56,534 nucleotides of DNA. Source: Candidatus Timburyella stercoris (lineage in GTDB: Bacteria > Bacillota > Clostridia > Oscillospirales > Acutalibacteraceae). Where the stretch lies: the NCBI GenBank assembly GCA_904384255.1, contig CAJFJP010000002.1, forward strand, positions 1 through 56,534, written 5' to 3'. The notes under the pieces were generated by a model, which searched no databases, had not been told where the DNA came from, and saw nothing but the letters and a program-made list of their open reading frames with translations. The position numbers and the translations under genes were made by a program. Position 1 is the first letter of the stretch. Every line of letters begins with the position of its first letter. Below are positions 1 to 56,534 of the stretch, one piece after another.

Positions 1-235
1 TGAAATACCATTTAAAGTACAGCATATAAATTGTAAAAATTAAACGGCGGACTGATATTTAATCTGGAGCGGATAGATTTGCTTCATATTTTATAAAAAT
101 AAGCGTCGATTGATAGCAAAACATTTTACGGTGCTGCAAGGCTTCAGTAATGTGTTTAATCTTGTGTGGAGCAGTTACCGCTGAAATATGTGGACTGAGA
201 AATGTATATTGATACTTTTCGCGGCTAAATGGTGA

Positions 236-805
236 ATGCGCAAAAATATTTGGAGGAGCATATCGGCAGATTTTAGGAGGGTTTTAACATTGAGGAGCGA
301 AAACAAATCCGGCTCTAAATTCAGATATATAGCTCACTGCCTTCTGCTGCTGGTGTGCTATCTGCTTGAGGTAACGCCGAATTTATTTCCGACTGTTTTC
401 GGCACGCTGCCTAATCTGATAATAATTGTGGTTATATGCATAGCGATGTTTGAAAAGGATCTTGCCGGTGCGTTGTTCGGGCTTGCCGGTGGATTGCTTT
501 TAGACCTTACATCGCTGCAGCTGCCGGGTTTTAACGCTATTATATTTTTAATTATAGGCTGCGCGGCAGGATTAATAGTGAGCAATCTTCTTAAAAACAC
601 GTTGTCATCCGCACTGTTGCTGTGCGGTGGTGCGGCGCTGATTTATAATATAATATATTGGCTTATCTTTTATGTTTTCAGAGGCGTAGATCATGCTTTA
701 TATTATTTTGCAAGATATATGCTTATAGAAGTTTTATATACATTACTCTTGCTTATACCGATATATTTAATAATGCGCAGATTTTTGAAAAGCGCAAAAG
801 CATGA
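236..805 (+). CDS. mreD: Rod shape-determining protein MreD
   Basis: ~190 aa multi-helix membrane protein directly upstream of PBP2; MreD-like hydrophobic pattern (PNLIIIVVICIAMF...GLAGGLLLDL). Confidence 0.85.
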   Translation: MRKNIWRSISADFRRVLTLRSENKSGSKFRYIAHCLLLLVCYLLEVTPNLFPTVFGTLPNLIIIVVICIAMFEKDLAGALFGLAGGLLLDLTSLQLPGFNAIIFLIIGCAAGLIVSNLLKNTLSSALLLCGGAALIYNIIYWLIFYVFRGVDHALYYFARYMLIEVLYTLLLLIPIYLIMRRFLKSAKA

Positions 806-831
806 TATTTATTTAATGGGAGGCTGTACAA

Positions 832-2814
832 ATGAAAAAAAAGCGGATTTTTAAACGGCTTGCTGTTATTTCAGGAATAATGGCGCTGGTAATGCTGGTG
901 TATACGGTGAAATTCGGCTATATGCAGCTTGCCCAGGCTGATTATTACAGGAGTCTTTCTGATACTACATATTCGCAGAAAGTAAGTATTAAAGCGGCGC
1001 GCGGAGAGATACTTGACAGGTACGGCCGACCGCTTGCACAGAACCGTCAAGCACAAAACATTGTGCTTAACGCGATATATTTAAAGAATGCTGATATTAA
1101 TACAACGTTGCTTACAATTATAAATTTGCTTAAATCGAGCGGGCAGTCATGGAAAGATGAACTTCCGCTTACCACCAATAATCCTGTTCAATACGGGACA
1201 AATCTTTCAGAAATTGCAGATATGCAGGAGTATCTTGGGCTTAACGACTATGCGACTGCTCAAAATTGCTATGACGCTCTTGTCCAGAAATACGGCCTTG
1301 CCAGATATTCATTTGAAGAACAGCGCAATATTATGGGCATTAGATATACAATGGATGCCCGCGATTTTTCAATAGCCAATCCGTTTACCTTGGCAGAGGA
1401 TGTTTCTGACGCTACAGCGCTTAAGATTAAAGAGCTGAACATACCGGGCGTTCAGGTGGATATAGTACCGGTAAGAGAATATATTGAGATAGACATAGCG
1501 CCGCATATAATAGGTACAATAGGACCGATATATGCCGAGGACGATTTGGAGACCTTAAAGCAGAAAGGGTATTCCTATGACGACAAGATAGGCAGAAGCG
1601 GCATAGAACAGGCTATGGAAGAATATTTGAGGGGGCAGCCGGGTGTTCAGCGGGTAACGCTTGATAAAAATAATAATGTAGTGTCGGTGGTAACAGAGTC
1701 GGAGCCGGTAGCCGGCAACACGGTTATGCTGACTATAGACAGAGATTTGCAGCGCGTTGCGCAGAATGCGCTTGCCAATATGGTTAACTCCTTAGCCGGC
1801 AAAGAGGACAGCGATTCGCATGCCGGCGCGGTAGTCGTGTTAGACGTCAACAACTTTGAGGTACTGGCAGCAGCGACATATCCGTCATATGATATGAACA
1901 CTTATAAGAACAATTATTCAGAGCTTTTACAGAATGAATACAATCCGCTTTATAACCGCGCTCTGCAGGGGGTTTATCCGCCAGGCTCGACATTTAAGCC
2001 GGCGATAGCTCTTGCAGCTTTACAGGAAAATATAATAACAGAACAGACGATTTTTAACTGTGTTCATACTTTCAGGGCTAATGACATGACTTTCAGCTGC
2101 CTTGGATACCATGGGAAAATTAATGTGCTTACTGCGCTTGCGAAATCCTGTAACTACTTTTTCTTTGAGCTTGCAGATAGATTAGGCATAAATACCATGA
2201 ACAAATATTGTCAGCTAATGGGGCTGGGCCTTCCTACTGGAATAGAGATTACAGAAAGCTCCGGCATGCTGGCCGGCCCCTCTACCCGCAGCAGCTGGAA
2301 CTACGGCGACACGATACAGGCGGCTATAGGCCAGTCGGATAACGTATTTACTCCAATTCAGATGGCGGCGTATATATCTACAATAGTAAACGGCGGCACA
2401 AGATACAGTGCTCATCTTGTTAAAGAAATAAAATCCTATGATATGCAAAAAACTGTTAAAGATGATACGCCGACGGTGCTTAACGAAACGGGATTTAGGG
2501 ACGATGTAATAGCTACTATTAAAAAAGGTATGCTATCGGTTTCACTTGAAGGTACGGCGCGCTCTATATTCAGCAACTATCCGATAGAGGTTGGCGCTAA
2601 GACGGGTACGGCTGAAATATCAAACGGACTGGACCACGGCGTGTTTATTGCTTTTGCACCATATGACGATCCGGAAATAGCTGTTGCAGCGGTAATAGAA
2701 AACGGCGGACACGGTTCTTCTGTGGCGCCGCTGGTAAAGGAAATACTTGACCAATACTTCTTTGCTGAAAATGAGGTATATAACGACCAGCAGGTTAATA
2801 CGTTGCTGCCATAA
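832..2814 (+). CDS. mrdA: Penicillin-binding protein 2 (peptidoglycan D,D-transpeptidase)
   Basis: N-terminal TM; ARGEILDRYGRPLAQN dimerisation motif; catalytic YPPGSTFKP (SxxK), SCN and KTGTAE motifs. Confidence 0.95.
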   Translation: MKKKRIFKRLAVISGIMALVMLVYTVKFGYMQLAQADYYRSLSDTTYSQKVSIKAARGEILDRYGRPLAQNRQAQNIVLNAIYLKNADINTTLLTIINLLKSSGQSWKDELPLTTNNPVQYGTNLSEIADMQEYLGLNDYATAQNCYDALVQKYGLARYSFEEQRNIMGIRYTMDARDFSIANPFTLAEDVSDATALKIKELNIPGVQVDIVPVREYIEIDIAPHIIGTIGPIYAEDDLETLKQKGYSYDDKIGRSGIEQAMEEYLRGQPGVQRVTLDKNNNVVSVVTESEPVAGNTVMLTIDRDLQRVAQNALANMVNSLAGKEDSDSHAGAVVVLDVNNFEVLAAATYPSYDMNTYKNNYSELLQNEYNPLYNRALQGVYPPGSTFKPAIALAALQENIITEQTIFNCVHTFRANDMTFSCLGYHGKINVLTALAKSCNYFFFELADRLGINTMNKYCQLMGLGLPTGIEITESSGMLAGPSTRSSWNYGDTIQAAIGQSDNVFTPIQMAAYISTIVNGGTRYSAHLVKEIKSYDMQKTVKDDTPTVLNETGFRDDVIATIKKGMLSVSLEGTARSIFSNYPIEVGAKTGTAEISNGLDHGVFIAFAPYDDPEIAVAAVIENGGHGSSVAPLVKEILDQYFFAENEVYNDQQVNTLLP

Positions 2815-3078
2815 TATTCGGATAATGCTCTATTAATGAATGATTATTAATAATATGGCAAAAATTGGGATGCAGTAATGAAAAAACGCGTTATATTATT
2901 TTGTAGATGTGTACATTTTGACGCCTGTTCAAAGCTGACAGAGAGTAAATAAATACTTTGAGCTGCAAAAAGCGCAATTATTTTTCGTCATATGTGCTAG
3001 TATATTTTGATTTTATAAATGCTTTGTTGAAAGTAAAAAAGCAGTTATTAAAAACGAATTGCTGATAAAAAATTAAAT

Positions 3079-3621
3079 CTATTTGAGCATAAATGCCGCC
3101 CATTTACCTCTATACTCACTCAAATGATTGTTCCAATATAACAGCTTGTCAGCATATTCAAGTTTTCTTGTTTCAATTGCTTCTTTGCAATTTTTCACTC
3201 CGAGCTTGTAAACTATGGAAGTAAGGTCATATATGGGATATCCTATTGCGTGCTTAGCAGTATGAACAACTGCACAGGCTTGTCCTATTGCATGACAAAT
3301 TGCTATATCTTCTCTATTACTGATTTCTTTTGCAAAAGCATGACAATCCAGTATTTTTCGCTGTGCCGATTGCATCTTGATTTTCCCGGAAGCCCAATTA
3401 CGAGCCGCTTCCAATGCTTCTCTCGGTCGTTTCTCATATGGGTGCTTTTCTTCCAGCTTTTTAACAGATTCTTCAGCAAGATCAAACGCCCATAACGACA
3501 TAATTCTATGATTTTGATTTTGAAATAGGAACATTAAATCCTGCAAATATTCTGAGTCCTTTGAAAATAGGACTTGCCTTTTCTTTTCGAGGTTGAGCCT
3601 CATTTCATCCATCCAGTCCAT
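3079..3621 (-). CDS. Putative immunity protein (Imm5-like helical family)
   Basis: PREALEAARNWASGKI...AIGQACAVVHTAKHAIGYPIYDLTSI resembles the Imm5-like pattern; start trimmed to the ATG at 3621 preceded by GGAGGGG. Confidence 0.6.
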   Translation of the reverse strand: MDWMDEMRLNLEKKRQVLFSKDSEYLQDLMFLFQNQNHRIMSLWAFDLAEESVKKLEEKHPYEKRPREALEAARNWASGKIKMQSAQRKILDCHAFAKEISNREDIAICHAIGQACAVVHTAKHAIGYPIYDLTSIVYKLGVKNCKEAIETRKLEYADKLLYWNNHLSEYRGKWAAFMLK

Positions 3622-3831
3622 TACTAATCCCCTCCATAAATTCACATAATCTATTTAATATTATTATACTATGTAAGGACCTGCAATTAGCCTATTAATG
3701 AGGTAGAAACAGAGGAATATTAATTTGCAAAAAGAGGTATAATTTATTTTCTTTACAGCAAAGGATTTATATGATAAACTAAACTATATATAGCATTATA
3801 CTTCATCTGATTGTTGTAAGGGAGCTTTTAG

Positions 3832-4581
3832 GTGGGCAAACTAATATTGCTGACCTCCGGAAAGGGAGGGTCGGGCAAATCGTCAATAACCTGCGGATTG
3901 GGAGCCGCACTGTGCCGACGTGAGCGCAAGGTTCTTATGGTCGACATGGACGAGGGGCTTAGAACGCTCGATTTAATGCTGGGCCTTGCGTCACAAACGC
4001 TGTTTGATTTAAGTGATGTATATAATTCGCGATGCAGCTTGGCATCAGCGGTGCAGTCTGTGGGCGAGAATGGCAGTGTATACAGCAATCTTTTCTTACT
4101 TCCAGCGCCGCTTAAATCTGGCGATGTACAGGGAGATAGCAGATTAGCTGAATTAAAGCATCATATGGCGCAGGGGTATGATTATGTGCTTATTGATTCG
4201 CCCGCGGGACTTGATGCTGGATTTATGTCGGCTGCAGCCGGTGTAAGGGACGCTGTAATTGTTGTAACTCCTGACCCGGTATGTGTGAGAATAGCCTCTG
4301 CTGTGCGTGAAACGCTTTTAAAAGCCGGCGCTGAAAATATTAGGATGCTTATTAATAAGTTTTCATGGGACATGCTTGTAAGGCGGACTGTTTTCAATAT
4401 TGATGAAGTAATTGATGAAACCGGCATACAGCTTATAGGAATTGTGCCGTATGACAAAAATGTTCAGCAGTCAGCCTCACTTGGGGTACCGCTTGAAGGA
4501 TGCGCTGCTGCGCGGGCGTTTGATCGCATAGCGGCGCGGCTTGACGGCGAGCATATTTCCATAAACGAAAGGGATTTATAA
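3832..4581 (+). CDS. minD: MinD-like P-loop ATPase (ParA/MinD family), GTG start
   Basis: Deviant Walker A SGKGGSGKSS, VDMDEGLRTLD, LIDSPAGLD; located between PBP2 and mgsA. Confidence 0.8.
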   Translation: MGKLILLTSGKGGSGKSSITCGLGAALCRRERKVLMVDMDEGLRTLDLMLGLASQTLFDLSDVYNSRCSLASAVQSVGENGSVYSNLFLLPAPLKSGDVQGDSRLAELKHHMAQGYDYVLIDSPAGLDAGFMSAAAGVRDAVIVVTPDPVCVRIASAVRETLLKAGAENIRMLINKFSWDMLVRRTVFNIDEVIDETGIQLIGIVPYDKNVQQSASLGVPLEGCAAARAFDRIAARLDGEHISINERDL

Positions 4582-4616
4582 ATATTTAATGATGCCGAAA
4601 GGCATGGAGGTGTATT

Positions 4617-5009
4617 ATGAATATTGCATTAACAGCACACGATGCTAAAAAGGAACTGCTTGTACAATTCTGTATAGCATACTGCGGAATACTCAGCAGA
4701 CATTCAATTTGCGCGACGGGCGCAACGGGAAAGATAGTATCAGAAGCCACAGGGCTTGATATTCAAAGATATTTAAGTGGTCCTCAGGGAGGAGATCAGC
4801 AGATAGCATCGCGCATAAGCTGCGATGAAATTGATATGCTGATATTTTTCTGTGATCCGAATAAAAGTGATATGAGAGATTTGGATATACTGCGCTTGTG
4901 TGATGTTCACAATATACCGTATGCTACTAATATAGCAACAGCAGAAATGCTGATACACGGACTCAGCCGAGGAGATCTTGACTGGAGAAATATAGCCAAA
5001 CCTTTGTAA
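4617..5009 (+). CDS. mgsA: Methylglyoxal synthase
   Basis: ALTAHDAKK, ATGATGKI, SGPQGGDQQIA, ATNIATAEML motifs. Confidence 0.93.
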   Translation: MNIALTAHDAKKELLVQFCIAYCGILSRHSICATGATGKIVSEATGLDIQRYLSGPQGGDQQIASRISCDEIDMLIFFCDPNKSDMRDLDILRLCDVHNIPYATNIATAEMLIHGLSRGDLDWRNIAKPL

Positions 5010-5081
5010 TATATTTAACAGCTGATTTGGAGCGGATTATATTTTTCATGATTTAAGCAAACAGGAAGACAGGGTGTTTTG

Positions 5082-6350
5082 ATGTCTGAAATAAACAGGG
5101 CGGTTCGGGGCACTATGGACGTTGTTCCGGCCGACAGCTATAAATGGCAGTATATAGAGCGTATAATAGCGGATACTGCAAAGCTTTACGGGTATTCTGA
5201 AATAAGAATACCTGTGTTTGAGTATACGGAGGTTTTCCGGCGCTCAGTGGGTGAGACGACGGATGTCGTTCAAAAGGAGATGTACACTTTTGACGACATG
5301 GGCGGCCGTTCGATAACACTGCGTCCGGAAGGAACTGCGGGGGTAGTTAGGGCGTTTTTGGAAAACGGTCTGCATAATGAACCGATGCCGCAGAAGCTGT
5401 ATTATATATTATCCTGCTACAGGTATGAAAAGCCGCAGTCCGGCCGGCTCCGCGAATTTCACCAGTTTGGCTGTGAATGCTTCGGCGCAGCTCTTCCGCG
5501 TGCCGATGCAGAGATTATAAAGCTTGTAAATGATGTCATAACGCGCCTTGGCGTTAAGGATTATGTAAGCCTTGAGCTTAATTCTATAGGCTGCAAAAAG
5601 TGCCGCGCGGATTTTTTAGAAGCGCTTAAGAAGTATTATGAACCGTATAAATCGGAATTGTGCGAAACCTGCCTTGACAGACTTGAGCGCAATCCTATGA
5701 GGCTTCTCGACTGCAAATCTCCGGTGTGTTCGGCAATCGCGGCAGGCGCGCCGGATATCACCGACTATTTATGCGAGGAGTGCGCTGAGCACTTTGAGGG
5801 CGTTAAATCAGCACTGGACGCATATGGCATAGATTATAAAATAAATCCTAAAATAGTCCGCGGACTGGATTATTACAACCGCACGGTGTTTGAATTTGTA
5901 ACGGACAAGCTGGGCGCTCAGGCGACGGTGTCAGGCGGCGGAAGATATGACGGACTTGTTGAACAGATGAACGGTCCCAGTATGCCGGCGCTCGGCTTCG
6001 GCATGGGACTGGAGCGCATGATAATGCTAATGGAAAATGTGGGCGCGCCGTTTCCGCAGCGCGACGTCTGCGATATATACATCGGCTCGGCCGGCAGCGG
6101 CGCCGAAGCCAAGGCTGCGCAGATAGCGGATTATCTCCGCAGCAGCGGGATATATGCAGTGACGGACATTGTCGGGCGCAGCGTTAAAGCGCAGATGAAA
6201 TACGCCGGACGTCTTGGCGCAAGATATACCGCTATAATCGGCGACAGTGAGCTTGAAAGCGGTTATGTAAATGTAAAGAACATGGAAAGCGGCGAGACGG
6301 TGCAGGTAAGTCTTGACGAGAAATCGGTGCTTGCTGCTATTAAGCAATAA
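5082..6350 (+). CDS. hisS: Histidyl-tRNA synthetase
   Basis: Class II aaRS; RGTMDVVP, TLRPEGTAGVVRAF, RGLDYYNRTVFEF motifs; ATG 5082 (ORF track starts at TTG 5079). Confidence 0.96.
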   Translation: MSEINRAVRGTMDVVPADSYKWQYIERIIADTAKLYGYSEIRIPVFEYTEVFRRSVGETTDVVQKEMYTFDDMGGRSITLRPEGTAGVVRAFLENGLHNEPMPQKLYYILSCYRYEKPQSGRLREFHQFGCECFGAALPRADAEIIKLVNDVITRLGVKDYVSLELNSIGCKKCRADFLEALKKYYEPYKSELCETCLDRLERNPMRLLDCKSPVCSAIAAGAPDITDYLCEECAEHFEGVKSALDAYGIDYKINPKIVRGLDYYNRTVFEFVTDKLGAQATVSGGGRYDGLVEQMNGPSMPALGFGMGLERMIMLMENVGAPFPQRDVCDIYIGSAGSGAEAKAAQIADYLRSSGIYAVTDIVGRSVKAQMKYAGRLGARYTAIIGDSELESGYVNVKNMESGETVQVSLDEKSVLAAIKQ

Positions 6351-6356
6351 CAAAGC

Positions 6357-6395
6357 GGGGAGGTTAGGGGCCGCAGCAGCGGCCCGTTACATATG
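6357..6395 (+). promoter_or_regulatory. aspS translation initiation region with a perfect hairpin between SD and ATG
   Basis: SD ggggagg 6357-6363; hairpin gggccgc-agca-gcggccc 6368-6385; ATG 6393. Confidence 0.55.
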
Positions 6396-8174
6396 TCTGA
6401 GACAATTAAGGGACTGAAAAGGACGCATTACTGCGGTGAGATAACCGAGTCTGACATTGGCAAAGAAGTGACAGTATTCGGCTGGGTGCAGCGCCAGCGC
6501 GACTTGGGCCAGTTAATATTTATAGATTTGCGCGACCGCACCGGCATAATACAGCTCAGCTTTGACGACAGCACCGACAGGGACGTGTTTGACAAGGCAT
6601 GGCGCATGCGTTCTGAGTATGTTGCCGCCGCACGCGGCGTTGTTATGAAGCGCGCATCGGTTAATACGGAAATTCCGACGGGCAGCGTTGAGATAAAGGT
6701 AAGCGAGCTGCGTCTGCTTGCTTCATCTGAGACTACACCGTTTGAGATTGTGAAGGATTCTGACGTTAAGGAGGATTTGCGTCTTAAATACAGATATCTT
6801 GATTTGCGCCGGCCGGAGATGCAGGAGGCTATAATATTAAGAAGCAAGATAGTAAAATCAGTGCGCGATTATTTTGACGAAAACGGCTTTATTGAGATAG
6901 AAACTCCAATACTTATAAAATCCACACCGGAAGGCGCGAGGGACTATTTGGTACCGTCTCGGGTGCATAACGGCAGCTTTTTTGCACTGCCGCAGTCGCC
7001 GCAGCTTTATAAGCAGCTGCTTATGCTGTCCGGCTTTGACAGATATTATCAGGTGGCGCGGTGCTTCAGGGACGAAGACCTGCGCGCCGACCGCCAGCCG
7101 GAGTTTACCCAGGTGGATATAGAAATGTCATTTGTCGATGAAAACGACATCATGACGGTAAACGAGGGACTTGTAAAGCTGCTCATGAAGAAATACTGCA
7201 ATGTGGATGTTAAGCTTCCGCTGCGCAGGATTACATATAAAGAGGCGATGGAAAAGTACGGCTCTGACAAGCCGGACACACGCTTTGGGCTGGAGCTTAT
7301 AGATCTTGCAGATGCTTTAACGGGCTGTGGGTTTAAGGTGTTTTCCTCTGCTCTTGAGGCGGGTGGCAGCGTCAAGGCGATAAACGTAAAGGGCGCTGCA
7401 GGCACACTCACCCGCAAGGAGATAGATAAGCTTACGGCGTGGATTAAGGACTATGGCGCAAAAGGTGTTGCCTTTACACGCGTGACAGAAGAAGCACGCT
7501 CTTCATCGTTTGAAAAATTCCTTATAGAGGAAGAAATAGGGCGGATAAACGCCAAAACCGGCTGTGAGACGGGCGACGTTTTGCTTATTATAGCCGATTC
7601 CGATGCGAAAGTAGTCAGCGCCTCTCTCGGCGCGCTGCGGTGCGAGATAGCGCGCAGGCTTGATCTAATACCGAAGGATACGTTTGACCTGCTGTGGGTA
7701 ACGGAGTTCCCGCTGTTTGAATATAACAAAGAGACTGACTCATATTCCGCCATGCATCACCCGTTTACGGCGCCGATGGAGGAAGATATTGCACTGCTTG
7801 ACAGCGACATCGGCAGCGTGCGCGCCCGCGCCTTTGACCTTGTTATAAACGGCAATGAGGCGGGCGGCGGCTCGGTGAGAATAAACGATACTGCACTTCA
7901 GGCAAAGATGTTTGAAAAGCTCGGTTTTACGGATGAGGATGCAAACGCCCGTTTTGGATTTTTGATAGACGCTTTCAAATACGGTGCGCCTCCGCACGGC
8001 GGCATGGCCTATGGACTTGACAGGGTTGTTATGATAATGCTGGGCCGTGAATCTATAAGAGATGTTATAGCTTTTCCGAAAGTGGCAAGCTCGGCGGAGC
8101 TTATGAGCGGTGCTCCCGATGTTGTAGATAAGGAGCAGCTTGATGAGCTGGGGATAATGATTAAACAGGATTAG
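6393..8174 (+). CDS. aspS: Aspartyl-tRNA synthetase
   Basis: THYCGEI, VFGWVQRQRDLGQLIFIDLRDRTGI, TPEGARDYLVPSR, GLDRVVMIMLG; full length 593 aa. Confidence 0.97.
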   Translation: MSETIKGLKRTHYCGEITESDIGKEVTVFGWVQRQRDLGQLIFIDLRDRTGIIQLSFDDSTDRDVFDKAWRMRSEYVAAARGVVMKRASVNTEIPTGSVEIKVSELRLLASSETTPFEIVKDSDVKEDLRLKYRYLDLRRPEMQEAIILRSKIVKSVRDYFDENGFIEIETPILIKSTPEGARDYLVPSRVHNGSFFALPQSPQLYKQLLMLSGFDRYYQVARCFRDEDLRADRQPEFTQVDIEMSFVDENDIMTVNEGLVKLLMKKYCNVDVKLPLRRITYKEAMEKYGSDKPDTRFGLELIDLADALTGCGFKVFSSALEAGGSVKAINVKGAAGTLTRKEIDKLTAWIKDYGAKGVAFTRVTEEARSSSFEKFLIEEEIGRINAKTGCETGDVLLIIADSDAKVVSASLGALRCEIARRLDLIPKDTFDLLWVTEFPLFEYNKETDSYSAMHHPFTAPMEEDIALLDSDIGSVRARAFDLVINGNEAGGGSVRINDTALQAKMFEKLGFTDEDANARFGFLIDAFKYGAPPHGGMAYGLDRVVMIMLGRESIRDVIAFPKVASSAELMSGAPDVVDKEQLDELGIMIKQD

Positions 8175-8206
8175 TAAATAAATGTGCGGCGAAGAAGATA
8201 ATTTCG

Positions 8207-8239
8207 AAAACAGCTCCTGCAAATTGCAGGAGCTGTTTT
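8207..8239. terminator. Perfect 14-bp hairpin with A/T flanks, likely bidirectional terminator
   Basis: aaaacagctcctgc-aaatt-gcaggagctgtttt. Confidence 0.88.
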
Positions 8240-8374
8240 AAATTGTTACAGATTTAAAAAATAAATTAAGCTATTATATTAAGCAGTTAGAAACTTTAGT
8301 TTGTAATAATGCAATATACTGATATCAAATCAAATTTATTTGGCATAAAATATTTTTAATGTATTAGCTAAGAT

Positions 8375-10123
8375 TTAAGAATAAGCTTTTAAACAAGCTT
8401 CAGAATATAGTCCCGACGGTGTTAGTAAAATAATATTATTATATTCATTGTATATATTGCTTATATATTCAACAATATCATTTAGGAAGAGATCGTTAGC
8501 TATATCTGCGTCAATATTGATATAGGCAAAAGCAGCACTGCAATTGGTGGAAGATAGAAATTGATTTAAAGCTTCTTTAAACTCTAATATACCTTTAGCA
8601 GAAATAGATGAAATTGAGACTGCTGAATTATCCTGTTGTTGTGTACTATTGGATGTACTATCTACAGATGTATGGCTCTGTGCAGCAGAAGAATTTTGCA
8701 TATTGTCTGAAGCATCTGAGCCGTCCTGAACAGAGCCTATATCTGCAGAAGCGGATCTGTCAGCTCCTGAATTGCATATGTTGGTATCACCTGATGTAAA
8801 GAAGCAATCGGCTTCAAGCCCGCTTATAAAGTCAGAGCAAGATACAGCATTCCCAGATAAGGGAAGATTTTTTATTCCACTTTCAGCTAAAAGACGATTA
8901 TTTTCGTCATATAAATCATCAATATACTCATCCTTAAAAGCTTCCCAGTCGACGCGACCTATACCGTCAACCGTAGAAATTATTTCATGTCCTGACGGCT
9001 TGTTTTGATAATACCAGCTTATTATAGGATGCGCCATTTCAAGCAAAATGGGGTTAACTGAAACGCCAAGATTTAATGAAGCAAAATCAGACGACTGAAC
9101 TATTTTTTGATAGTTCATGGTGCTTTCAAGTGAAGATGCGTTAATAAGGCTTATAGATAAAAATGATTTGTCCTCACCGCTTGACGAATTATCAGGAGTT
9201 TCCTGAACCATCTGCATATTAAGCTTTGGAAGAGATGAAAGCGTGGTAGAATTCGATAAACTATCGGCTGGTACAAGTATAAAGCCTTCGGCGGATAGTG
9301 AGGAAATAAACCCTTCATGTAAACTGCTGCCAAAATACAATCCAAACGTGTCTATAGGGAATGTTTGTGATATCCGGCTTATAGTGCTGCCAGTGTCTTG
9401 AGTTAAATCCACACAAAATGTTTTTGTAGCATAAAGATAATCTAAAAGACAGGTATCGGTGGTTACAGTTGCAAAATAGCCGGGTGTGCACTTATCGGCA
9501 AAATTTTCAAAAGCATAATTTACAGCTTCATCATAAGACGCCCACAAATTTCTGACATCTGCCGTTTCTTTTCCCTTAAGCACATCGGCGTCAAGCTTCC
9601 TTACAGTTTCGCCGTCAAGACAGATGCCGTTAAAAACAGATGCCATTGTAAAAGCAGTATTAAATTCATAACCATCGTCGTCATATATTATAATTTTTTC
9701 TATTAAATCGGAGTATTGTAAAAACAACTCATTATAACCTATATTTTTGAAAAATACACCATATTCAGAGGCGCAATACTGACGCCAAGAATAATCACTG
9801 TCGCTGTCCTCTAAAAAGATTGCTGCATCTTCCTCTCGTGCGACAAGTCCCTGCAAGCAGCGCAGCGCAGTTTTCATGCCTTCGTCTAAATCACTGATAT
9901 CCACTACATAAACAGTGACGGCCTGTTTTGCCTTATATATGAGCTGCTGAAGTGTCATATTACCAATTGCCTGAGGACCTCTTACATGTTTTTCCGCTAC
10001 GCTGGAAGAGAGGGATGACGAGGGCTGACTTTGCGAGGGATCATTTGTTCCAGGCTTACACCCATTTAAAGCCACCGAAACAGCCATTACAATGACTATA
10101 GCAGTCATAAGCCTGCGTATCAT
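8375..10123 (-). CDS. Lipoprotein, possible divergent GxGYxYP-type domain
   Basis: Lipobox VALNGC; N-terminal VYVVDISDLDEGMKTALRCLQGLVAREEDAAIFLED resembles GxGYxYP N-domains; Ser-rich insert near the C-terminus. Confidence 0.5.
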   Translation of the reverse strand: MIRRLMTAIVIVMAVSVALNGCKPGTNDPSQSQPSSSLSSSVAEKHVRGPQAIGNMTLQQLIYKAKQAVTVYVVDISDLDEGMKTALRCLQGLVAREEDAAIFLEDSDSDYSWRQYCASEYGVFFKNIGYNELFLQYSDLIEKIIIYDDDGYEFNTAFTMASVFNGICLDGETVRKLDADVLKGKETADVRNLWASYDEAVNYAFENFADKCTPGYFATVTTDTCLLDYLYATKTFCVDLTQDTGSTISRISQTFPIDTFGLYFGSSLHEGFISSLSAEGFILVPADSLSNSTTLSSLPKLNMQMVQETPDNSSSGEDKSFLSISLINASSLESTMNYQKIVQSSDFASLNLGVSVNPILLEMAHPIISWYYQNKPSGHEIISTVDGIGRVDWEAFKDEYIDDLYDENNRLLAESGIKNLPLSGNAVSCSDFISGLEADCFFTSGDTNICNSGADRSASADIGSVQDGSDASDNMQNSSAAQSHTSVDSTSNSTQQQDNSAVSISSISAKGILEFKEALNQFLSSTNCSAAFAYINIDADIANDLFLNDIVEYISNIYNEYNNIILLTPSGLYSEACLKAYS

Positions 10124-10242
10124 AGCGTTACCTCCAGCTTGTCCAAATTAAAATTACACACATAATAATATAATACAAAATTATATTGATTTCAACTTAA
10201 TAATTTGTCATAAGCCGCAGTAATACTGTACAAGCTTTTTAC

Positions 10243-10271
10243 TTGACAATATTTTTAGCGCAATATATACT
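10243..10271 (+). promoter_or_regulatory. Consensus sigma-A type promoter upstream of trpB2
   Basis: TTGACA (10243-10248), 17-bp spacer, TATACT (10266-10271). Confidence 0.7.
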
Positions 10272-10347
10272 TTAATTTGCATAATAATTGTTTGTCAGTA
10301 GGCGTAAAGCCGTTTTCCGGCAGACTTGAATTGAAAGGACGAATGTT

Positions 10348-11721
10348 ATGAGCAAGATACCGTACAGATTTTATCTTGATGAAAAGGATATGCCGGAGAC
10401 ATGGTATAATGTACGCGCCGATATGAAAGTAAAATGTGCTCCGCTTATAAATCCGGCGACAATGAAGCCAGTGGAGAAAAAGGATCTTACTTCTGTGTTC
10501 TGCGACGAGCTGGTAGATCAGGAGCTTGACGAGACTAACAGATATATTGAAATACCTGAGCAGGTGCGTGAGTTTTATAAAATATACCGTCCATCTCCGC
10601 TGATACGCGCATATAATCTTGAAAGGGCTTTGGGCACGCCGGCAAAAATATATTATAAATTTGAGGGAAACAACACCTCTGGCAGCCATAAGCTCAATTC
10701 TGCTGCAGCGCAGGCTTATTATGCCAAAAAAGAGGGAATGACGTCCCTTACGACAGAGACGGGAGCCGGACAGTGGGGCACGGCCTTAGCAATGGCCTGC
10801 GCATATTTTGGAATAGACCTCACAGTGTATATGGTTAAATCCAGCTTTGAGCAAAAGCCGTACCGCAAGGCGGTAATGAACACGTTCGGCGCGGATATTA
10901 TACCAAGTCCGAGCGATACCACTGAGGTTGGACGCGCTATACTGAAAAATCATCCCGGCACCTCTGGCAGCCTTGGTTGCGCCATATCGGAGGCGGTAGA
11001 AAAGGCAGTATCCACTAAAAATTGCCGTTATGTATTAGGCTCGGTGCTAAATCAGGTGCTGCTGCATCAATCGGTAATAGGACTTGAGTCCAAGATGGCA
11101 ATGGAAAAGCTTGACGAGTATCCGGACATAGTAATAGGCTGTGCTGGAGGCGGATCAAATTTGGGTGGACTTATGTCGGCCTTCATGCAGGACAGGCTGC
11201 TTGGAAAGACGCATCCGTATTTTATTGCTGTTGAGCCAGCGTCCTGCCCGTCTCTTACCCGCGGCAAATTCGCATATGATTTCTGTGATACAGGGCACAT
11301 TACTCCGCTTGCTAAAATGTACACCTTAGGCAGCGATTTTATACCGTCGCCAAATCATGCCGGCGGGCTGCGCTACCATGGGATGTCTCCGGTGCTTTCA
11401 CAGCTGTATCACGACGGATATATAGACAAGGCTGTTGCTGTAAAGCAGACGGATGTGTTTAAGGCGGCGACCTTCTTTGCAAAATATGAGACTATACTTC
11501 CAGCGCCGGAATCGTCGCATGCGATATATGCCGCAATAGAGGAGGCAAAGAAATGTAAAGAGTCTGGCGAGGCAAAAACGATACTTTTCGGCCTTACCGG
11601 GACAGGGTACTTTGACATGGCGGCATATATATCATATCAAGAAGGCACAATGAATGATTATATTCCGACAGACGAGGATTTACAAAGAAGCTTTGATATG
11701 CTACCAAAGGTAGACGCTTAA
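10348..11721 (+). CDS. trpB2: Stand-alone TrpB2-type tryptophan synthase beta-like protein
   Basis: PLP lysine context GNNTSGSHKLNSA; ETGAGQWGTALA; GCAGGGSNLGG; long N-terminal extension typical of TrpB2. Confidence 0.9.
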   Translation: MSKIPYRFYLDEKDMPETWYNVRADMKVKCAPLINPATMKPVEKKDLTSVFCDELVDQELDETNRYIEIPEQVREFYKIYRPSPLIRAYNLERALGTPAKIYYKFEGNNTSGSHKLNSAAAQAYYAKKEGMTSLTTETGAGQWGTALAMACAYFGIDLTVYMVKSSFEQKPYRKAVMNTFGADIIPSPSDTTEVGRAILKNHPGTSGSLGCAISEAVEKAVSTKNCRYVLGSVLNQVLLHQSVIGLESKMAMEKLDEYPDIVIGCAGGGSNLGGLMSAFMQDRLLGKTHPYFIAVEPASCPSLTRGKFAYDFCDTGHITPLAKMYTLGSDFIPSPNHAGGLRYHGMSPVLSQLYHDGYIDKAVAVKQTDVFKAATFFAKYETILPAPESSHAIYAAIEEAKKCKESGEAKTILFGLTGTGYFDMAAYISYQEGTMNDYIPTDEDLQRSFDMLPKVDA

Positions 11722-11739
11722 ATTTTTATGAAAAATTTA

Positions 11740-11767
11740 AAAGGCACAGCTGCAGCTGTGCCTTTTT
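11740..11767 (+). terminator. Rho-independent terminator after trpB2
   Basis: aaaggcacagctgcagctgtgccttttt. Confidence 0.85.
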
Positions 11768-12197
11768 ATTGTATAAAAGAAAAGTGTATGCTAATTGCGC
11801 GGCTTTCAAAAAATGCTTATAATAATGGTAGTGAAAAAATATCTTTTTCTATAAAATATATTTGTGGGCTGACATCTCAAAAGACAGCAAAAAAGTATAT
11901 TCAAATAAACGTTGTAAAAAAGGAGAATAACTGACATGTGGAGCTTATAAAGGATTAATTTACAAGCAGCAGACAACAATTCTTTTGCAGATGTTATATC
12001 ATACTGATGTAATACGCATTGATGGTAGTAATATAAGGTCATTGCTTGTTTTGAAATTCCGCGACTCTGCATAGAAAGCTTTATTATGCTCTGCTTTTAA
12101 AACAAATTCTCGTTAAACCATATCAATAGAAAAAGCTTTAACAATATATTTTTGAAAGGCCGGCTATAAAAAGTCGAGAGGGAAAGCAAAGAAAAGG

Positions 12198-12620
12198 TTA
12201 AAAAGAGAGTGTGCAGAGATAGCGAACAACACCGGGATATTTTTCGCCTAAGGATTCAATAGCAAATCCATATTTGCGGTAGAAGCCTACTGACTCATCA
12301 TCTGTTTCAGCTTTTATTATGGTACAGTCAAGTATGTTTGCTGCAAAATGTATTAACTTAGATGCAATTCCTTGATATCTATGACACGGATCAGTAGCAA
12401 TGTTCATAATTTCAAAAACTTTGTGGCCGATCCGCTTAAGAATAATCACGCCATAAATATAGCCGTTGTCATTCCAGGCAAAAGAAAAAGCATCACCGTC
12501 TACCTTATATTTTTCGGCAAGATTATGTAAATCCTTTTCAGTTGGCATGTACTCGCTATGAGCAATTAAAGCTAAAACGCGCGGATCGTGCAGGTCGTTT
12601 TTAATGTCAATGATGTTCAT
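12198..12620 (-). CDS. GNAT family N-acetyltransferase
   Basis: IATDPCHRYQGIASKLIHFA (acetyl-CoA binding motif), VGFYRKYGF. Confidence 0.85.
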   Translation of the reverse strand: MNIIDIKNDLHDPRVLALIAHSEYMPTEKDLHNLAEKYKVDGDAFSFAWNDNGYIYGVIILKRIGHKVFEIMNIATDPCHRYQGIASKLIHFAANILDCTIIKAETDDESVGFYRKYGFAIESLGEKYPGVVRYLCTLSF

Positions 12621-13294
12621 GTATTGCCTCCTTTTGCCTTTCTAAGCTGCTTTATTTAATAACTCTGAAGTAAAGATTATGGTGCATAGCTTTCTGAGAG
12701 CTGTCAGACGCATTCACAGCTTACCGCAAGGCAAAGGCGCTGCTCTTTCTTATGAGGATACACCATAAGGCATGTATGTATAAGCATCCCATCTCTGCCG
12801 CGTCCATTATACCGTATATGTTACAGAATAACAAGATTTTCTACGGGATTTGCAAAAACACCTCAAATCTTATTATATGAGAAGTATATATCAAGCATAA
12901 AGAATATCTGCTGACGGCATGATGCTATTTGCCTGTTTACATTCGTTCAATTATGTATTACTATAAAATCGGCGATACTTAAGTGATGGAAAACGGTATA
13001 AACATGTAAAGCTGCTGAGCAGGACAATAGTTTGCCGGCAGTTAATTTTATTAAAAAAATAAAGTCGGATAACTGTATTTAAGCACAAAATTCATTGTGT
13101 AAAAAAATCTTTAAAAGTAAATAATATAAGTGCCAGAAAATAGGCAATTAGTCAAATATAAGTGCATTACAGGTAAAATATTGACAAATATTATATCTAA
13201 TTAAATATTAGTTAACAAATAAAATACATTTGCATATTAAAATAAAAATAAAGAAATTTAATATGGATTATTAGATATTTAATTATATTTTTTA

Positions 13295-14014
13295 ATGATG
13301 GGAGGGAATTGTATGAGCTTTATAAAGTTTGACCAAGTAACGAAGGATTATCATAGCGGAGAAGTGACAATACGCGCGCTTAGTAATGCAAGTTTCGAGG
13401 TTGAAAAGGGAGAGATATGCATAATAGTCGGAGAATCCGGCGCTGGCAAGACGACGTTGCTTAACATTTTAGGCGGTATGGACTCTCTTACCTCAGGCGA
13501 TGTAATTGTAGATGGAGTAAATATATCAAAATTTAATAAACGGCAGCTGACAGACTATCGGCGCTATGATATAGGCTTTGTATTTCAGTTTTATAATCTT
13601 ATACCTAATCTTACAGCTATAGAAAATGTCGAAATAGCGGCTCAGCTCAGTAAAGATTCCCTTGATGCTGCGGCGGTGCTCGAGCAAGTAGGACTTAAAG
13701 ATAGAACGGGAAATTTTCCAGCGCAGCTTTCTGGCGGCGAGCAGCAGCGTGTAGCCATTGCAAGGGCACTTGCTAAGCGTCCTAAGCTGCTTCTCTGTGA
13801 TGAGCCTACCGGCGCGCTCGACTATAAGACCGGCAAATCTATTTTAAAGCTTTTACAGGACACAAGCAGAGCCAATAATATGACGGTAATTATAATAACC
13901 CACAATCATGCTCTCACCGCCATGGCGGATCGTGTTATAAGCGTAAAGAGCGGTGAAATTTCATCTGTAGAAAAAAATGATATGGCAACGCCTGTTGAAG
14001 AGATTGAGTGGTGA
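13295..14014 (+). CDS. ABC transporter ATP-binding protein (MacB/LolD-like)
   Basis: Walker [24 protein letters not shown] signature, [11 protein letters not shown] Walker B. Confidence 0.94.
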
Positions 14015-14021
14015 TTGCTAT

Positions 14022-16481
14022 ATGAAGAATTTTACTTTTAAAATGCTTATGCGCAGTATTCGCAGCTCGGCAGGACGATATTTGGCAATACTTGCAATAA
14101 TAGCTTTGGGAGTAGGCTTTTTCTCAGGACTAAAAAATGCGCGGCCTGCTATGGAGAAAACAGCAGAAAAATATCTTAGCGAGCATAATTTATACGACTT
14201 TGAGCTTATATCGACATTAGGCTTTACCGAGAGTGATGTTGATGCGTTTAATTCTCTTGACGGAATTTTGACAGCGGAGGGCGGATACAGTACCGATGTA
14301 TTGGCATATATAGAAAATTCAGATGAGCAGTCATATAAAGTTTACGGCTTGCCGTCAGAGATAAATACTATAGAGCTTATATCCGGGCGTCTGCCGCAGT
14401 CGGAGTCGGAGTGCGTGGTTGATGCAGACATATTTTCAGAGGAAGACATAGGAAAGACAATAACCTTTGACAAGTCAGAAAAAGAGGACGATTATAATTT
14501 AAGCCGTACGGAATTTACTATAGTAGGTTTAGTCCAATCACCGCTTTATATAAGTAATGACCGTGGAACATCTGCGCTTGGTGATGGTACGGCAAGCGGA
14601 TTTATATATATAAATCCCGATTTATTTACAACAGATGCATACACAGAGCTTTGGCTTGATGCCGATATTGAATATACTTTGCTGAGCAATGATTATACAG
14701 ACGCTATAAACGCAATGAAAGGCAGTGTAACTTCTCTGCTTGAAGAGCGGGTGCAAAACCGCTACAACAGCATGGTAGAGGAGATAGAAGCTAAGTATGG
14801 CGCGCAGGCGACGGCCATAATGTCGTCAATACCGCAGCCGGAAACCTATACTCTCACACAGGAAGAAAATGAAGGTTTAGTCTTTTACAAAAACGATACT
14901 TCCATAGTCGACAGTGTGGCAAATGTCTTTCCGGCCTTTTTCCTGCTTATTGCGGCGCTTGTTTGTATGACATCTATGACGCGAATGGTGAATGAGGACC
15001 GCACACAGATAGGCACATTGAAGGCGATGGGGTATCGCGCATCGGTAATATGCATGAAATATATATTATATTCCGGAAGTGCTGCGATAATAGGCACTCT
15101 TATAGGATTTTTCCTGGGGACATGGGGACTACCGGAAATAATATGGATGGTATATGGCATATTATATCATTTTGCGCCGCTTGAGTTTGAATTTCTTCCA
15201 GTAATGCTTATTGGCTGTTTGGCTGTATCTCTCGCCTGCACAGTAGGCGTAACTCTGTTTTCATGCATAAGAGAGCTTATGGAAAAACCTGCGCAGCTAA
15301 TACGACCTAAATCGCCGAAAAACGGCAAGCGTATATTATTGGAACGCATAAAGCCGCTTTGGAATAAATTATCTTTCTTAGTTAAGGTAATGATAAGAAA
15401 TGCGCTTAGGTATAAAAAGCGCATGTTTATGATGCTGCTTGGAATAGGCGGATGTACAGCACTGCTGCTAGCGGGATTTGGACTGCGCGATTCTATTTCG
15501 CATGTTTTAGACGATCAGTATGAAAAAATACTTCATTACGATTTGTCTGTAGCTATATCGGACAGTACAGATGATGCAAAGCAGAGGCTTGAGGACACAT
15601 GGAGAGATTATACAGATGCCTCCTGCTTTTTATATCAAACCACCGCTGATGTTTCTAAGGCTGATGAGACAGAGAACGTAACGATAGTGTCGTCGGAAAA
15701 TGGCGCGCTGAATGGCTTTGTCACGCTGAAAAGCGGAGACGATGAAATAAACAGTCCTAAAAAGGGAGAAATTGTATTAAGCAGCAGACTTGCCGAAAAT
15801 TTGAATGCCGCAGTAGGAGATACTATTTCAGTGACAGATGCGGATAAAAATATAATAAATTTAACGCTTACAGGAATATGCGATAACTATGTAGGACATT
15901 ATGCATATATTTCAGAGGACTCATGGAATAGTATTCCGGAAGATAATACCGCTTATCTTATATTAAACGATTCTGCAAATGAGGAGGATTTATCAGTAAA
16001 GCTGCGGCAGGATGAAGCTGTCACCAGCGTAACAAGCAGCGCATCACAGCGCGATAAGGTTCAGTCGTCTATGTCTAGTATGAATTACATTGTACTGGTT
16101 ATTATAATTTGTGCCGGCGCACTGGCGTTTATAGTGCTGTTTAATCTTACAAATATAAACCTGATAGAGCGCACGCGTGAGGTGGCGACGGTAAAGGTGC
16201 TTGGCTTCCATAAGAAGGAGGAAGCAGCCTATATTCTGAGGGAAAATATATTCCTTTCTGGAATAGGCGGTGCAATAGGCTTGGTCTTTGGAAAGCTGCT
16301 GCACTGGTATGTTATGGCGCAGATACATGTTGATATTGTGTCTTTCGATATAAAAATATCAGTTTTAAGCTATATATTTGCTTTTGCGCTTACAATGCTG
16401 TTTGCTTTTATAGTCAACTTCTTTATGCGATTCAAGCTTGATCGAATAGATATGGCGGAATCTCTTAAGTCAGTTGAATAG
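14022..16481 (+). CDS. ABC transporter permease with FtsX-type domains
   Basis: Membrane protein with extracytoplasmic domains, MTRMVNEDRTQIGTLKAMGY and LIERTREVATVKVLGF motifs; overlaps gene order of the ATPase. Confidence 0.9.
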   Translation: MKNFTFKMLMRSIRSSAGRYLAILAIIALGVGFFSGLKNARPAMEKTAEKYLSEHNLYDFELISTLGFTESDVDAFNSLDGILTAEGGYSTDVLAYIENSDEQSYKVYGLPSEINTIELISGRLPQSESECVVDADIFSEEDIGKTITFDKSEKEDDYNLSRTEFTIVGLVQSPLYISNDRGTSALGDGTASGFIYINPDLFTTDAYTELWLDADIEYTLLSNDYTDAINAMKGSVTSLLEERVQNRYNSMVEEIEAKYGAQATAIMSSIPQPETYTLTQEENEGLVFYKNDTSIVDSVANVFPAFFLLIAALVCMTSMTRMVNEDRTQIGTLKAMGYRASVICMKYILYSGSAAIIGTLIGFFLGTWGLPEIIWMVYGILYHFAPLEFEFLPVMLIGCLAVSLACTVGVTLFSCIRELMEKPAQLIRPKSPKNGKRILLERIKPLWNKLSFLVKVMIRNALRYKKRMFMMLLGIGGCTALLLAGFGLRDSISHVLDDQYEKILHYDLSVAISDSTDDAKQRLEDTWRDYTDASCFLYQTTADVSKADETENVTIVSSENGALNGFVTLKSGDDEINSPKKGEIVLSSRLAENLNAAVGDTISVTDADKNIINLTLTGICDNYVGHYAYISEDSWNSIPEDNTAYLILNDSANEEDLSVKLRQDEAVTSVTSSASQRDKVQSSMSSMNYIVLVIIICAGALAFIVLFNLTNINLIERTREVATVKVLGFHKKEEAAYILRENIFLSGIGGAIGLVFGKLLHWYVMAQIHVDIVSFDIKISVLSYIFAFALTMLFAFIVNFFMRFKLDRIDMAESLKSVE

Positions 16482-16721
16482 CAGTTTGAAGTATTATTAT
16501 CAATTATGATGTTAAAATAATTCTGATAATCAAAGATAGCTTTAAGCTATTTGTCAGTTATAAAACAGTTATACACTGCTTATTGATTTAAAAATAAATC
16601 CCATTAAACAAAGCCAAAAACATTATGATGTGGTCATCATATATGCAGCACAGAGAATATATTATTGCTACATCTTAAATAGAAGATTAATACTTGAATA
16701 TCTTATTATAAACGCATCAGC

Positions 16722-16755
16722 AAAAAATCCGTATGATTTTTCATGCGGATTTTTC
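16722..16755 (+). terminator. Rho-independent-like hairpin upstream of spoVAC
   Basis: aaaaaatccgtatga-ttttt-catgcggatttttc. Confidence 0.65.
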
Positions 16756-16838
16756 TTTTGCAGGCTTTGTCTATCAGCGAATATTATATTTTACTTTGCA
16801 GATAATAATAAGGAAATTATATCGGAGGAAAGTAAAAA

Positions 16839-17282
16839 ATGCAAATAACAAAGCAAGAATACAGCAAGCTTGTGGACAAAAAATCCCCGCCGACTAAAAA
16901 AATAAAAAACTGCATATTTGCCTTTCTGTTTGGAGGTGCGATATGCACTTTAGGCCAACTGCTTATGATGCTTTATACAATGGCAGGACTAAACGAGACG
17001 CAGGTAAAAATGGCAGTGCCGGTAACGCTTATATTTTTGGCATGCGTGGCCACTGGCTTTAAGGTATTTGATTCAGTGGCGGCTATAGCGGGCGCCGGAA
17101 CACTGGTTCCGATAACAGGGTTTGCCAATGCAGTTTTGTCTCCGGCTATAGAATTTAAGGCGGAAGGCCATGTAATGGGCATAGGCGCAAAAATGTTCAG
17201 CATTGCTGGGCCTGTAATAGTATTTGGACTTACTGCAGGGGTCGTATATGGACTTGTGTTAAGCGTATTCAGGCTGTTTTAA
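16839..17282 (+). CDS. spoVAC: Stage V sporulation protein AC
   Basis: KNCIFAFLFGGAICTLGQL, VPITGFANAVLSPAIEFKAEGHVMGIGAKMFSIAGPVI. Confidence 0.93.
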   Translation: MQITKQEYSKLVDKKSPPTKKIKNCIFAFLFGGAICTLGQLLMMLYTMAGLNETQVKMAVPVTLIFLACVATGFKVFDSVAAIAGAGTLVPITGFANAVLSPAIEFKAEGHVMGIGAKMFSIAGPVIVFGLTAGVVYGLVLSVFRLF

Positions 17283-17446
17283 AATTATTGATGCAATTAT
17301 GGCAAAAGCAAAATTTTATAAACAACATTGCTCAGACTGCCACAAACGTTAAATAGTATATGCCGAGTGAAAACGATTCATCGCGTTCAAAGTAAAACTT
17401 AGGCGCAGCAGCGCCTCGTTAAAAATAACAGAAAAGGATGATTTAA

Positions 17447-18451
17447 ATGCCGCAAAGAGCAGGACGCACATTAATATTGCCGTCGAAGCCGTCGGTTACT
17501 GGTTACGCGGCGGTTGTTGGGAAAAAAGAGGGTGAAGGCCCTTTGGCACAGTGGTTTGATAAAATAAATGAAGATACAACATTAGGCGAAGCATCATGGG
17601 AAAAAGCGGAAAGCGCACTTGTAAAGGACGCTCTCAGCTTTGCATTGGATAAATCGAATAATCCGCCGTCAAATATAGATTATTTGTTTGCAGGAGATCT
17701 TTTAAATCAATGTACAGGCACAACGTTCGGGCTAAGGGACTATAACATACCATATATAGGAATATATGGAGCATGCTCGACAATGGCTCTTACACTGGCA
17801 CAGGCGGCAATATATGTTGACGGCGGCGCCGCGCAGAAATGCGCTGCTGCGACATCATCTCATTTTTGTTCAGCCGAAAGACAGTTTCGCCAACCGCTGG
17901 AATATGGCGGCCAGCGCCCGCCAACATCGCAGTGGACGGTGACAGGCGCCGGAGCCGCTATAGTTGAAAATACCGGACCGGGTCCCTTTATATCATCCGT
18001 TACAATTGGCAAAATGGTAGATTACGGAATAAAGGATGCAAATAATATGGGTGCTGCAATGGCTCCTGCGGCGGCGGACACAATAAAAGCTTATTTTAAA
18101 GACACAAATACTACTCCGGAAAACTATGATTTAATTTTAACTGGAGATTTGGCAAGAATAGGTACAGACCTGCTTTATGAGCTGCTGGAGCGAGAAAATA
18201 TTAATATTAGAGAGAAGCACAACGACTGCGGACTTATGATATTTGACCGAAAAAAGCAGAAAGTGAATGCTGGGGCATCGGGTTGCGGATGTGCCGCAGC
18301 GGTGCTCTGCTCTTACATCTTTGAACAAATGCGGCAGAGAAATCTTAAAAATATATTGTTTTGCGCAACTGGTGCGCTTATGTCGACTACTACAAGCCAG
18401 CAAGGAGAATCTATACCATCTGTGGCGCACCTTTTAAATATAACAATATAG
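17447..18451 (+). CDS. spoVAD: Stage V sporulation protein AD (thiolase-like)
   Basis: GDLLNQCTGTTFGLRDYNIPYIGIYGACSTMA, SSHFCSAERQFRQPLEYGGQRPPTSQWTVTGAGA. Confidence 0.95.
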   Translation: MPQRAGRTLILPSKPSVTGYAAVVGKKEGEGPLAQWFDKINEDTTLGEASWEKAESALVKDALSFALDKSNNPPSNIDYLFAGDLLNQCTGTTFGLRDYNIPYIGIYGACSTMALTLAQAAIYVDGGAAQKCAAATSSHFCSAERQFRQPLEYGGQRPPTSQWTVTGAGAAIVENTGPGPFISSVTIGKMVDYGIKDANNMGAAMAPAAADTIKAYFKDTNTTPENYDLILTGDLARIGTDLLYELLERENINIREKHNDCGLMIFDRKKQKVNAGASGCGCAAAVLCSYIFEQMRQRNLKNILFCATGALMSTTTSQQGESIPSVAHLLNITI

Positions 18452-18526
18452 GAAATTAGTGATACAAAATAAAATACCAGACCAATGCCACTCACAAAAA
18501 AATATTTAATAAAAATTAAACTCTAT

Positions 18527-18568
18527 TATAAGAAAGCGTTTTGCCACACAACATGACGCTTTCTTATA
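18527..18568. repeat. Perfect 13-bp inverted repeat downstream of spoVAD (terminator-like)
   Basis: tataagaaagcgt ... acgctttcttata with 16-nt loop; weak T-tract. Confidence 0.6.
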
Positions 18569-19215
18569 GTTGCTTTAGCACATAGATTTTTCGTTCTACA
18601 GGGGCGGGCAAAAGTAATTGATTAAATATTTTGGAACATTGCTAACATAATAAAAAATAGCGCTGTTTTTCCAAAGCATATTTAGAAAAATTTTAATTAA
18701 TTGCTGCCAACAAAGCTTTAACAAAAGATGTTTTAGATAGTGCAATAGATGCTTTTCAGCCCTTTTCCTCCACATGTCAGCAAATACTGGAACTTGCAAT
18801 CTGTACAAAGCACTGGATTATTTGGCTTAAATAAGATGCTAAATATACGAAATAGCCTTTAAATATTTATATATTTGCGCATGTATAAGTTGACATAAAA
18901 TTTTAATTTATTAATATTAAACGGGATGCCGAAAAGGATAAATTATATGTATGTGATGTTTTAAAACACCTCTGCTTCACTTGTTTAGAATAAAATTATT
19001 ATATCTTGAAAAAATACGAAGATTAAATATGCATATTAAGCATAGATACATAAAAAAAGAATAAACTGTAACTTAAAGCAAAAATAAAATTTTGTGCCGA
19101 AATTATACCAAATATGTAACAGGGATTTCATGTTGCTTTATTGACTTGAGATTTTTATTTTGGTCTGATAATGTATATATATAAAATATTAGCATAATAT
19201 AGGGGACTGGGTAGC

Positions 19216-20718
19216 ATGATTTCTCTGAAAAGCGGCACAGATATAAGAGGAATTGCATCAGAGGGAGTAGATGGAGAGCATATAAATCTGACCGATGATG
19301 TAATAAAGAAAATAACAGCAGCATTTGTAAAATGGCTGTCGAATTACACGTCCAAGCCGGAAAGCTCGCTGGTTATTTCTATAGGTCACGATTCGCGTAT
19401 ATCTGCTGAACGTATAAAGTCGGCAGCAATATCGGCAATGGGCGGAATAGGCAAAATATATGATACTGGGCTTGCATCGACACCGGCAATGTTTATGTCT
19501 GTTATAGACCTTGACTGTGACGGAGCTGTACAGATTACGGCGAGTCATCATCCTTTTAATAGGAACGGGCTGAAATTTTTCACTAAAAACGGCGGCCTGA
19601 ATGAAAATGATATTGAAGATATACTGCATTTAGCCGAAAAAATTGAAGGGATATCCGACAAATGCGGTAATATAGAAAAGATTGACTATATGTCAAAATA
19701 TGCGACGCGCCTTAGGAAGCTGATATGTGATGGACTTGGCAAAAGCGAGGCGGATAAGCCGCTGAGCGGGGTTAAAATTGCGGTGGACGCCTCTAACGGC
19801 GCCGGCGGATTTTTTGCTGAAAAGGTGCTCCGTGAATTGGGCGCAGATATAAGCGGAAGCAGATATCTTGAGCCGGACGGGATGTTTCCCAATCACGTGC
19901 CAAATCCTGAAGACGCAGCGGCGATGGAGTCGATTTCAGAAGCAGTGCTTTAAAGCGGTTCGGACTTCGGCGTGATTTTTGATACTGATGTTGACCGCGC
20001 GGCCTGTGTTGACAATAAGGGCATGCCGATAAACCGCAATCGCCTTGTAGCGCTTGCAGCAGCTATAGCCTTAGAGCAGTGTCCCGGCGGTACAATAGTG
20101 ACGGACAGCACCACCTCTGCGGGGCTGAAATTATTTATAGAGGATACTCTTAAGGGAAAGCATCACAGATATCGCCGTGGATACCGCAACGTAATAAACG
20201 AAGGTATAAAGCTGAACGAAAGCGGTGAAAATTGCCCGCTGGCTATTGAAACATCTGGACACGCTGCCTTTAAAAACAATTATTTTTTAGACGACGGTGC
20301 ATATCTTATAACGCTGATAATAGTAAAAATGATGCAGCTGCGCAGTGAGGGGAGAAGTCTTGACGACCTTATAGAAGCGCTGGAGGAACCGGCTGAAGAG
20401 GCGGTATACAGGTTTGATATAATTTACAGCGATTTTAGAAGCTATGGTCAAAAGGTAATATCGCTGCTTATGGACTTTGCGGATAAAAATCCGAAATGCA
20501 GAATGGCGCCTGATAATTACGAAGGTGTGAGAATATATTGTTCAGCTGATGAAAAAGATTGGTTTTTATTAAGGCTAAGCGTGCATGATCCTGTATTGTC
20601 ACTCAATATTGAAAGTGCACACAAGGGCGGCGTTGCAAAAATAAAGAAGCTGTTAAAGCCGTTTTTCCTTAGCTTCAGCGGACTAAATATATCTTCACTG
20701 TGCTGTGAAGCAGAATAG
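19216..20718 (+). pseudogene. Phosphomannomutase/phosphoglucomutase family protein interrupted by one in-frame TAA (19951-19953)
   Basis: 19216..19953 and 19972..20718 are in the same frame; reading through gives SEAVL*SGSDFGVIFDTDVDRAACVD with both halves family-like (TASHHPFNRNGLKFF; GENCPLAIETSGHAAFKNNYFLDDGAYL). Confidence 0.8.
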
Positions 20719-20953
20719 TGCGGCGGATAATATAAAATGCTTACAGGTGAGAAGTAAAATTATTTGTGACTTATATTGCATTATTAAAAGTGTTGAATTT
20801 TTACCAGATCTGTGCCTACGAATTTAAATCTGGTTCACAAATCTGATTAAAAATTAATTATTACTGCTTGAAAAAGATTTATCTGTTCTGTTTTACGGTC
20901 GCAGAAACGTATTATAGTATATAATGATTTTTTATAAAAAGTGTTAAAAAGTG

Positions 20954-20980
20954 AAAGCCGCAGGATATTCCTGCGGCTTT
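20954..20980. terminator. Hairpin between phosphohexomutase and phage-like cluster, likely bidirectional
   Basis: aaagccgcagg-atatt-cctgcggcttt. Confidence 0.8.
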
Positions 20981-21068
20981 AAATATTTAAGCACAATTTT
21001 GCTTAACTTAAGCGTCACTAACATAGGATTTTTTAATTTTAAGCCGAAGCGTACAATAGGAAAATATA

Positions 21069-22034
21069 CTACATAGATGAGTATTTACTTGATGTCGGCC
21101 GTAGCTCTACTTCTGTATATTCACCGTTCATATCCATAACATACTTTACGCTTGTAAGAAATAAATTAGAGTTATTTCCAAACATAGTATCGTTAATGGC
21201 AGCTTTTTCCCAAGTAAGAAAATTTTTATAGCCTGGTACGCGTATAGTATAAAAGCGAGTATCGGCATTATTTTGCTTTAACTCATAATCGCAAAGCTGC
21301 ATGTTTGCAACTTCTTTGGTATCAGGGAAATTTATAAGTTTTCTGCGGTTTATCATTTGGGCAGTCTCTGTCTGATCAGATGCCATTAACATATATTGTC
21401 CGCTTACCTCGCTTATACCCCACATTTGGCTGTATCTTTTATAGCGATCATCGTTGTATGACAAATATGAAAATTTAATTCCGCCCTCGGCGGAGTTTGA
21501 AAAGGTATGGGTAGTATTTATAAAGTTTGGATTAAATACTACTAATCCATCCTCATTGACGTCCGGAGCACAGCCGTATGCAAACCAGACTATAGTGCCT
21601 AATGCATCCCATTCAGAGTCGCCTTTATAAATTTCTGTTTTAAGCACTGTAGAGGCATTTAGAGCTTCTTTATAATTTATACCATATTTATTTTGAATGT
21701 AAGTTTGGAAATAATCCATTATAAAGGTGTTGTACGGGAACTCCCTCGGAATGGCATCATTATCTGTGAGCAGCGCACCGCGTGAGCGAGCAGTAACTTC
21801 CATATATTTGCCGTCGTCATCCATATAGGTATATACTTTATCTGTATATCCGGTAAAAAGCTGGTTATTGTTATCGTCATATAAATTTAAGATAAGCGCG
21901 TCTATCCTCTGAGTTGTTGGAAATACAACGCCAGCAGATGTATATGGCTCATATATTTTCTTTTGCATTACCAGTTTAATAGGATTTGCTATATCAATGT
22001 TTGAATAGTTAAGATCAGTTATAGAAACCTTCAT
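21069..22034 (-). CDS. Phage tail hub/baseplate-like protein (XkdQ/gpD-like)
   Basis: Position after LysM tail protein; IDALILNLYDDNNNQLFTGYTDKVYTYMDDDGKYMEVTARSRGALLTDNDA pattern; 4-bp overlap with upstream gene. Confidence 0.6.
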   Translation of the reverse strand: MKVSITDLNYSNIDIANPIKLVMQKKIYEPYTSAGVVFPTTQRIDALILNLYDDNNNQLFTGYTDKVYTYMDDDGKYMEVTARSRGALLTDNDAIPREFPYNTFIMDYFQTYIQNKYGINYKEALNASTVLKTEIYKGDSEWDALGTIVWFAYGCAPDVNEDGLVVFNPNFINTTHTFSNSAEGGIKFSYLSYNDDRYKRYSQMWGISEVSGQYMLMASDQTETAQMINRRKLINFPDTKEVANMQLCDYELKQNNADTRFYTIRVPGYKNFLTWEKAAINDTMFGNNSNLFLTSVKYVMDMNGEYTEVELRPTSSKYSSM

Positions 22035-22549
22035 TTCTTTAAAATCAGCTCCTTGTTTGGAGGCAAGACGGCATCAGTAATGCTTGGATTAAGCTCGATA
22101 AGCGTTTCTACTGGTATATTATATGCATTGCTTATAGCCCATATAGTAGTGCCGTTAAAGGTGCTTGCAGTATCACTGTTGGGACCGCTGTGCTCTATTT
22201 CGGTAAATATGTCTTCAACAAATGTAAAAGAATATTTTATACTTTCCGGACCCGGCTCTCCTAAAAGAGTAAATTCGGAAAAGTAAGCGGAGTAAGTGAC
22301 AAATCCCGGAATATAAAGTTCCTTTGGCGTATTGTCTTTAAACAAGTTGAATAGCTTAAAATAGCTTACAAATGCGCTTGTACTGAAAAACTCACCCTCG
22401 CCTGATAATATTCTTGCGCTTTGACCGTAATTTTGCAAATTGGTACCATTATTTGGTACAAAAAAATCCTTTAAATTTTTTGTGCATTTTAAAGTCATGT
22501 TAGTCGGATTATTTGGCCATGTAAATGTTGCAAATCTAAGTTTGTCCAT
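22031..22549 (-). CDS. LysM-containing phage tail protein (XkdP-like)
   Basis: C-terminal LysM: GTTIWAISNAYNIPVETLIELNPSITDAVLPPNKELIL. Confidence 0.65.
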   Translation of the reverse strand: MDKLRFATFTWPNNPTNMTLKCTKNLKDFFVPNNGTNLQNYGQSARILSGEGEFFSTSAFVSYFKLFNLFKDNTPKELYIPGFVTYSAYFSEFTLLGEPGPESIKYSFTFVEDIFTEIEHSGPNSDTASTFNGTTIWAISNAYNIPVETLIELNPSITDAVLPPNKELILKK

Positions 22550-22584
22550 ATCATTCTCTTTTCTGTAATAAATTAAGCTGTTAA

Positions 22585-22962
22585 CTATGTAATCTGACGT
22601 TTATAGGATAAGATTTGGATATTGTCAATTAACCGGCTGTTGATACTGCAGGATTCTTTTACATTTAAAAGTCGGCATTCGCTGAAAACGATATTATAAT
22701 CTGGCAGAGCGATTTTAATAGTAAAGGTGGCGTCTTTATACGAACTGAAGAAGTCCGGCGCATTGCTGTCGAGCTTTAACTGAGAAAGCGTTATATTATG
22801 TTCTTCCGTATCAAAGCACATATTATCGTAGGCTTCAAATGCACTGCCTATGTGCCGATATGATATATGGCTGTCGACGGTTATTGATTCTATCATCCCA
22901 ACAGGTGCATCATCTATGCTGACCAATATGTCTTTAGCAAGTACAAATTTAGCATCAGGCAT
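22585..22962 (-). CDS. Putative phage tail tube-like protein
   Basis: Beta-rich ~126 aa protein, order between terminator-like and LysM genes; start trimmed to MPDAKF. Confidence 0.45.
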   Translation of the reverse strand: MPDAKFVLAKDILVSIDDAPVGMIESITVDSHISYRHIGSAFEAYDNMCFDTEEHNITLSQLKLDSNAPDFFSSYKDATFTIKIALPDYNIVFSECRLLNVKESCSINSRLIDNIQILSYKRQIT

Positions 22963-23392
22963 TATTGCCACCTCCGCTCTGCAGAAGGTTGAAACACCTT
23001 GCGGATATAGACTGCGACAAAATTTCACTTGTTGAATTATATTGAACCGATCCTGTCGAAATAGAGGCAATGCTCAAGTTAGTATCTGACAAAAGTATAT
23101 CTATAGCGGAATCGATAAGGTCGGATATATAGCTGCCGCCTGTTTCAACATGAGCATAAATTTTAATGGTAATGTCTATAATTTCAGTGCTGCCAGTGAC
23201 ATAGGAATCGCTTGTAGAATAGACAACATTACCCAACCCAGCGTCAGACACCTCTGCTTTGACAGCAGATATGGTAACGCAAGGATAGCTTGAATATTTT
23301 TGATTTTGAGGATATTCACTGAATACCTCCATGTTTTGAAAAACCGCGTCGGATTTTAAAAGCGTTATAATATTATTGAGATAAGCTTGCAT
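22955..23392 (-). CDS. Putative phage tail terminator/minor tail protein
   Basis: ~145 aa, MQAYLNNIITLLKSDAVFQNMEVFSEYPQ...YPCVTISAVKAEVSDAGLGN; position in cluster. Confidence 0.4.
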   Translation of the reverse strand: MQAYLNNIITLLKSDAVFQNMEVFSEYPQNQKYSSYPCVTISAVKAEVSDAGLGNVVYSTSDSYVTGSTEIIDITIKIYAHVETGGSYISDLIDSAIDILLSDTNLSIASISTGSVQYNSTSEILSQSISARCFNLLQSGGGNNA

Positions 23393-23735
23393 TTGTAACT
23401 CCTACAGAATGTTTGAGTATAGCCCAGCAGTAGCAGGGCTTGTTTTTAAAATAAATCATTTCAGAACGCCGCACTACATATTTATCACCGGATGCATCTT
23501 CAATATATGTATCGGCATTCATATCGCCGAGATTATATTCGGCAGAGCCGATATATACGAAATACTTTATATTTTCATAGCCTTCGGGTTTATATGTTCC
23601 GCTTAAATACTGTCTGTTTTTGTACAGAAACGGCTGTATAAAAGCACTGCAGCTTATTGTGCCTTCTGAGCTCACTAATTTTATCCGGTTTCCGTATTTT
23701 TTAATAAAATAGTCCACCTGTTTGGCAGCGGTCAT
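23373..23735 (-). CDS. Putative phage head-tail joining protein
   Basis: 120 aa, overlaps both neighbours; position between connector and tail genes. Confidence 0.4.
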   Translation of the reverse strand: MTAAKQVDYFIKKYGNRIKLVSSEGTISCSAFIQPFLYKNRQYLSGTYKPEGYENIKYFVYIGSAEYNLGDMNADTYIEDASGDKYVVRRSEMIYFKNKPCYCWAILKHSVGVTNASLSQ

Positions 23736-24121
23736 TATAAATCCCTCCCGCAGTCAGGAATGGCAGAAAACACAAACTCGGAGTCAGATAAAAGGTGCAT
23801 AATAGGGCGCATATATTCCTGCTTTATGCTTTCGGCAGCGCCGATTGTATTGCCAGCACTACGCGTGACAGTAACGTCTCCTGCTTTAAATGATGAAGAT
23901 GTATCCTGAGCTGACGAGATAAGCGACATTCTGTAAAATGCCACGGCTGCCGCCGCACGGCATAATGCGTCCTCATTTGCTGCAGCAGATGACACGTCTA
24001 TTAACTGAGCTTCTATTTCCTCGGCACACGCCAGGCAAAGTCCGGAGTATTCTTCGGCGTCCGTCTCGGACAGGCCGCTGAACATACAAAAATTGTCAAA
24101 TACCTTATCGCTGTCTAGCAT
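23735..24121 (-). CDS. Putative phage head-tail connector protein
   Basis: Small helical protein directly after capsid gene; start trimmed to MLDSDKVF. Confidence 0.45.
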   Translation of the reverse strand: MLDSDKVFDNFCMFSGLSETDAEEYSGLCLACAEEIEAQLIDVSSAAANEDALCRAAAAVAFYRMSLISSAQDTSSSFKAGDVTVTRSAGNTIGAAESIKQEYMRPIMHLLSDSEFVFSAIPDCGRDL

Positions 24122-24177
24122 GATATCCTCCTTTCTAAATTGAGCGGCAGGGGGAACACCCCTGCCGCGGAGCAAAA

Positions 24178-25185
24178 TTACGCAGTAGCGAGCGAAAGAA
24201 CCTTGGAGGCGTCGGCAAATATCTTTGAGAAACCGACAGTGGAGGTTATGGCAGTGCGCTCTGTCTGACAGTCTATAAGCTTGTCATATTCAACGCTTAC
24301 GTCTGTAGATACTACCATTTCCAGCGAGTATTTCTTGTCAAGTGCGATAAATGTCTTTTCCGCCAGTGAGCTTGAGCATATGAGCTTTGCTCCGAGCGGA
24401 GTGCTCAGCTTGCCGGTGCCCTGGAAGTTAAGTCCGGTAAGGGGATTTTTAAACTCGTCTATAGCAAGCAAAAGCTGCATAACATCCTTTGATACTATAA
24501 TAGTATTCATTTCATACGGCTGCAAAGCTGCCCAGACCTTGAGAATATCGTCATATGTAACTGTATCGGCAGTTGCAACATTTACAACGCCGGCAGCATT
24601 GCTGTTATCGCCGGACTTTATGATAGAAACCGCATCGTTAAGCTGCTGTGATGCGATATTGGCGCCTATGCGCTTTAACGCAACGGTAAAAATGTCTATT
24701 CTCTGGAACTTGAGGGATTCATAAGAAGCCACCAGCATACTGCCGTACTTTTTAAGGTCGACAAGATTGGGCTTTGTCGTTACGGGTGAGCTGCTTATTG
24801 TGCCGCCCTCGGCTATTTCCGTGGAAATAGTGGTGCTTATATCGGCGCTTATGCTGCGATAATCTATGCCGGGTATAACAGTAACAGCCGCAGCAATATC
24901 TTCGACATTAACTATTTCTGACATACCCTGCTTAACAGCACGTCTTACATATTCAGGGAAGAGTATGCTTGACTCAGGAGCTGCAAAAAATTTCTGAACC
25001 ATGTCGGAATCCTTGCCGCAGACTTTTATGTCAAAACGCTTAAGCTGGCGCTGATAGGCGTCCATTCCCTCAAGCTCTGTTCCGGCGTATTCTGACGACG
25101 GGTCCAAGTCTTCAAGTATCTGTGAGAAGCTTTTAGCAGAGTTTGTGTACATGCTTTTAGTAAGGTTAATATTTTCGTAATTCAT
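24178..25185 (-). CDS. Phage major capsid protein (HK97-fold family likely)
   Basis: 335 aa after protease and portal; TTKPNLVDLKKYGSMLVASYESLKFQRIDIFTVALKRIGANIASQQLNDAVSI and LICSSSLAEKTFIALDKKYSLEM. Confidence 0.65.
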   Translation of the reverse strand: MNYENINLTKSMYTNSAKSFSQILEDLDPSSEYAGTELEGMDAYQRQLKRFDIKVCGKDSDMVQKFFAAPESSILFPEYVRRAVKQGMSEIVNVEDIAAAVTVIPGIDYRSISADISTTISTEIAEGGTISSSPVTTKPNLVDLKKYGSMLVASYESLKFQRIDIFTVALKRIGANIASQQLNDAVSIIKSGDNSNAAGVVNVATADTVTYDDILKVWAALQPYEMNTIIVSKDVMQLLLAIDEFKNPLTGLNFQGTGKLSTPLGAKLICSSSLAEKTFIALDKKYSLEMVVSTDVSVEYDKLIDCQTERTAITSTVGFSKIFADASKVLSLATA

Positions 25186-25203
25186 ATATATTCTCCTTTA
25201 AAA

Positions 25204-26208
25204 TTATATTTTAAATTCCTTATAGTCTTCCTTTTCGGCTTTGGGACCGTATGGCGCTATCTGCGGTGTCGGCGGGAACATCTTGTCGATATCGCTGTTG
25301 AACACCGATTTAAAGGCCTTCAGCTCATCGATAGACATCTTGTCGCATACACTTTCCATAACGTCCTTTTTAAGCTCCGGCTTGGCGATAGAGCATGACT
25401 TCAATACATCTGCTTTAAGGTCGTGCAGATATGTCTCGCCTATGCCGGCCATATACTCCATTTTCCTGATATAGTCTCCCAGCGCCTCCGCTTCAGATTT
25501 GTGAAGCAAAACACCGTTGTCGTTTACCGCCGAAAGAGATTTTACAGTAGTGGCAATGTCCAAATTATCCTCTCCCTTCGCATGAGCGCTTAATCCATAT
25601 GATTTTACAACGCCGGCCTTTGGCTGTGCCGGGACTGCGACAAACGACCATTCAAAGGCGTCGGCCGGATTGATAAGCTCGGCATAACACAGCTTTTTAG
25701 CGCCGTTTGATTTATACTGCCGACCTTTAACATGCTTGCATTGGTTGCTGCGCATGTCGTTGCCGCATATTGAGCATACCGTTTTAGCCACCGAGCATCC
25801 GATGCTGACTTCCTTTTTAATGCCGGCGTCAATTTCCGTACGCAAATCCTCATTGCGGCTGGTTTTAGGCATATATGCCCTCGCCTTAAGGCGCATATAA
25901 TCCTCACCGGTACTTGTTTTTTTGCCGGTTACCGGCTCCACCTCGCAGGCAAAAATTCTGGCCATTTGGTCCTTGCCCTTCATCGAATGGTCAAATATGC
26001 CGGACTTGCCGATATAAAGCTCGGCAAGCTTGTGAAGCGATTCTGTGGTGAACCTCTCAAAGTCCCTGTCTATCTCGTTGTCGCAGAGAATAATGGAGAA
26101 AACAAAGACCTCATCTCTTTTAAGCTGCCTTCTGGACTGCTTGTTGATAAGTTCAAGCTCCTCGTCCGTTATCTCTGAAGCAACCTTATCAAGATAACCT
26201 TCTTTCAT
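25204..26208 (-). CDS. Phage prohead protease-like protein with an internal Cys cluster
   Basis: SGIFDHSMKGKDQMARIFACEVE, GIKKEVSIGCSVAKTVCSICGNDMRSNQCKHVKG; between portal and capsid. Confidence 0.55.
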   Translation of the reverse strand: MKEGYLDKVASEITDEELELINKQSRRQLKRDEVFVFSIILCDNEIDRDFERFTTESLHKLAELYIGKSGIFDHSMKGKDQMARIFACEVEPVTGKKTSTGEDYMRLKARAYMPKTSRNEDLRTEIDAGIKKEVSIGCSVAKTVCSICGNDMRSNQCKHVKGRQYKSNGAKKLCYAELINPADAFEWSFVAVPAQPKAGVVKSYGLSAHAKGEDNLDIATTVKSLSAVNDNGVLLHKSEAEALGDYIRKMEYMAGIGETYLHDLKADVLKSCSIAKPELKKDVMESVCDKMSIDELKAFKSVFNSDIDKMFPPTPQIAPYGPKAEKEDYKEFKI

Positions 26209-27389
26209 TCAGTCTGGTCCTCCGTTTCTGATATTTTTTCTTCAATTTCCCGCGCCTGCATAGTGAGCAGTTGAGCACGCGCCATCTCAACCTCATCCTG
26301 AAGATTGATGTTGTCCCACTCAATAGATATCTCACTGCTGTGTCCGTTAAGACGCAGCCAGATATCACATATTTTATGGATAATGGGACTGAGCATCCGG
26401 CGGTACGCCTCAAGCTCGCTTGTTAAAATATCCGCCTGCTGGCTGCTCATTTTTTCAGTAGTGGACCAGCTTAGTCCAAGCATAAACGGCGGAATTCCGG
26501 TTTTTGCGACTATCTGTTCCATCATGTGCTTTACCGGCACCGACGAGTCGAGTATTTGATTGTCGGAACCGATTACTCTAATCTGCACATCTCCGACGGA
26601 TATAAAGTCCTTGACACTGCCTGGCTGCATGGCGCTGGCCCATTCCTGGGCAATCTGCATGGCACGGTTTTTGGCGGCTGCTTTGTCGAGCTGCGTCTCC
26701 GGCTTATAGGTAACGGCATAGCGAAGATTACCGAACCGCTCAAAATTCATGCCTATAGTGTTAAATATCTTGAGCAGTATGGCGCTTACAAATGGCAGAC
26801 TTCTGAGAAGCGATGTTCCGTAAGCGCTGCCGGGCTCTGGATTTAGCGCCGACAGCAGTATAAGGCTCTGATACTTTACCGGTACAGCGCGCCCGTCCTC
26901 TCTGCGGCATACCGTCGCCTGCAGCGGCCCGTTTTTAATAATCTCGATATCATGCAGCGGGACGTTGTAAAGCGCGCCTATTGTGTCGCGGCGGCAGCTG
27001 GGAACAATTTCTCCCACAGCCGTGCCGAAGGTTATAAGCTGGTCAAGATAGGTGTCCAAAAATGCATTTATTCCTATGCCGGTGCTTCCTACCTGTACCG
27101 TGTCAAGAAAGTGCTTTAGCTCGGCCGTCGTATCATCGTCATCGCATTTAACCTGGAATCCGCCGACCAGCCGCACTATTTTGGAAATAGCCGCGTCAAT
27201 TATCGGCACAGCCTCGCGTATAGACGCATACAGCCGTCTTTCAGGTCCCGACAGCGGTATATATCCGTTCAAGTCGTGAAATGGGTGGGATACAGGCCTT
27301 GCCGTCTGAACGGCGGAGCACTCTACATTGTCACAGGCGGCCGCCTCAGCGGGGTCGGCGTTTCTGGACAAAAATTTTAGTAAACCCAC
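26205..27389 (-). CDS. Phage portal protein
   Basis: IREAVPIIDAAISKIVRLVGGFQV, GTAVGEIVPS, VKHMMEQIVAKTGIPPFMLGLSWSTTEKMSSQQADILTSEL. Confidence 0.8.
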   Translation of the reverse strand: MGLLKFLSRNADPAEAAACDNVECSAVQTARPVSHPFHDLNGYIPLSGPERRLYASIREAVPIIDAAISKIVRLVGGFQVKCDDDDTTAELKHFLDTVQVGSTGIGINAFLDTYLDQLITFGTAVGEIVPSCRRDTIGALYNVPLHDIEIIKNGPLQATVCRREDGRAVPVKYQSLILLSALNPEPGSAYGTSLLRSLPFVSAILLKIFNTIGMNFERFGNLRYAVTYKPETQLDKAAAKNRAMQIAQEWASAMQPGSVKDFISVGDVQIRVIGSDNQILDSSVPVKHMMEQIVAKTGIPPFMLGLSWSTTEKMSSQQADILTSELEAYRRMLSPIIHKICDIWLRLNGHSSEISIEWDNINLQDEVEMARAQLLTMQAREIEEKISETEDQTE

Positions 27390-27404
27390 ATATTTACCTC
27401 CTGT

Positions 27405-28658
27405 TTATAGATTTCTGTTCAGCGCCGCCGCAAAAAATACATCCTCCTCGCTGTCCGCCACTGTAGCGACAAAATAGCGTATATCATCCATGGCGTGGTC
27501 GTTTTCCTTGCGCACGGCGTCTTTCACGCTGTCATTTTGCCAGCGGTAAAGAGAAAACTCCCTAAGCGTATCGCGGCAGGCGGCGCTGAACTTAATTTTG
27601 CCGGCCTTAAGCGCGGACGACACCTTGCGTATGCCGTCCATCACATTGTTGTCCGCCGACAGCACACTGAACAGCCCGTGCCGCCTTATAACCGTCATAA
27701 AGGAGGCGGCGGAGGGATCGCACACAACTGCTTCAATTTTTTTGCTTCCTGCAAGCGCTTTAAGCGCCTCATAATACTCCTCGTCGGTTTTTTGTTCGCC
27801 CTCCCTGCGCGAATCATAGTAATATTCCGCCAGCCGGTACCAAGTGTCTCCGCTCCTTCCCCACAGCCCGAAAGATGCAGGATTGACAGTACCATAGTCA
27901 CAGGAAATGTAAAACTTGTCGCACTGCGGCTCATCGTGAAAAATATGCTTTTCATGGGAGAACATTGGGTAAACAAGTCCGCTCGACACCGTCCAGCGTC
28001 CCTTTACAAACCGGTCGTAGAAGACGCCGCTGTAAAGTGCTTCGTAACGTTTTTTTATTGCGGGAGTAAGCGAGGGATTATCATCCATGGTAAAATGGAC
28101 ATATAGCGCATTTTTGGCGTCGCGCTTTTTAATCCACTCATTGTAAAACCAGTGCGAGGGGTTGTCAGGATTGCAGTTGAACCAGAAGCGCGACCCCGAA
28201 ACCGAACAGCGCGCAATAGCCTGCTCTGCAAACGAGCGCGGCATTAAAACTACCTCGTCAAGCAGAATGCCGGCTAAGGTAATACCCTGAATAAGTGCCG
28301 ATGACGATTCGTCCTTACCGCCGAACAGATAAAAATAATTTACTCTGTCTTTTTTGCGCACGGTAAGGATGTTTTTAGACGCCTTATATTCGCAGGAAAA
28401 CGACAGCGAATTAAGCATAGGAATAAGCGGCGCTATCAGATTTCTTTTAAGCGAGGATATCGTTTTGCCGCAAATGGCGAAGTATTGGCCGTCAAAGGCA
28501 TAAAATGCCCAAAGTACAAAGGACAGCGACATACAGGTGGTTTTTCCGCTTCGTACAGCTCCGTCGCAGATTATTGCATCTTTAGAGTAGTGAGGGCTGC
28601 TGCGGCACCACCAATTAAGCACTTTCAGCTGCTTATCGCTGAAACTTTTCCATATCAC
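27405..28658 (-). CDS. Phage terminase large subunit
   Basis: Walker A GAVRSGKTT, ILLDEVVLMP Walker B-like, nuclease-domain YISCDYGTVNPASFGLW and ENDHAMDDIRYFV. Confidence 0.9.
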   Translation of the reverse strand: MIWKSFSDKQLKVLNWWCRSSPHYSKDAIICDGAVRSGKTTCMSLSFVLWAFYAFDGQYFAICGKTISSLKRNLIAPLIPMLNSLSFSCEYKASKNILTVRKKDRVNYFYLFGGKDESSSALIQGITLAGILLDEVVLMPRSFAEQAIARCSVSGSRFWFNCNPDNPSHWFYNEWIKKRDAKNALYVHFTMDDNPSLTPAIKKRYEALYSGVFYDRFVKGRWTVSSGLVYPMFSHEKHIFHDEPQCDKFYISCDYGTVNPASFGLWGRSGDTWYRLAEYYYDSRREGEQKTDEEYYEALKALAGSKKIEAVVCDPSAASFMTVIRRHGLFSVLSADNNVMDGIRKVSSALKAGKIKFSAACRDTLREFSLYRWQNDSVKDAVRKENDHAMDDIRYFVATVADSEEDVFFAAALNRNL

Positions 28659-29143
28659 GCCGTTTCCTCCGAACTGGGCAGTGAGGAGACGGAGTTTTCC
28701 AGCGCCCTGTAAAACGAGTCGTGTTCGTCTGCCTGCTTTGCTTCATTTATGAGATATAGCTTTTCCAGGGCTTTAAGCCGGTCAAAAAACTTGATTTCAA
28801 TGCAGCCCTCTTTAGGCTTCTTAATTTCAGATATGGCATATAAATCGAGAGAATCAATATCGGAGGAATTTATAGTGTCCTCTCTTAAAAGTTTAACGGC
28901 ATCATTTACTGAGCCATAGGCCAGCCTGTTAAGCCCGGCAGTAGCGCCCATTTCAGAGAGTGTGTCCTTAAGCCTTGCAATCTCCTTGCACACATACCTG
29001 GCAGAAAGCAGCCTTGCGCCGGTGCGCTCAGGATTGCGTTTATATCCCGCTCTTACAGCGGCTTCTTTTGCATTTCCGTATATGATGTACATATAACAGA
29101 AGAGCTTTTCTTTTTCACTGATATTGCGTCTTTTCAATGGCAT
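28655..29143 (-). CDS. Phage terminase small subunit
   Basis: ISEKEKLFCYMYIIYGNAKEAAVRAGYKRNPERTGARLLSARYVCKEIARLK; 4-bp overlap with TerL; start trimmed to MPLKRR. Confidence 0.82.
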   Translation of the reverse strand: MPLKRRNISEKEKLFCYMYIIYGNAKEAAVRAGYKRNPERTGARLLSARYVCKEIARLKDTLSEMGATAGLNRLAYGSVNDAVKLLREDTINSSDIDSLDLYAISEIKKPKEGCIEIKFFDRLKALEKLYLINEAKQADEHDSFYRALENSVSSLPSSEETA

Positions 29144-29185
29144 TCTCCTTTGCAGTAGTTTCATAAATGGGTAAAAAAGAGCGGC

Positions 29186-29209
29186 CTGTTGCACACAGTA
29201 ATGCAACAG
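29186..29209. repeat. Perfect 8-bp inverted repeat just upstream of the terminase operon
   Basis: ctgttgca-cacagtaa-tgcaacag. Confidence 0.5.
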
Positions 29210-29339
29210 ACCGAAAATTATTTTTGCCTTTATAAATTTTTATTATTCAGAAACATAATGATATTGCCTAAAACACCACATCATTTTATCATATGGGCCG
29301 CTTCACCAACGCCGGTATTAGTAGCGGTATTTTATACTT

Positions 29340-29575
29340 TCCTTTAGAATTCCGCTTTATAATAGTATGCGAGACAGCGCAATAAATACGGCAAAGTGCG
29401 CTGCCATAGTTATAACTGACTTGGAGCATAGGAATGTAAGAAAGATAATAAATTAAAGAATATCAAATATTTAGCAATATCAATGCCGAGCGCCGCAATG
29501 GTAAAAGAAAGAAGTACCAATAAAATAAGTATCAATATAGAAACATCAACGGCTAGCCAGCCAATAATATGGATT
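29340..29575 (-). pseudogene. Degraded C-terminal remnant of a third ABC-2 permease paralog
   Basis: Minus-strand translation gives LAVDVSILILILLVLLSFTIAALGIDIAKYLIFFNL and, after a frameshift, SKSVITMAAHFAVFIALSRILL*, aligning with ...LLAMLDIDFTKYLIFFNL and QSAVAMAVHFVAFMAISYAVFIK of the intact neighbour. Confidence 0.75.
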
Positions 29576-29580
29576 AATTG

Positions 29581-30675
29581 TCATTTTACATCCCGCTTAA
29601 TAAATACGGCATATGATATCGCCATAAATGCGACAAAATGCACGGCCATAGCAACAGCCGACTGTACAAATGTCAGCGCGGGATGCGCCGGTCCCTCTAT
29701 GCTGAGGAAAGAGTTTAAGTCCAAATTAAAGAATATAAGATATTTTGTAAAATCTATATCGAGCATGGCCAAAAGTGAAAAAGCAGGGGAAGCAAGGAAA
29801 TAAATTACCATAACAATTCCAACCGTGAGGGCCCGCGACTTAAGCAGAGAGGAAATAAGAAATACAATAGAGATAAAAATGACAATTTTCGCAAAGGAAA
29901 GCGCCGCTTTCAGCAGTGTATATGGTATCACGCCGGCGGCAAAAGCGCTGTTTCTGCCAAAGCTTGCGACCAATACGCTGTTAAAGCCGTCAAATCCGAA
30001 CAAAACTCCGCCGAGGATAAAAGTGAGAGCAAGTCCTAATGCATACATAAACAAAGCATAAAGCAGGACGGACAAAAACTTTGCCGTAAGCACCTTCCAC
30101 CGCTTAAACGGACGTATGAGCAAAAGCCTTATACTCTCATCAGACGTTTCGCCGGCAACCGAAACAGTGCCGATTATGAGCATGCCGACGGTCGTTATTG
30201 TGCTGAAAATCGCCACCGACGCACCGCAGAAGAGAAAATGTATATCGGTGTCCTCATAAGCAAACATATTATTGTCAAATCGATATTTCTTAATAGCATA
30301 GTCTTTTTCATCGAATTGTAAGGATTTTCTGCTGTCATACCTTTCGCTTGCACTGTAATTATTAACGTTGGGGTCGGAGCTTTGCTTGTCAAAACTTTCA
30401 ACTAACCGCCTTGAACTTTCTAAGGAATTTTTATATGCGCTGACATCCTGCTCGGTTATTATCATGCCGTTTTTATATAAAAGCTCATGCTCCTGCATGG
30501 CAAAATCCGAGCCAATCGGCTTTACAAGACTTCTGTCCATTTTGTCGTCACCGAATATAAGAGCCAGCGACAATATTAAATACACGCCGAGGAGTATAAT
30601 AAGCATTATGACAGCCGGCTTCTGCCGCCAAATCTTTTTGTTTTCACCGGCTAAGAGATGCAAAAAACTTCCCAT
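29581..30675 (-). CDS. ABC-2 type transporter permease (copy 2)
   Basis: GETSDESIRLLLIRPFKRWKVLTAKFLSVLLYALFMYALGL; paralogous to 30788..31897. Confidence 0.88.
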   Translation of the reverse strand: MGSFLHLLAGENKKIWRQKPAVIMLIILLGVYLILSLALIFGDDKMDRSLVKPIGSDFAMQEHELLYKNGMIITEQDVSAYKNSLESSRRLVESFDKQSSDPNVNNYSASERYDSRKSLQFDEKDYAIKKYRFDNNMFAYEDTDIHFLFCGASVAIFSTITTVGMLIIGTVSVAGETSDESIRLLLIRPFKRWKVLTAKFLSVLLYALFMYALGLALTFILGGVLFGFDGFNSVLVASFGRNSAFAAGVIPYTLLKAALSFAKIVIFISIVFLISSLLKSRALTVGIVMVIYFLASPAFSLLAMLDIDFTKYLIFFNLDLNSFLSIEGPAHPALTFVQSAVAMAVHFVAFMAISYAVFIKRDVK

Positions 30676-30787
30676 TAATACCCCTCCCGTCGTTTTGCTG
30701 TTTAACCATTGCTTAAATCAATAAATAGGGGGACCGTAAAGACTATCGGTTTGCCTCTGAAAATAGAAATGTTAATCTGCAGCTTTA

Positions 30788-31897
30788 TCAGTGGACGTCC
30801 CGCTTAATAAACAGAGCATAAGAGGCCGCCATAAGTATGATAAAATGTACAGCTGCGGTTATCCCCGACTGCAAAATGGTCATGCCCGGATAAGGCGGCA
30901 GCGATGTTAAAAACGGCGACAAATCCATGTTAAAAAATATGACATACTTTAAAATATCTATACCGAGTATTGCTACAAGCTTAACAATGCCGGAGCCGAC
31001 AAAATATATAAGCATGGAAATACCCACAGCCAGCGCGCGCGACCTAAACAGACAGGAAAAGAAAAACACAATTGAAAGCAGTATGATAATCTGCGTAAAG
31101 GAGAGAGCAAATTTTAGCAGAGTATATGGTATAATACCTATGCCGAAAGCGCTGCCTTTTCCGAAGCTGGCTATTATATTCAGACTAAAACCGTCAAAGC
31201 CAAAGAGCAGCCCGCCTATAACTAAAGAAAAGACAAACCCCAATGCATACATAAACAGGCCGTAAAGCAGAGCAGCGACAAATTTTGAGGTAAGTATCTT
31301 CCAGCGCTTAAAGGGACGCGTAAGCAGAAGCTTCATTGTACCATCAGAGGATTCTCCCGCAACAATGCCGGCGCCTATAATAAGCGTGCCGATAATGGCA
31401 ATGGTGCACATAACCGACATAGAAAACTGTAAATAGTAAGCCGAGCTGCTCACGTCATCTTTAAACGACACATTGTTTTCGGAGATGTAATTGTCTATTG
31501 CCGCCGATTTTTCAAGCGAGTCAATCTGCATCATTATAACATTCTTTTCAATATTGGAAATTTCCGGGTCGTTAAGCTGCTGCTTGTAGTTGTTTATCCT
31601 TTCCTCAATGGGAGTATAATGCATATCGAGATAATTATATTGCGGATTTCCATATTCATCATATACATAGTAAAGCTCAGGCTCATTTTCTTCAGAATAT
31701 TTCTGCGCATGAGTCTGAAGACTGAAATCGCTGCCGAAGGTCTCTAATATAGCGTTTTTCATGTCTACGTCGGAAAAAATAAACAGCGCGGCCAAAATGG
31801 CGTTGAGAGCTAAAAATATAATAAGCAGTACAACGGCTGCCTTTTGCTTCCAAATTTTTTTAGTTTCACCGGCGACAAGGTATAAAAATCTACTCAA
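30788..31897 (-). CDS. ABC-2 type transporter permease (copy 1)
   Basis: GESSDGTMKLLLTRPFKRWKILTSKFVAALLYGLFMYALGF; overlaps ATPase gene by 8 bp. Confidence 0.88.
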   Translation of the reverse strand: MSRFLYLVAGETKKIWKQKAAVVLLIIFLALNAILAALFIFSDVDMKNAILETFGSDFSLQTHAQKYSEENEPELYYVYDEYGNPQYNYLDMHYTPIEERINNYKQQLNDPEISNIEKNVIMMQIDSLEKSAAIDNYISENNVSFKDDVSSSAYYLQFSMSVMCTIAIIGTLIIGAGIVAGESSDGTMKLLLTRPFKRWKILTSKFVAALLYGLFMYALGFVFSLVIGGLLFGFDGFSLNIIASFGKGSAFGIGIIPYTLLKFALSFTQIIILLSIVFFFSCLFRSRALAVGISMLIYFVGSGIVKLVAILGIDILKYVIFFNMDLSPFLTSLPPYPGMTILQSGITAAVHFIILMAASYALFIKRDVH

Positions 31898-32813
31898 TTT
31901 TACTACCTCCCGTCAGCTGCATATAAAAGCTCTCAAGCGAGTTGGAGCTTTGCTGTGAAACGCCATAAACCAAAACTCCGTTTCCGGCAAGCAGCGATAT
32001 TATCTGCGGCACCTGCTCGTGATTTACCGCGGCAGATATGGCGCCCTGTGCTGTGCGTATATTTTGCCAACCGTTTTGAGCAAGTATCTGAGCGGCAAAG
32101 TCCGGACGATCTACATTTATCACTACTTCGGAATTTTCGACAGAAAGCCCGTTTATTTCTGATATACTCATAACCTTAATTAGCCTGCCATTATCAATTA
32201 TGCCTACCCTGTCGCATAGCATCTGCATTTCAGACAGCAGATGGCTGGACACAAATACGCATACACCGCATTGGTGCGCGGCATATTTTAAAAATTCGCG
32301 CAGCTCGTGTATACCTTTTGGGTCTAGGCCGTTTGTCGGTTCGTCGAGAATGAGCAGCTTCGGATCATGCAGCATTGCCTGTATAAGTCCAAGCCGCTGA
32401 CGCATGCCGAGCGAGTAAGTTTTAACCTTGCTTTTTATTCGCTCCTGCATGCCGAACTGCGCCACCATGTCGTTTATTTTGCTTTCAGATATGCCTTTGT
32501 ACATGCTGGCATAATATTTGAGATTATCCAGACCTGTCATGTAGTTGTACATTCTCGGCTCTTCAATAATAGCGCCGACATTTACAATAGCTTTTTCAAA
32601 GTTGTCTTTTACTGAATATCCGCATATTTCAATATGGCCGGATGTTATGCGATAAAGTCCAGCAATCATTTTAATAGTAGTGGTTTTGCCGGCGCCGTTT
32701 GGACCAAGAAATCCGAAAACTTCTCCGCCGTTTGCTTCGATGGATAGATCCTGTATTATTTGCCTTTTCCCAATTCTTTTGTAAAGATTATTAATTTTAA
32801 GAACCGCAGACAA
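31890..32813 (-). CDS. ABC transporter ATP-binding protein (CcmA/BcrA-like)
   Basis: GPNGAGKTTTIKMIAGL, YSLGMRQRLGLIQAML, LLILDEPTNGLDPKGI. Confidence 0.94.
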   Translation of the reverse strand: MSAVLKINNLYKRIGKRQIIQDLSIEANGGEVFGFLGPNGAGKTTTIKMIAGLYRITSGHIEICGYSVKDNFEKAIVNVGAIIEEPRMYNYMTGLDNLKYYASMYKGISESKINDMVAQFGMQERIKSKVKTYSLGMRQRLGLIQAMLHDPKLLILDEPTNGLDPKGIHELREFLKYAAHQCGVCVFVSSHLLSEMQMLCDRVGIIDNGRLIKVMSISEINGLSVENSEVVINVDRPDFAAQILAQNGWQNIRTAQGAISAAVNHEQVPQIISLLAGNGVLVYGVSQQSSNSLESFYMQLTGGSKIE

Positions 32814-32990
32814 ATAATTCCCCCCCTTTTTTTATAAAACAAATATTTTTCTTATAATATCATACAAATATAACGGTTTCAACTAATTAAGATTATATAA
32901 AAATTACAAAAAAGTAATAATTTTAAAATGATTGTAACTATGATAAAATAATATATAAGCTAAAAGGGATTTTTCAAAATAAAGGTTGGT

Positions 32991-33773
32991 GTGAGCGGAT
33001 TGGCGGCAGATGCTAAAGGAAGGCGCAGAATAACATTTTTAGATGAGGCAAGGGGCCTGTGTATAGTATGCATGGTATTCTTTCACACATTTTACGATTT
33101 GGCGTATATCTTTAATTTCCAAATAGGTTATACGCTTCATAATTTTTTCTTGCCGGCACAGCCATTTTTCGCCGGTGCATTTATAGCAATATGTGGAGTA
33201 TGCTGCCGACTCTCGAAATCTAATTTTAAGCGATCTGGAATAATTGCCGCGGCTGCGGCCATTGTCACCGTTGTCACATTGGTTCTTTCAGAATTTAATA
33301 TTGTAGAGCCGATATATTTCGGTATACTGCATCTGCTTGCATCGTCGGTATTTATATTTGCCGTTTTGCGTCCACTGCTCGATAAAATACATCCGGCAGC
33401 CGGTATAGCTGCCTGCATATTGCTAACCGTTTTGCTGCTGAATATACAAGACGGGGAAATAGGCATTGGTTCTGTAGGTATTACATTTAACAGCAATACG
33501 CCAGAGCTTCTTGCGCTGCCGTTTGGAATAGGCAAAACAAGGCTTTATGCGTCGGATTATTTTCCGCTTCTGCCATGGATATTTATATTTTTTGCTGGGA
33601 CATTTTTGGGTAAATATTTTACATCTGATAAACTGCCGGAATTTTTCTATAAGCGGCACTTCCCACCGCTGCACATAATTGGACGGCATTCGCTTTTAAT
33701 CTATATACTGCATCAGCCTATAATATACGGACTCCTTGTACTGATAAATCATATAATAGAGAGAATTGCATAA
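32991..33773 (+). CDS. DUF1624 / heparan-alpha-glucosaminide N-acetyltransferase-like membrane protein
   Basis: RITFLDEARGLCIVCMVFFHTFYDL; C-terminal IIGRHSLLIYILHQPIIYGLL. Confidence 0.8.
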   Translation: MSGLAADAKGRRRITFLDEARGLCIVCMVFFHTFYDLAYIFNFQIGYTLHNFFLPAQPFFAGAFIAICGVCCRLSKSNFKRSGIIAAAAAIVTVVTLVLSEFNIVEPIYFGILHLLASSVFIFAVLRPLLDKIHPAAGIAACILLTVLLLNIQDGEIGIGSVGITFNSNTPELLALPFGIGKTRLYASDYFPLLPWIFIFFAGTFLGKYFTSDKLPEFFYKRHFPPLHIIGRHSLLIYILHQPIIYGLLVLINHIIERIA

Positions 33774-34114
33774 TTGGCTGCGGGATGGCAGGCATTTGTA
33801 CCTAATTGATGATAAAAAATACTGCTGTATGGTTATGATGCTTTACTCTTTTTTATATTTACATATTATAATAGAAATATCAACCGACCATTGGTGGATT
33901 TCTGCTTTAGCTTGCCTGGTTTAGTCTATATAAAAATAAACTTAAAAATCTACTTTTAAACTACCATATTGTACGAGACGGATTATATTTTGCTGTGCTG
34001 CTGCCGATGTGTGTATATAGAATTTGTTGCTGGGAATGATATCTTTTCACAACTTCACTCTCACCTTGCTCATAATTAAATGACACGAAGCTCACTCTTT
34101 CATATCTTAATCGT

Positions 34115-34150
34115 AAAAAACAACCTGCTTTTCAGCAGGTTGTTCGTTTT
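34115..34150. terminator. Rho-independent terminator hairpin
   Basis: aaaaaacaacctgc-ttttca-gcaggttgttcgtttt. Confidence 0.8.
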
Positions 34151-34388
34151 ATAAATATTTTCAACAAAAATTGCTATCAGCCTTACCATAACTCCCAATA
34201 AAAAGCCTATATATAAATCATGATGTCATTGTGCAGGCAAAATTGTCCAATGCATTCAAAAATAATTTTGTTTCTCTGGAAATCTGCATAAACAAATAGG
34301 CTTTAGCTATACCGCATTTTTATATCAGGAGTTAAAATAATATTGACAGATTTTTTATACATATCATACAACATATCGCTTGTGAAAA

Positions 34389-36473
34389 CTATTTTCCGAA
34401 GCGCAGTATTCTGGTAGCATTTAGGACAGAAAGTATGGATACACCCACATCAGCGACAACAGCCATCCACATGTTGGCAAGCCCAAACGGCACAAGGATA
34501 AAAACTAATGCTTTTACCGCAAGTGCAAAGACAATGTTGAATTTAATAACACCCATAGCTCTTTTGCATATTTTAAGCGCCTTGGGCAGCTGAGCCGGGC
34601 TGTCGGAAACGAGCACAATATCGGCAGACTCAATAGCCGCGTCGCTGCCAAGTCCCATAGCTGCACCGGCATCCGCTGCGGCCAAAACAGGAGCATCGTT
34701 TATCCCATCTCCGACAAATATAGTAGTGCCGTAATCCGCTTTAATTTTGGTGAGCTTTTCAACTTTCTGCTCTGGCATCAGCGATGCGCTATATTCATCA
34801 AGAGCGCACTCCTTAGCAACGGACGCACATGCCTTATCGCTGTCGCCGCTCAGCATTGCTGTATGCCTAATGCCAAAATCTTTAAGCTCTTTTATAGTCT
34901 GTGCGCTTTCTTCCCGAACGGTGTCGGATATCTCAATGGAGCCTATAACTCTGCCGTCAGCCGATACATATACAGATGCCGGCGGTAAATCCGATATATC
35001 ACAGCCGTTTTTCAGCATCCATTTGGCCGAGCCGCAGAGAACCTTTTTGCCATCTATAACAGCAGCGGCACCGTGACCCGGCGTTTCCATATATTCATGG
35101 CCCTCCGGAACATCTCCATAGTCATGAGTATATTTGTTTATAATGGCCTTGGCTGCCGGATGGGAAGAATATTTATCTGTGACAGCGGCATATCTGAGAA
35201 TGTCCCTTTCTAGAAATCCGTCGGCCGTATTGACTTTCCCAACGGACAACTTGCCGGTTGTAAGTGTTCCGGTTTTGTCAAAGACTACAGCTCTCGCCTT
35301 AGCCAATTTTTCAACAAACTTTCCGCCCTTAATCAATATTCCGCTTTTGGATGCGGCGCCAGACGCTGCAAAAAATCCAAGCGGTATTGATATAACGAGC
35401 GCACATGGGCAGGAGGCAACGAGCAGTACAAGCGCCTTTTGCAGCCAGCTTACAAAATTGCCGAAGATAAGCGACGGCACAACACAAAGCAGCGCAGCGG
35501 CAATAACTACTATCGGTGTATATACCTTGGCAAACCTTGTTATAAATTTATCCGTTCTGCCCTTGTTTGCGGCAGATTCTTTAACCATCTCTATAATTCG
35601 TGATGCAGCCGACTGGCCGTAAGATTTTGTGACTTTTACTTTAATAAATCCGCCGCAGTTGAGCATTCCGCTCATTACTTCGGTATTTTCCGACGCTTCA
35701 ATGGGCAGACTCTCGCCGGTAAGTGCTGAAGAGTCCAGCGTGGTAGTGCCTTCAATTATATAACCGTCGAGTGGAATGCGCTCATAAGGCTTAACGGCAA
35801 TAATATCGCCAATGCCGACATTTTCGGCATTATGTGTTTGAACAGAGCCGTCAGGCATTATAACATCCGCCTTATCAGGGCGAATGTCAGCCAGAGCCTC
35901 AATTTCTCTGCGTGAGCGGTTAGTAGATATATCTTCAAACATTTCGCCGAGCTTAAAAAGTATCATAACTATTACAGCTTCATAATATTCGCCTATAATA
36001 AAAGCGGCCGTGACGGCGATAACAAGCAAAACCTTTTCCTCTATATTAAACTTAACAATGTTTTTGAGCGCCGCCCAAATAATATCATAACCGGATATAA
36101 TAAGCGCAGCTGCAATTATAACGGCTTTAGCTATGGCGTTAATTCCCGGAATCAAGGTAAGTGCGCACATAACGGCCGCTGCTGAAATGGTGATTCCATC
36201 AATTAAAAACTTCCTTTTGTCATTGCCCGAAGATGTTTCATTTTCTGACTCTTTTTTAACAGTAACTCCGTCCTCAATAGAATTAACAGTCTTAACAACT
36301 TTGTCGAAAACAACATTTTCGCTAAGCTCAGATTTAACAGTAAGGGTTTTAGTAGCAAAATTAAGATTTACTTCATTAAACCCATCAAGCTTTGCAATTT
36401 TGTCGGAAATTTTAGCTGCGCAGTTAGCGCAGTCAAGCCCCTCTAAAATATATTCTGTTTTCATATAAAACAC
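34389..36473 (-). CDS. Heavy-metal translocating P1B-type ATPase (Cd/Zn/Pb type)
   Basis: HMA motif GLDCANCAAKI, CPCALVISIPLGF, DKTGTLTTGKL, GDGINDAPVLAAADAG. Confidence 0.93.
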   Translation of the reverse strand: MFYMKTEYILEGLDCANCAAKISDKIAKLDGFNEVNLNFATKTLTVKSELSENVVFDKVVKTVNSIEDGVTVKKESENETSSGNDKRKFLIDGITISAAAVMCALTLIPGINAIAKAVIIAAALIISGYDIIWAALKNIVKFNIEEKVLLVIAVTAAFIIGEYYEAVIVMILFKLGEMFEDISTNRSRREIEALADIRPDKADVIMPDGSVQTHNAENVGIGDIIAVKPYERIPLDGYIIEGTTTLDSSALTGESLPIEASENTEVMSGMLNCGGFIKVKVTKSYGQSAASRIIEMVKESAANKGRTDKFITRFAKVYTPIVVIAAALLCVVPSLIFGNFVSWLQKALVLLVASCPCALVISIPLGFFAASGAASKSGILIKGGKFVEKLAKARAVVFDKTGTLTTGKLSVGKVNTADGFLERDILRYAAVTDKYSSHPAAKAIINKYTHDYGDVPEGHEYMETPGHGAAAVIDGKKVLCGSAKWMLKNGCDISDLPPASVYVSADGRVIGSIEISDTVREESAQTIKELKDFGIRHTAMLSGDSDKACASVAKECALDEYSASLMPEQKVEKLTKIKADYGTTIFVGDGINDAPVLAAADAGAAMGLGSDAAIESADIVLVSDSPAQLPKALKICKRAMGVIKFNIVFALAVKALVFILVPFGLANMWMAVVADVGVSILSVLNATRILRFGK

Positions 36474-36573
36474 ACCTTAAAAAATAGATTAGCGGTATTT
36501 CAAGGAAACACTGCCGTACCCTTATAATAGCAAATTAAATTGCTAATGATAAAAGAGAAAGTTATAGCAAAAT

Positions 36574-36924
36574 TTAAATCATATCTCCGTGTTTTCCCTC
36601 CATAACGTGTTCCATGCCCTGACTGAAAATAGAACTTACATGGTCGTCGTCCAGCGCGTAATATACATTTTTGCCGTCCTTGCGCGCGCGAACCAGACCG
36701 CTTGCTCTAAGCAGTCTAAGCTGATGTGATACTGCTGATTGCCCCATACCCAATAACTCAGCTAAGTCATAAACACACATCTCGCCCTTAAGCAGCGCAC
36801 AAAGTATACCAATACGCGTAGAATCACCGAACATCTTAAAAAGCTCGGCCAAATCGTAAAGCACTTCCATAGGCGGGAAACCATCTTTTTTAATTTGAGC
36901 TTCATTATAAATATTATTACTCAT
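36574..36924 (-). CDS. ArsR/SmtB-family metal-responsive repressor
   Basis: FGDSTRIGILCALLKGEMCVYDLAELLGMGQSAVSHQLRLLRASGLVRARKDGKNVYYAL; start trimmed to MSNNIY. Confidence 0.93.
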   Translation of the reverse strand: MSNNIYNEAQIKKDGFPPMEVLYDLAELFKMFGDSTRIGILCALLKGEMCVYDLAELLGMGQSAVSHQLRLLRASGLVRARKDGKNVYYALDDDHVSSIFSQGMEHVMEGKHGDMI

Positions 36925-36945
36925 TTCATCACCTCTACTTATGAA

Positions 36946-36969
36946 ACATATGAACAACTATTCATATGT
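36946..36969. promoter_or_regulatory. Inverted-repeat operator for the ArsR/SmtB repressor
   Basis: acatatgaa-caacta-ttcatatgt, perfect 9-bp arms, just upstream of the repressor start. Confidence 0.75.
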
Positions 36970-37257
36970 TAATTATATTATAACTCATAAAATTGATATG
37001 TCAATAGCCTAGAAAAAATTTTCAGAAATTTTAACAATGCCGGTAATGAAAGAGGATACGCAGCGGATGTGCGGATCGTATTACAGATAATTAAGCTGTC
37101 ATTAAAACGCAGACATATAAGTCTTATTATTACTATATTGAATAATTAACAGCTAAATACAATTAACATTAAACAAAACGGCATTTTAGCATATAAATAT
37201 AATATAAGGCGTCAGTGAAAAAGTATACATAAAAGAAAGCCTGCAGCAACTCCAGAG

Positions 37258-38136
37258 TTAAAGCTTAGACAAAGAAACCATATAATCGGTTGGAGACAGG
37301 CCGGTGATAATTTTAAAATATCGTGAAAAATAATGCAGCGATGAAAAACCTAAAGCTTCTGATATTTCAGTAAAATTCATATTTCCGTGGGCAATATACT
37401 CCTTAGCCTTTTCGATTTTAAGTCTATGGAAAAACTTAATAACGCCACCTCCGCTGTGCGAACTGAACAGCTTTTTTATGCTGGAAGAGCTTATATAAAA
37501 CTTTCTGCATATATCGTTGACTGAAAGATTGCTGTCGATGTTTTCCATTAAATAATCGCATATATTTTTATATAATTTCTCTTCAGACGGCAAAGCATGA
37601 GTATGGTTCGTCCTACTTTTTGGAGTAGTCTGACATGGATGATTTATAATGTCAATTAAAAGCAGTTCAAGACATTCTTTAATAATTTGTTCTGTACCAA
37701 AAGCGGCATCAAAGCTGGAATATTCGTCAGTGCCTCCACTGGTGGTGCTGGAAAGGCTGCCTCCCAAAACAGTATCCGCATTATTCAATATATAAGAAAT
37801 AGCAGATTTTTGTTCATCGCTGCAATAATGCCGACCGACTACATCGTTCAGCCTTTTGCATCCGCAGGAAAAGGCAATACAAAAGATGTCTGCACGCCGC
37901 CAGTCAAAACGTATCTTGTATAATTTTCCAGGAGGCACAATAATAAGCTGATCTTTGCTGGCATTTATAAGATTGTCGTTAAATTTTGCTTTCGCTTCTC
38001 CATCCTTTACATATACTAAAATCCAAAAACGGCTCAGTTCCTGCAAGGCGGTGGAGTTTTTACCAAAATCATAAATTTCTGCAAAGACTATTTCTGTAAT
38101 GCTCAGTGCCTTTTTAGGCTTTAAATTAATGTACAC
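37258..38136 (-). CDS. AraC family transcriptional regulator
   Basis: N-terminal cupin-like region and C-terminal double HTH: NICDYLMENIDSNLSVNDICRKFYISSSSIKKLF...EISEALGFSSLHYFSRYFKIITGLSPTDY. Confidence 0.9.
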   Translation of the reverse strand: MYINLKPKKALSITEIVFAEIYDFGKNSTALQELSRFWILVYVKDGEAKAKFNDNLINASKDQLIIVPPGKLYKIRFDWRRADIFCIAFSCGCKRLNDVVGRHYCSDEQKSAISYILNNADTVLGGSLSSTTSGGTDEYSSFDAAFGTEQIIKECLELLLIDIINHPCQTTPKSRTNHTHALPSEEKLYKNICDYLMENIDSNLSVNDICRKFYISSSSIKKLFSSHSGGGVIKFFHRLKIEKAKEYIAHGNMNFTEISEALGFSSLHYFSRYFKIITGLSPTDYMVSLSKL

Positions 38137-38288
38137 TATAATAAATCTCCATATTATATAATTTTAAATAAATAATAACATAGCGCAATGTATAAATCCA
38201 GACTAAACATGCAAATAAAATAACTTTTTGTGCAAATAACTTTAAATATAAATATGCTAAAACATAATCTGATTTACAACAGGAGGCA

Positions 38289-39212
38289 TTGGCAATGGAA
38301 AATTTGACACTTGTAATAATGGCGGCAGGCTTAGGTAGCCGGTACGGCGGCCTTAAGCAGATAGATGCAGTGGGAGAAAACGGCGAAATAATAATAGATT
38401 ATTCTATATTTGATGCAATAAAGGCCGGGTTTAATAAGCTGGTATTTATAATAACTAAGGATTTAGACAAAGCCTTTCGCGAGGTAATAGGCGACAGGAT
38501 TGCAAAATACGTAGACGTTGAATATGCATATCAGGAGCTCAACGGGCTTCCATCTGGCTATAGTGTGCCGGATGGACGGACTAAGCCATGGGGCACAGGA
38601 CATGCAATAATAAGTGCGGCAGATAAAATAGACGGTCCTTTTGCCGTTATAAATGCTGATGACTTTTACGGCAGAGAGACATTTACTACTTTGGCTAATT
38701 ATCTCAGCCAAACCGACAACAGCAAGAAGGAAATATGGGACTTCTGCATGGCTGGCTTTATACTTAAAAATACGGTAACAGAAAATGGACACGTTGCGCG
38801 CGGCATATGTACAGTTGATGAAAATGGGTATTTAAAGGATATTGTAGAGCGCACGAAGATAATGTACAGGAATGATAAAATCTGTTATACCGAAGATGAA
38901 GAGACATGGCATGAGCTGGACAGCGACAGCATAGTATCAATGAACTGCTGGGGCTTTACGAAAGAATTTTTACCGGAAATAAAGGAAATGTTCCCTAAAT
39001 TTTTAGATGAGAATATGGGCAACCTTAAGGCGGAATTTTATCTTCCGACAGCAGTTGATACATTGCTCAAAGCGGGCAAATGCAGTGTAAAGGTATTAAA
39101 GACCCATGACAAATGGTTCGGCGTTACATATCGTCAGGATAAACCGGTAGTTGAGGCAGCCATACGCGAGATGACGGCGGCCGGCAAATATCCAAAAAAG
39201 CTTTGGAATTAA
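38289..39212 (+). CDS. NTP-transferase (sugar nucleotidyltransferase) family protein
   Basis: LVIMAAGLGSRYGGLKQIDAVGENGEIIIDYSIFDA. Confidence 0.88.
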   Translation: MAMENLTLVIMAAGLGSRYGGLKQIDAVGENGEIIIDYSIFDAIKAGFNKLVFIITKDLDKAFREVIGDRIAKYVDVEYAYQELNGLPSGYSVPDGRTKPWGTGHAIISAADKIDGPFAVINADDFYGRETFTTLANYLSQTDNSKKEIWDFCMAGFILKNTVTENGHVARGICTVDENGYLKDIVERTKIMYRNDKICYTEDEETWHELDSDSIVSMNCWGFTKEFLPEIKEMFPKFLDENMGNLKAEFYLPTAVDTLLKAGKCSVKVLKTHDKWFGVTYRQDKPVVEAAIREMTAAGKYPKKLWN

Positions 39213-39403
39213 ATTATAATGGCAGTATAGATTTTAAGCACAGACAAGATAAATTTTAAATGCGGCGATGGGAAACAAAGAATGGTAAATCCTAAGGCAT
39301 TTTGATAGTAAATCAGTCTATACTGGACTTAATAAGCGGAAGAATAAAGCAAGGTTTGGAAAAATTATATAAAGAATTTTATAACAAAGCGGGAGAATAA
39401 AAA

Positions 39404-40522
39404 ATGAACTGTGATTTCAAATCAATAATATCACAATTTCAAATTGACGGTAATTTTATAAAGGCGGAGGCGTACGGCTGCGGCCATATAAACGACACAT
39501 ATGCGGTATATTTAGACAAGGCGGGAGCTGTGTATAGGGTGCTTTTACAGCGCATAAACAGTAATATTTTCAGCGATGTAGACGGCCTTATGAATAATAT
39601 TTTGGGTGTAACGTCATATCTTAGGGAGAAAATAGCGGCTCGCGGCGGCGATCCTGACCGCGAAACGCTGACGGTAATAAAAACGAAAGACGGCGCTCCA
39701 TATTACAAAGACGCAGAGGGTGGCTGCTGGCGTGTATATGTGTTCATAGAGGATACAATAACACTGCAGAGCGCCAGAACCAATGATGATCTTATAAGCT
39801 GCGGCAGCGCTTTTGGAGGATTTTTGAGGGATTTGGCAGACTATAAGGCAGAAACGCTGGCAGAAGTCATACCGGATTTTCATAATACGCCAAAGCGCAT
39901 GGAAGCGCTTAAAAAGGCAATAGCAGAGGATAAGATGGGGCGCGCCGCATCCGTTAAGGATGAAATTGACTTTGCGCTGGCGAGGAATGAGCTGGCATCT
40001 AAGATAACGGATGCTCTATCAGCCGGCACAATTCCGCTCAGAGTTACGCATAACGATACAAAGCTCAACAACACACTTGTAGATGCGGAGACGCAGGAAT
40101 GCATATGTGTAATAGATTTAGACACAGTAATGCCAGGCTCGGCTCTTTATGACTATGGCGATGCCATACGCTTCAGCGCATCTACTGGGGCGGAAGACGA
40201 AACCGACTTGACAAAGGTAAACTTTGATTTAGGCTTGTTTGAGGCGTTTACCAAAGGATATATAGAGGCATCAGGCGGCAGCCTTACAAACGGGGAAATG
40301 TCACTTATGCCGACGGCAGCCATGATAATGACGTTTGAATGCGGCATTCGTTTTCTCACTGATTATTTAGAGGGAGATACATATTTTAAAATACACCGGC
40401 CGAACCACAATTTAGATAGATGCAGGACGCAATTTAAGCTTGTGGCTGACATGGAAATGAAGTATAATGATATGGAAAGTGTAGTAGAAAAGATAAAAAA
40501 GAATAGCGGTAATGAAAGGTGA
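39404..40522 (+). CDS. Phosphotransferase family sugar kinase, NahK-like (N-acetylhexosamine 1-kinase)
   Basis: YGCGHINDTYAVY, VTHNDTKLNNTLVD, CVIDLDTVMPGSALYDYGDAIRF. Confidence 0.82.
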   Translation: MNCDFKSIISQFQIDGNFIKAEAYGCGHINDTYAVYLDKAGAVYRVLLQRINSNIFSDVDGLMNNILGVTSYLREKIAARGGDPDRETLTVIKTKDGAPYYKDAEGGCWRVYVFIEDTITLQSARTNDDLISCGSAFGGFLRDLADYKAETLAEVIPDFHNTPKRMEALKKAIAEDKMGRAASVKDEIDFALARNELASKITDALSAGTIPLRVTHNDTKLNNTLVDAETQECICVIDLDTVMPGSALYDYGDAIRFSASTGAEDETDLTKVNFDLGLFEAFTKGYIEASGGSLTNGEMSLMPTAAMIMTFECGIRFLTDYLEGDTYFKIHRPNHNLDRCRTQFKLVADMEMKYNDMESVVEKIKKNSGNER

Positions 40523-41552
40523 TTGTATGTCAATACTGATAACAGGTGCAGCGGGGTATATTGGCAGCCATACATGTGTTGAGCTGCTTAACAGGGGTGA
40601 GGATATAATTGCTCTGGACAATTATGTTAATTCCTGCAGTGAATCTCTAAAAAGGGTGAAAGAGATAACCGGCCGCAGCTTTAAGGAAGAAGAGTGTGAT
40701 ATCCGCGACATGGCAAAGCTTGAACGTATATTTACCGAAAACGACATAGATACAGTGATACATTTTGCCGGTCTTAAGGCGGTAGGTGAAAGTTGTGTTA
40801 TTCCGCTGGAATATTACGACAACAATATAAGCGGCACAGTTACTATGCTGGAGATAATGAAAAAATATAATGTAAAGCGTTTGATATTTTCTTCTTCGGC
40901 TACGGTTTATGGTGACAACAAATCACCGATGACGGAAGATATGCCAACAGGTAATGTGACTAATCCCTATGGCCGCACGAAATTTTTTATAGAAGAGATG
41001 CTGAAGGACTTATATGTTTCCGACAATGATTGGAGCATAGCGATGCTGAGATATTTTAATCCTATAGGCGCACATGAGTCAGGCCGCATAGGCGAGGATC
41101 CGAACGGCATACCGAACAATCTTATGCCGCGCATAACGAGAATAGCGAGCGGCAAGCCGCTGGACGGCGGACAGACAGAGCTTACAGTATATGGCGACGA
41201 TTACGACACTCCGGACGGCACATGCATACGAGACTATATACACGTAGTAGACTTGGCGATAGGACATGTAAAAGCGATAGATTATGTAAGGAATCACAGA
41301 GGTGTAAACGCGATAAATTTGGGTACCGGTAAGGGCTACAGCGTGTTTGAGCTTATAAATACCTTTGAAGAAGCTACAGGAGTAAAGGTTCCTTATAAAA
41401 TACTTCCGCGGCGCATGGGTGATTTGGCGGATGTATATTCATCGCCGGAAAAGGCTAAAAAGGTGCTGGGCTTTGAAACTGAGCGAGACCTCAAAAAAAT
41501 GTGTGAGGATGTATGGCGCTGGGTGAAGAACAATCCAAACGGCTATAAATAG
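40512..41552 (+). CDS. galE: UDP-glucose 4-epimerase
   Basis: ILITGAAGYIGSHTCVEL, ATVYGDNKSPMTED, NPYGRTKFFIE, IRDYIHVVDLA. Confidence 0.95.
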   Translation: MKGDCMSILITGAAGYIGSHTCVELLNRGEDIIALDNYVNSCSESLKRVKEITGRSFKEEECDIRDMAKLERIFTENDIDTVIHFAGLKAVGESCVIPLEYYDNNISGTVTMLEIMKKYNVKRLIFSSSATVYGDNKSPMTEDMPTGNVTNPYGRTKFFIEEMLKDLYVSDNDWSIAMLRYFNPIGAHESGRIGEDPNGIPNNLMPRITRIASGKPLDGGQTELTVYGDDYDTPDGTCIRDYIHVVDLAIGHVKAIDYVRNHRGVNAINLGTGKGYSVFELINTFEEATGVKVPYKILPRRMGDLADVYSSPEKAKKVLGFETERDLKKMCEDVWRWVKNNPNGYK

Positions 41553-41565
41553 AAATGTTTTATAT

Positions 41566-41603
41566 AAGCAGGCTGCTTTTTCATAGAGCAGCTTGCTTTT
41601 TTA
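41566..41603 (+). terminator. Rho-independent terminator after galE
   Basis: taagcaggctgctttttcatagagcagcttgctttttt. Confidence 0.8.
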
Positions 41604-41651
41604 TTCAGCTTAAATGGGTAGTGGGAAACGACGTTTAGAGCCGTTCCATAC

Positions 41652-41678
41652 AAAAAACCGCCCGATGCGCGGGCGGGA
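41652..41678 (-). terminator. Terminator for rqcH (minus strand)
   Basis: Minus strand cccgcccg-cgcat-cgggcggttttttg. Confidence 0.8.
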
Positions 41679-41813
41679 TAAAAACCGAGTCAATTTATTA
41701 TTGCTTAAGCGAGTAAATGAACATCTGTCACGTTATCAGAGATGTAAAGCCACGCAAATTACCGAATTAACAGTGTTAAAGATGGTGTAACGGTTCAATT
41801 TTATAAAATCAGC

Positions 41814-43544
41814 TCATTTCACCAGCAGCCGATTGCATAAATCCTTAGAAGGCGTAGCATATACTGTGCGGTTGGTTTTATAAATCACCATCCCCGGCTT
41901 AGCGCCTGCCGGCTTTTTTACGTTTTTCACCTGAGTATAATCGACAGGAACATTGGCGGACATAGCAGCAGATGAATAAGTGCAGGCAATTACAGCCGCC
42001 TCTATTATAGTCCTGTCAGGCACATCAGCGCCTCCCGTCTCAATAATTACATGAGAACCCGGTGCATCTTTAACGTGAAGCCATGTATCATTTTTGTCAG
42101 CGGTTTTGAGAGTCAAGGCATCGTTTTGACGGTTGTTCCTGCCAACCATAATTTTAAATCCGTCAGAAGATATAAATGAGAGAGGCTTTAGCGCCTGCGG
42201 CTTGGACTTTGAATTGGATTTGCGCTTTATATAACCCTCTTCAACAAGCTCAGAATATATACTGTCAATCTCGTTAGAGCTTTCTGAGCGTGAAAGGGAA
42301 TAAAGCACAGAATTGAGATATCTGCATTCATCTTTACTTTGCTCAATAAGGGTAGAGAGCATTTTTTCGGCCGAAGCCGCTTTTTTATATTCCTTAAAAT
42401 ATTTCTGCGCATTACTAGCTGCTGACAGCGCCGGGTCAAGCGGAATTCGTATAGGCCTCATATTGTTGTAATAGTCCTCTGTATCAAAAAAAGTAGCGCC
42501 GGGATGTATATTGTGCATACCTGCACATATAAGCTCGCCGTAAATTCTGAGATGTTCGCGCTCCTTGCTCTTTATAAGATCAGCTTCTCTTGCACGAAGC
42601 TTCCTTTCAGCCCTTTGCACAAGATTTGTCACATGCTTTATAAGCTTAGAGGAAAGCTCCCTTTGCTTTTGCTTTACATCGCGTTCGGTAAAATATTCAT
42701 CAAGCAGACTGTTATAGCTGTCAAAAGTTTTATATTTAACGCCGTCTCCATATTGCTTGGGAATAAAAAAAGTAAAATCGAAAGGAATACCGTTTTCATC
42801 ATATAGCATGACCGGCTTCCCGCCCGACTCAATACAGTACTTAAGCCGTTCAATCGCTGCTTTTACAGAGGAAAAGTTTGTAATACTATCTTCGCACCTA
42901 AAGGCGAATTCCCTGGCGACAATAGGAGAAAATCCATCGGCGACGTCGCGCAGTGCGCTTTCGGCCGGCCGGGCAGATGAAACAATTTTTTCCGCCGTCT
43001 CTTCGGCAGAAAGCTGTAAAATATTTATTCTGCCGCTGCTTTCAGGCGGATCATAAAAGACGCCGGGCAGCAATACTCTTTTTGATGCAGCGTCCGTTCT
43101 GCGCAGACAGTCGAGTATTTTAAGCTTATCATCCTCCGCTCTGCACAGCAGTATATTAGACTGCCTGCCGAGCATTTCAAAAACAACAATAATGTCGGCA
43201 TGGTCGCCCATTTCAGTTACTGAATCAAATTTTAAAAATATCACCCTGTCCATGCCAAGCTGATAAATATCAGTAAGCATAGCGCCAGAAAGGTGCTTTC
43301 TCAGCAGCATACAGAACATAGGCGGCGAAGCCGGATTTTCCACACTGCTATTTGTAATATGTATCCGCTGCAGCCCGGCTGATGCAGATATAATCAGCCT
43401 GCCTGAAGCATCCTTTGACTTAAGCGATATTATAACGGTATCTTTCATCGGCTGATAAATTTTCTGCACTCTTGCACCAATATACGCCCTGAGCGATTGT
43501 GCTACAAGGTGCAGTATTGTGCCGTCAAATGCCATTTTAAGCAT
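41814..43544 (-). CDS. rqcH: Rqc2 homolog RqcH (NFACT/fibronectin-binding family)
   Basis: MAFDGTILHLVAQSL, VGRNNRQNDALTLKTADKNDTWLHVKDAPGSHVII, PVDYTQVKNVKKPAGAKPGMVIY. Confidence 0.93.
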   Translation of the reverse strand: MLKMAFDGTILHLVAQSLRAYIGARVQKIYQPMKDTVIISLKSKDASGRLIISASAGLQRIHITNSSVENPASPPMFCMLLRKHLSGAMLTDIYQLGMDRVIFLKFDSVTEMGDHADIIVVFEMLGRQSNILLCRAEDDKLKILDCLRRTDAASKRVLLPGVFYDPPESSGRINILQLSAEETAEKIVSSARPAESALRDVADGFSPIVAREFAFRCEDSITNFSSVKAAIERLKYCIESGGKPVMLYDENGIPFDFTFFIPKQYGDGVKYKTFDSYNSLLDEYFTERDVKQKQRELSSKLIKHVTNLVQRAERKLRAREADLIKSKEREHLRIYGELICAGMHNIHPGATFFDTEDYYNNMRPIRIPLDPALSAASNAQKYFKEYKKAASAEKMLSTLIEQSKDECRYLNSVLYSLSRSESSNEIDSIYSELVEEGYIKRKSNSKSKPQALKPLSFISSDGFKIMVGRNNRQNDALTLKTADKNDTWLHVKDAPGSHVIIETGGADVPDRTIIEAAVIACTYSSAAMSANVPVDYTQVKNVKKPAGAKPGMVIYKTNRTVYATPSKDLCNRLLVK

Positions 43545-44127
43545 ATCCTTTCATAAATAGTAAAGTTAAATTTAAATATTTTTGCCACTATCTCTATTCT
43601 ACATCAGCGGCAGGATTATATAACATACAGCCTGTGAAACAAGCAATACTGTAATGTAAATGTGAATGTAAACGTGTAAACGGCAAATTTAACCGTTCCT
43701 TTTATGAGTGTTAAGATGCAGAGAAAAAGACTTTGCCGCTCAATATCCATTAATTTGTACTGCGTGATAAATGTTTTTGGGCTTGTAGGATAAAAAGGCA
43801 AAGAATATTTTTGCAGTAATGCACCGGTCAGATGCATACTCCCGCATGCCTTCAACTAAGTTTGTAAACTCATAAAGATAAATTTTCAATTTCATTTGGC
43901 TGCGCAAGCGTCTCATCTGCCGTTGTATGTTTTGCGAGCATAAGCTTTGCCGTGCTGTCAGCGGCAGAAATATATCTGTCGCTTTCACAGCGCCCATGCT
44001 ATAATTAAATTTTGAGATATAAATACAGCAAATAGTGCGGATATACTTTTTGTGTGCACTGACTCATATTTAAGCGTATTATGCGATAAAATCTGCAAAA
44101 AAGCAGAATTAGACTGGATATGTAAAC

Positions 44128-44898
44128 CTAAAGGCTTTGATAGGGTGCAGTTTCGTCCAAAACAATAAATTCTGCGGCGTCAAATTCAGCGTTTAACATA
44201 TCAGCAAGAGGCTTGCAGATAATTCTTTCGGTGCAGAAATGTCCGGCGTCAATAATGCATAATCCCGCCTGCACCGCCTCCAAATACTGGTGGTGCTTAA
44301 TCTCAGATGTCACAAACGCGTCTATATTATTCTCAATGCAAAAGTCAATATATAAATCCGCACCGCTTCCAGAGGATACGGCAACGGTTTTAATTTCTCT
44401 ATCACCGCAGGTAAAATCCACACGCGGCGCATCAAGGCGCTCTTTTACAGTCTGTGCTAAATCCTTTGCTTTAATACTTTGCATAAGCACGCCAAGCCTT
44501 CCAAAGGCCAAGCTTTCGTTTTCTTTAGAATATATCGGCCTTACATCTCTTAATCCAATAATATTTGCCAAAACATCGTTTACACCGCCTGCCGCAGCAT
44601 CAAGGTTAGTATGCGCACAAATTGCGCTTATGCCATGCTTAGCAAGCAGGTAGGGTGCGCTATAAGAGTTTAAAGACTTAATTGGATGAAATATAACCGG
44701 GTGATGGCTTATAATCAGATTACAGCCAGACTCAGCAGCCTGCATAACATTGTGAGGAGTAATATCAAGAGCTATAGCGGCCCTTTTCACAGTCTTAGAC
44801 CTATCCCCGACAAGCAGCCCGACATTGTCCCACTCTGCGCAGCTTTTAAATGGAGCAAATTTATCGATATAATTATAAATATCTCCGACGGTACACAT
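44128..44898 (-). CDS. Nif3-like dinuclear metal center hexameric protein
   Basis: CAEWDNVGLLVGD, LIISHHPVIFHPIKSL, ICAHTNLDAAAGGVND. Confidence 0.92.
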   Translation of the reverse strand: MCTVGDIYNYIDKFAPFKSCAEWDNVGLLVGDRSKTVKRAAIALDITPHNVMQAAESGCNLIISHHPVIFHPIKSLNSYSAPYLLAKHGISAICAHTNLDAAAGGVNDVLANIIGLRDVRPIYSKENESLAFGRLGVLMQSIKAKDLAQTVKERLDAPRVDFTCGDREIKTVAVSSGSGADLYIDFCIENNIDAFVTSEIKHHQYLEAVQAGLCIIDAGHFCTERIICKPLADMLNAEFDAAEFIVLDETAPYQSL

Positions 44899-45027
44899 AT
44901 TGCCGCCTCCCTAAAACAAATAAGAAAATAAGTCCTGCATTTATGAATGCGGTGACAAATCAAAATAAAAGATGTTATTTTAAAACACCTAATTTGCGCA
45001 GTACAAGCTTAAAAATATAATTACAGT

Positions 45028-45708
45028 TCATTTGATATCGGCAATTTCTTCAATTTTTGCCTTTATATATGATAAGTATGATACAACAGCATAATCTCCA
45101 GTAGCCTTAGCGCCATTTATCCTGTTATCAAGATCCAAACATACCTTTATAAGATAATTGCGGGCAAATAGATCAGTGCTTGGAGCAAGCCGGCCGGTAT
45201 AGCAGAGTAAATCTTCATAATCCACACCGCCGACATATTCAGCGCACATAACTGTATATATTTTCCGTGCGTCGCGCACTGCCTTTTCAGCTATAATATC
45301 AAATCCGTTTGAAAATAAAAATTTTCTAAGCTCATACGCTTTAGTCATAGGTTGCAAAATGAGCCGCTTGTCACCATGCTTAAGCCATGCAGCCGAGTCA
45401 ATCATTTCAGACATAACAAGACCGCCCATTCCACAGATAAAAATATCATCTGCGTCCTGGGCGCCTATAGTTGTAAGGCCGTCGCCAAGTCTTAATTCGA
45501 TAAGACCTGCAAGCCCCGCTGCATCAATATTTTTTTTAGCAGAATTCAGCGGCCCCGTCGCTATATCAGATGCTATTGCTCTGACGGCCCTGCCTGTCTG
45601 CACCAAATATATCGGCAGATAAGCGTGGTCAGTGCCTATATCGGCAATAGCGGCGCCGTCTCTGCAAAACTGAGCTGCCATCAGCAGCCTACTGCTTAAG
45701 CTTTGCAT
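45028..45708 (-). CDS. trmK: tRNA (adenine(22)-N(1))-methyltransferase
   Basis: IADIGTDHAYLPIYL, SDIATGPLNSAKKNI, IFICGMGGLVMSEMI; adjacent to the Nif3-like gene as usual. Confidence 0.9.
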   Translation of the reverse strand: MQSLSSRLLMAAQFCRDGAAIADIGTDHAYLPIYLVQTGRAVRAIASDIATGPLNSAKKNIDAAGLAGLIELRLGDGLTTIGAQDADDIFICGMGGLVMSEMIDSAAWLKHGDKRLILQPMTKAYELRKFLFSNGFDIIAEKAVRDARKIYTVMCAEYVGGVDYEDLLCYTGRLAPSTDLFARNYLIKVCLDLDNRINGAKATGDYAVVSYLSYIKAKIEEIADIK

Positions 45709-45711
45709 GAA

Positions 45712-45909
45712 CTATGCATTCATATGTGAATTGAGCTTTTCTATAAGCTCATTAACATCAACGCCGTGTACCTCACAAGCCTGTTCAATGCTCTCGCCTC
45801 TTGATGCAGGGCAGCCAAGGCAGTGCATGCCCATCTCAAGAAAGTATTCAGCAGTGGTCATATCAGCGTCGAGAATTTCACCTATTAATGTATCTTTAGT
45901 AACTGTCAT
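45712..45909 (-). CDS. DUF1858 domain-containing protein
   Basis: LIGEILDADMTTAEYFLEMGMHCLGCPASRGESIEQACEVHGVDVNELIEKLN. Confidence 0.88.
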   Translation of the reverse strand: MTVTKDTLIGEILDADMTTAEYFLEMGMHCLGCPASRGESIEQACEVHGVDVNELIEKLNSHMNA

Positions 45910-46420
45910 AAGTTTTCATCCTTTCATTTGAATATCTTAGTTATTAGTATATTACCCGATAGTGCAAATTGCAATACATAAATAATCTTTGGATTTACAT
46001 AAGAGATATATAAACCTGATTTTTTCGGATAATAGAAAAGAAGGAAAGTTTTTTAATAGAGTTTTTTAAAAAGTGCATGAAATAAAGTTTAATTAAGATG
46101 AGAGAAAAATACTTTTATTAAATAAAAAAATTCTGAAAAGCGTATAAATTAATACGGCTGTCTCACACCATGCCGACTGGACATATAAATCCGCTGTGAT
46201 AAACTAATCACAAGGCTTTTTTATAAATATAATATCCGCATGATTATGTAAATATATCATACATTCAATTATAGTTAAAAAAAATAGTCAGGTCATTAAA
46301 AGGGAAATAGAAATCTAATAAAGTCGCATATAGCCGCGAAAGCAATTTTTCTATTTACTCAAATTGTGAGAGCATGTTATCAATAAAGTTATTTATATAT
46401 CTCAGACCGTGCGGCCGCAG

Positions 46421-47293
46421 CTATTTTGTATTAATTTTCTTAGAGCAGGCAACAGCCAGGGCGCCGGGTCCAATATGACAGGAAACGCTGAGCGAAAGCG
46501 GATCCATATGTATGTCAAATCCCGGAAAGGCCTGTTCAACCTCTGCTTTAAATTCAAGTGCCGCCTCGGTATTATATGTGTAAGCCATTTCAAGATGCAT
46601 TTTATCCGGGGTAGCGCAGTCGGCAAATCTGCCCTCAAAATCTGCTCTCATAGCATCTATGAGGATTTTTTTAGCCTGCTTAACTCCGCGAGCTTTTGCA
46701 AAAGCATCAAGCTTTTCACCCTGAATTTGCAGCACCGGCTTAATCTGCAGCACAGTGCCGATAGCTGCCGCCGCTGGAGTAACTCTTCCGCCTTTTTTAA
46801 GATATTTAAGCGTATCCACCATAATATAAATGCTCGATTCAAATTTTGCCGCCTCAAGACGTGCTTTAATTTCAGCGGCGCTTATGCCGTTGTTTGCCAT
46901 TTCTAAGGCGTCGAGCACCGACTGCCGCTGCGTAACGGATATTCTCTGATTATTTACTACTTCTACTTTTCCGCCAAAATCTTCGGCAAGCATAGAAGCC
47001 GTATGACATGAAGCGCTCAAACCACTTGACATAGGTATATGAACAATTTCATCATAACTTTCCAGAATACGTCCCCATAAGTCGGTAACATTTCCGACAG
47101 CCGGCTGCGATGTGGAAATTTCTGCTCCCTTTGCAAGAGCATCGTAAAACTCGGCCTGAGTAAGATTAATGTCTTCAAAGCATGCTTTCCCATTTAAGAC
47201 AAAGGGCATAGGCAACACAAATATGCCAAGTTCTTTAGCCTCTGACTGAGTAATTCCGCTGTTGCTGTCGGTACATATAGCTGTTTTATTCAT
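46421..47293 (-). CDS. DegV family fatty-acid-binding protein
   Basis: AICTDSNSGIT, STSQPAVGNV, IPMSSGLSASCHTA; start trimmed to MNKTAI. Confidence 0.9.
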   Translation of the reverse strand: MNKTAICTDSNSGITQSEAKELGIFVLPMPFVLNGKACFEDINLTQAEFYDALAKGAEISTSQPAVGNVTDLWGRILESYDEIVHIPMSSGLSASCHTASMLAEDFGGKVEVVNNQRISVTQRQSVLDALEMANNGISAAEIKARLEAAKFESSIYIMVDTLKYLKKGGRVTPAAAAIGTVLQIKPVLQIQGEKLDAFAKARGVKQAKKILIDAMRADFEGRFADCATPDKMHLEMAYTYNTEAALEFKAEVEQAFPGFDIHMDPLSLSVSCHIGPGALAVACSKKINTK

Positions 47294-47674
47294 AATAAGC
47301 TCCTTAAAATCAAACTGATAATATTTTAACAAAATTTTACTCTTTTGTGAAGCATAAATTTTTAGCGGGTATGTATAACATGTTGCGAATTGCAACTACC
47401 TATAGAGAAATAACAAAATTATCCTAATCGAATTTGTTAAAAGATAAAACCGGCGGCACACTCAAAAAGAGATATACCACCGGCCAAAATAAGAAAATAA
47501 GCACCTGTCAACCGATAATTACTTTTTATTAAATCTGCCTATCCACATTTGCTTGCCGTTATATGCACATGCACATTAAGGACTAATTATTCAACGATTT
47601 TGGACTGAGCTTTATAATTAACACATGTTAAAAATTTCCTTAAGCAGATAAGCTTACAACAAATATAAAATAAT

Positions 47675-48355
47675 TTACGCTATATCAGAGCCAAAAATCC
47701 GGTTAAGCTCCTGCATAGAGGTCTCATCGGCAAAAGCGAGAATATGCTGACCTGCCCTTATCACCGTTTCGCCGTGAGGGATAATAAGAGTGTCATCCTC
47801 ATAAATTGCAATAAGCACCGTTTGTGCCGGCAGATTAATCTCCGCAATAGTTTTGTCCACATTAGGAGAACGATAGTCGACATATACGCGGACGATGGAA
47901 TATTCTCCCTTAGACAGCTTCATAAGCGTCATAATAGAATGATAATTCATTTCATCGGCAATCATGTGGCCTATAATGTCCGCCTGATTCATTTTAACAT
48001 CCACACCCATGCCGGCATTAAATAGACGCGCATTTCTTGGATTATTTACACGTGCAACGACTTTTGGCACGTCATATTCAAATTTTGCCATCATTGCCGT
48101 AGTCAGGTTCACCTCGTCAAGGCCAGTTGCACACACAAGAGCGCTGCAGTTCATGACGCCGGCCTTTTCCAGTACCAGAGCATCCGTTCCGTCGCCTACC
48201 ATTATAGCGTCATCGGGAAGGCCGTTCTTTTTCATTGACTGAATAGCCCTTTCCTTGTTTTCAATAACCGTTACATTGTTTCCGTTTTCAATGAGCAAGC
48301 TTGCAATATATGCGCCCACCTGGCCGCCGCCAACAATAATTATTTTCATTGCCAA
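47675..48355 (-). CDS. TrkA/KtrA-type RCK potassium-channel regulatory protein
   Basis: IIIVGGGQVGAYIASLL, DDAIMVGDGTD, C-terminal TrkA_C. Confidence 0.88.
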   Translation of the reverse strand: MAMKIIIVGGGQVGAYIASLLIENGNNVTVIENKERAIQSMKKNGLPDDAIMVGDGTDALVLEKAGVMNCSALVCATGLDEVNLTTAMMAKFEYDVPKVVARVNNPRNARLFNAGMGVDVKMNQADIIGHMIADEMNYHSIMTLMKLSKGEYSIVRVYVDYRSPNVDKTIAEINLPAQTVLIAIYEDDTLIIPHGETVIRAGQHILAFADETSMQELNRIFGSDIA

Positions 48356-48367
48356 TCTCCTTTCCGC

Positions 48368-49018
48368 CTACAGCTGCAGCATTTCTCTGGCTTGCACCAG
48401 ATAGTCTCTACGCACAGCAAGATACAGCATGTCATTGTAATCACAGCACATGTCCGCTTCAGGCAGCATGGAATGGCCATGCCTTTCAAGTGCGATTAAA
48501 TTCATTTTACCCTCTATCGTCAAATCCGAAAGCTTTGTGCCAACCAATGCATTAGGCACACGAACCTTTAAAAACTGTACATCTTCGTTGCCAAGCTTGC
48601 GGATAATGCGCCAGCTTCTGTGTCCCTCAAGGCATTCCATAATATTTTCCACGCCAAGCCGAGTAATAGACACAGTATAAATGCCCATTGACTCAAACAT
48701 TCTCGCTCTTATAGGATCGTACATACGCGCTATAACTGTCGGCACATGGAATATATTTTTGGCAATATTTGCAACCACTGCATTAAGCGAGTCACTGCTG
48801 GCACAGCTTATCAGCACATCAGCAGTGGCAATTCCGGCCTGCTCAAGAACTTCTATATCATAGCCTATGCCGCACACCGTACGCCCGGTAAACTCCTCGC
48901 TAAGTGCAAGAAAAGCTTCCGGATTATTGTCTATAATCGCTACATCGTGGTTTTTTCGGACAAGCTGCTCCGATACCATAACCCCGAATTTACCACATCC
49001 TATAACTACTACTTTCAT
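48368..49018 (-). CDS. TrkA/KtrA-type RCK potassium-channel regulatory protein
   Basis: VVVIGCGKFGVMVSEQL; start overlaps the stop of the P-type ATPase gene. Confidence 0.88.
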   Translation of the reverse strand: MKVVVIGCGKFGVMVSEQLVRKNHDVAIIDNNPEAFLALSEEFTGRTVCGIGYDIEVLEQAGIATADVLISCASSDSLNAVVANIAKNIFHVPTVIARMYDPIRARMFESMGIYTVSITRLGVENIMECLEGHRSWRIIRKLGNEDVQFLKVRVPNALVGTKLSDLTIEGKMNLIALERHGHSMLPEADMCCDYNDMLYLAVRRDYLVQAREMLQL

Positions 49019-51861
49019 TCATCTTCGCCCCTTTTCGCTCTGATTTTACGCATAATCTTTTTTCTTCCTTCTTCAAGCCCAAAGACAATAAACGGAATAC
49101 ATATTAAATATATCCACTCAATAACACCAATCGGCGCAGTGTTAAATATTCCATGCAGGAATGGAAGATATATAATAGCAATTAATAATAGAATTTCAAT
49201 TATTAATCCAGCATTAATATAACGGTTGCTGAAAAGCCTTCTCTTAAACACAGATTCATAGTCGGTGCGGTTGTTCATGACCATACCAATCTGTGAGAAC
49301 ACGACGCCGGCAAGCATCATTGTTGTAGCCCTAGCATAAGCGGTAGTACCTTCAGCCGCTATCGGAACGCTCGGCCAGCCATTAAGGAAGTTAGCAAGGA
49401 AATATCCGCCTAATGCGAATAATGTTCCAAGCAGACCATACCATATAAATCCGACAATCATTACATTGCGGTTTAACAGCCGTTCCTTTTTAGATCTGGG
49501 TGGCTTTTGCATTACACTGGCTTCGGCAGCCTCGGCGCCCAGTCCCAAGGCCGGCACCATATCTGTACCGATATCGATAGTCAAAATTTGAATAACGGTC
49601 AGCGGCACAGGTATTAAACCTCCTGAAAGCAGATAAACAACCGGAGCCGCTGCTTCCGGCGTATTGCTGTCAAAAATATACCGCAAAAACTTGCGTATAT
49701 TATTATATACTGTGCGGCCTTCTTCAATAGCACGGACAATAGTGGCAAAATTATCGTCGCTAAGAATCATATCAGCAGCTTCTTTTGCCACATCTGTGCC
49801 GGTAATACCCATAGCAATGCCAATATCGGCCTTTTTAAGGGCAGGAGAGTCGTTAACGCCATCACCTGTTACAGCAACAATATTCCCCATTTCCTGCAGT
49901 GCGCATACAATTCGATATTTCTGTTCAGGCGCCATACGTGCAAAAACGACTTCTCCTTCAAGAGCCTGCTTTAAGGCTTCATCATCCATTTCTGCCAGTT
50001 CACTGCCGGATATTACCATTGCATCGTCGCTTTGAATAATTCCTATTTTACGTGCAATGCTTTCAGCTGTAAGGCCATAGTCACCGGTTATCATAATAAT
50101 CTTAATTCCAGCACTGCGGCACAGACTTACGGCATCCTTTACCTCTGCACGCGGCGGATCCTGCATGGCGACAAGTCCAAGAAAGGTTAAATCTCTTTCT
50201 ATATTTTCTGTGTTATATTCGCGTATAGAATCCGGGAGTGTTTCGTCATCCTTTTTCAGCGGACGATAGGCTACCGCTAAAACGCGCAGACCCTCTCGAG
50301 CGTATTTGTCATTGGCAGCCATAATCCTCTCCTTGTCCTCTTGCCGCAGCGGACGCGAGGCAGATACCTCATAACAGCGGCTGCATAACTCAATAATTTC
50401 ATTAGGAGCGCCTTTTACAAATGCAATTCGGCTGCTTCCCTCAAACCGCTCGCGCATTTGATGAATAGTAGTCATACGTTTTCGCCGTGAATCAAAAGGA
50501 AGTTCCATAATCCGCGGGAAATTTTGATTCATGCGCTCAATATCGATGCCGGCTTTCTGAGCAGCAACTCCAAGGCACGCCTCGGTCGGATCGCCGAGTA
50601 CCGTATATCTGTCTTTGCCTTCTTCCGGCGGAATAAGCTTTGCATTTGAGCAAAGCGCCGCGCCGTTTAATAAAAGGCCTAATGCATTGCTCTTTTGAGC
50701 TGTTACAACAGTGTCGCCGTCTTTAATTTCGCCGTGAGGAGCGTACCCCTCACCACTTACAATCATTTCGGTATGCATCATCCATAAATGATTAACCGTC
50801 ATCTCGTTTTGAGTAAGCGTTCCTGTCTTATCGGAACATATAACATTAGTGCATCCCAAAGTTTCGACGGCGGACAATTTTTTAACAAGCGCGTTTTCTT
50901 TAGCCATTTTCTGTACGGCTAAAGCAAGCGAAAGCGTAACCGCCGGCAACAGTCCCTCCGGAATAAAAGCGACGACCATTCCCAAAGCAAACAAGAAAGC
51001 CTCCGCCCATGGATCCTTGACAAACAGCACAGCTACCAGCAGAAAGACAAGTCCAATACCAAAAGCAATGGCGGCAATTTGTTTTGTCAGAATATTAAGC
51101 TCTTTCTGCAGCGGTGAAAGACTTTTTTCAGTATTCTGTGTAAGGTCTGCAATTTTTCCAAATTCACTTTCCATTCCTGTTGCAACTACAAGCGTACGAC
51201 AGGTGCCAGCCGCGGCGGACGTACCGGAAAACACCATATTTTCCGCTTCTAAATAACTGCATTCCTGCTGCATAGCATCTCCGCTTTTGCGGATGGGATT
51301 ACTTTCGCCCGTCAGCGTAGATTGATCAGCGCGAAAATCGTTGCTTGTAAGAATACGGGCGTCAGCGCATATCCGATCGCCCTCTTCCAAAAGCATAATA
51401 TCGCCCGGAACAATCTCTGAAGCAAGTATTTTCATCTCATTTCCGTCACGGATAACGCGGGCATAAGACGGAAGCATTTTCTGAAGAGCATTAGTTGCTT
51501 TTTCTGCTTTAAATTCTTGAAAAAAAGAAAATAATCCATTAATTAAATTAACACAGAAAATGGAAATTCCAAGCTCTGGCGCACCGGAAATAAATGCCAT
51601 AATGCCGCCTGCCCATAACAGCAGCGCCATAAGACTTGTAAAGTTGGCAAGCAGCTTTCTGAACATACTTGTCTGCTTTTTCTGAGCCAACTCATTTTTG
51701 CCATACTTTTCTAATCGCCTTTCAGCTTCTTTCTGGGAAAGGCCGCGCATGTCGGATTCCAAAAGCCTGCATGCCTCCACAGAATTTGCACGAAGTATTT
51801 TCTGTTTAATATCCTGTTTGTCAGTTTCTACCTTGTTATTGTTCTCCATTTTTCCTTTCAC
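49015..51861 (-). CDS. Cation-translocating P2-type ATPase
   Basis: PEGLLPAVTLSLALAVQKMAKENALVKKLSAVETLG, CSDKTGTLTQNEMTVNHLW, TGDGVNDSPALKKADIGIAMG. Confidence 0.93.
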   Translation of the reverse strand: MKGKMENNNKVETDKQDIKQKILRANSVEACRLLESDMRGLSQKEAERRLEKYGKNELAQKKQTSMFRKLLANFTSLMALLLWAGGIMAFISGAPELGISIFCVNLINGLFSFFQEFKAEKATNALQKMLPSYARVIRDGNEMKILASEIVPGDIMLLEEGDRICADARILTSNDFRADQSTLTGESNPIRKSGDAMQQECSYLEAENMVFSGTSAAAGTCRTLVVATGMESEFGKIADLTQNTEKSLSPLQKELNILTKQIAAIAFGIGLVFLLVAVLFVKDPWAEAFLFALGMVVAFIPEGLLPAVTLSLALAVQKMAKENALVKKLSAVETLGCTNVICSDKTGTLTQNEMTVNHLWMMHTEMIVSGEGYAPHGEIKDGDTVVTAQKSNALGLLLNGAALCSNAKLIPPEEGKDRYTVLGDPTEACLGVAAQKAGIDIERMNQNFPRIMELPFDSRRKRMTTIHQMRERFEGSSRIAFVKGAPNEIIELCSRCYEVSASRPLRQEDKERIMAANDKYAREGLRVLAVAYRPLKKDDETLPDSIREYNTENIERDLTFLGLVAMQDPPRAEVKDAVSLCRSAGIKIIMITGDYGLTAESIARKIGIIQSDDAMVISGSELAEMDDEALKQALEGEVVFARMAPEQKYRIVCALQEMGNIVAVTGDGVNDSPALKKADIGIAMGITGTDVAKEAADMILSDDNFATIVRAIEEGRTVYNNIRKFLRYIFDSNTPEAAAPVVYLLSGGLIPVPLTVIQILTIDIGTDMVPALGLGAEAAEASVMQKPPRSKKERLLNRNVMIVGFIWYGLLGTLFALGGYFLANFLNGWPSVPIAAEGTTAYARATTMMLAGVVFSQIGMVMNNRTDYESVFKRRLFSNRYINAGLIIEILLLIAIIYLPFLHGIFNTAPIGVIEWIYLICIPFIVFGLEEGRKKIMRKIRAKRGEDE

Positions 51862-51901
51862 CTGTTAAAATCAATATAAAATCAATATAACGCAAATTAT
51901 T

Positions 51902-52067
51902 AAATGAGAATACACCACCTCAGCAATTTATACAGGAAGTATAAACAGCACATATTTATTGTTTTCAGCGATATTATTCCGCCGAAAAGGTGTAATTTTA
52001 AATAATAAAAAAGCCCGGAGCCGTCCGGGACTTTATTTACAACTGCCGAACAGGACTTCAATATTAA
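51902..52067. repeat. Direct repeat copy 1 (~165 bp, carries a terminator hairpin)
   Basis: aaatgagaatacaccacctcagcaatttatacaggaagtataaa...aaggtgtaattttaaataataaaaaagcccgg...aggacttcaatattaa. Confidence 0.85.
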
Positions 52068-52725
52068 AGTCCGGCTCCTTATATTAAAACAGTAATTAGC
52101 AGCGCAGCTGATAAATCCCGAAAATAAACAGAAAAGCTTCTCTTTGACCGACTCCACTACAAGTACATAGTATAAATTACAGGTAATAATAAGTCAATAG
52201 CTCTTTGCGAATTTTAAGGAGGATTTTACAAATTGATAGGAAATTTTACGTACAAGTTTTACCGAACAAATATTTTATATTTGATCAACTTTCCTGCAGC
52301 GTTCTGCCGACCGCAGTGCTTTAAAATATTATGCTCTCTTAATGAACATTTTAATACATAATATAATATTAAAATATATATTTTGCCGTGCTGCAAATGC
52401 TTAAGGCCTGCAGCACGACAGATTTTTACATATTAAATGCCGAGACTATGGTCTTTCATCATGAAATATGCCGATTGCAAAACGACGATATTTATAAATA
52501 TATAATAAGTCCAAGTGAAAAATATTTAGTGACAAGCATAATAGAAATTACGGCTACCTAATTTGCCATACATTACAATATGCTTTATACAATCATTTTT
52601 TTGACATAATACTGAAAAGATGCTTTAAAACAGGTCGCCTTTACATTAAGATATAAATTTACATCATGCAACATACAATATATATGTGACTTTTACTATG
52701 CAAAATTATTTGCTTTAATTGGAGA

Positions 52726-52890
52726 AAATGAGAATACACCAGCTCAGCAATTTATATAGGAAGTATAAAAGCATATATTTATTATTTTTAGCGATATTAT
52801 TCCACCAAAAAGGTGTAATTTTAAATAATAAAAAAGCCCGGGGACGTCCGGGCTTTTATTTACAACTGCCGAGTAGGACTTCAATATTAA
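52726..52890. repeat. Direct repeat copy 2 (~165 bp, carries a terminator hairpin)
   Basis: aaatgagaatacaccagctcagcaatttatataggaagtataaa...aaggtgtaattttaaataataaaaaagcccgg...aggacttcaatattaa. Confidence 0.85.
52831..52857. terminator. Terminator downstream of the phosphodiester glycosidase gene (bidirectional)
   Basis: aaaaagcccggggacgtccgggctttt. Confidence 0.8.
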
Positions 52891-52907
52891 TGCTTAACAA
52901 AATAAAA

Positions 52908-54353
52908 TTATTTATTCTTGTTGTGCCTCTTTTTAACTGATTTTACTGTTGTATTTATAATCAAAATAAGTGTCATTACGCCTAAAACAGAGGCAGCTAT
53001 AATAATGAACATATCCTTTTCCGGTTCATCGTACCCATTGAATTTTCCGTCCTCCGATAAAAGCAATAACCCTGTCGCTATTTCGCGGCTTCCGCCGCCG
53101 GTGGGCGAGTTTACTGTATCAAGTCCGTTTTCTGAATTTATTAATATCATTTCAGTAGAACCGCCGCCGTCAAAGTTTACGGCATTTACAGCGCCTTGAG
53201 ACGCAAAAAAGTTTCCCCATTCCTCCATAGTCATTCCTACACTCGAGAATGCTTCATCTACAGTAGCTGCAATTATAGTGCCGTCCTCTTTTATGCCAAT
53301 ACCGGTTTTGGCTGTTTTTGTATTTATAATGTAATCTATAGGAGGAAAGCCCTGTTCTTCAAAGCTTTCCTCTGTCTGAACTATGCCGTTCTTTACAATC
53401 CAGTTATAAGCTCCTACACACTGAACCAAATTATTCCTGTTACAAATTATATTTTCTTTTTTGTCTATTTCATCTACGCTAAAAGTAAATTCTACAGCCA
53501 TCCCCTCGCCGGCATAAGAAATCAGATGAAAAATATCGGCTATGACAATACATCCCTCCGGTATTTCCGCCTCCAGCTCGCTGTGCAGTACTGCTTCTAT
53601 TTTCCCGTTATATGAAACGCCGGCTCTTATGTTGTCTGCGTCATTAACGCCTGACACAATATAAAGATTGCACTTATCCTTTTTTACGCCTTGAAGAGCA
53701 TTATCCTCATAATCTAAGAATTCGAGCCGGTGTTCGTCGTTTATTTTGCGTGTAAATATTGCAAGATCGGCAAATCCGCCGTAATTATGATTAAGCACAG
53801 AAGATTTTTCTGAATGAACCTTGCCGTACTTATCTGTTATTTTAATATCACATGTAATATATATGTGTCCCAAAAACGGACTGCCGCTGTCATCTACTCC
53901 AAAAACGGGAAGATTTTTTGCTTCATAGGCATAATGGGACGAGTTGTAAAGAACGCCGTCTATTATAGTGGCGTTTATGGGCGTACCGAGCGAAACCATC
54001 ATTTTGTCGTCCATCACGAACATATCGCAGTTTATTCCCGCAATTGCCGTAAGCCCGTCCTTATTCGCTGCCAGCGCCTGATCCTTTAAAAACTGCGAGC
54101 CGATAACATACCCATTAGGCAGAGTGGGAGAGATTTTGAGATTTTTTGCATCCGGAGAAATTTCCAGTATATTTACGTTGCTTTTGCCGTTTTCATCTTC
54201 AACCGCGCCTTTTTTGTATATTACGCCCTTTTTTATTGTCTTTTCAGGCTCAAAAACTGTCGCCGAGCATATAATAAATATGTATATTAAAGAAAAAATA
54301 TAACATACAGCCATTCTAAAAATTTTTGAAACATACATTTTAACTTCCTCCAT
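52908..54353 (-). CDS. Membrane-anchored phosphodiester glycosidase (NAGPA-domain) protein
   Basis: AGINCDMFVMDDKMMVSLGTPINATIIDG, AVNFDGGGSTEMI...SPTGGGSREIATGLLLL; N- and C-terminal hydrophobic segments. Confidence 0.85.
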   Translation of the reverse strand: MEEVKMYVSKIFRMAVCYIFSLIYIFIICSATVFEPEKTIKKGVIYKKGAVEDENGKSNVNILEISPDAKNLKISPTLPNGYVIGSQFLKDQALAANKDGLTAIAGINCDMFVMDDKMMVSLGTPINATIIDGVLYNSSHYAYEAKNLPVFGVDDSGSPFLGHIYITCDIKITDKYGKVHSEKSSVLNHNYGGFADLAIFTRKINDEHRLEFLDYEDNALQGVKKDKCNLYIVSGVNDADNIRAGVSYNGKIEAVLHSELEAEIPEGCIVIADIFHLISYAGEGMAVEFTFSVDEIDKKENIICNRNNLVQCVGAYNWIVKNGIVQTEESFEEQGFPPIDYIINTKTAKTGIGIKEDGTIIAATVDEAFSSVGMTMEEWGNFFASQGAVNAVNFDGGGSTEMILINSENGLDTVNSPTGGGSREIATGLLLLSEDGKFNGYDEPEKDMFIIIAASVLGVMTLILIINTTVKSVKKRHNKNK

Positions 54354-54430
54354 TTTTTATTTTTAGACATATTATTATGTAATAATATATATTAATTTTT
54401 GAAAAAATTCAATATATATTATTAAAAATA

Positions 54431-54459
54431 TTGACTTTTTTGAAAAACTGTTATACAAT
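54431..54459 (+). promoter_or_regulatory. Putative sigma-A promoter for the secreted protease
   Basis: TTGACT, 17-bp spacer, TACAAT. Confidence 0.55.
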
Positions 54460-54514
54460 GAAAATGGTAAAATGTATTTATACCATATATTATTAAAAAG
54501 CGAGGGAAGTAAAA

Positions 54515-55849
54515 ATGAAAAAAAGTAAGTGGCTGTTGTTTAAAATTGCGTATCTGCTTGTCGCATGCGTTTTGCTGTTCTCTGTTTCTGTAAGCGCAAA
54601 CGACAAATCAGGAAACGACGGACCAAGTAAAGCATTTATTCAAAATCAGTCGGCCAGCATAGTGCAGTACAGAGGACTGCTTGATCTTACCGACGACTCG
54701 GATTACGGTGGTATGTATATTGACGAAAACGGCGTGCTTAACGTGCTTGTTGTGGATAATGCCGAAGTTCAGGCTGCGGTAAATTCCGTAAAAAGCTCAA
54801 TAAAGCAAGCCTCAGCCACCGCATTAAGTGCAGATGAGCTGTATTCAAAAGCATCCGCAGCTGAGGTTAATAGCGTGGCGGAACTTGCAAAAGCGGACAA
54901 TAAATTTGAGTATGACAAAGAAACACTGCAGAGGGCAGAAATACAGCAGATTATTATTAAACCGGCGGCATATTCTAAGGAATATTTGGATTCTATTCAA
55001 ACAACCCTTGAAGATTATATGGAGCAATTAGACATAGTGGGCATTGGAGTTGATGAAATAGACAACAGGGTTGACGTAGACATGCTTGACGTCTCTGACG
55101 AGATAATAGCTGAAATAGAAGAACTTATAGGCCAAAGCGGCATCTCCGCCTGCAGCTTTGAAGAGGTGCCGGAGCGCCCGAAAACCAATTATTCAGTAAC
55201 TAATGCATCAAGCGTACATAATGTCTTTGGAGGTTACACGCTCGGTGTAGGAGTAACAGTAGACGGCCGGCCCGGCTGGCTGATGTGCGGCCATTATTTG
55301 GAAGTTGGAGATTTTATTTATGCCACTGGATGCAACAGTCCGATAGGCAGAGTTGCAATTAAACATATGGGTATATATGGTGATTTTTCCTTCATAGAAA
55401 GAACAAGCACACAGTATACTATAACCAATAAAATTGTTGATGCCTCTGATTTAAGAAAATCATATTATTGGGGAATGTATGAAAACGGGCCGTATGTATT
55501 CAGCCAAGGCTTAAGCTGGGGCTTCCCTGTGGGCACCTATGTAGAAAAATTTGGTCAGACGACAGGAAAAACCGGAGGATTTATTAGGTATTCAAAGCAT
55601 ACAGCGACTTATACAGGAGAAGGGTCGGCTTTCAATTTAATACGTGCTACTTATAGCTCTGCTGAAGGTGACAGCGGCGGACCGGTAACTGTTTATCTGG
55701 CCGACGGCAGATATCGTACTGTGATAGGAATACATTCAGGAAGTGGCTATAACAGCATGTATGGAGGTAGCTATTCATGCTTTACAGATATGGAAGACTT
55801 AATTGAAGGAATAACATCAACGCACAATGTTCAGGCATATGCTCAATAA
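54515..55849 (+). CDS. Secreted trypsin-like (S1-fold) serine protease with N-terminal pro-region
   Basis: Signal peptide; MCGHYL (His), YGDFSF (Asp), EGDSGGPVTV (Ser). Confidence 0.85.
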   Translation: MKKSKWLLFKIAYLLVACVLLFSVSVSANDKSGNDGPSKAFIQNQSASIVQYRGLLDLTDDSDYGGMYIDENGVLNVLVVDNAEVQAAVNSVKSSIKQASATALSADELYSKASAAEVNSVAELAKADNKFEYDKETLQRAEIQQIIIKPAAYSKEYLDSIQTTLEDYMEQLDIVGIGVDEIDNRVDVDMLDVSDEIIAEIEELIGQSGISACSFEEVPERPKTNYSVTNASSVHNVFGGYTLGVGVTVDGRPGWLMCGHYLEVGDFIYATGCNSPIGRVAIKHMGIYGDFSFIERTSTQYTITNKIVDASDLRKSYYWGMYENGPYVFSQGLSWGFPVGTYVEKFGQTTGKTGGFIRYSKHTATYTGEGSAFNLIRATYSSAEGDSGGPVTVYLADGRYRTVIGIHSGSGYNSMYGGSYSCFTDMEDLIEGITSTHNVQAYAQ

Positions 55850-55869
55850 TATTTTCTGGAGGTGTATAT

Positions 55870-56232
55870 ATGAAAAAGATATTTATGCTGATAGGAATAG
55901 CTTTGACCGCCATGCTTGTGCTTGCAGGCTGCGCAGAAAAAGGCGAAAATACAGGAAATGAAAACTCGTCTTCCTCTGAGACAGCATATTCTTCTGAAGC
56001 AACATCGTCTTATTCTGCTGAATATTTGGAATCTATTCATGACAAGCTTGACCAACATATAGATGAGTTGACTATAGTTGGAATTTCCAGCGGTGGATAT
56101 GAAAATACTGTTTTGGTGGAAATGCTTGACACTTCTGATGAGATGATGTCCAAAGTAGAGGATATAATTGGTGAAGAAGCCATGAATGCCTGTGTTTTTG
56201 TGAAAGCTTACAGCTATCCTGAAGCCGAGTGA
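55870..56232 (+). CDS. Lipoprotein with a domain resembling the upstream protease pro-region
   Basis: Lipobox LVLAGC; EYLESIHDKLDQHIDELTIVGI...VLVEMLDTSDEMMSKVEDIIGEEAMNACVF vs protease EYLDSIQTTLEDYMEQLDIVGI...VDVDMLDVSDEIIAEIEELIGQSGISACSF. Confidence 0.85.
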   Translation: MKKIFMLIGIALTAMLVLAGCAEKGENTGNENSSSSETAYSSEATSSYSAEYLESIHDKLDQHIDELTIVGISSGGYENTVLVEMLDTSDEMMSKVEDIIGEEAMNACVFVKAYSYPEAE

Positions 56233-56315
56233 CTAATTTTGCAGGCGAAATAAAAACGAAAAAACGCATACCAATAACGAAAAATACGTTTATCAAGTAA
56301 TTGGGGGTGCACCTC

Positions 56316-56534
56316 ATGAAAAAGATATTTATGCTGATAGGAATAGCCTTGACCGCCATGCTTGTGCTTGCAGGCTGCGCAGAAAAAGGCGAAAATACAG
56401 GAAATGAAAACTCGTCTTCCTCTGAAGCAACATCGTCTTATTCTAAGGAATACCTTCTGTCAATTAAAGGAAAAATAGCTGCACATATGGAGGAACTTGG
56501 TATAGTTGGAGTGGGAATTGGAGAGAATGAGGTT
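56316..56534 (+). CDS. Second tandem lipoprotein of the same family, truncated by the window end
   Basis: MKKIFMLIGIALTAMLVLAGCAEKGENTGNENSSSSEATSSYSKEYLLSIKGKIAAHMEELGIVGVGIGENEV. Confidence 0.85.
   Translation, partial: MKKIFMLIGIALTAMLVLAGCAEKGENTGNENSSSSEATSSYSKEYLLSIKGKIAAHMEELGIVGVGIGENEV

Follow-up and report, generated by a model that had tools for sequence, protein, structure and literature searches.

A probably domesticated, gene-transfer-agent-like element inherited vertically within Oscillospirales

A compact cluster of phage head and tail genes on a bacterial chromosome raises the question of whether it is the residue of a prophage or a particle-forming device that the cell has kept. 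One such cluster lies at 21069-29143 of the window, i.e. the whole 56,534-nucleotide stretch of Candidatus Timburyella stercoris DNA analysed here. Based on its gene content, distribution and evolution, we propose that it is likely a particle-making element of Oscillospirales, domesticated and vertically inherited, that resembles a gene transfer agent (GTA). The finding is real and unusual; the evolutionary evidence is strong, and the particle function is what we infer from the genes. To our knowledge, GTAs outside Alphaproteobacteria are few, and the element is probably a new candidate GTA lineage.

The cluster comprises eleven ORFs on the minus strand, all open and none interrupted, running from TerS, TerL, portal, g4 (protease/scaffold) and capsid through three neck genes to tube, LysM and hub. 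The dense packing described in the earlier note is borne out, with 4-bp overlaps at three junctions: hub/LysM (22031-22034), protease/portal (26205-26208) and TerL/TerS (28655-28658). The features are as follows.

29188 to 29207, no strand assigned: 20-bp palindrome GTTGC-N10-GCAAC, putative operator and shared control site of the element (same motif upstream of TerS in relatives)
29150 to 29230, minus strand: leader with AT tract, palindrome/hairpin, T-run and RBS (terminator-like hairpin at this place in 68/134 loci)
28655 to 29137, minus strand: g1, small terminase, TerS (phrog_51, phrog_2606)
27405 to 28658, minus strand: g2, large terminase, TerL, 417 aa (PF03237 2.6e-12; 575-bit profile match to the solved phage D6E TerL 5oe8)
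26205 to 27389, minus strand: g3, portal protein, 394 aa (phrog_30703 portal 3e-134; one copy in relatives)
25204 to 26208, minus strand: g4, putative maturation protease and scaffold, 334 aa (phrog_16951 3.7e-101)
24178 to 25185, minus strand: g5, major capsid protein, 335 aa (phrog_3922 major head protein 5e-86; PF25209; dN/dS 0.033)
23735 to 24124, minus strand: g6, head-tail adaptor, 129 aa (phrog_541 0.0036, weak; co-linear orthologues)
23373 to 23735, minus strand: g7, head stopper/neck protein, 120 aa (co-linear orthologues in most relatives; no family match)
22955 to 23392, minus strand: g8, tail terminator/neck protein, 145 aa (position; HMM to relatives)
22585 to 22968, minus strand: g9, tail tube protein, 127 aa (phrog_27038; located after the sheath gene where relatives have one)
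22031 to 22549, minus strand: g10, LysM-domain tail protein, XkdP-like, 172 aa (PF01476 LysM 1.8e-6, over the cut-off)
21069 to 22034, minus strand: g11, baseplate/tail hub, gpD/XkdQ-like, 321 aa (phrog_177 baseplate hub 1.5e-9; dN/dS 0.09)

The identities assigned earlier hold for TerS, TerL, portal, capsid, tube, LysM and hub, while for g4 the protease label has weak support, from a match to the head-maturation-protease family phrog_18299 (3.8e-4). No PDB fold matched g4; its model predicts a beta-rich N-terminal part and a long helical C-terminal part, and the protein carries a Cys/His zinc-finger-like insertion in which C145, C148, C157 and H159 are invariant. In TerL, the ATPase motifs GAVRSGKT and LLDE as well as DPSAASF are intact, and they are conserved in 24/24 aligned relatives except for V35I and T40S at Walker A. 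TerS had been taken to begin at 29143, where an ATG is possible; the TTG at 29137 is the more likely start, as it is best spaced from the AGGAG. The AlphaFold model of g9 (pLDDT 89) predicts a tail-tube fold, matched by Foldseek with probability 1.00 to tube and neck proteins including the RcGTA tail tube 6tba. The leader has no Rfam match.

As first noted, tape measure, sheath, lysis, integrase and replication genes are missing from the eleven-gene block; they are likewise missing from its immediate flanks, and the block also has no baseplate genes. Head, packaging and tail parts occur together without genes for replication or integration, a combination expected of a GTA. On one flank lie plus-strand cellular genes that we take, from their sequences, to be phosphomannomutase-like, SpoVAD and SpoVAC, and on the other ABC-transporter genes. 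In the sister species (locus L026), the element has the same neighbours. The phosphomannomutase-like gene is split into two ORFs in the window (19216-20718), being a single 500-aa ORF in the sister species, and is a pseudogene or reflects an assembly error. At 29250-29580 the window holds the remnant of a third ABC permease, of which the sister species has three intact tandem copies beside the element.

Homologous co-linear clusters, which the earlier note had proposed to look for, are widespread. The portal is present in single copy in 35 of 43 sampled genomes of the host family, i.e. the GTDB group with Caproiciproducens, GTDB family names being deduced here from named carriers. Two further families carry it, again in single copy, in 20/42 and 11/41 genomes (101/239 with a profile); the profile count refers to the family holding the genus Faecalibacterium, with almost always one match per genome. 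Elsewhere in the order matches are scattered and most other families are empty. Where several genomes of a genus were sampled, they agree on presence in 11/11 genera (host family), 6/11 and 6/7, the genus-consistency in the host family being significant (P<2e-4); presence is patchy within 5/11 genera of one family, and a few portal matches are interrupted by an in-frame stop within their alignment. Among the named carriers are Caproicibacter, Caproiciproducens, Faecalispora, Clostridium sporosphaeroides and Pseudoruminococcus, all of which we take to belong to Oscillospirales as defined by GTDB.

The element is inherited vertically, as one copy, under purifying selection. In 27 genomes, 12 of the 24 splits in the element tree (TerL, portal and capsid) recur in the RpoB tree, compared with a mean of 0.29 and a maximum of 4 in 2000 shuffles, and element and RpoB distances correlate (Mantel rho 0.66; 0/2000 shuffles). 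Between the window and the sister species, dN/dS is 0.03-0.13 for the computable genes, ratios that are rough with dS near saturation and that leave out g6 and g9; flanking cellular genes behave alike (0.02-0.13). TerL, portal and capsid are the most conserved genes of the element. No full prophage occupies this place in relatives, no relative is a complete phage, and disruptions are rare, so that neither outcome named in the earlier note as refuting it, a full prophage here in relatives or relaxed selection with frequent disruptions, was seen. The element is not a decaying prophage, and the earlier conclusions that it had escaped random decay and was domesticated and GTA-like gain support, the latter from the single copy, the genus-consistent presence and the co-diversification with RpoB.

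Co-linear genes at about 200 loci, located with HMMs built from relatives, reveal how much tail the element can possess. Beyond the hub, many relatives encode spike-like, gp25/sheath-initiator-like, Baseplate_J, Mu gp48 and fibre proteins, and some add a sheath, short at about 345 aa (PF04984/PF17482), and three small genes between tube and LysM; a long tape measure is found in no form of the element. The window's genus is devoid of sheath and baseplate, and the fibre is likewise lost. Relocation of the tail genes within the same genome was considered and rejected: Baseplate_J is absent from the whole genome of the window and from that of the sister species, so the baseplate was lost rather than moved. 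In a further clade no tail genes remain, and the terminator, a homologue of g8, is fused to a fibre domain. Placed on a tree of 119 loci, sheath-bearing forms are spread out in the pattern that repeated loss would give, and the fusion form belongs mainly to one clade. The minimal tail described at first is correct for the window's genus. With baseplate and fibre in many relatives and a short sheath in some, however, the element seen in the window counts as a reduced form. In sheath-bearing forms, fast-evolving proteins between tube and LysM (L271:6377-6964, L284:4954-5601) end in a shared RD(A/S)RRYDxxF-like motif.

Upstream of TerS, RTTGC-N10-GCAAY is found exactly at 34 of 137 loci and with one mismatch at 53 of 137, with a sharp peak at spacer 10 and a background of 0.05 per 310 bp; at most of the 137 loci the palindrome was not found. 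SOS (LexA), Spo0A and sigma-F/G boxes are not enriched upstream of TerS. In a 0.74-Mb genome (G481), scanned in full, the element's genes are split across three loci: one with TerS, TerL, neck, tube, W-like, LysM, hub, J, gp48 and fibre genes, one with protease and capsid, and one with the portal alone. GTTGC-N10-GCAAC precedes each of the three and also the adaptor, and that genome has no further intergenic strict N10 site, strict sites with other spacers being confined to the inside of genes. Among other reduced genomes, two (G499, G580) have the palindrome at both the portal and decoration-protease-capsid, with one arm altered by a base in one case; a third (G567) shows it at the portal alone. 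As a separate observation, sub-megabase genomes (0.7-0.9 Mb) of the Faecalibacterium-containing family keep virus-derived genes at separate loci (L266-L269, L286-L326).

The absence of lysis genes stated in the earlier note applies to the block, but one relative, a Ruminococcus sp. (L112), has a holin-endolysin cassette behind the same palindrome: there, genes for an XhlA-like protein, an SPP1 holin and a GH25 endolysin follow a second copy that lies 6.9 kb upstream of TerS. In another genome (G425, about two thirds of which was read), a second copy, with the downstream string unchanged, stands before the gene for a 101-aa membrane protein from the phage family phrog_4105. One clear locus and one small membrane protein suggest a link to lysis. 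In the part of the window's own genome that was covered, neither lysis genes nor a regulator turned up. Around one element, three near-identical palindrome copies with repeated flanking DNA (L274:1461, 3752, 12223) are possibly mobile or duplicated promoters.

We propose that the palindrome serves as the shared operator of the element. Instead of an operator, it could be an intrinsic terminator of the upstream genes or an RNA attenuator, as a T-run often follows, the palindrome can fold as a hairpin, and terminator-like hairpins occur upstream of TerS at 68 of 134 loci (10.5 in shuffles), including 32 of 57 with a co-oriented upstream gene and 29 of 67 with a divergent one. This alternative is unlikely, though it deserves some weight, and an attenuator role is possible. 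It would not explain why the spacer is exactly 10 and the GTTGC/GCAAC letters are conserved, why the palindrome is also present with divergent upstream genes, why several copies have no T-run, and why all four intergenic strict N10 copies of the 0.74-Mb genome stand at operons of the element.

Combining the shared operator with the tail series, we envisage the following course of events. A contractile-tailed prophage of Mu/PBSX type would have been captured by an ancestor of the sampled families and maintained in one chromosomal copy. A putative host-encoded regulator, acting at GTTGC-N10-GCAAC, would switch the packaging/head/tail operon, in some genomes together with the separate holin-endolysin operon. 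TerS and TerL may then fill small capsids with host DNA; no replication or integration genes are seen. The particle would be released by lysis. Docking to the next cell would occur via the retained tail, i.e. via baseplate and fibre in some lineages, via the LysM-bearing hub in the window's genus, and, in the clade without a tail, via the fibre domain carried by the terminator. That particles are made, that they take up random host DNA and that they transfer it are predictions from gene content. Taken in its fullest form, the proposal describes an order-wide Oscillospirales GTA, independent of FpGTA, in which a dedicated 20-bp operator unites scattered structural operons and a lysis cassette into one regulon, the tail has been lost step by step until a tailless particle with a receptor-binding neck protein was left, and even sub-megabase genomes keep the element; this composite we favour somewhat over its negation.

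The GTA-like reading is drawn from single copy, co-diversification with RpoB, purifying selection and genus-consistent presence, and the same facts make it very improbable that the element is a defective prophage remnant, i.e. what deletions left of a formerly complete temperate phage, with frames open by chance. Such a remnant would account for the phage origin of the genes, for the stepwise loss of tail genes and for the storage of its regions in IMG/VR as short provirus fragments. It is strongly disfavoured by a single copy that follows RpoB across families, by the low dN/dS, by a presence that is not sporadic and by the retention of nearly all genes in the 0.74-Mb genome. Extremely unlikely is a capsid-forming phage satellite (cf-PICI-like) that moves itself on borrowed tails: neither the block nor the flanks of relatives hold integrase or replication genes, the phylogeny of the single copy is vertical, the sister species carries it at the same locus and many members own a baseplate, even though some lineages do combine head and packaging genes with an incomplete tail.

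PBSX/Mu-type tail genes (LysM, hub, gp25-like, Baseplate_J, gp48) and PBSX-like lysis genes (XhlA, SPP1 holin) would also be in place in a domesticated killing device of PBSX or tailocin type, with DNA-filled but non-injecting heads and no role in gene transfer, and PBSX itself packages host DNA without injecting it (PMC12946183). We consider this improbable, since a contractile tail is thought to be needed for killing, yet the sheath was lost repeatedly and one whole clade is tailless, and TerL, portal and capsid remain the most conserved genes while tails vanish; nor is a toxin or immunity gene seen. A PBSX-like element should have both a sheath and a long tape measure, of which the former occurs in some relatives and the latter in none. 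The likeness to PBSX (Bacillus subtilis) and Mu-type tails lies in the order LysM, hub, spike, gp25-like, Baseplate_J, gp48 and fibre, and in the XhlA-holin lysis genes of one relative. The element differs in that all members are without a long tape measure, the sheath is mostly lost, baseplate and fibre are lost in the window's genus, and distribution across families is vertical.

The closest known system is FpGTA, whose hosts also belong to Oscillospirales. FpGTA of Faecalibacterium, called the first GTA in the human gut, comprises a compact TerS-TerL-portal-scaffold-capsid operon of about 10 kb and a second operon with baseplate, fibre, holin and endolysin, has no replication genes, and forms particles with about 40-nm heads, no visible tail and 8.4-8.9 kb of random host DNA (PMC12946183). 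The present element shares the compact head/packaging operon and the lack of replication genes, but is order-wide and known here from genes, whereas FpGTA particles are characterised. The two appear to be independent domestications, as TerL and capsid profiles of the element found no match in six genomes of a genus (g152) carrying the Faecalibacterium MAM protein, in a search in which control genomes from the family of that genus did match the capsid profile. We take this genus to be Faecalibacterium, assuming that MAM is genus-specific; a 16S search for Faecalibacterium gave a best match of at most 93%.

RcGTA is likewise a single vertical copy with a small head-tail cluster, more than one locus and host-side regulation. 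The present element resembles it and other alphaproteobacterial GTAs in its single vertically inherited copy and small head-tail cluster and, in reduced genomes only, in genes spread over more than one locus and in putative host-side regulation; it differs in belonging to another phylum and in its Mu/PBSX-type tail. The comparison with RcGTA proteins covered the tube fold, which matches 6tba.

The genes suggest a particle set that lets bacteria package, and perhaps share, their own DNA. If true, a second, order-wide GTA lineage would mean that dominant gut Clostridia routinely share genes by way of capsids. Cultured carriers exist (Caproiciproducens, Faecalispora, Pseudoruminococcus), the candidate operator provides a handle for finding the regulator, and the natural tail-loss series asks what a DNA-delivering particle minimally needs. 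GTA-like packaging has been reported in R. callidus, CAG-115 and Onthomonas with no operon named (PMC12946183), and the element may be a candidate source of these host-DNA particles.

No paper describing the element was found in the open-licence PMC literature. Its TerL is about 50% identical to those of the Firmicutes phages D6E, EJ-1 and SpaA1; the portal, instead, is specific to the element, being matched by only six records in phage collections, five of them unannotated fecal contigs. Candidates for free-phage relatives were rejected, as the portal of Microcystis phage MACPNOA1 is only 30% identical and the one large fecal record looked at (L370, MT835508.1), deposited as a 'bacteriophage', comes from a bacterial chromosome. 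This contig has the element beside ribosomal-protein genes and represents contamination or packaged host DNA.

What the first reader, a model, noticed from the sequence alone, without database searches (positions are those of the whole stretch)
54515..56534. Secreted trypsin-like protease followed by tandem lipoproteins made of its pro-region-like domain
Seen directly: the protease pro-region SKEYLDSIQTTLEDYMEQLDIVGIGVDEIDNRVDVDMLDVSDEIIAEIEELIGQSGISACSFEEV aligns residue by residue with the only domain of the downstream lipoprotein (SAEYLESIHDKLDQHIDELTIVGISSGGYENTVLVEMLDTSDEMMSKVEDIIGEEAMNACVF). A second lipoprotein starts at 56316 (SKEYLLSIKGKIAAHMEELGIVGVGIGENEV). Established: in alpha-lytic/streptogrisin-type S1 proteases the pro-region acts as foldase and tight inhibitor. 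Inference: the stand-alone, membrane-anchored copies may act in trans as inhibitors, self-protection factors or chaperones. That would be a toxin/immunity-like or substrate-sensing surface system.
Basis: partly seen in the sequence, partly recalled or inferred. Interest (0 to 1): 0.82.

Follow-up and report, generated by a model that had tools for sequence, protein, structure and literature searches.

The report
Lipoproteins copied from a protease's pro-domain
A Clostridia bacterium encodes a secreted alpha-lytic-type protease followed by small membrane-anchored proteins that are stand-alone copies of the part of its pro-region that should plug the active site, and relatives have reused the same module as likely inhibitors and perhaps as protease sensors.

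Summary
The 54515-55849 protease has an H260/D290/S387 triad and belongs to the alpha-lytic/streptogrisin (S1E) type, with a two-lobed pro-region. The lipoproteins at 55870-56232 and 56316-(contig end) are copies of the pro-region's C-terminal lobe only. Evidence: BLASTP 43% over 65 aa without gaps; profile-profile E 4e-8; an AF2 model whose best four PDB matches are all the alpha-lytic pro-region. A sister species has the same locus with three tandem copies. An unrelated genome has a protease followed by a lipoprotein copy of the entire pro-region. In both lineages the stand-alone proteins end 0-4 residues from where the mature protease should begin, so they keep the tail that in alpha-lytic protease lies in the active site. 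I judge membrane-anchored trans inhibitors (self-protection) most likely. Tethering, sensing and foldase roles remain open; nothing biochemical was tested. The survey also found the pro-region as ectodomain of proteins translationally coupled to ECF sigma factors, once in an operon with the protease. Stand-alone propeptide mimics are known for subtilisins and cathepsins; I found no published S1E case. New variant of a known kind.

The parts
54515..55849 (+). Secreted alpha-lytic/streptogrisin-type (S1E) serine protease, 444 aa, pre-pro-enzyme
   Evidence: ORF; triad H260, D290, S387 invariant in a 25-protease alignment; profile vs PDB alpha-lytic protease E 3e-23; AF2 model pTM 0.81, Foldseek best NAPase, TFPA and alpha-lytic protease, E about 3e-12
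54629..54820 (+). Pro-region N-lobe (YGGMYIDENGVLNVLVVDN motif), about residues 39-102; boundaries approximate
   Evidence: Conserved block in 24 protease pro-regions; AF2 helix-strand-strand-helix, pLDDT about 82-96 over residues 41-110
54953..55165 (+). Pro-region C-lobe, about residues 147-217: the module repeated in the lipoproteins
   Evidence: BLASTP to LP1; profile hit to alpha-lytic pro-region 2pro residues 79-134; AF2 pLDDT 92-96
55190..55846 (+). Mature protease domain (predicted start about residue 226)
   Evidence: Family profile position 187 corresponds to mature alpha-lytic protease residue 2 and maps to window residue 227
55857..55864 (+). Shine-Dalgarno-like TGGAGGTG; 20-bp gap between protease stop and LP1 start
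   Evidence: Read directly from sequence; no terminator-like site between the genes
55870..56232 (+). LP1: lipoprotein of 120 aa, lipobox LAGC (Cys21), acidic/Ser linker, one pro-C-lobe domain (residues 46-113) and a short C-terminal tail ending at the position of the pro/mature junction
56316..56534 (+). LP2: second lipoprotein, cut by the contig end after 73 aa; first 105 nt 104/105 identical to LP1, domain diverged (61% aa identity in the aligned part)
   Evidence: match to protease 151-181, 52%
52908..54353 (-). Divergent NAGPA (phosphodiester glycosidase) membrane protein; the same neighbour is found at the orthologous locus and at a paralogous protease locus in the sister species. Context, function in this setting unknown
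   Evidence: PF09992 E 5.8e-27; L022 and L023 copies E 1.3e-24 and 6.6e-26

Best explanation
LP1, LP2 and their relatives are stand-alone, membrane-anchored mimics of the C-lobe of an S1E protease pro-region, probably made from the same transcript as the protease. Shown: homology, fold, lipobox, tandem copies, conservation in a sister species, purifying selection, and a C-terminus at the position of the maturation site. Inferred: the cell-surface copies bind the mature protease as the cis pro-region does, put their C-terminal tail into the active site, and so hold the enzyme inactive close to the producing membrane (self-protection) while enzyme that has left the cell is active. The divergent tandem domains may tune affinity or cover more than one protease.
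For: C-lobe homology and LP1 fold with alpha-lytic pro-region as PDB ranks 1-4, Foldseek probability 0.99-1.00. Solos end at or just before the predicted pro/mature junction: LP1 aligns to residue 225 (junction 225|226); sister copies to 219, 217 and 216 (junction 220|221); the independent G1055 whole-pro-region lipoprotein to 206 (junction 206|207). In alpha-lytic protease the pro/protease junction lies across the active site (PMC2829044), and PDB entry 1boq is titled for pro-region C-terminus/active-site interactions. Same-strand 20-bp spacing with a ribosome site and no terminator-like site. Three copies in the sister species. dN/dS 0.3-0.5 in the domains. Independent case G1055: solo and neighbouring protease 34% over 208 aa, E 8e-35, next best protease 7e-12. 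Precedent: SUB1-ProM, a stand-alone propeptide mimic encoded beside subtilisin genes, is a potent inhibitor of SUB1 (PMC6993865).
Against: No binding or inhibition data and no complex model could be run. The window copies lack the N-lobe. LP domains evolve faster than the protease (LP1 46% vs protease 65-70% identity between species; dN/dS 0.5 vs about 0.16), and LP1 is no closer to its own protease than to the sister's, so there is no sign of tight pair-wise co-adaptation. A paralogous protease in the sister species has no such lipoprotein, nor do most related proteases, so the partner is dispensable in general. Related pro-region modules occur without any nearby protease, so the module can serve something else.
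Confidence: 0.45

Rival explanations
1. The lipoproteins are tethers or receptors: they bind the mature protease without the aim of inhibiting it, and hold it at the cell surface or report its presence. In some relatives the same module has become the sensor part of an ECF sigma-factor switch, much as RsiV senses lysozyme.
For: Six pro-domain membrane proteins start within or directly at the end of an ECF sigma gene (overlaps of 1-26 nt: L076, L082, L111, L114, L115, L120; sigma domains); L112, a close relative of L111, has the same arrangement. In G405 sigma, pro-domain protein and protease lie in one run of genes. RsiV is at once receptor and inhibitor of lysozyme (PMC5014341). Other anchored partners (Big_14, one with choline-binding repeats) sit beside related proteases.
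Against: The window and its sister have no ECF sigma gene beside the lipoproteins; a lipoprotein alone cannot signal inward. Several genomes with sigma-coupled pro-domains have no clear S1E protease.
Confidence: 0.22
2. The pro-region fold is a versatile extracytoplasmic ligand-binding module; the lipoproteins bind something other than this protease and the shared descent is incidental.
For: The module is fused to Cu_amine_oxidN1 (L113), Big_14 (L117) and other lipoprotein modules (L139, L024) away from proteases. Some near-complete genomes with the module lack a clear S1E protease.
Against: Solo genes beside proteases recur in at least five genera, and C-termini fall at the maturation position in two lineages. 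In the window's own genus five of six solo genes sit directly beside the protease.
Confidence: 0.18
3. The lipoproteins are trans-acting foldases that help many protease molecules fold after secretion.
For: Alpha-lytic pro-regions catalyse folding (established for the family; PMC2829044). Two related proteases lie beside lipoproteins that look alike, one with a weak trigger-factor C-domain match (L118; L083).
Against: The protease keeps a complete pro-region in cis, so a trans foldase is redundant; only the C-lobe is copied; two or three diverged copies are hard to explain for a foldase.
Confidence: 0.1
4. The lipoproteins guard against proteases of other organisms in the community (broad-specificity surface inhibitors), the home protease gene being only the source of the domain.
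For: Fast divergence of domains against near-identical signal/linker DNA (domain dN/dS 0.3-0.5); several different copies per locus.
Against: No dN/dS above 1; likely co-transcription with the home protease favours a home target.
Confidence: 0.05

Closest known systems
Alpha-lytic protease / streptogrisin pro-region (PF02983; PDB 2pro, 3pro, 4pro)
   Same: Sequence family, fold, and a C-terminal tail ending at the protease junction
   Different: There it is the N-terminal part of one zymogen; here its C-lobe is a separate, lipid-anchored, tandemly repeated gene product
Stand-alone subtilisin propeptide mimics of MEROPS I9 (P. ostreatus peptidase A inhibitor 1, yeast peptidase B inhibitor, TgMIC5, Plasmodium SUB1-ProM; PMC6993865)
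   Same: Solo propeptide-like protein; SUB1-ProM is encoded next to subtilisin genes; proposed trans inhibition
   Different: Other protease family (S8) and propeptide family; eukaryotic; not lipoproteins; inhibition shown there, not here
Propeptide-like cysteine protease inhibitors of I29 (CTLA-2alpha, crammer, BCPI; PMC4089206)
   Same: Solo prodomain evolved into an inhibitor
   Different: Papain-type cathepsin prodomains, a different fold
RsiV/SigV lysozyme receptor (PMC5014341)
   Same: Parallel for the sigma-coupled relatives: an extracytoplasmic enzyme-binding domain on an anti-sigma factor that also inhibits the enzyme
   Different: Unrelated domain, lysozyme not protease; no sigma gene in the window locus
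4hlb, 'alpha-lytic protease prodomain-like protein' DESPIG_01740 (Desulfovibrio piger)
   Same: A solved stand-alone protein with the same general fold
   Different: Weak match to LP1 (rank 37, probability 0.35); no protease context known to me

Membership tests
S1E serine protease (alpha-lytic/streptogrisin) | His-Asp-Ser triad in a chymotrypsin fold | tested here: met
   H260, D290, S387 invariant in 25 sequences; Foldseek best matches NAPase, TFPA, alpha-lytic protease
S1E serine protease (alpha-lytic/streptogrisin) | Closest solved relatives are alpha-lytic protease and streptogrisins rather than trypsins or HtrA | tested here: met
   Profile A3 vs PDB: alpha-lytic protease 3e-23, streptogrisin B 2.9e-22; metazoan trypsin-like chains about 5e-6 or weaker
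S1E serine protease (alpha-lytic/streptogrisin) | N-terminal pro-region of the Pro_Al_protease type (PF02983) | tested here: met
   Pro-region profile A6: 2pro E 3.6e-4, next hit 0.065. Pfam's own cut-off is not reached (relative L075: 16.2 bits against 23.4; not listed for the window protease)
S1E serine protease (alpha-lytic/streptogrisin) | Pro-region needed for folding and inhibits the mature enzyme | not testable with these tools
   Needs purified protein
Stand-alone alpha-lytic-type pro-domain | Homology to the pro-region by sequence | tested here: met
   (LP1 vs pro-region model E 5e-8)
Stand-alone alpha-lytic-type pro-domain | Same fold | tested here: met
   AF2 core pLDDT above 90; Foldseek ranks 1-4 are 4pro and 3pro pro-region chains, probability 0.99-1.00, though E only 0.03-0.09 and TM 0.50 on query length
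Stand-alone alpha-lytic-type pro-domain | Both lobes present | tested here: not met
   Window and sister lipoproteins have the C-lobe only; G1055 (L109) and G695 (L088) solos have both
Propeptide-like inhibitor (works like I9/I29 solo inhibitors) | Separate gene product resembling the propeptide of a neighbouring protease | tested here: met
Propeptide-like inhibitor (works like I9/I29 solo inhibitors) | Inhibits a cognate protease | not testable with these tools
   Needs an assay
MEROPS I9 (member of) | Subtilisin-propeptide family fold and sequence | tested here: not met
   No subtilisin propeptide among the top 50 PDB fold matches of LP1; best are alpha-lytic pro-regions
Bacterial lipoprotein | Signal peptide with lipobox Cys | tested here: met
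   LVLAGC, Cys21, in LP1 and LP2
Toxin-immunity pair | Protease delivered to harm rivals, partner protects producer | not testable with these tools
   No delivery or toxin-specific module seen; ordinary secretion signal only

The most novel reading that the evidence does not exclude
The alpha-lytic-type pro-region has become, across Clostridia, a general protease-recognition module acting in trans: lipoprotein arrays that restrain the cell's own S1E protease, and ectodomains of ECF anti-sigma factors that measure S1E protease outside the cell (own or foreign) by binding its active site, as RsiV does with lysozyme.
Probability: 0.22. Interest if true: 0.82.

Novelty: new variant of a known kind. 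Interest (0 to 1): 0.62.

Why it matters
Alpha-lytic protease is a textbook case of a pro-region that folds and inhibits its own enzyme in cis. Here is what looks like natural evolution of that pro-region into separate, surface-anchored proteins, in at least two independent ways, with the plug-like tail kept. If they inhibit in trans, this would be a first S1E counterpart to the subtilisin and cathepsin propeptide-like inhibitors, as far as I could find, and an answer to how producers live with a very stable secreted protease. The sigma-coupled forms would add a new signal type (protease) to ECF signalling. Each step can be tested with small soluble domains.

Tried and rejected
Copy number beyond the contig end: no other contig of the assembly carries a significant further copy. 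Two tandem 111-aa membrane proteins after the protease-like gene in G484 (L093) look like the same arrangement but are not demonstrably related (hhalign probability 4%), so they are not counted. First-look domain hits in G030, G059 and G423 were unrelated or unconvincing frames. No LP1 relative in the plasmid collection. A chance or assembly origin of the tandem was considered and rejected because an independent assembly shows three copies. Full-model Foldseek matches to NAL1 align more residues than mature S1E enzymes but with rmsd 6-10 A, so I do not read them as a match of the pro-region. Positive selection was considered for the diverged domains, but all dN/dS values are below 1 (synonymous sites are near saturation in most pairs).

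Full report
WHAT IS THERE. The window is one whole contig (G000:C2) of a 2.0-Mb, 190-contig draft genome. At its right end lie a secreted serine protease (54515-55849, 444 aa), a 120-aa lipoprotein LP1 (55870-56232) and the first 73 codons of a second lipoprotein LP2 (56316 to the contig end). The protease stop and the LP1 start are 20 bp apart with a TGGAGGTG ribosome site between them, and no terminator-like site was found between the genes. Protease residues 151-215 align to LP1 46-110 without a gap at 43% identity, E 2e-16. Shuffled lipoproteins never approach the real scores.

WHAT THE PROTEASE IS. Pfam barely sees it (Trypsin 15.5 bits, below the cut-off). A profile of 18 related proteases hits alpha-lytic protease (E 3e-23) and streptogrisin B (2.9e-22) far above other trypsins. 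The triad H260/D290/S387 is invariant in 25 sequences. Its AF2 model (mean pLDDT 79.7, pTM 0.81) matches NAPase, TFPA and alpha-lytic protease. The pro-region has two lobes: an N-lobe (YxGxYIDxxGxLVV) and a C-lobe (YSxxxL...GVDxxxNxVxV). The profile of 24 such pro-regions has the solved alpha-lytic pro-region as its only PDB hit below E 0.05 (2pro, 3.6e-4), and one member gives a sub-threshold Pro_Al_protease hit over the C-lobe. So 'alpha-lytic/streptogrisin type' is a tested statement, not only a recollection.

WHAT THE LIPOPROTEINS ARE. Each has a lipobox LAGC, an acidic/serine linker and one copy of the C-lobe. Profile-profile comparison of the genus' solo domains with the pro-regions gives E 3.7e-8, probability 95. 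The AF2 model of mature LP1 is helix-strand-strand-helix-strand with core pLDDT above 90. Among 350,542 PDB chains its best four fold matches are the pro-region chains of 4pro and 3pro, probability 0.99-1.00, although the E-values are modest (0.03-0.09) for so small a domain.

A DETAIL THAT POINTS TO FUNCTION. Mapping mature alpha-lytic protease residue 2 onto the family puts the window's pro/mature junction at 225|226. LP1's C-terminus aligns to residue 225. In the sister species the junction is at 220|221 and the three lipoproteins end at positions equivalent to 219, 217 and 216. In an unrelated genome (G1055) the stand-alone lipoprotein ends at 206, the last residue of the pro-region. The junction is predicted from an alignment and may be off by a residue or two. 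In alpha-lytic protease the junction lies across the active site (PMC2829044), so the solo proteins keep what should be the active-site tail, now ending in a free C-terminus.

RELATED LOCI. (1) Sister species G001 (a Clostridia metagenome assembly, CALYBL01): orthologous protease followed by three tandem lipoproteins (L022 8255-7081), plus a longer lipoprotein elsewhere with the same domain (L024). Its paralogous protease (L023) has no such lipoprotein, but a Big_14 protein downstream. (2) G1055 (L109, another family): protease followed by a 193-aa lipoprotein that is a copy of the whole pro-region; it is 34% identical to that neighbour over 208 aa (E 8e-35) against 7e-12 for the next protease, so this is a separate duplication. 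(3) G695 (L088): a two-lobe lipoprotein directly upstream of a protease (E 2e-8). (4) G405 (L076): ECF sigma factor, membrane protein with a C-lobe-like domain, and protease in one run of genes (the domain match is weak, E 3e-5 by the C-lobe model, and 0.008 by the pro-region model). (5) G167 (L082): protease, a gene resembling lgt (read by eye, not searched), ECF sigma, membrane protein with pro-region (E 2e-9). (6) No S1E protease nearby: L111, L112, L114, L115 and L120, where a membrane protein with a pro-region ectodomain follows an ECF sigma gene and overlaps it by a few bases. Pro-regions from proteases and these other solos match at E 7e-26. A whole-genome search for the mature S1E domain found no clear S1E protease in the sigma-only genomes; three of them are 95-98% complete, two of these giving only weak hits that I did not examine. 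If those sensors bind a protease, it is probably foreign.

BIAS AND NUMBERS. Related proteases are rare: 10 of 400 family genomes, 17 of 397 order genomes, 12 of 392 class genomes (some of those hits are solo pro-regions). Of the protease loci read, most have no pro-domain neighbour. Cases 3 to 5 were noticed because neighbours of proteases were read, so they cannot be used to estimate enrichment; the window's genus and G1055 came from whole-genome profile searches and do not carry that bias. The genomes overlap between searches.

EVOLUTION. LP1 and LP2 share 104 of the first 105 bases while their domains are 61% identical in the aligned part: recent duplication or conversion of the front part joined to a diverged domain. 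Domain dN/dS is 0.3-0.5, against 0.14-0.17 for the protease: constrained, hence probably functional, but less so. Synonymous divergence is high in most comparisons, so these are rough values.

MECHANISM. Best: membrane-anchored trans inhibitors that protect the producer (0.45). The steps shown are homology, fold, anchoring signal, gene order and tail position; binding and inhibition are inferred. Rivals: tether/receptor (0.22), unrelated ligand (0.18), trans foldase (0.10), defence against foreign proteases (0.05).

COMPARISON AND NOVELTY. Solo propeptide mimics are an established kind: I9 inhibitors including SUB1-ProM beside subtilisin genes (PMC6993865) and I29 CTLA-2-type inhibitors (PMC4089206). 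Full-text searches for an S1E or alpha-lytic counterpart, or for such a domain on anti-sigma factors, found none in the open library, which does not hold most subscription journals. A 2008 survey of prokaryotic serine proteases lists PF02983 only as a domain co-existing with protease domains in the passage seen. I therefore rate this a new variant of a known kind.

Noticed in passing
L111 4028-5358, L112 1597-2963, L114 3926-5639, L115 2181-3486, L120 1783-3683: ECF sigma factor genes coupled to membrane proteins whose C-terminal ectodomain is an alpha-lytic-type pro-region, without a protease nearby; possible protease-sensing anti-sigma factors. Perhaps more novel than the original finding.
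   Followed up: partly
L085 3231-3659, L094 238-792, L107 5151-5636, L119 3260-3898, L023 202-717, L092 4032-4940: Membrane-anchored or lipoprotein Big_14 (PF20251) Ig-like proteins sit beside related S1E proteases (in L092 with choline-binding repeats and a sub-threshold Big_14 match); in L117 (3522-5465) Big_14 and pro-region are fused. A second, alternative partner type.
   Followed up: partly
L118 4788-5825, L083 2185-3249: Two related proteases lie beside similar-looking lipoproteins, one with a weak trigger-factor C-domain match; possibly a dedicated foldase.
   Followed up: no
L022 8248-9600 (- strand): In the sister species the protease gene carries two TAG codons relative to the window (near codon 10 of that reading, at the window's W6, and at Q441); either a re-start at TTG and a harmless truncation, early decay, or assembly error.
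   Followed up: no
window 52908-54353; L022 9749-11173; L023 2717-4159: A NAGPA (phosphodiester glycosidase) membrane protein is divergently encoded beside the protease at both paralogous loci of this genus.
   Followed up: partly
L093 3891-4226 and 4399-4734: Two tandem 78%-identical 111-aa membrane-anchored proteins follow an S1E protease-like gene (pro-region and protease in different frames); not detectably related to the pro-domain.
   Followed up: yes
L139 3572-4390: A lipoprotein with a pro-region-like domain in a 6.8-Mb genome of the same phylum (G1151), with no protease in the 8 kb read.
   Followed up: no
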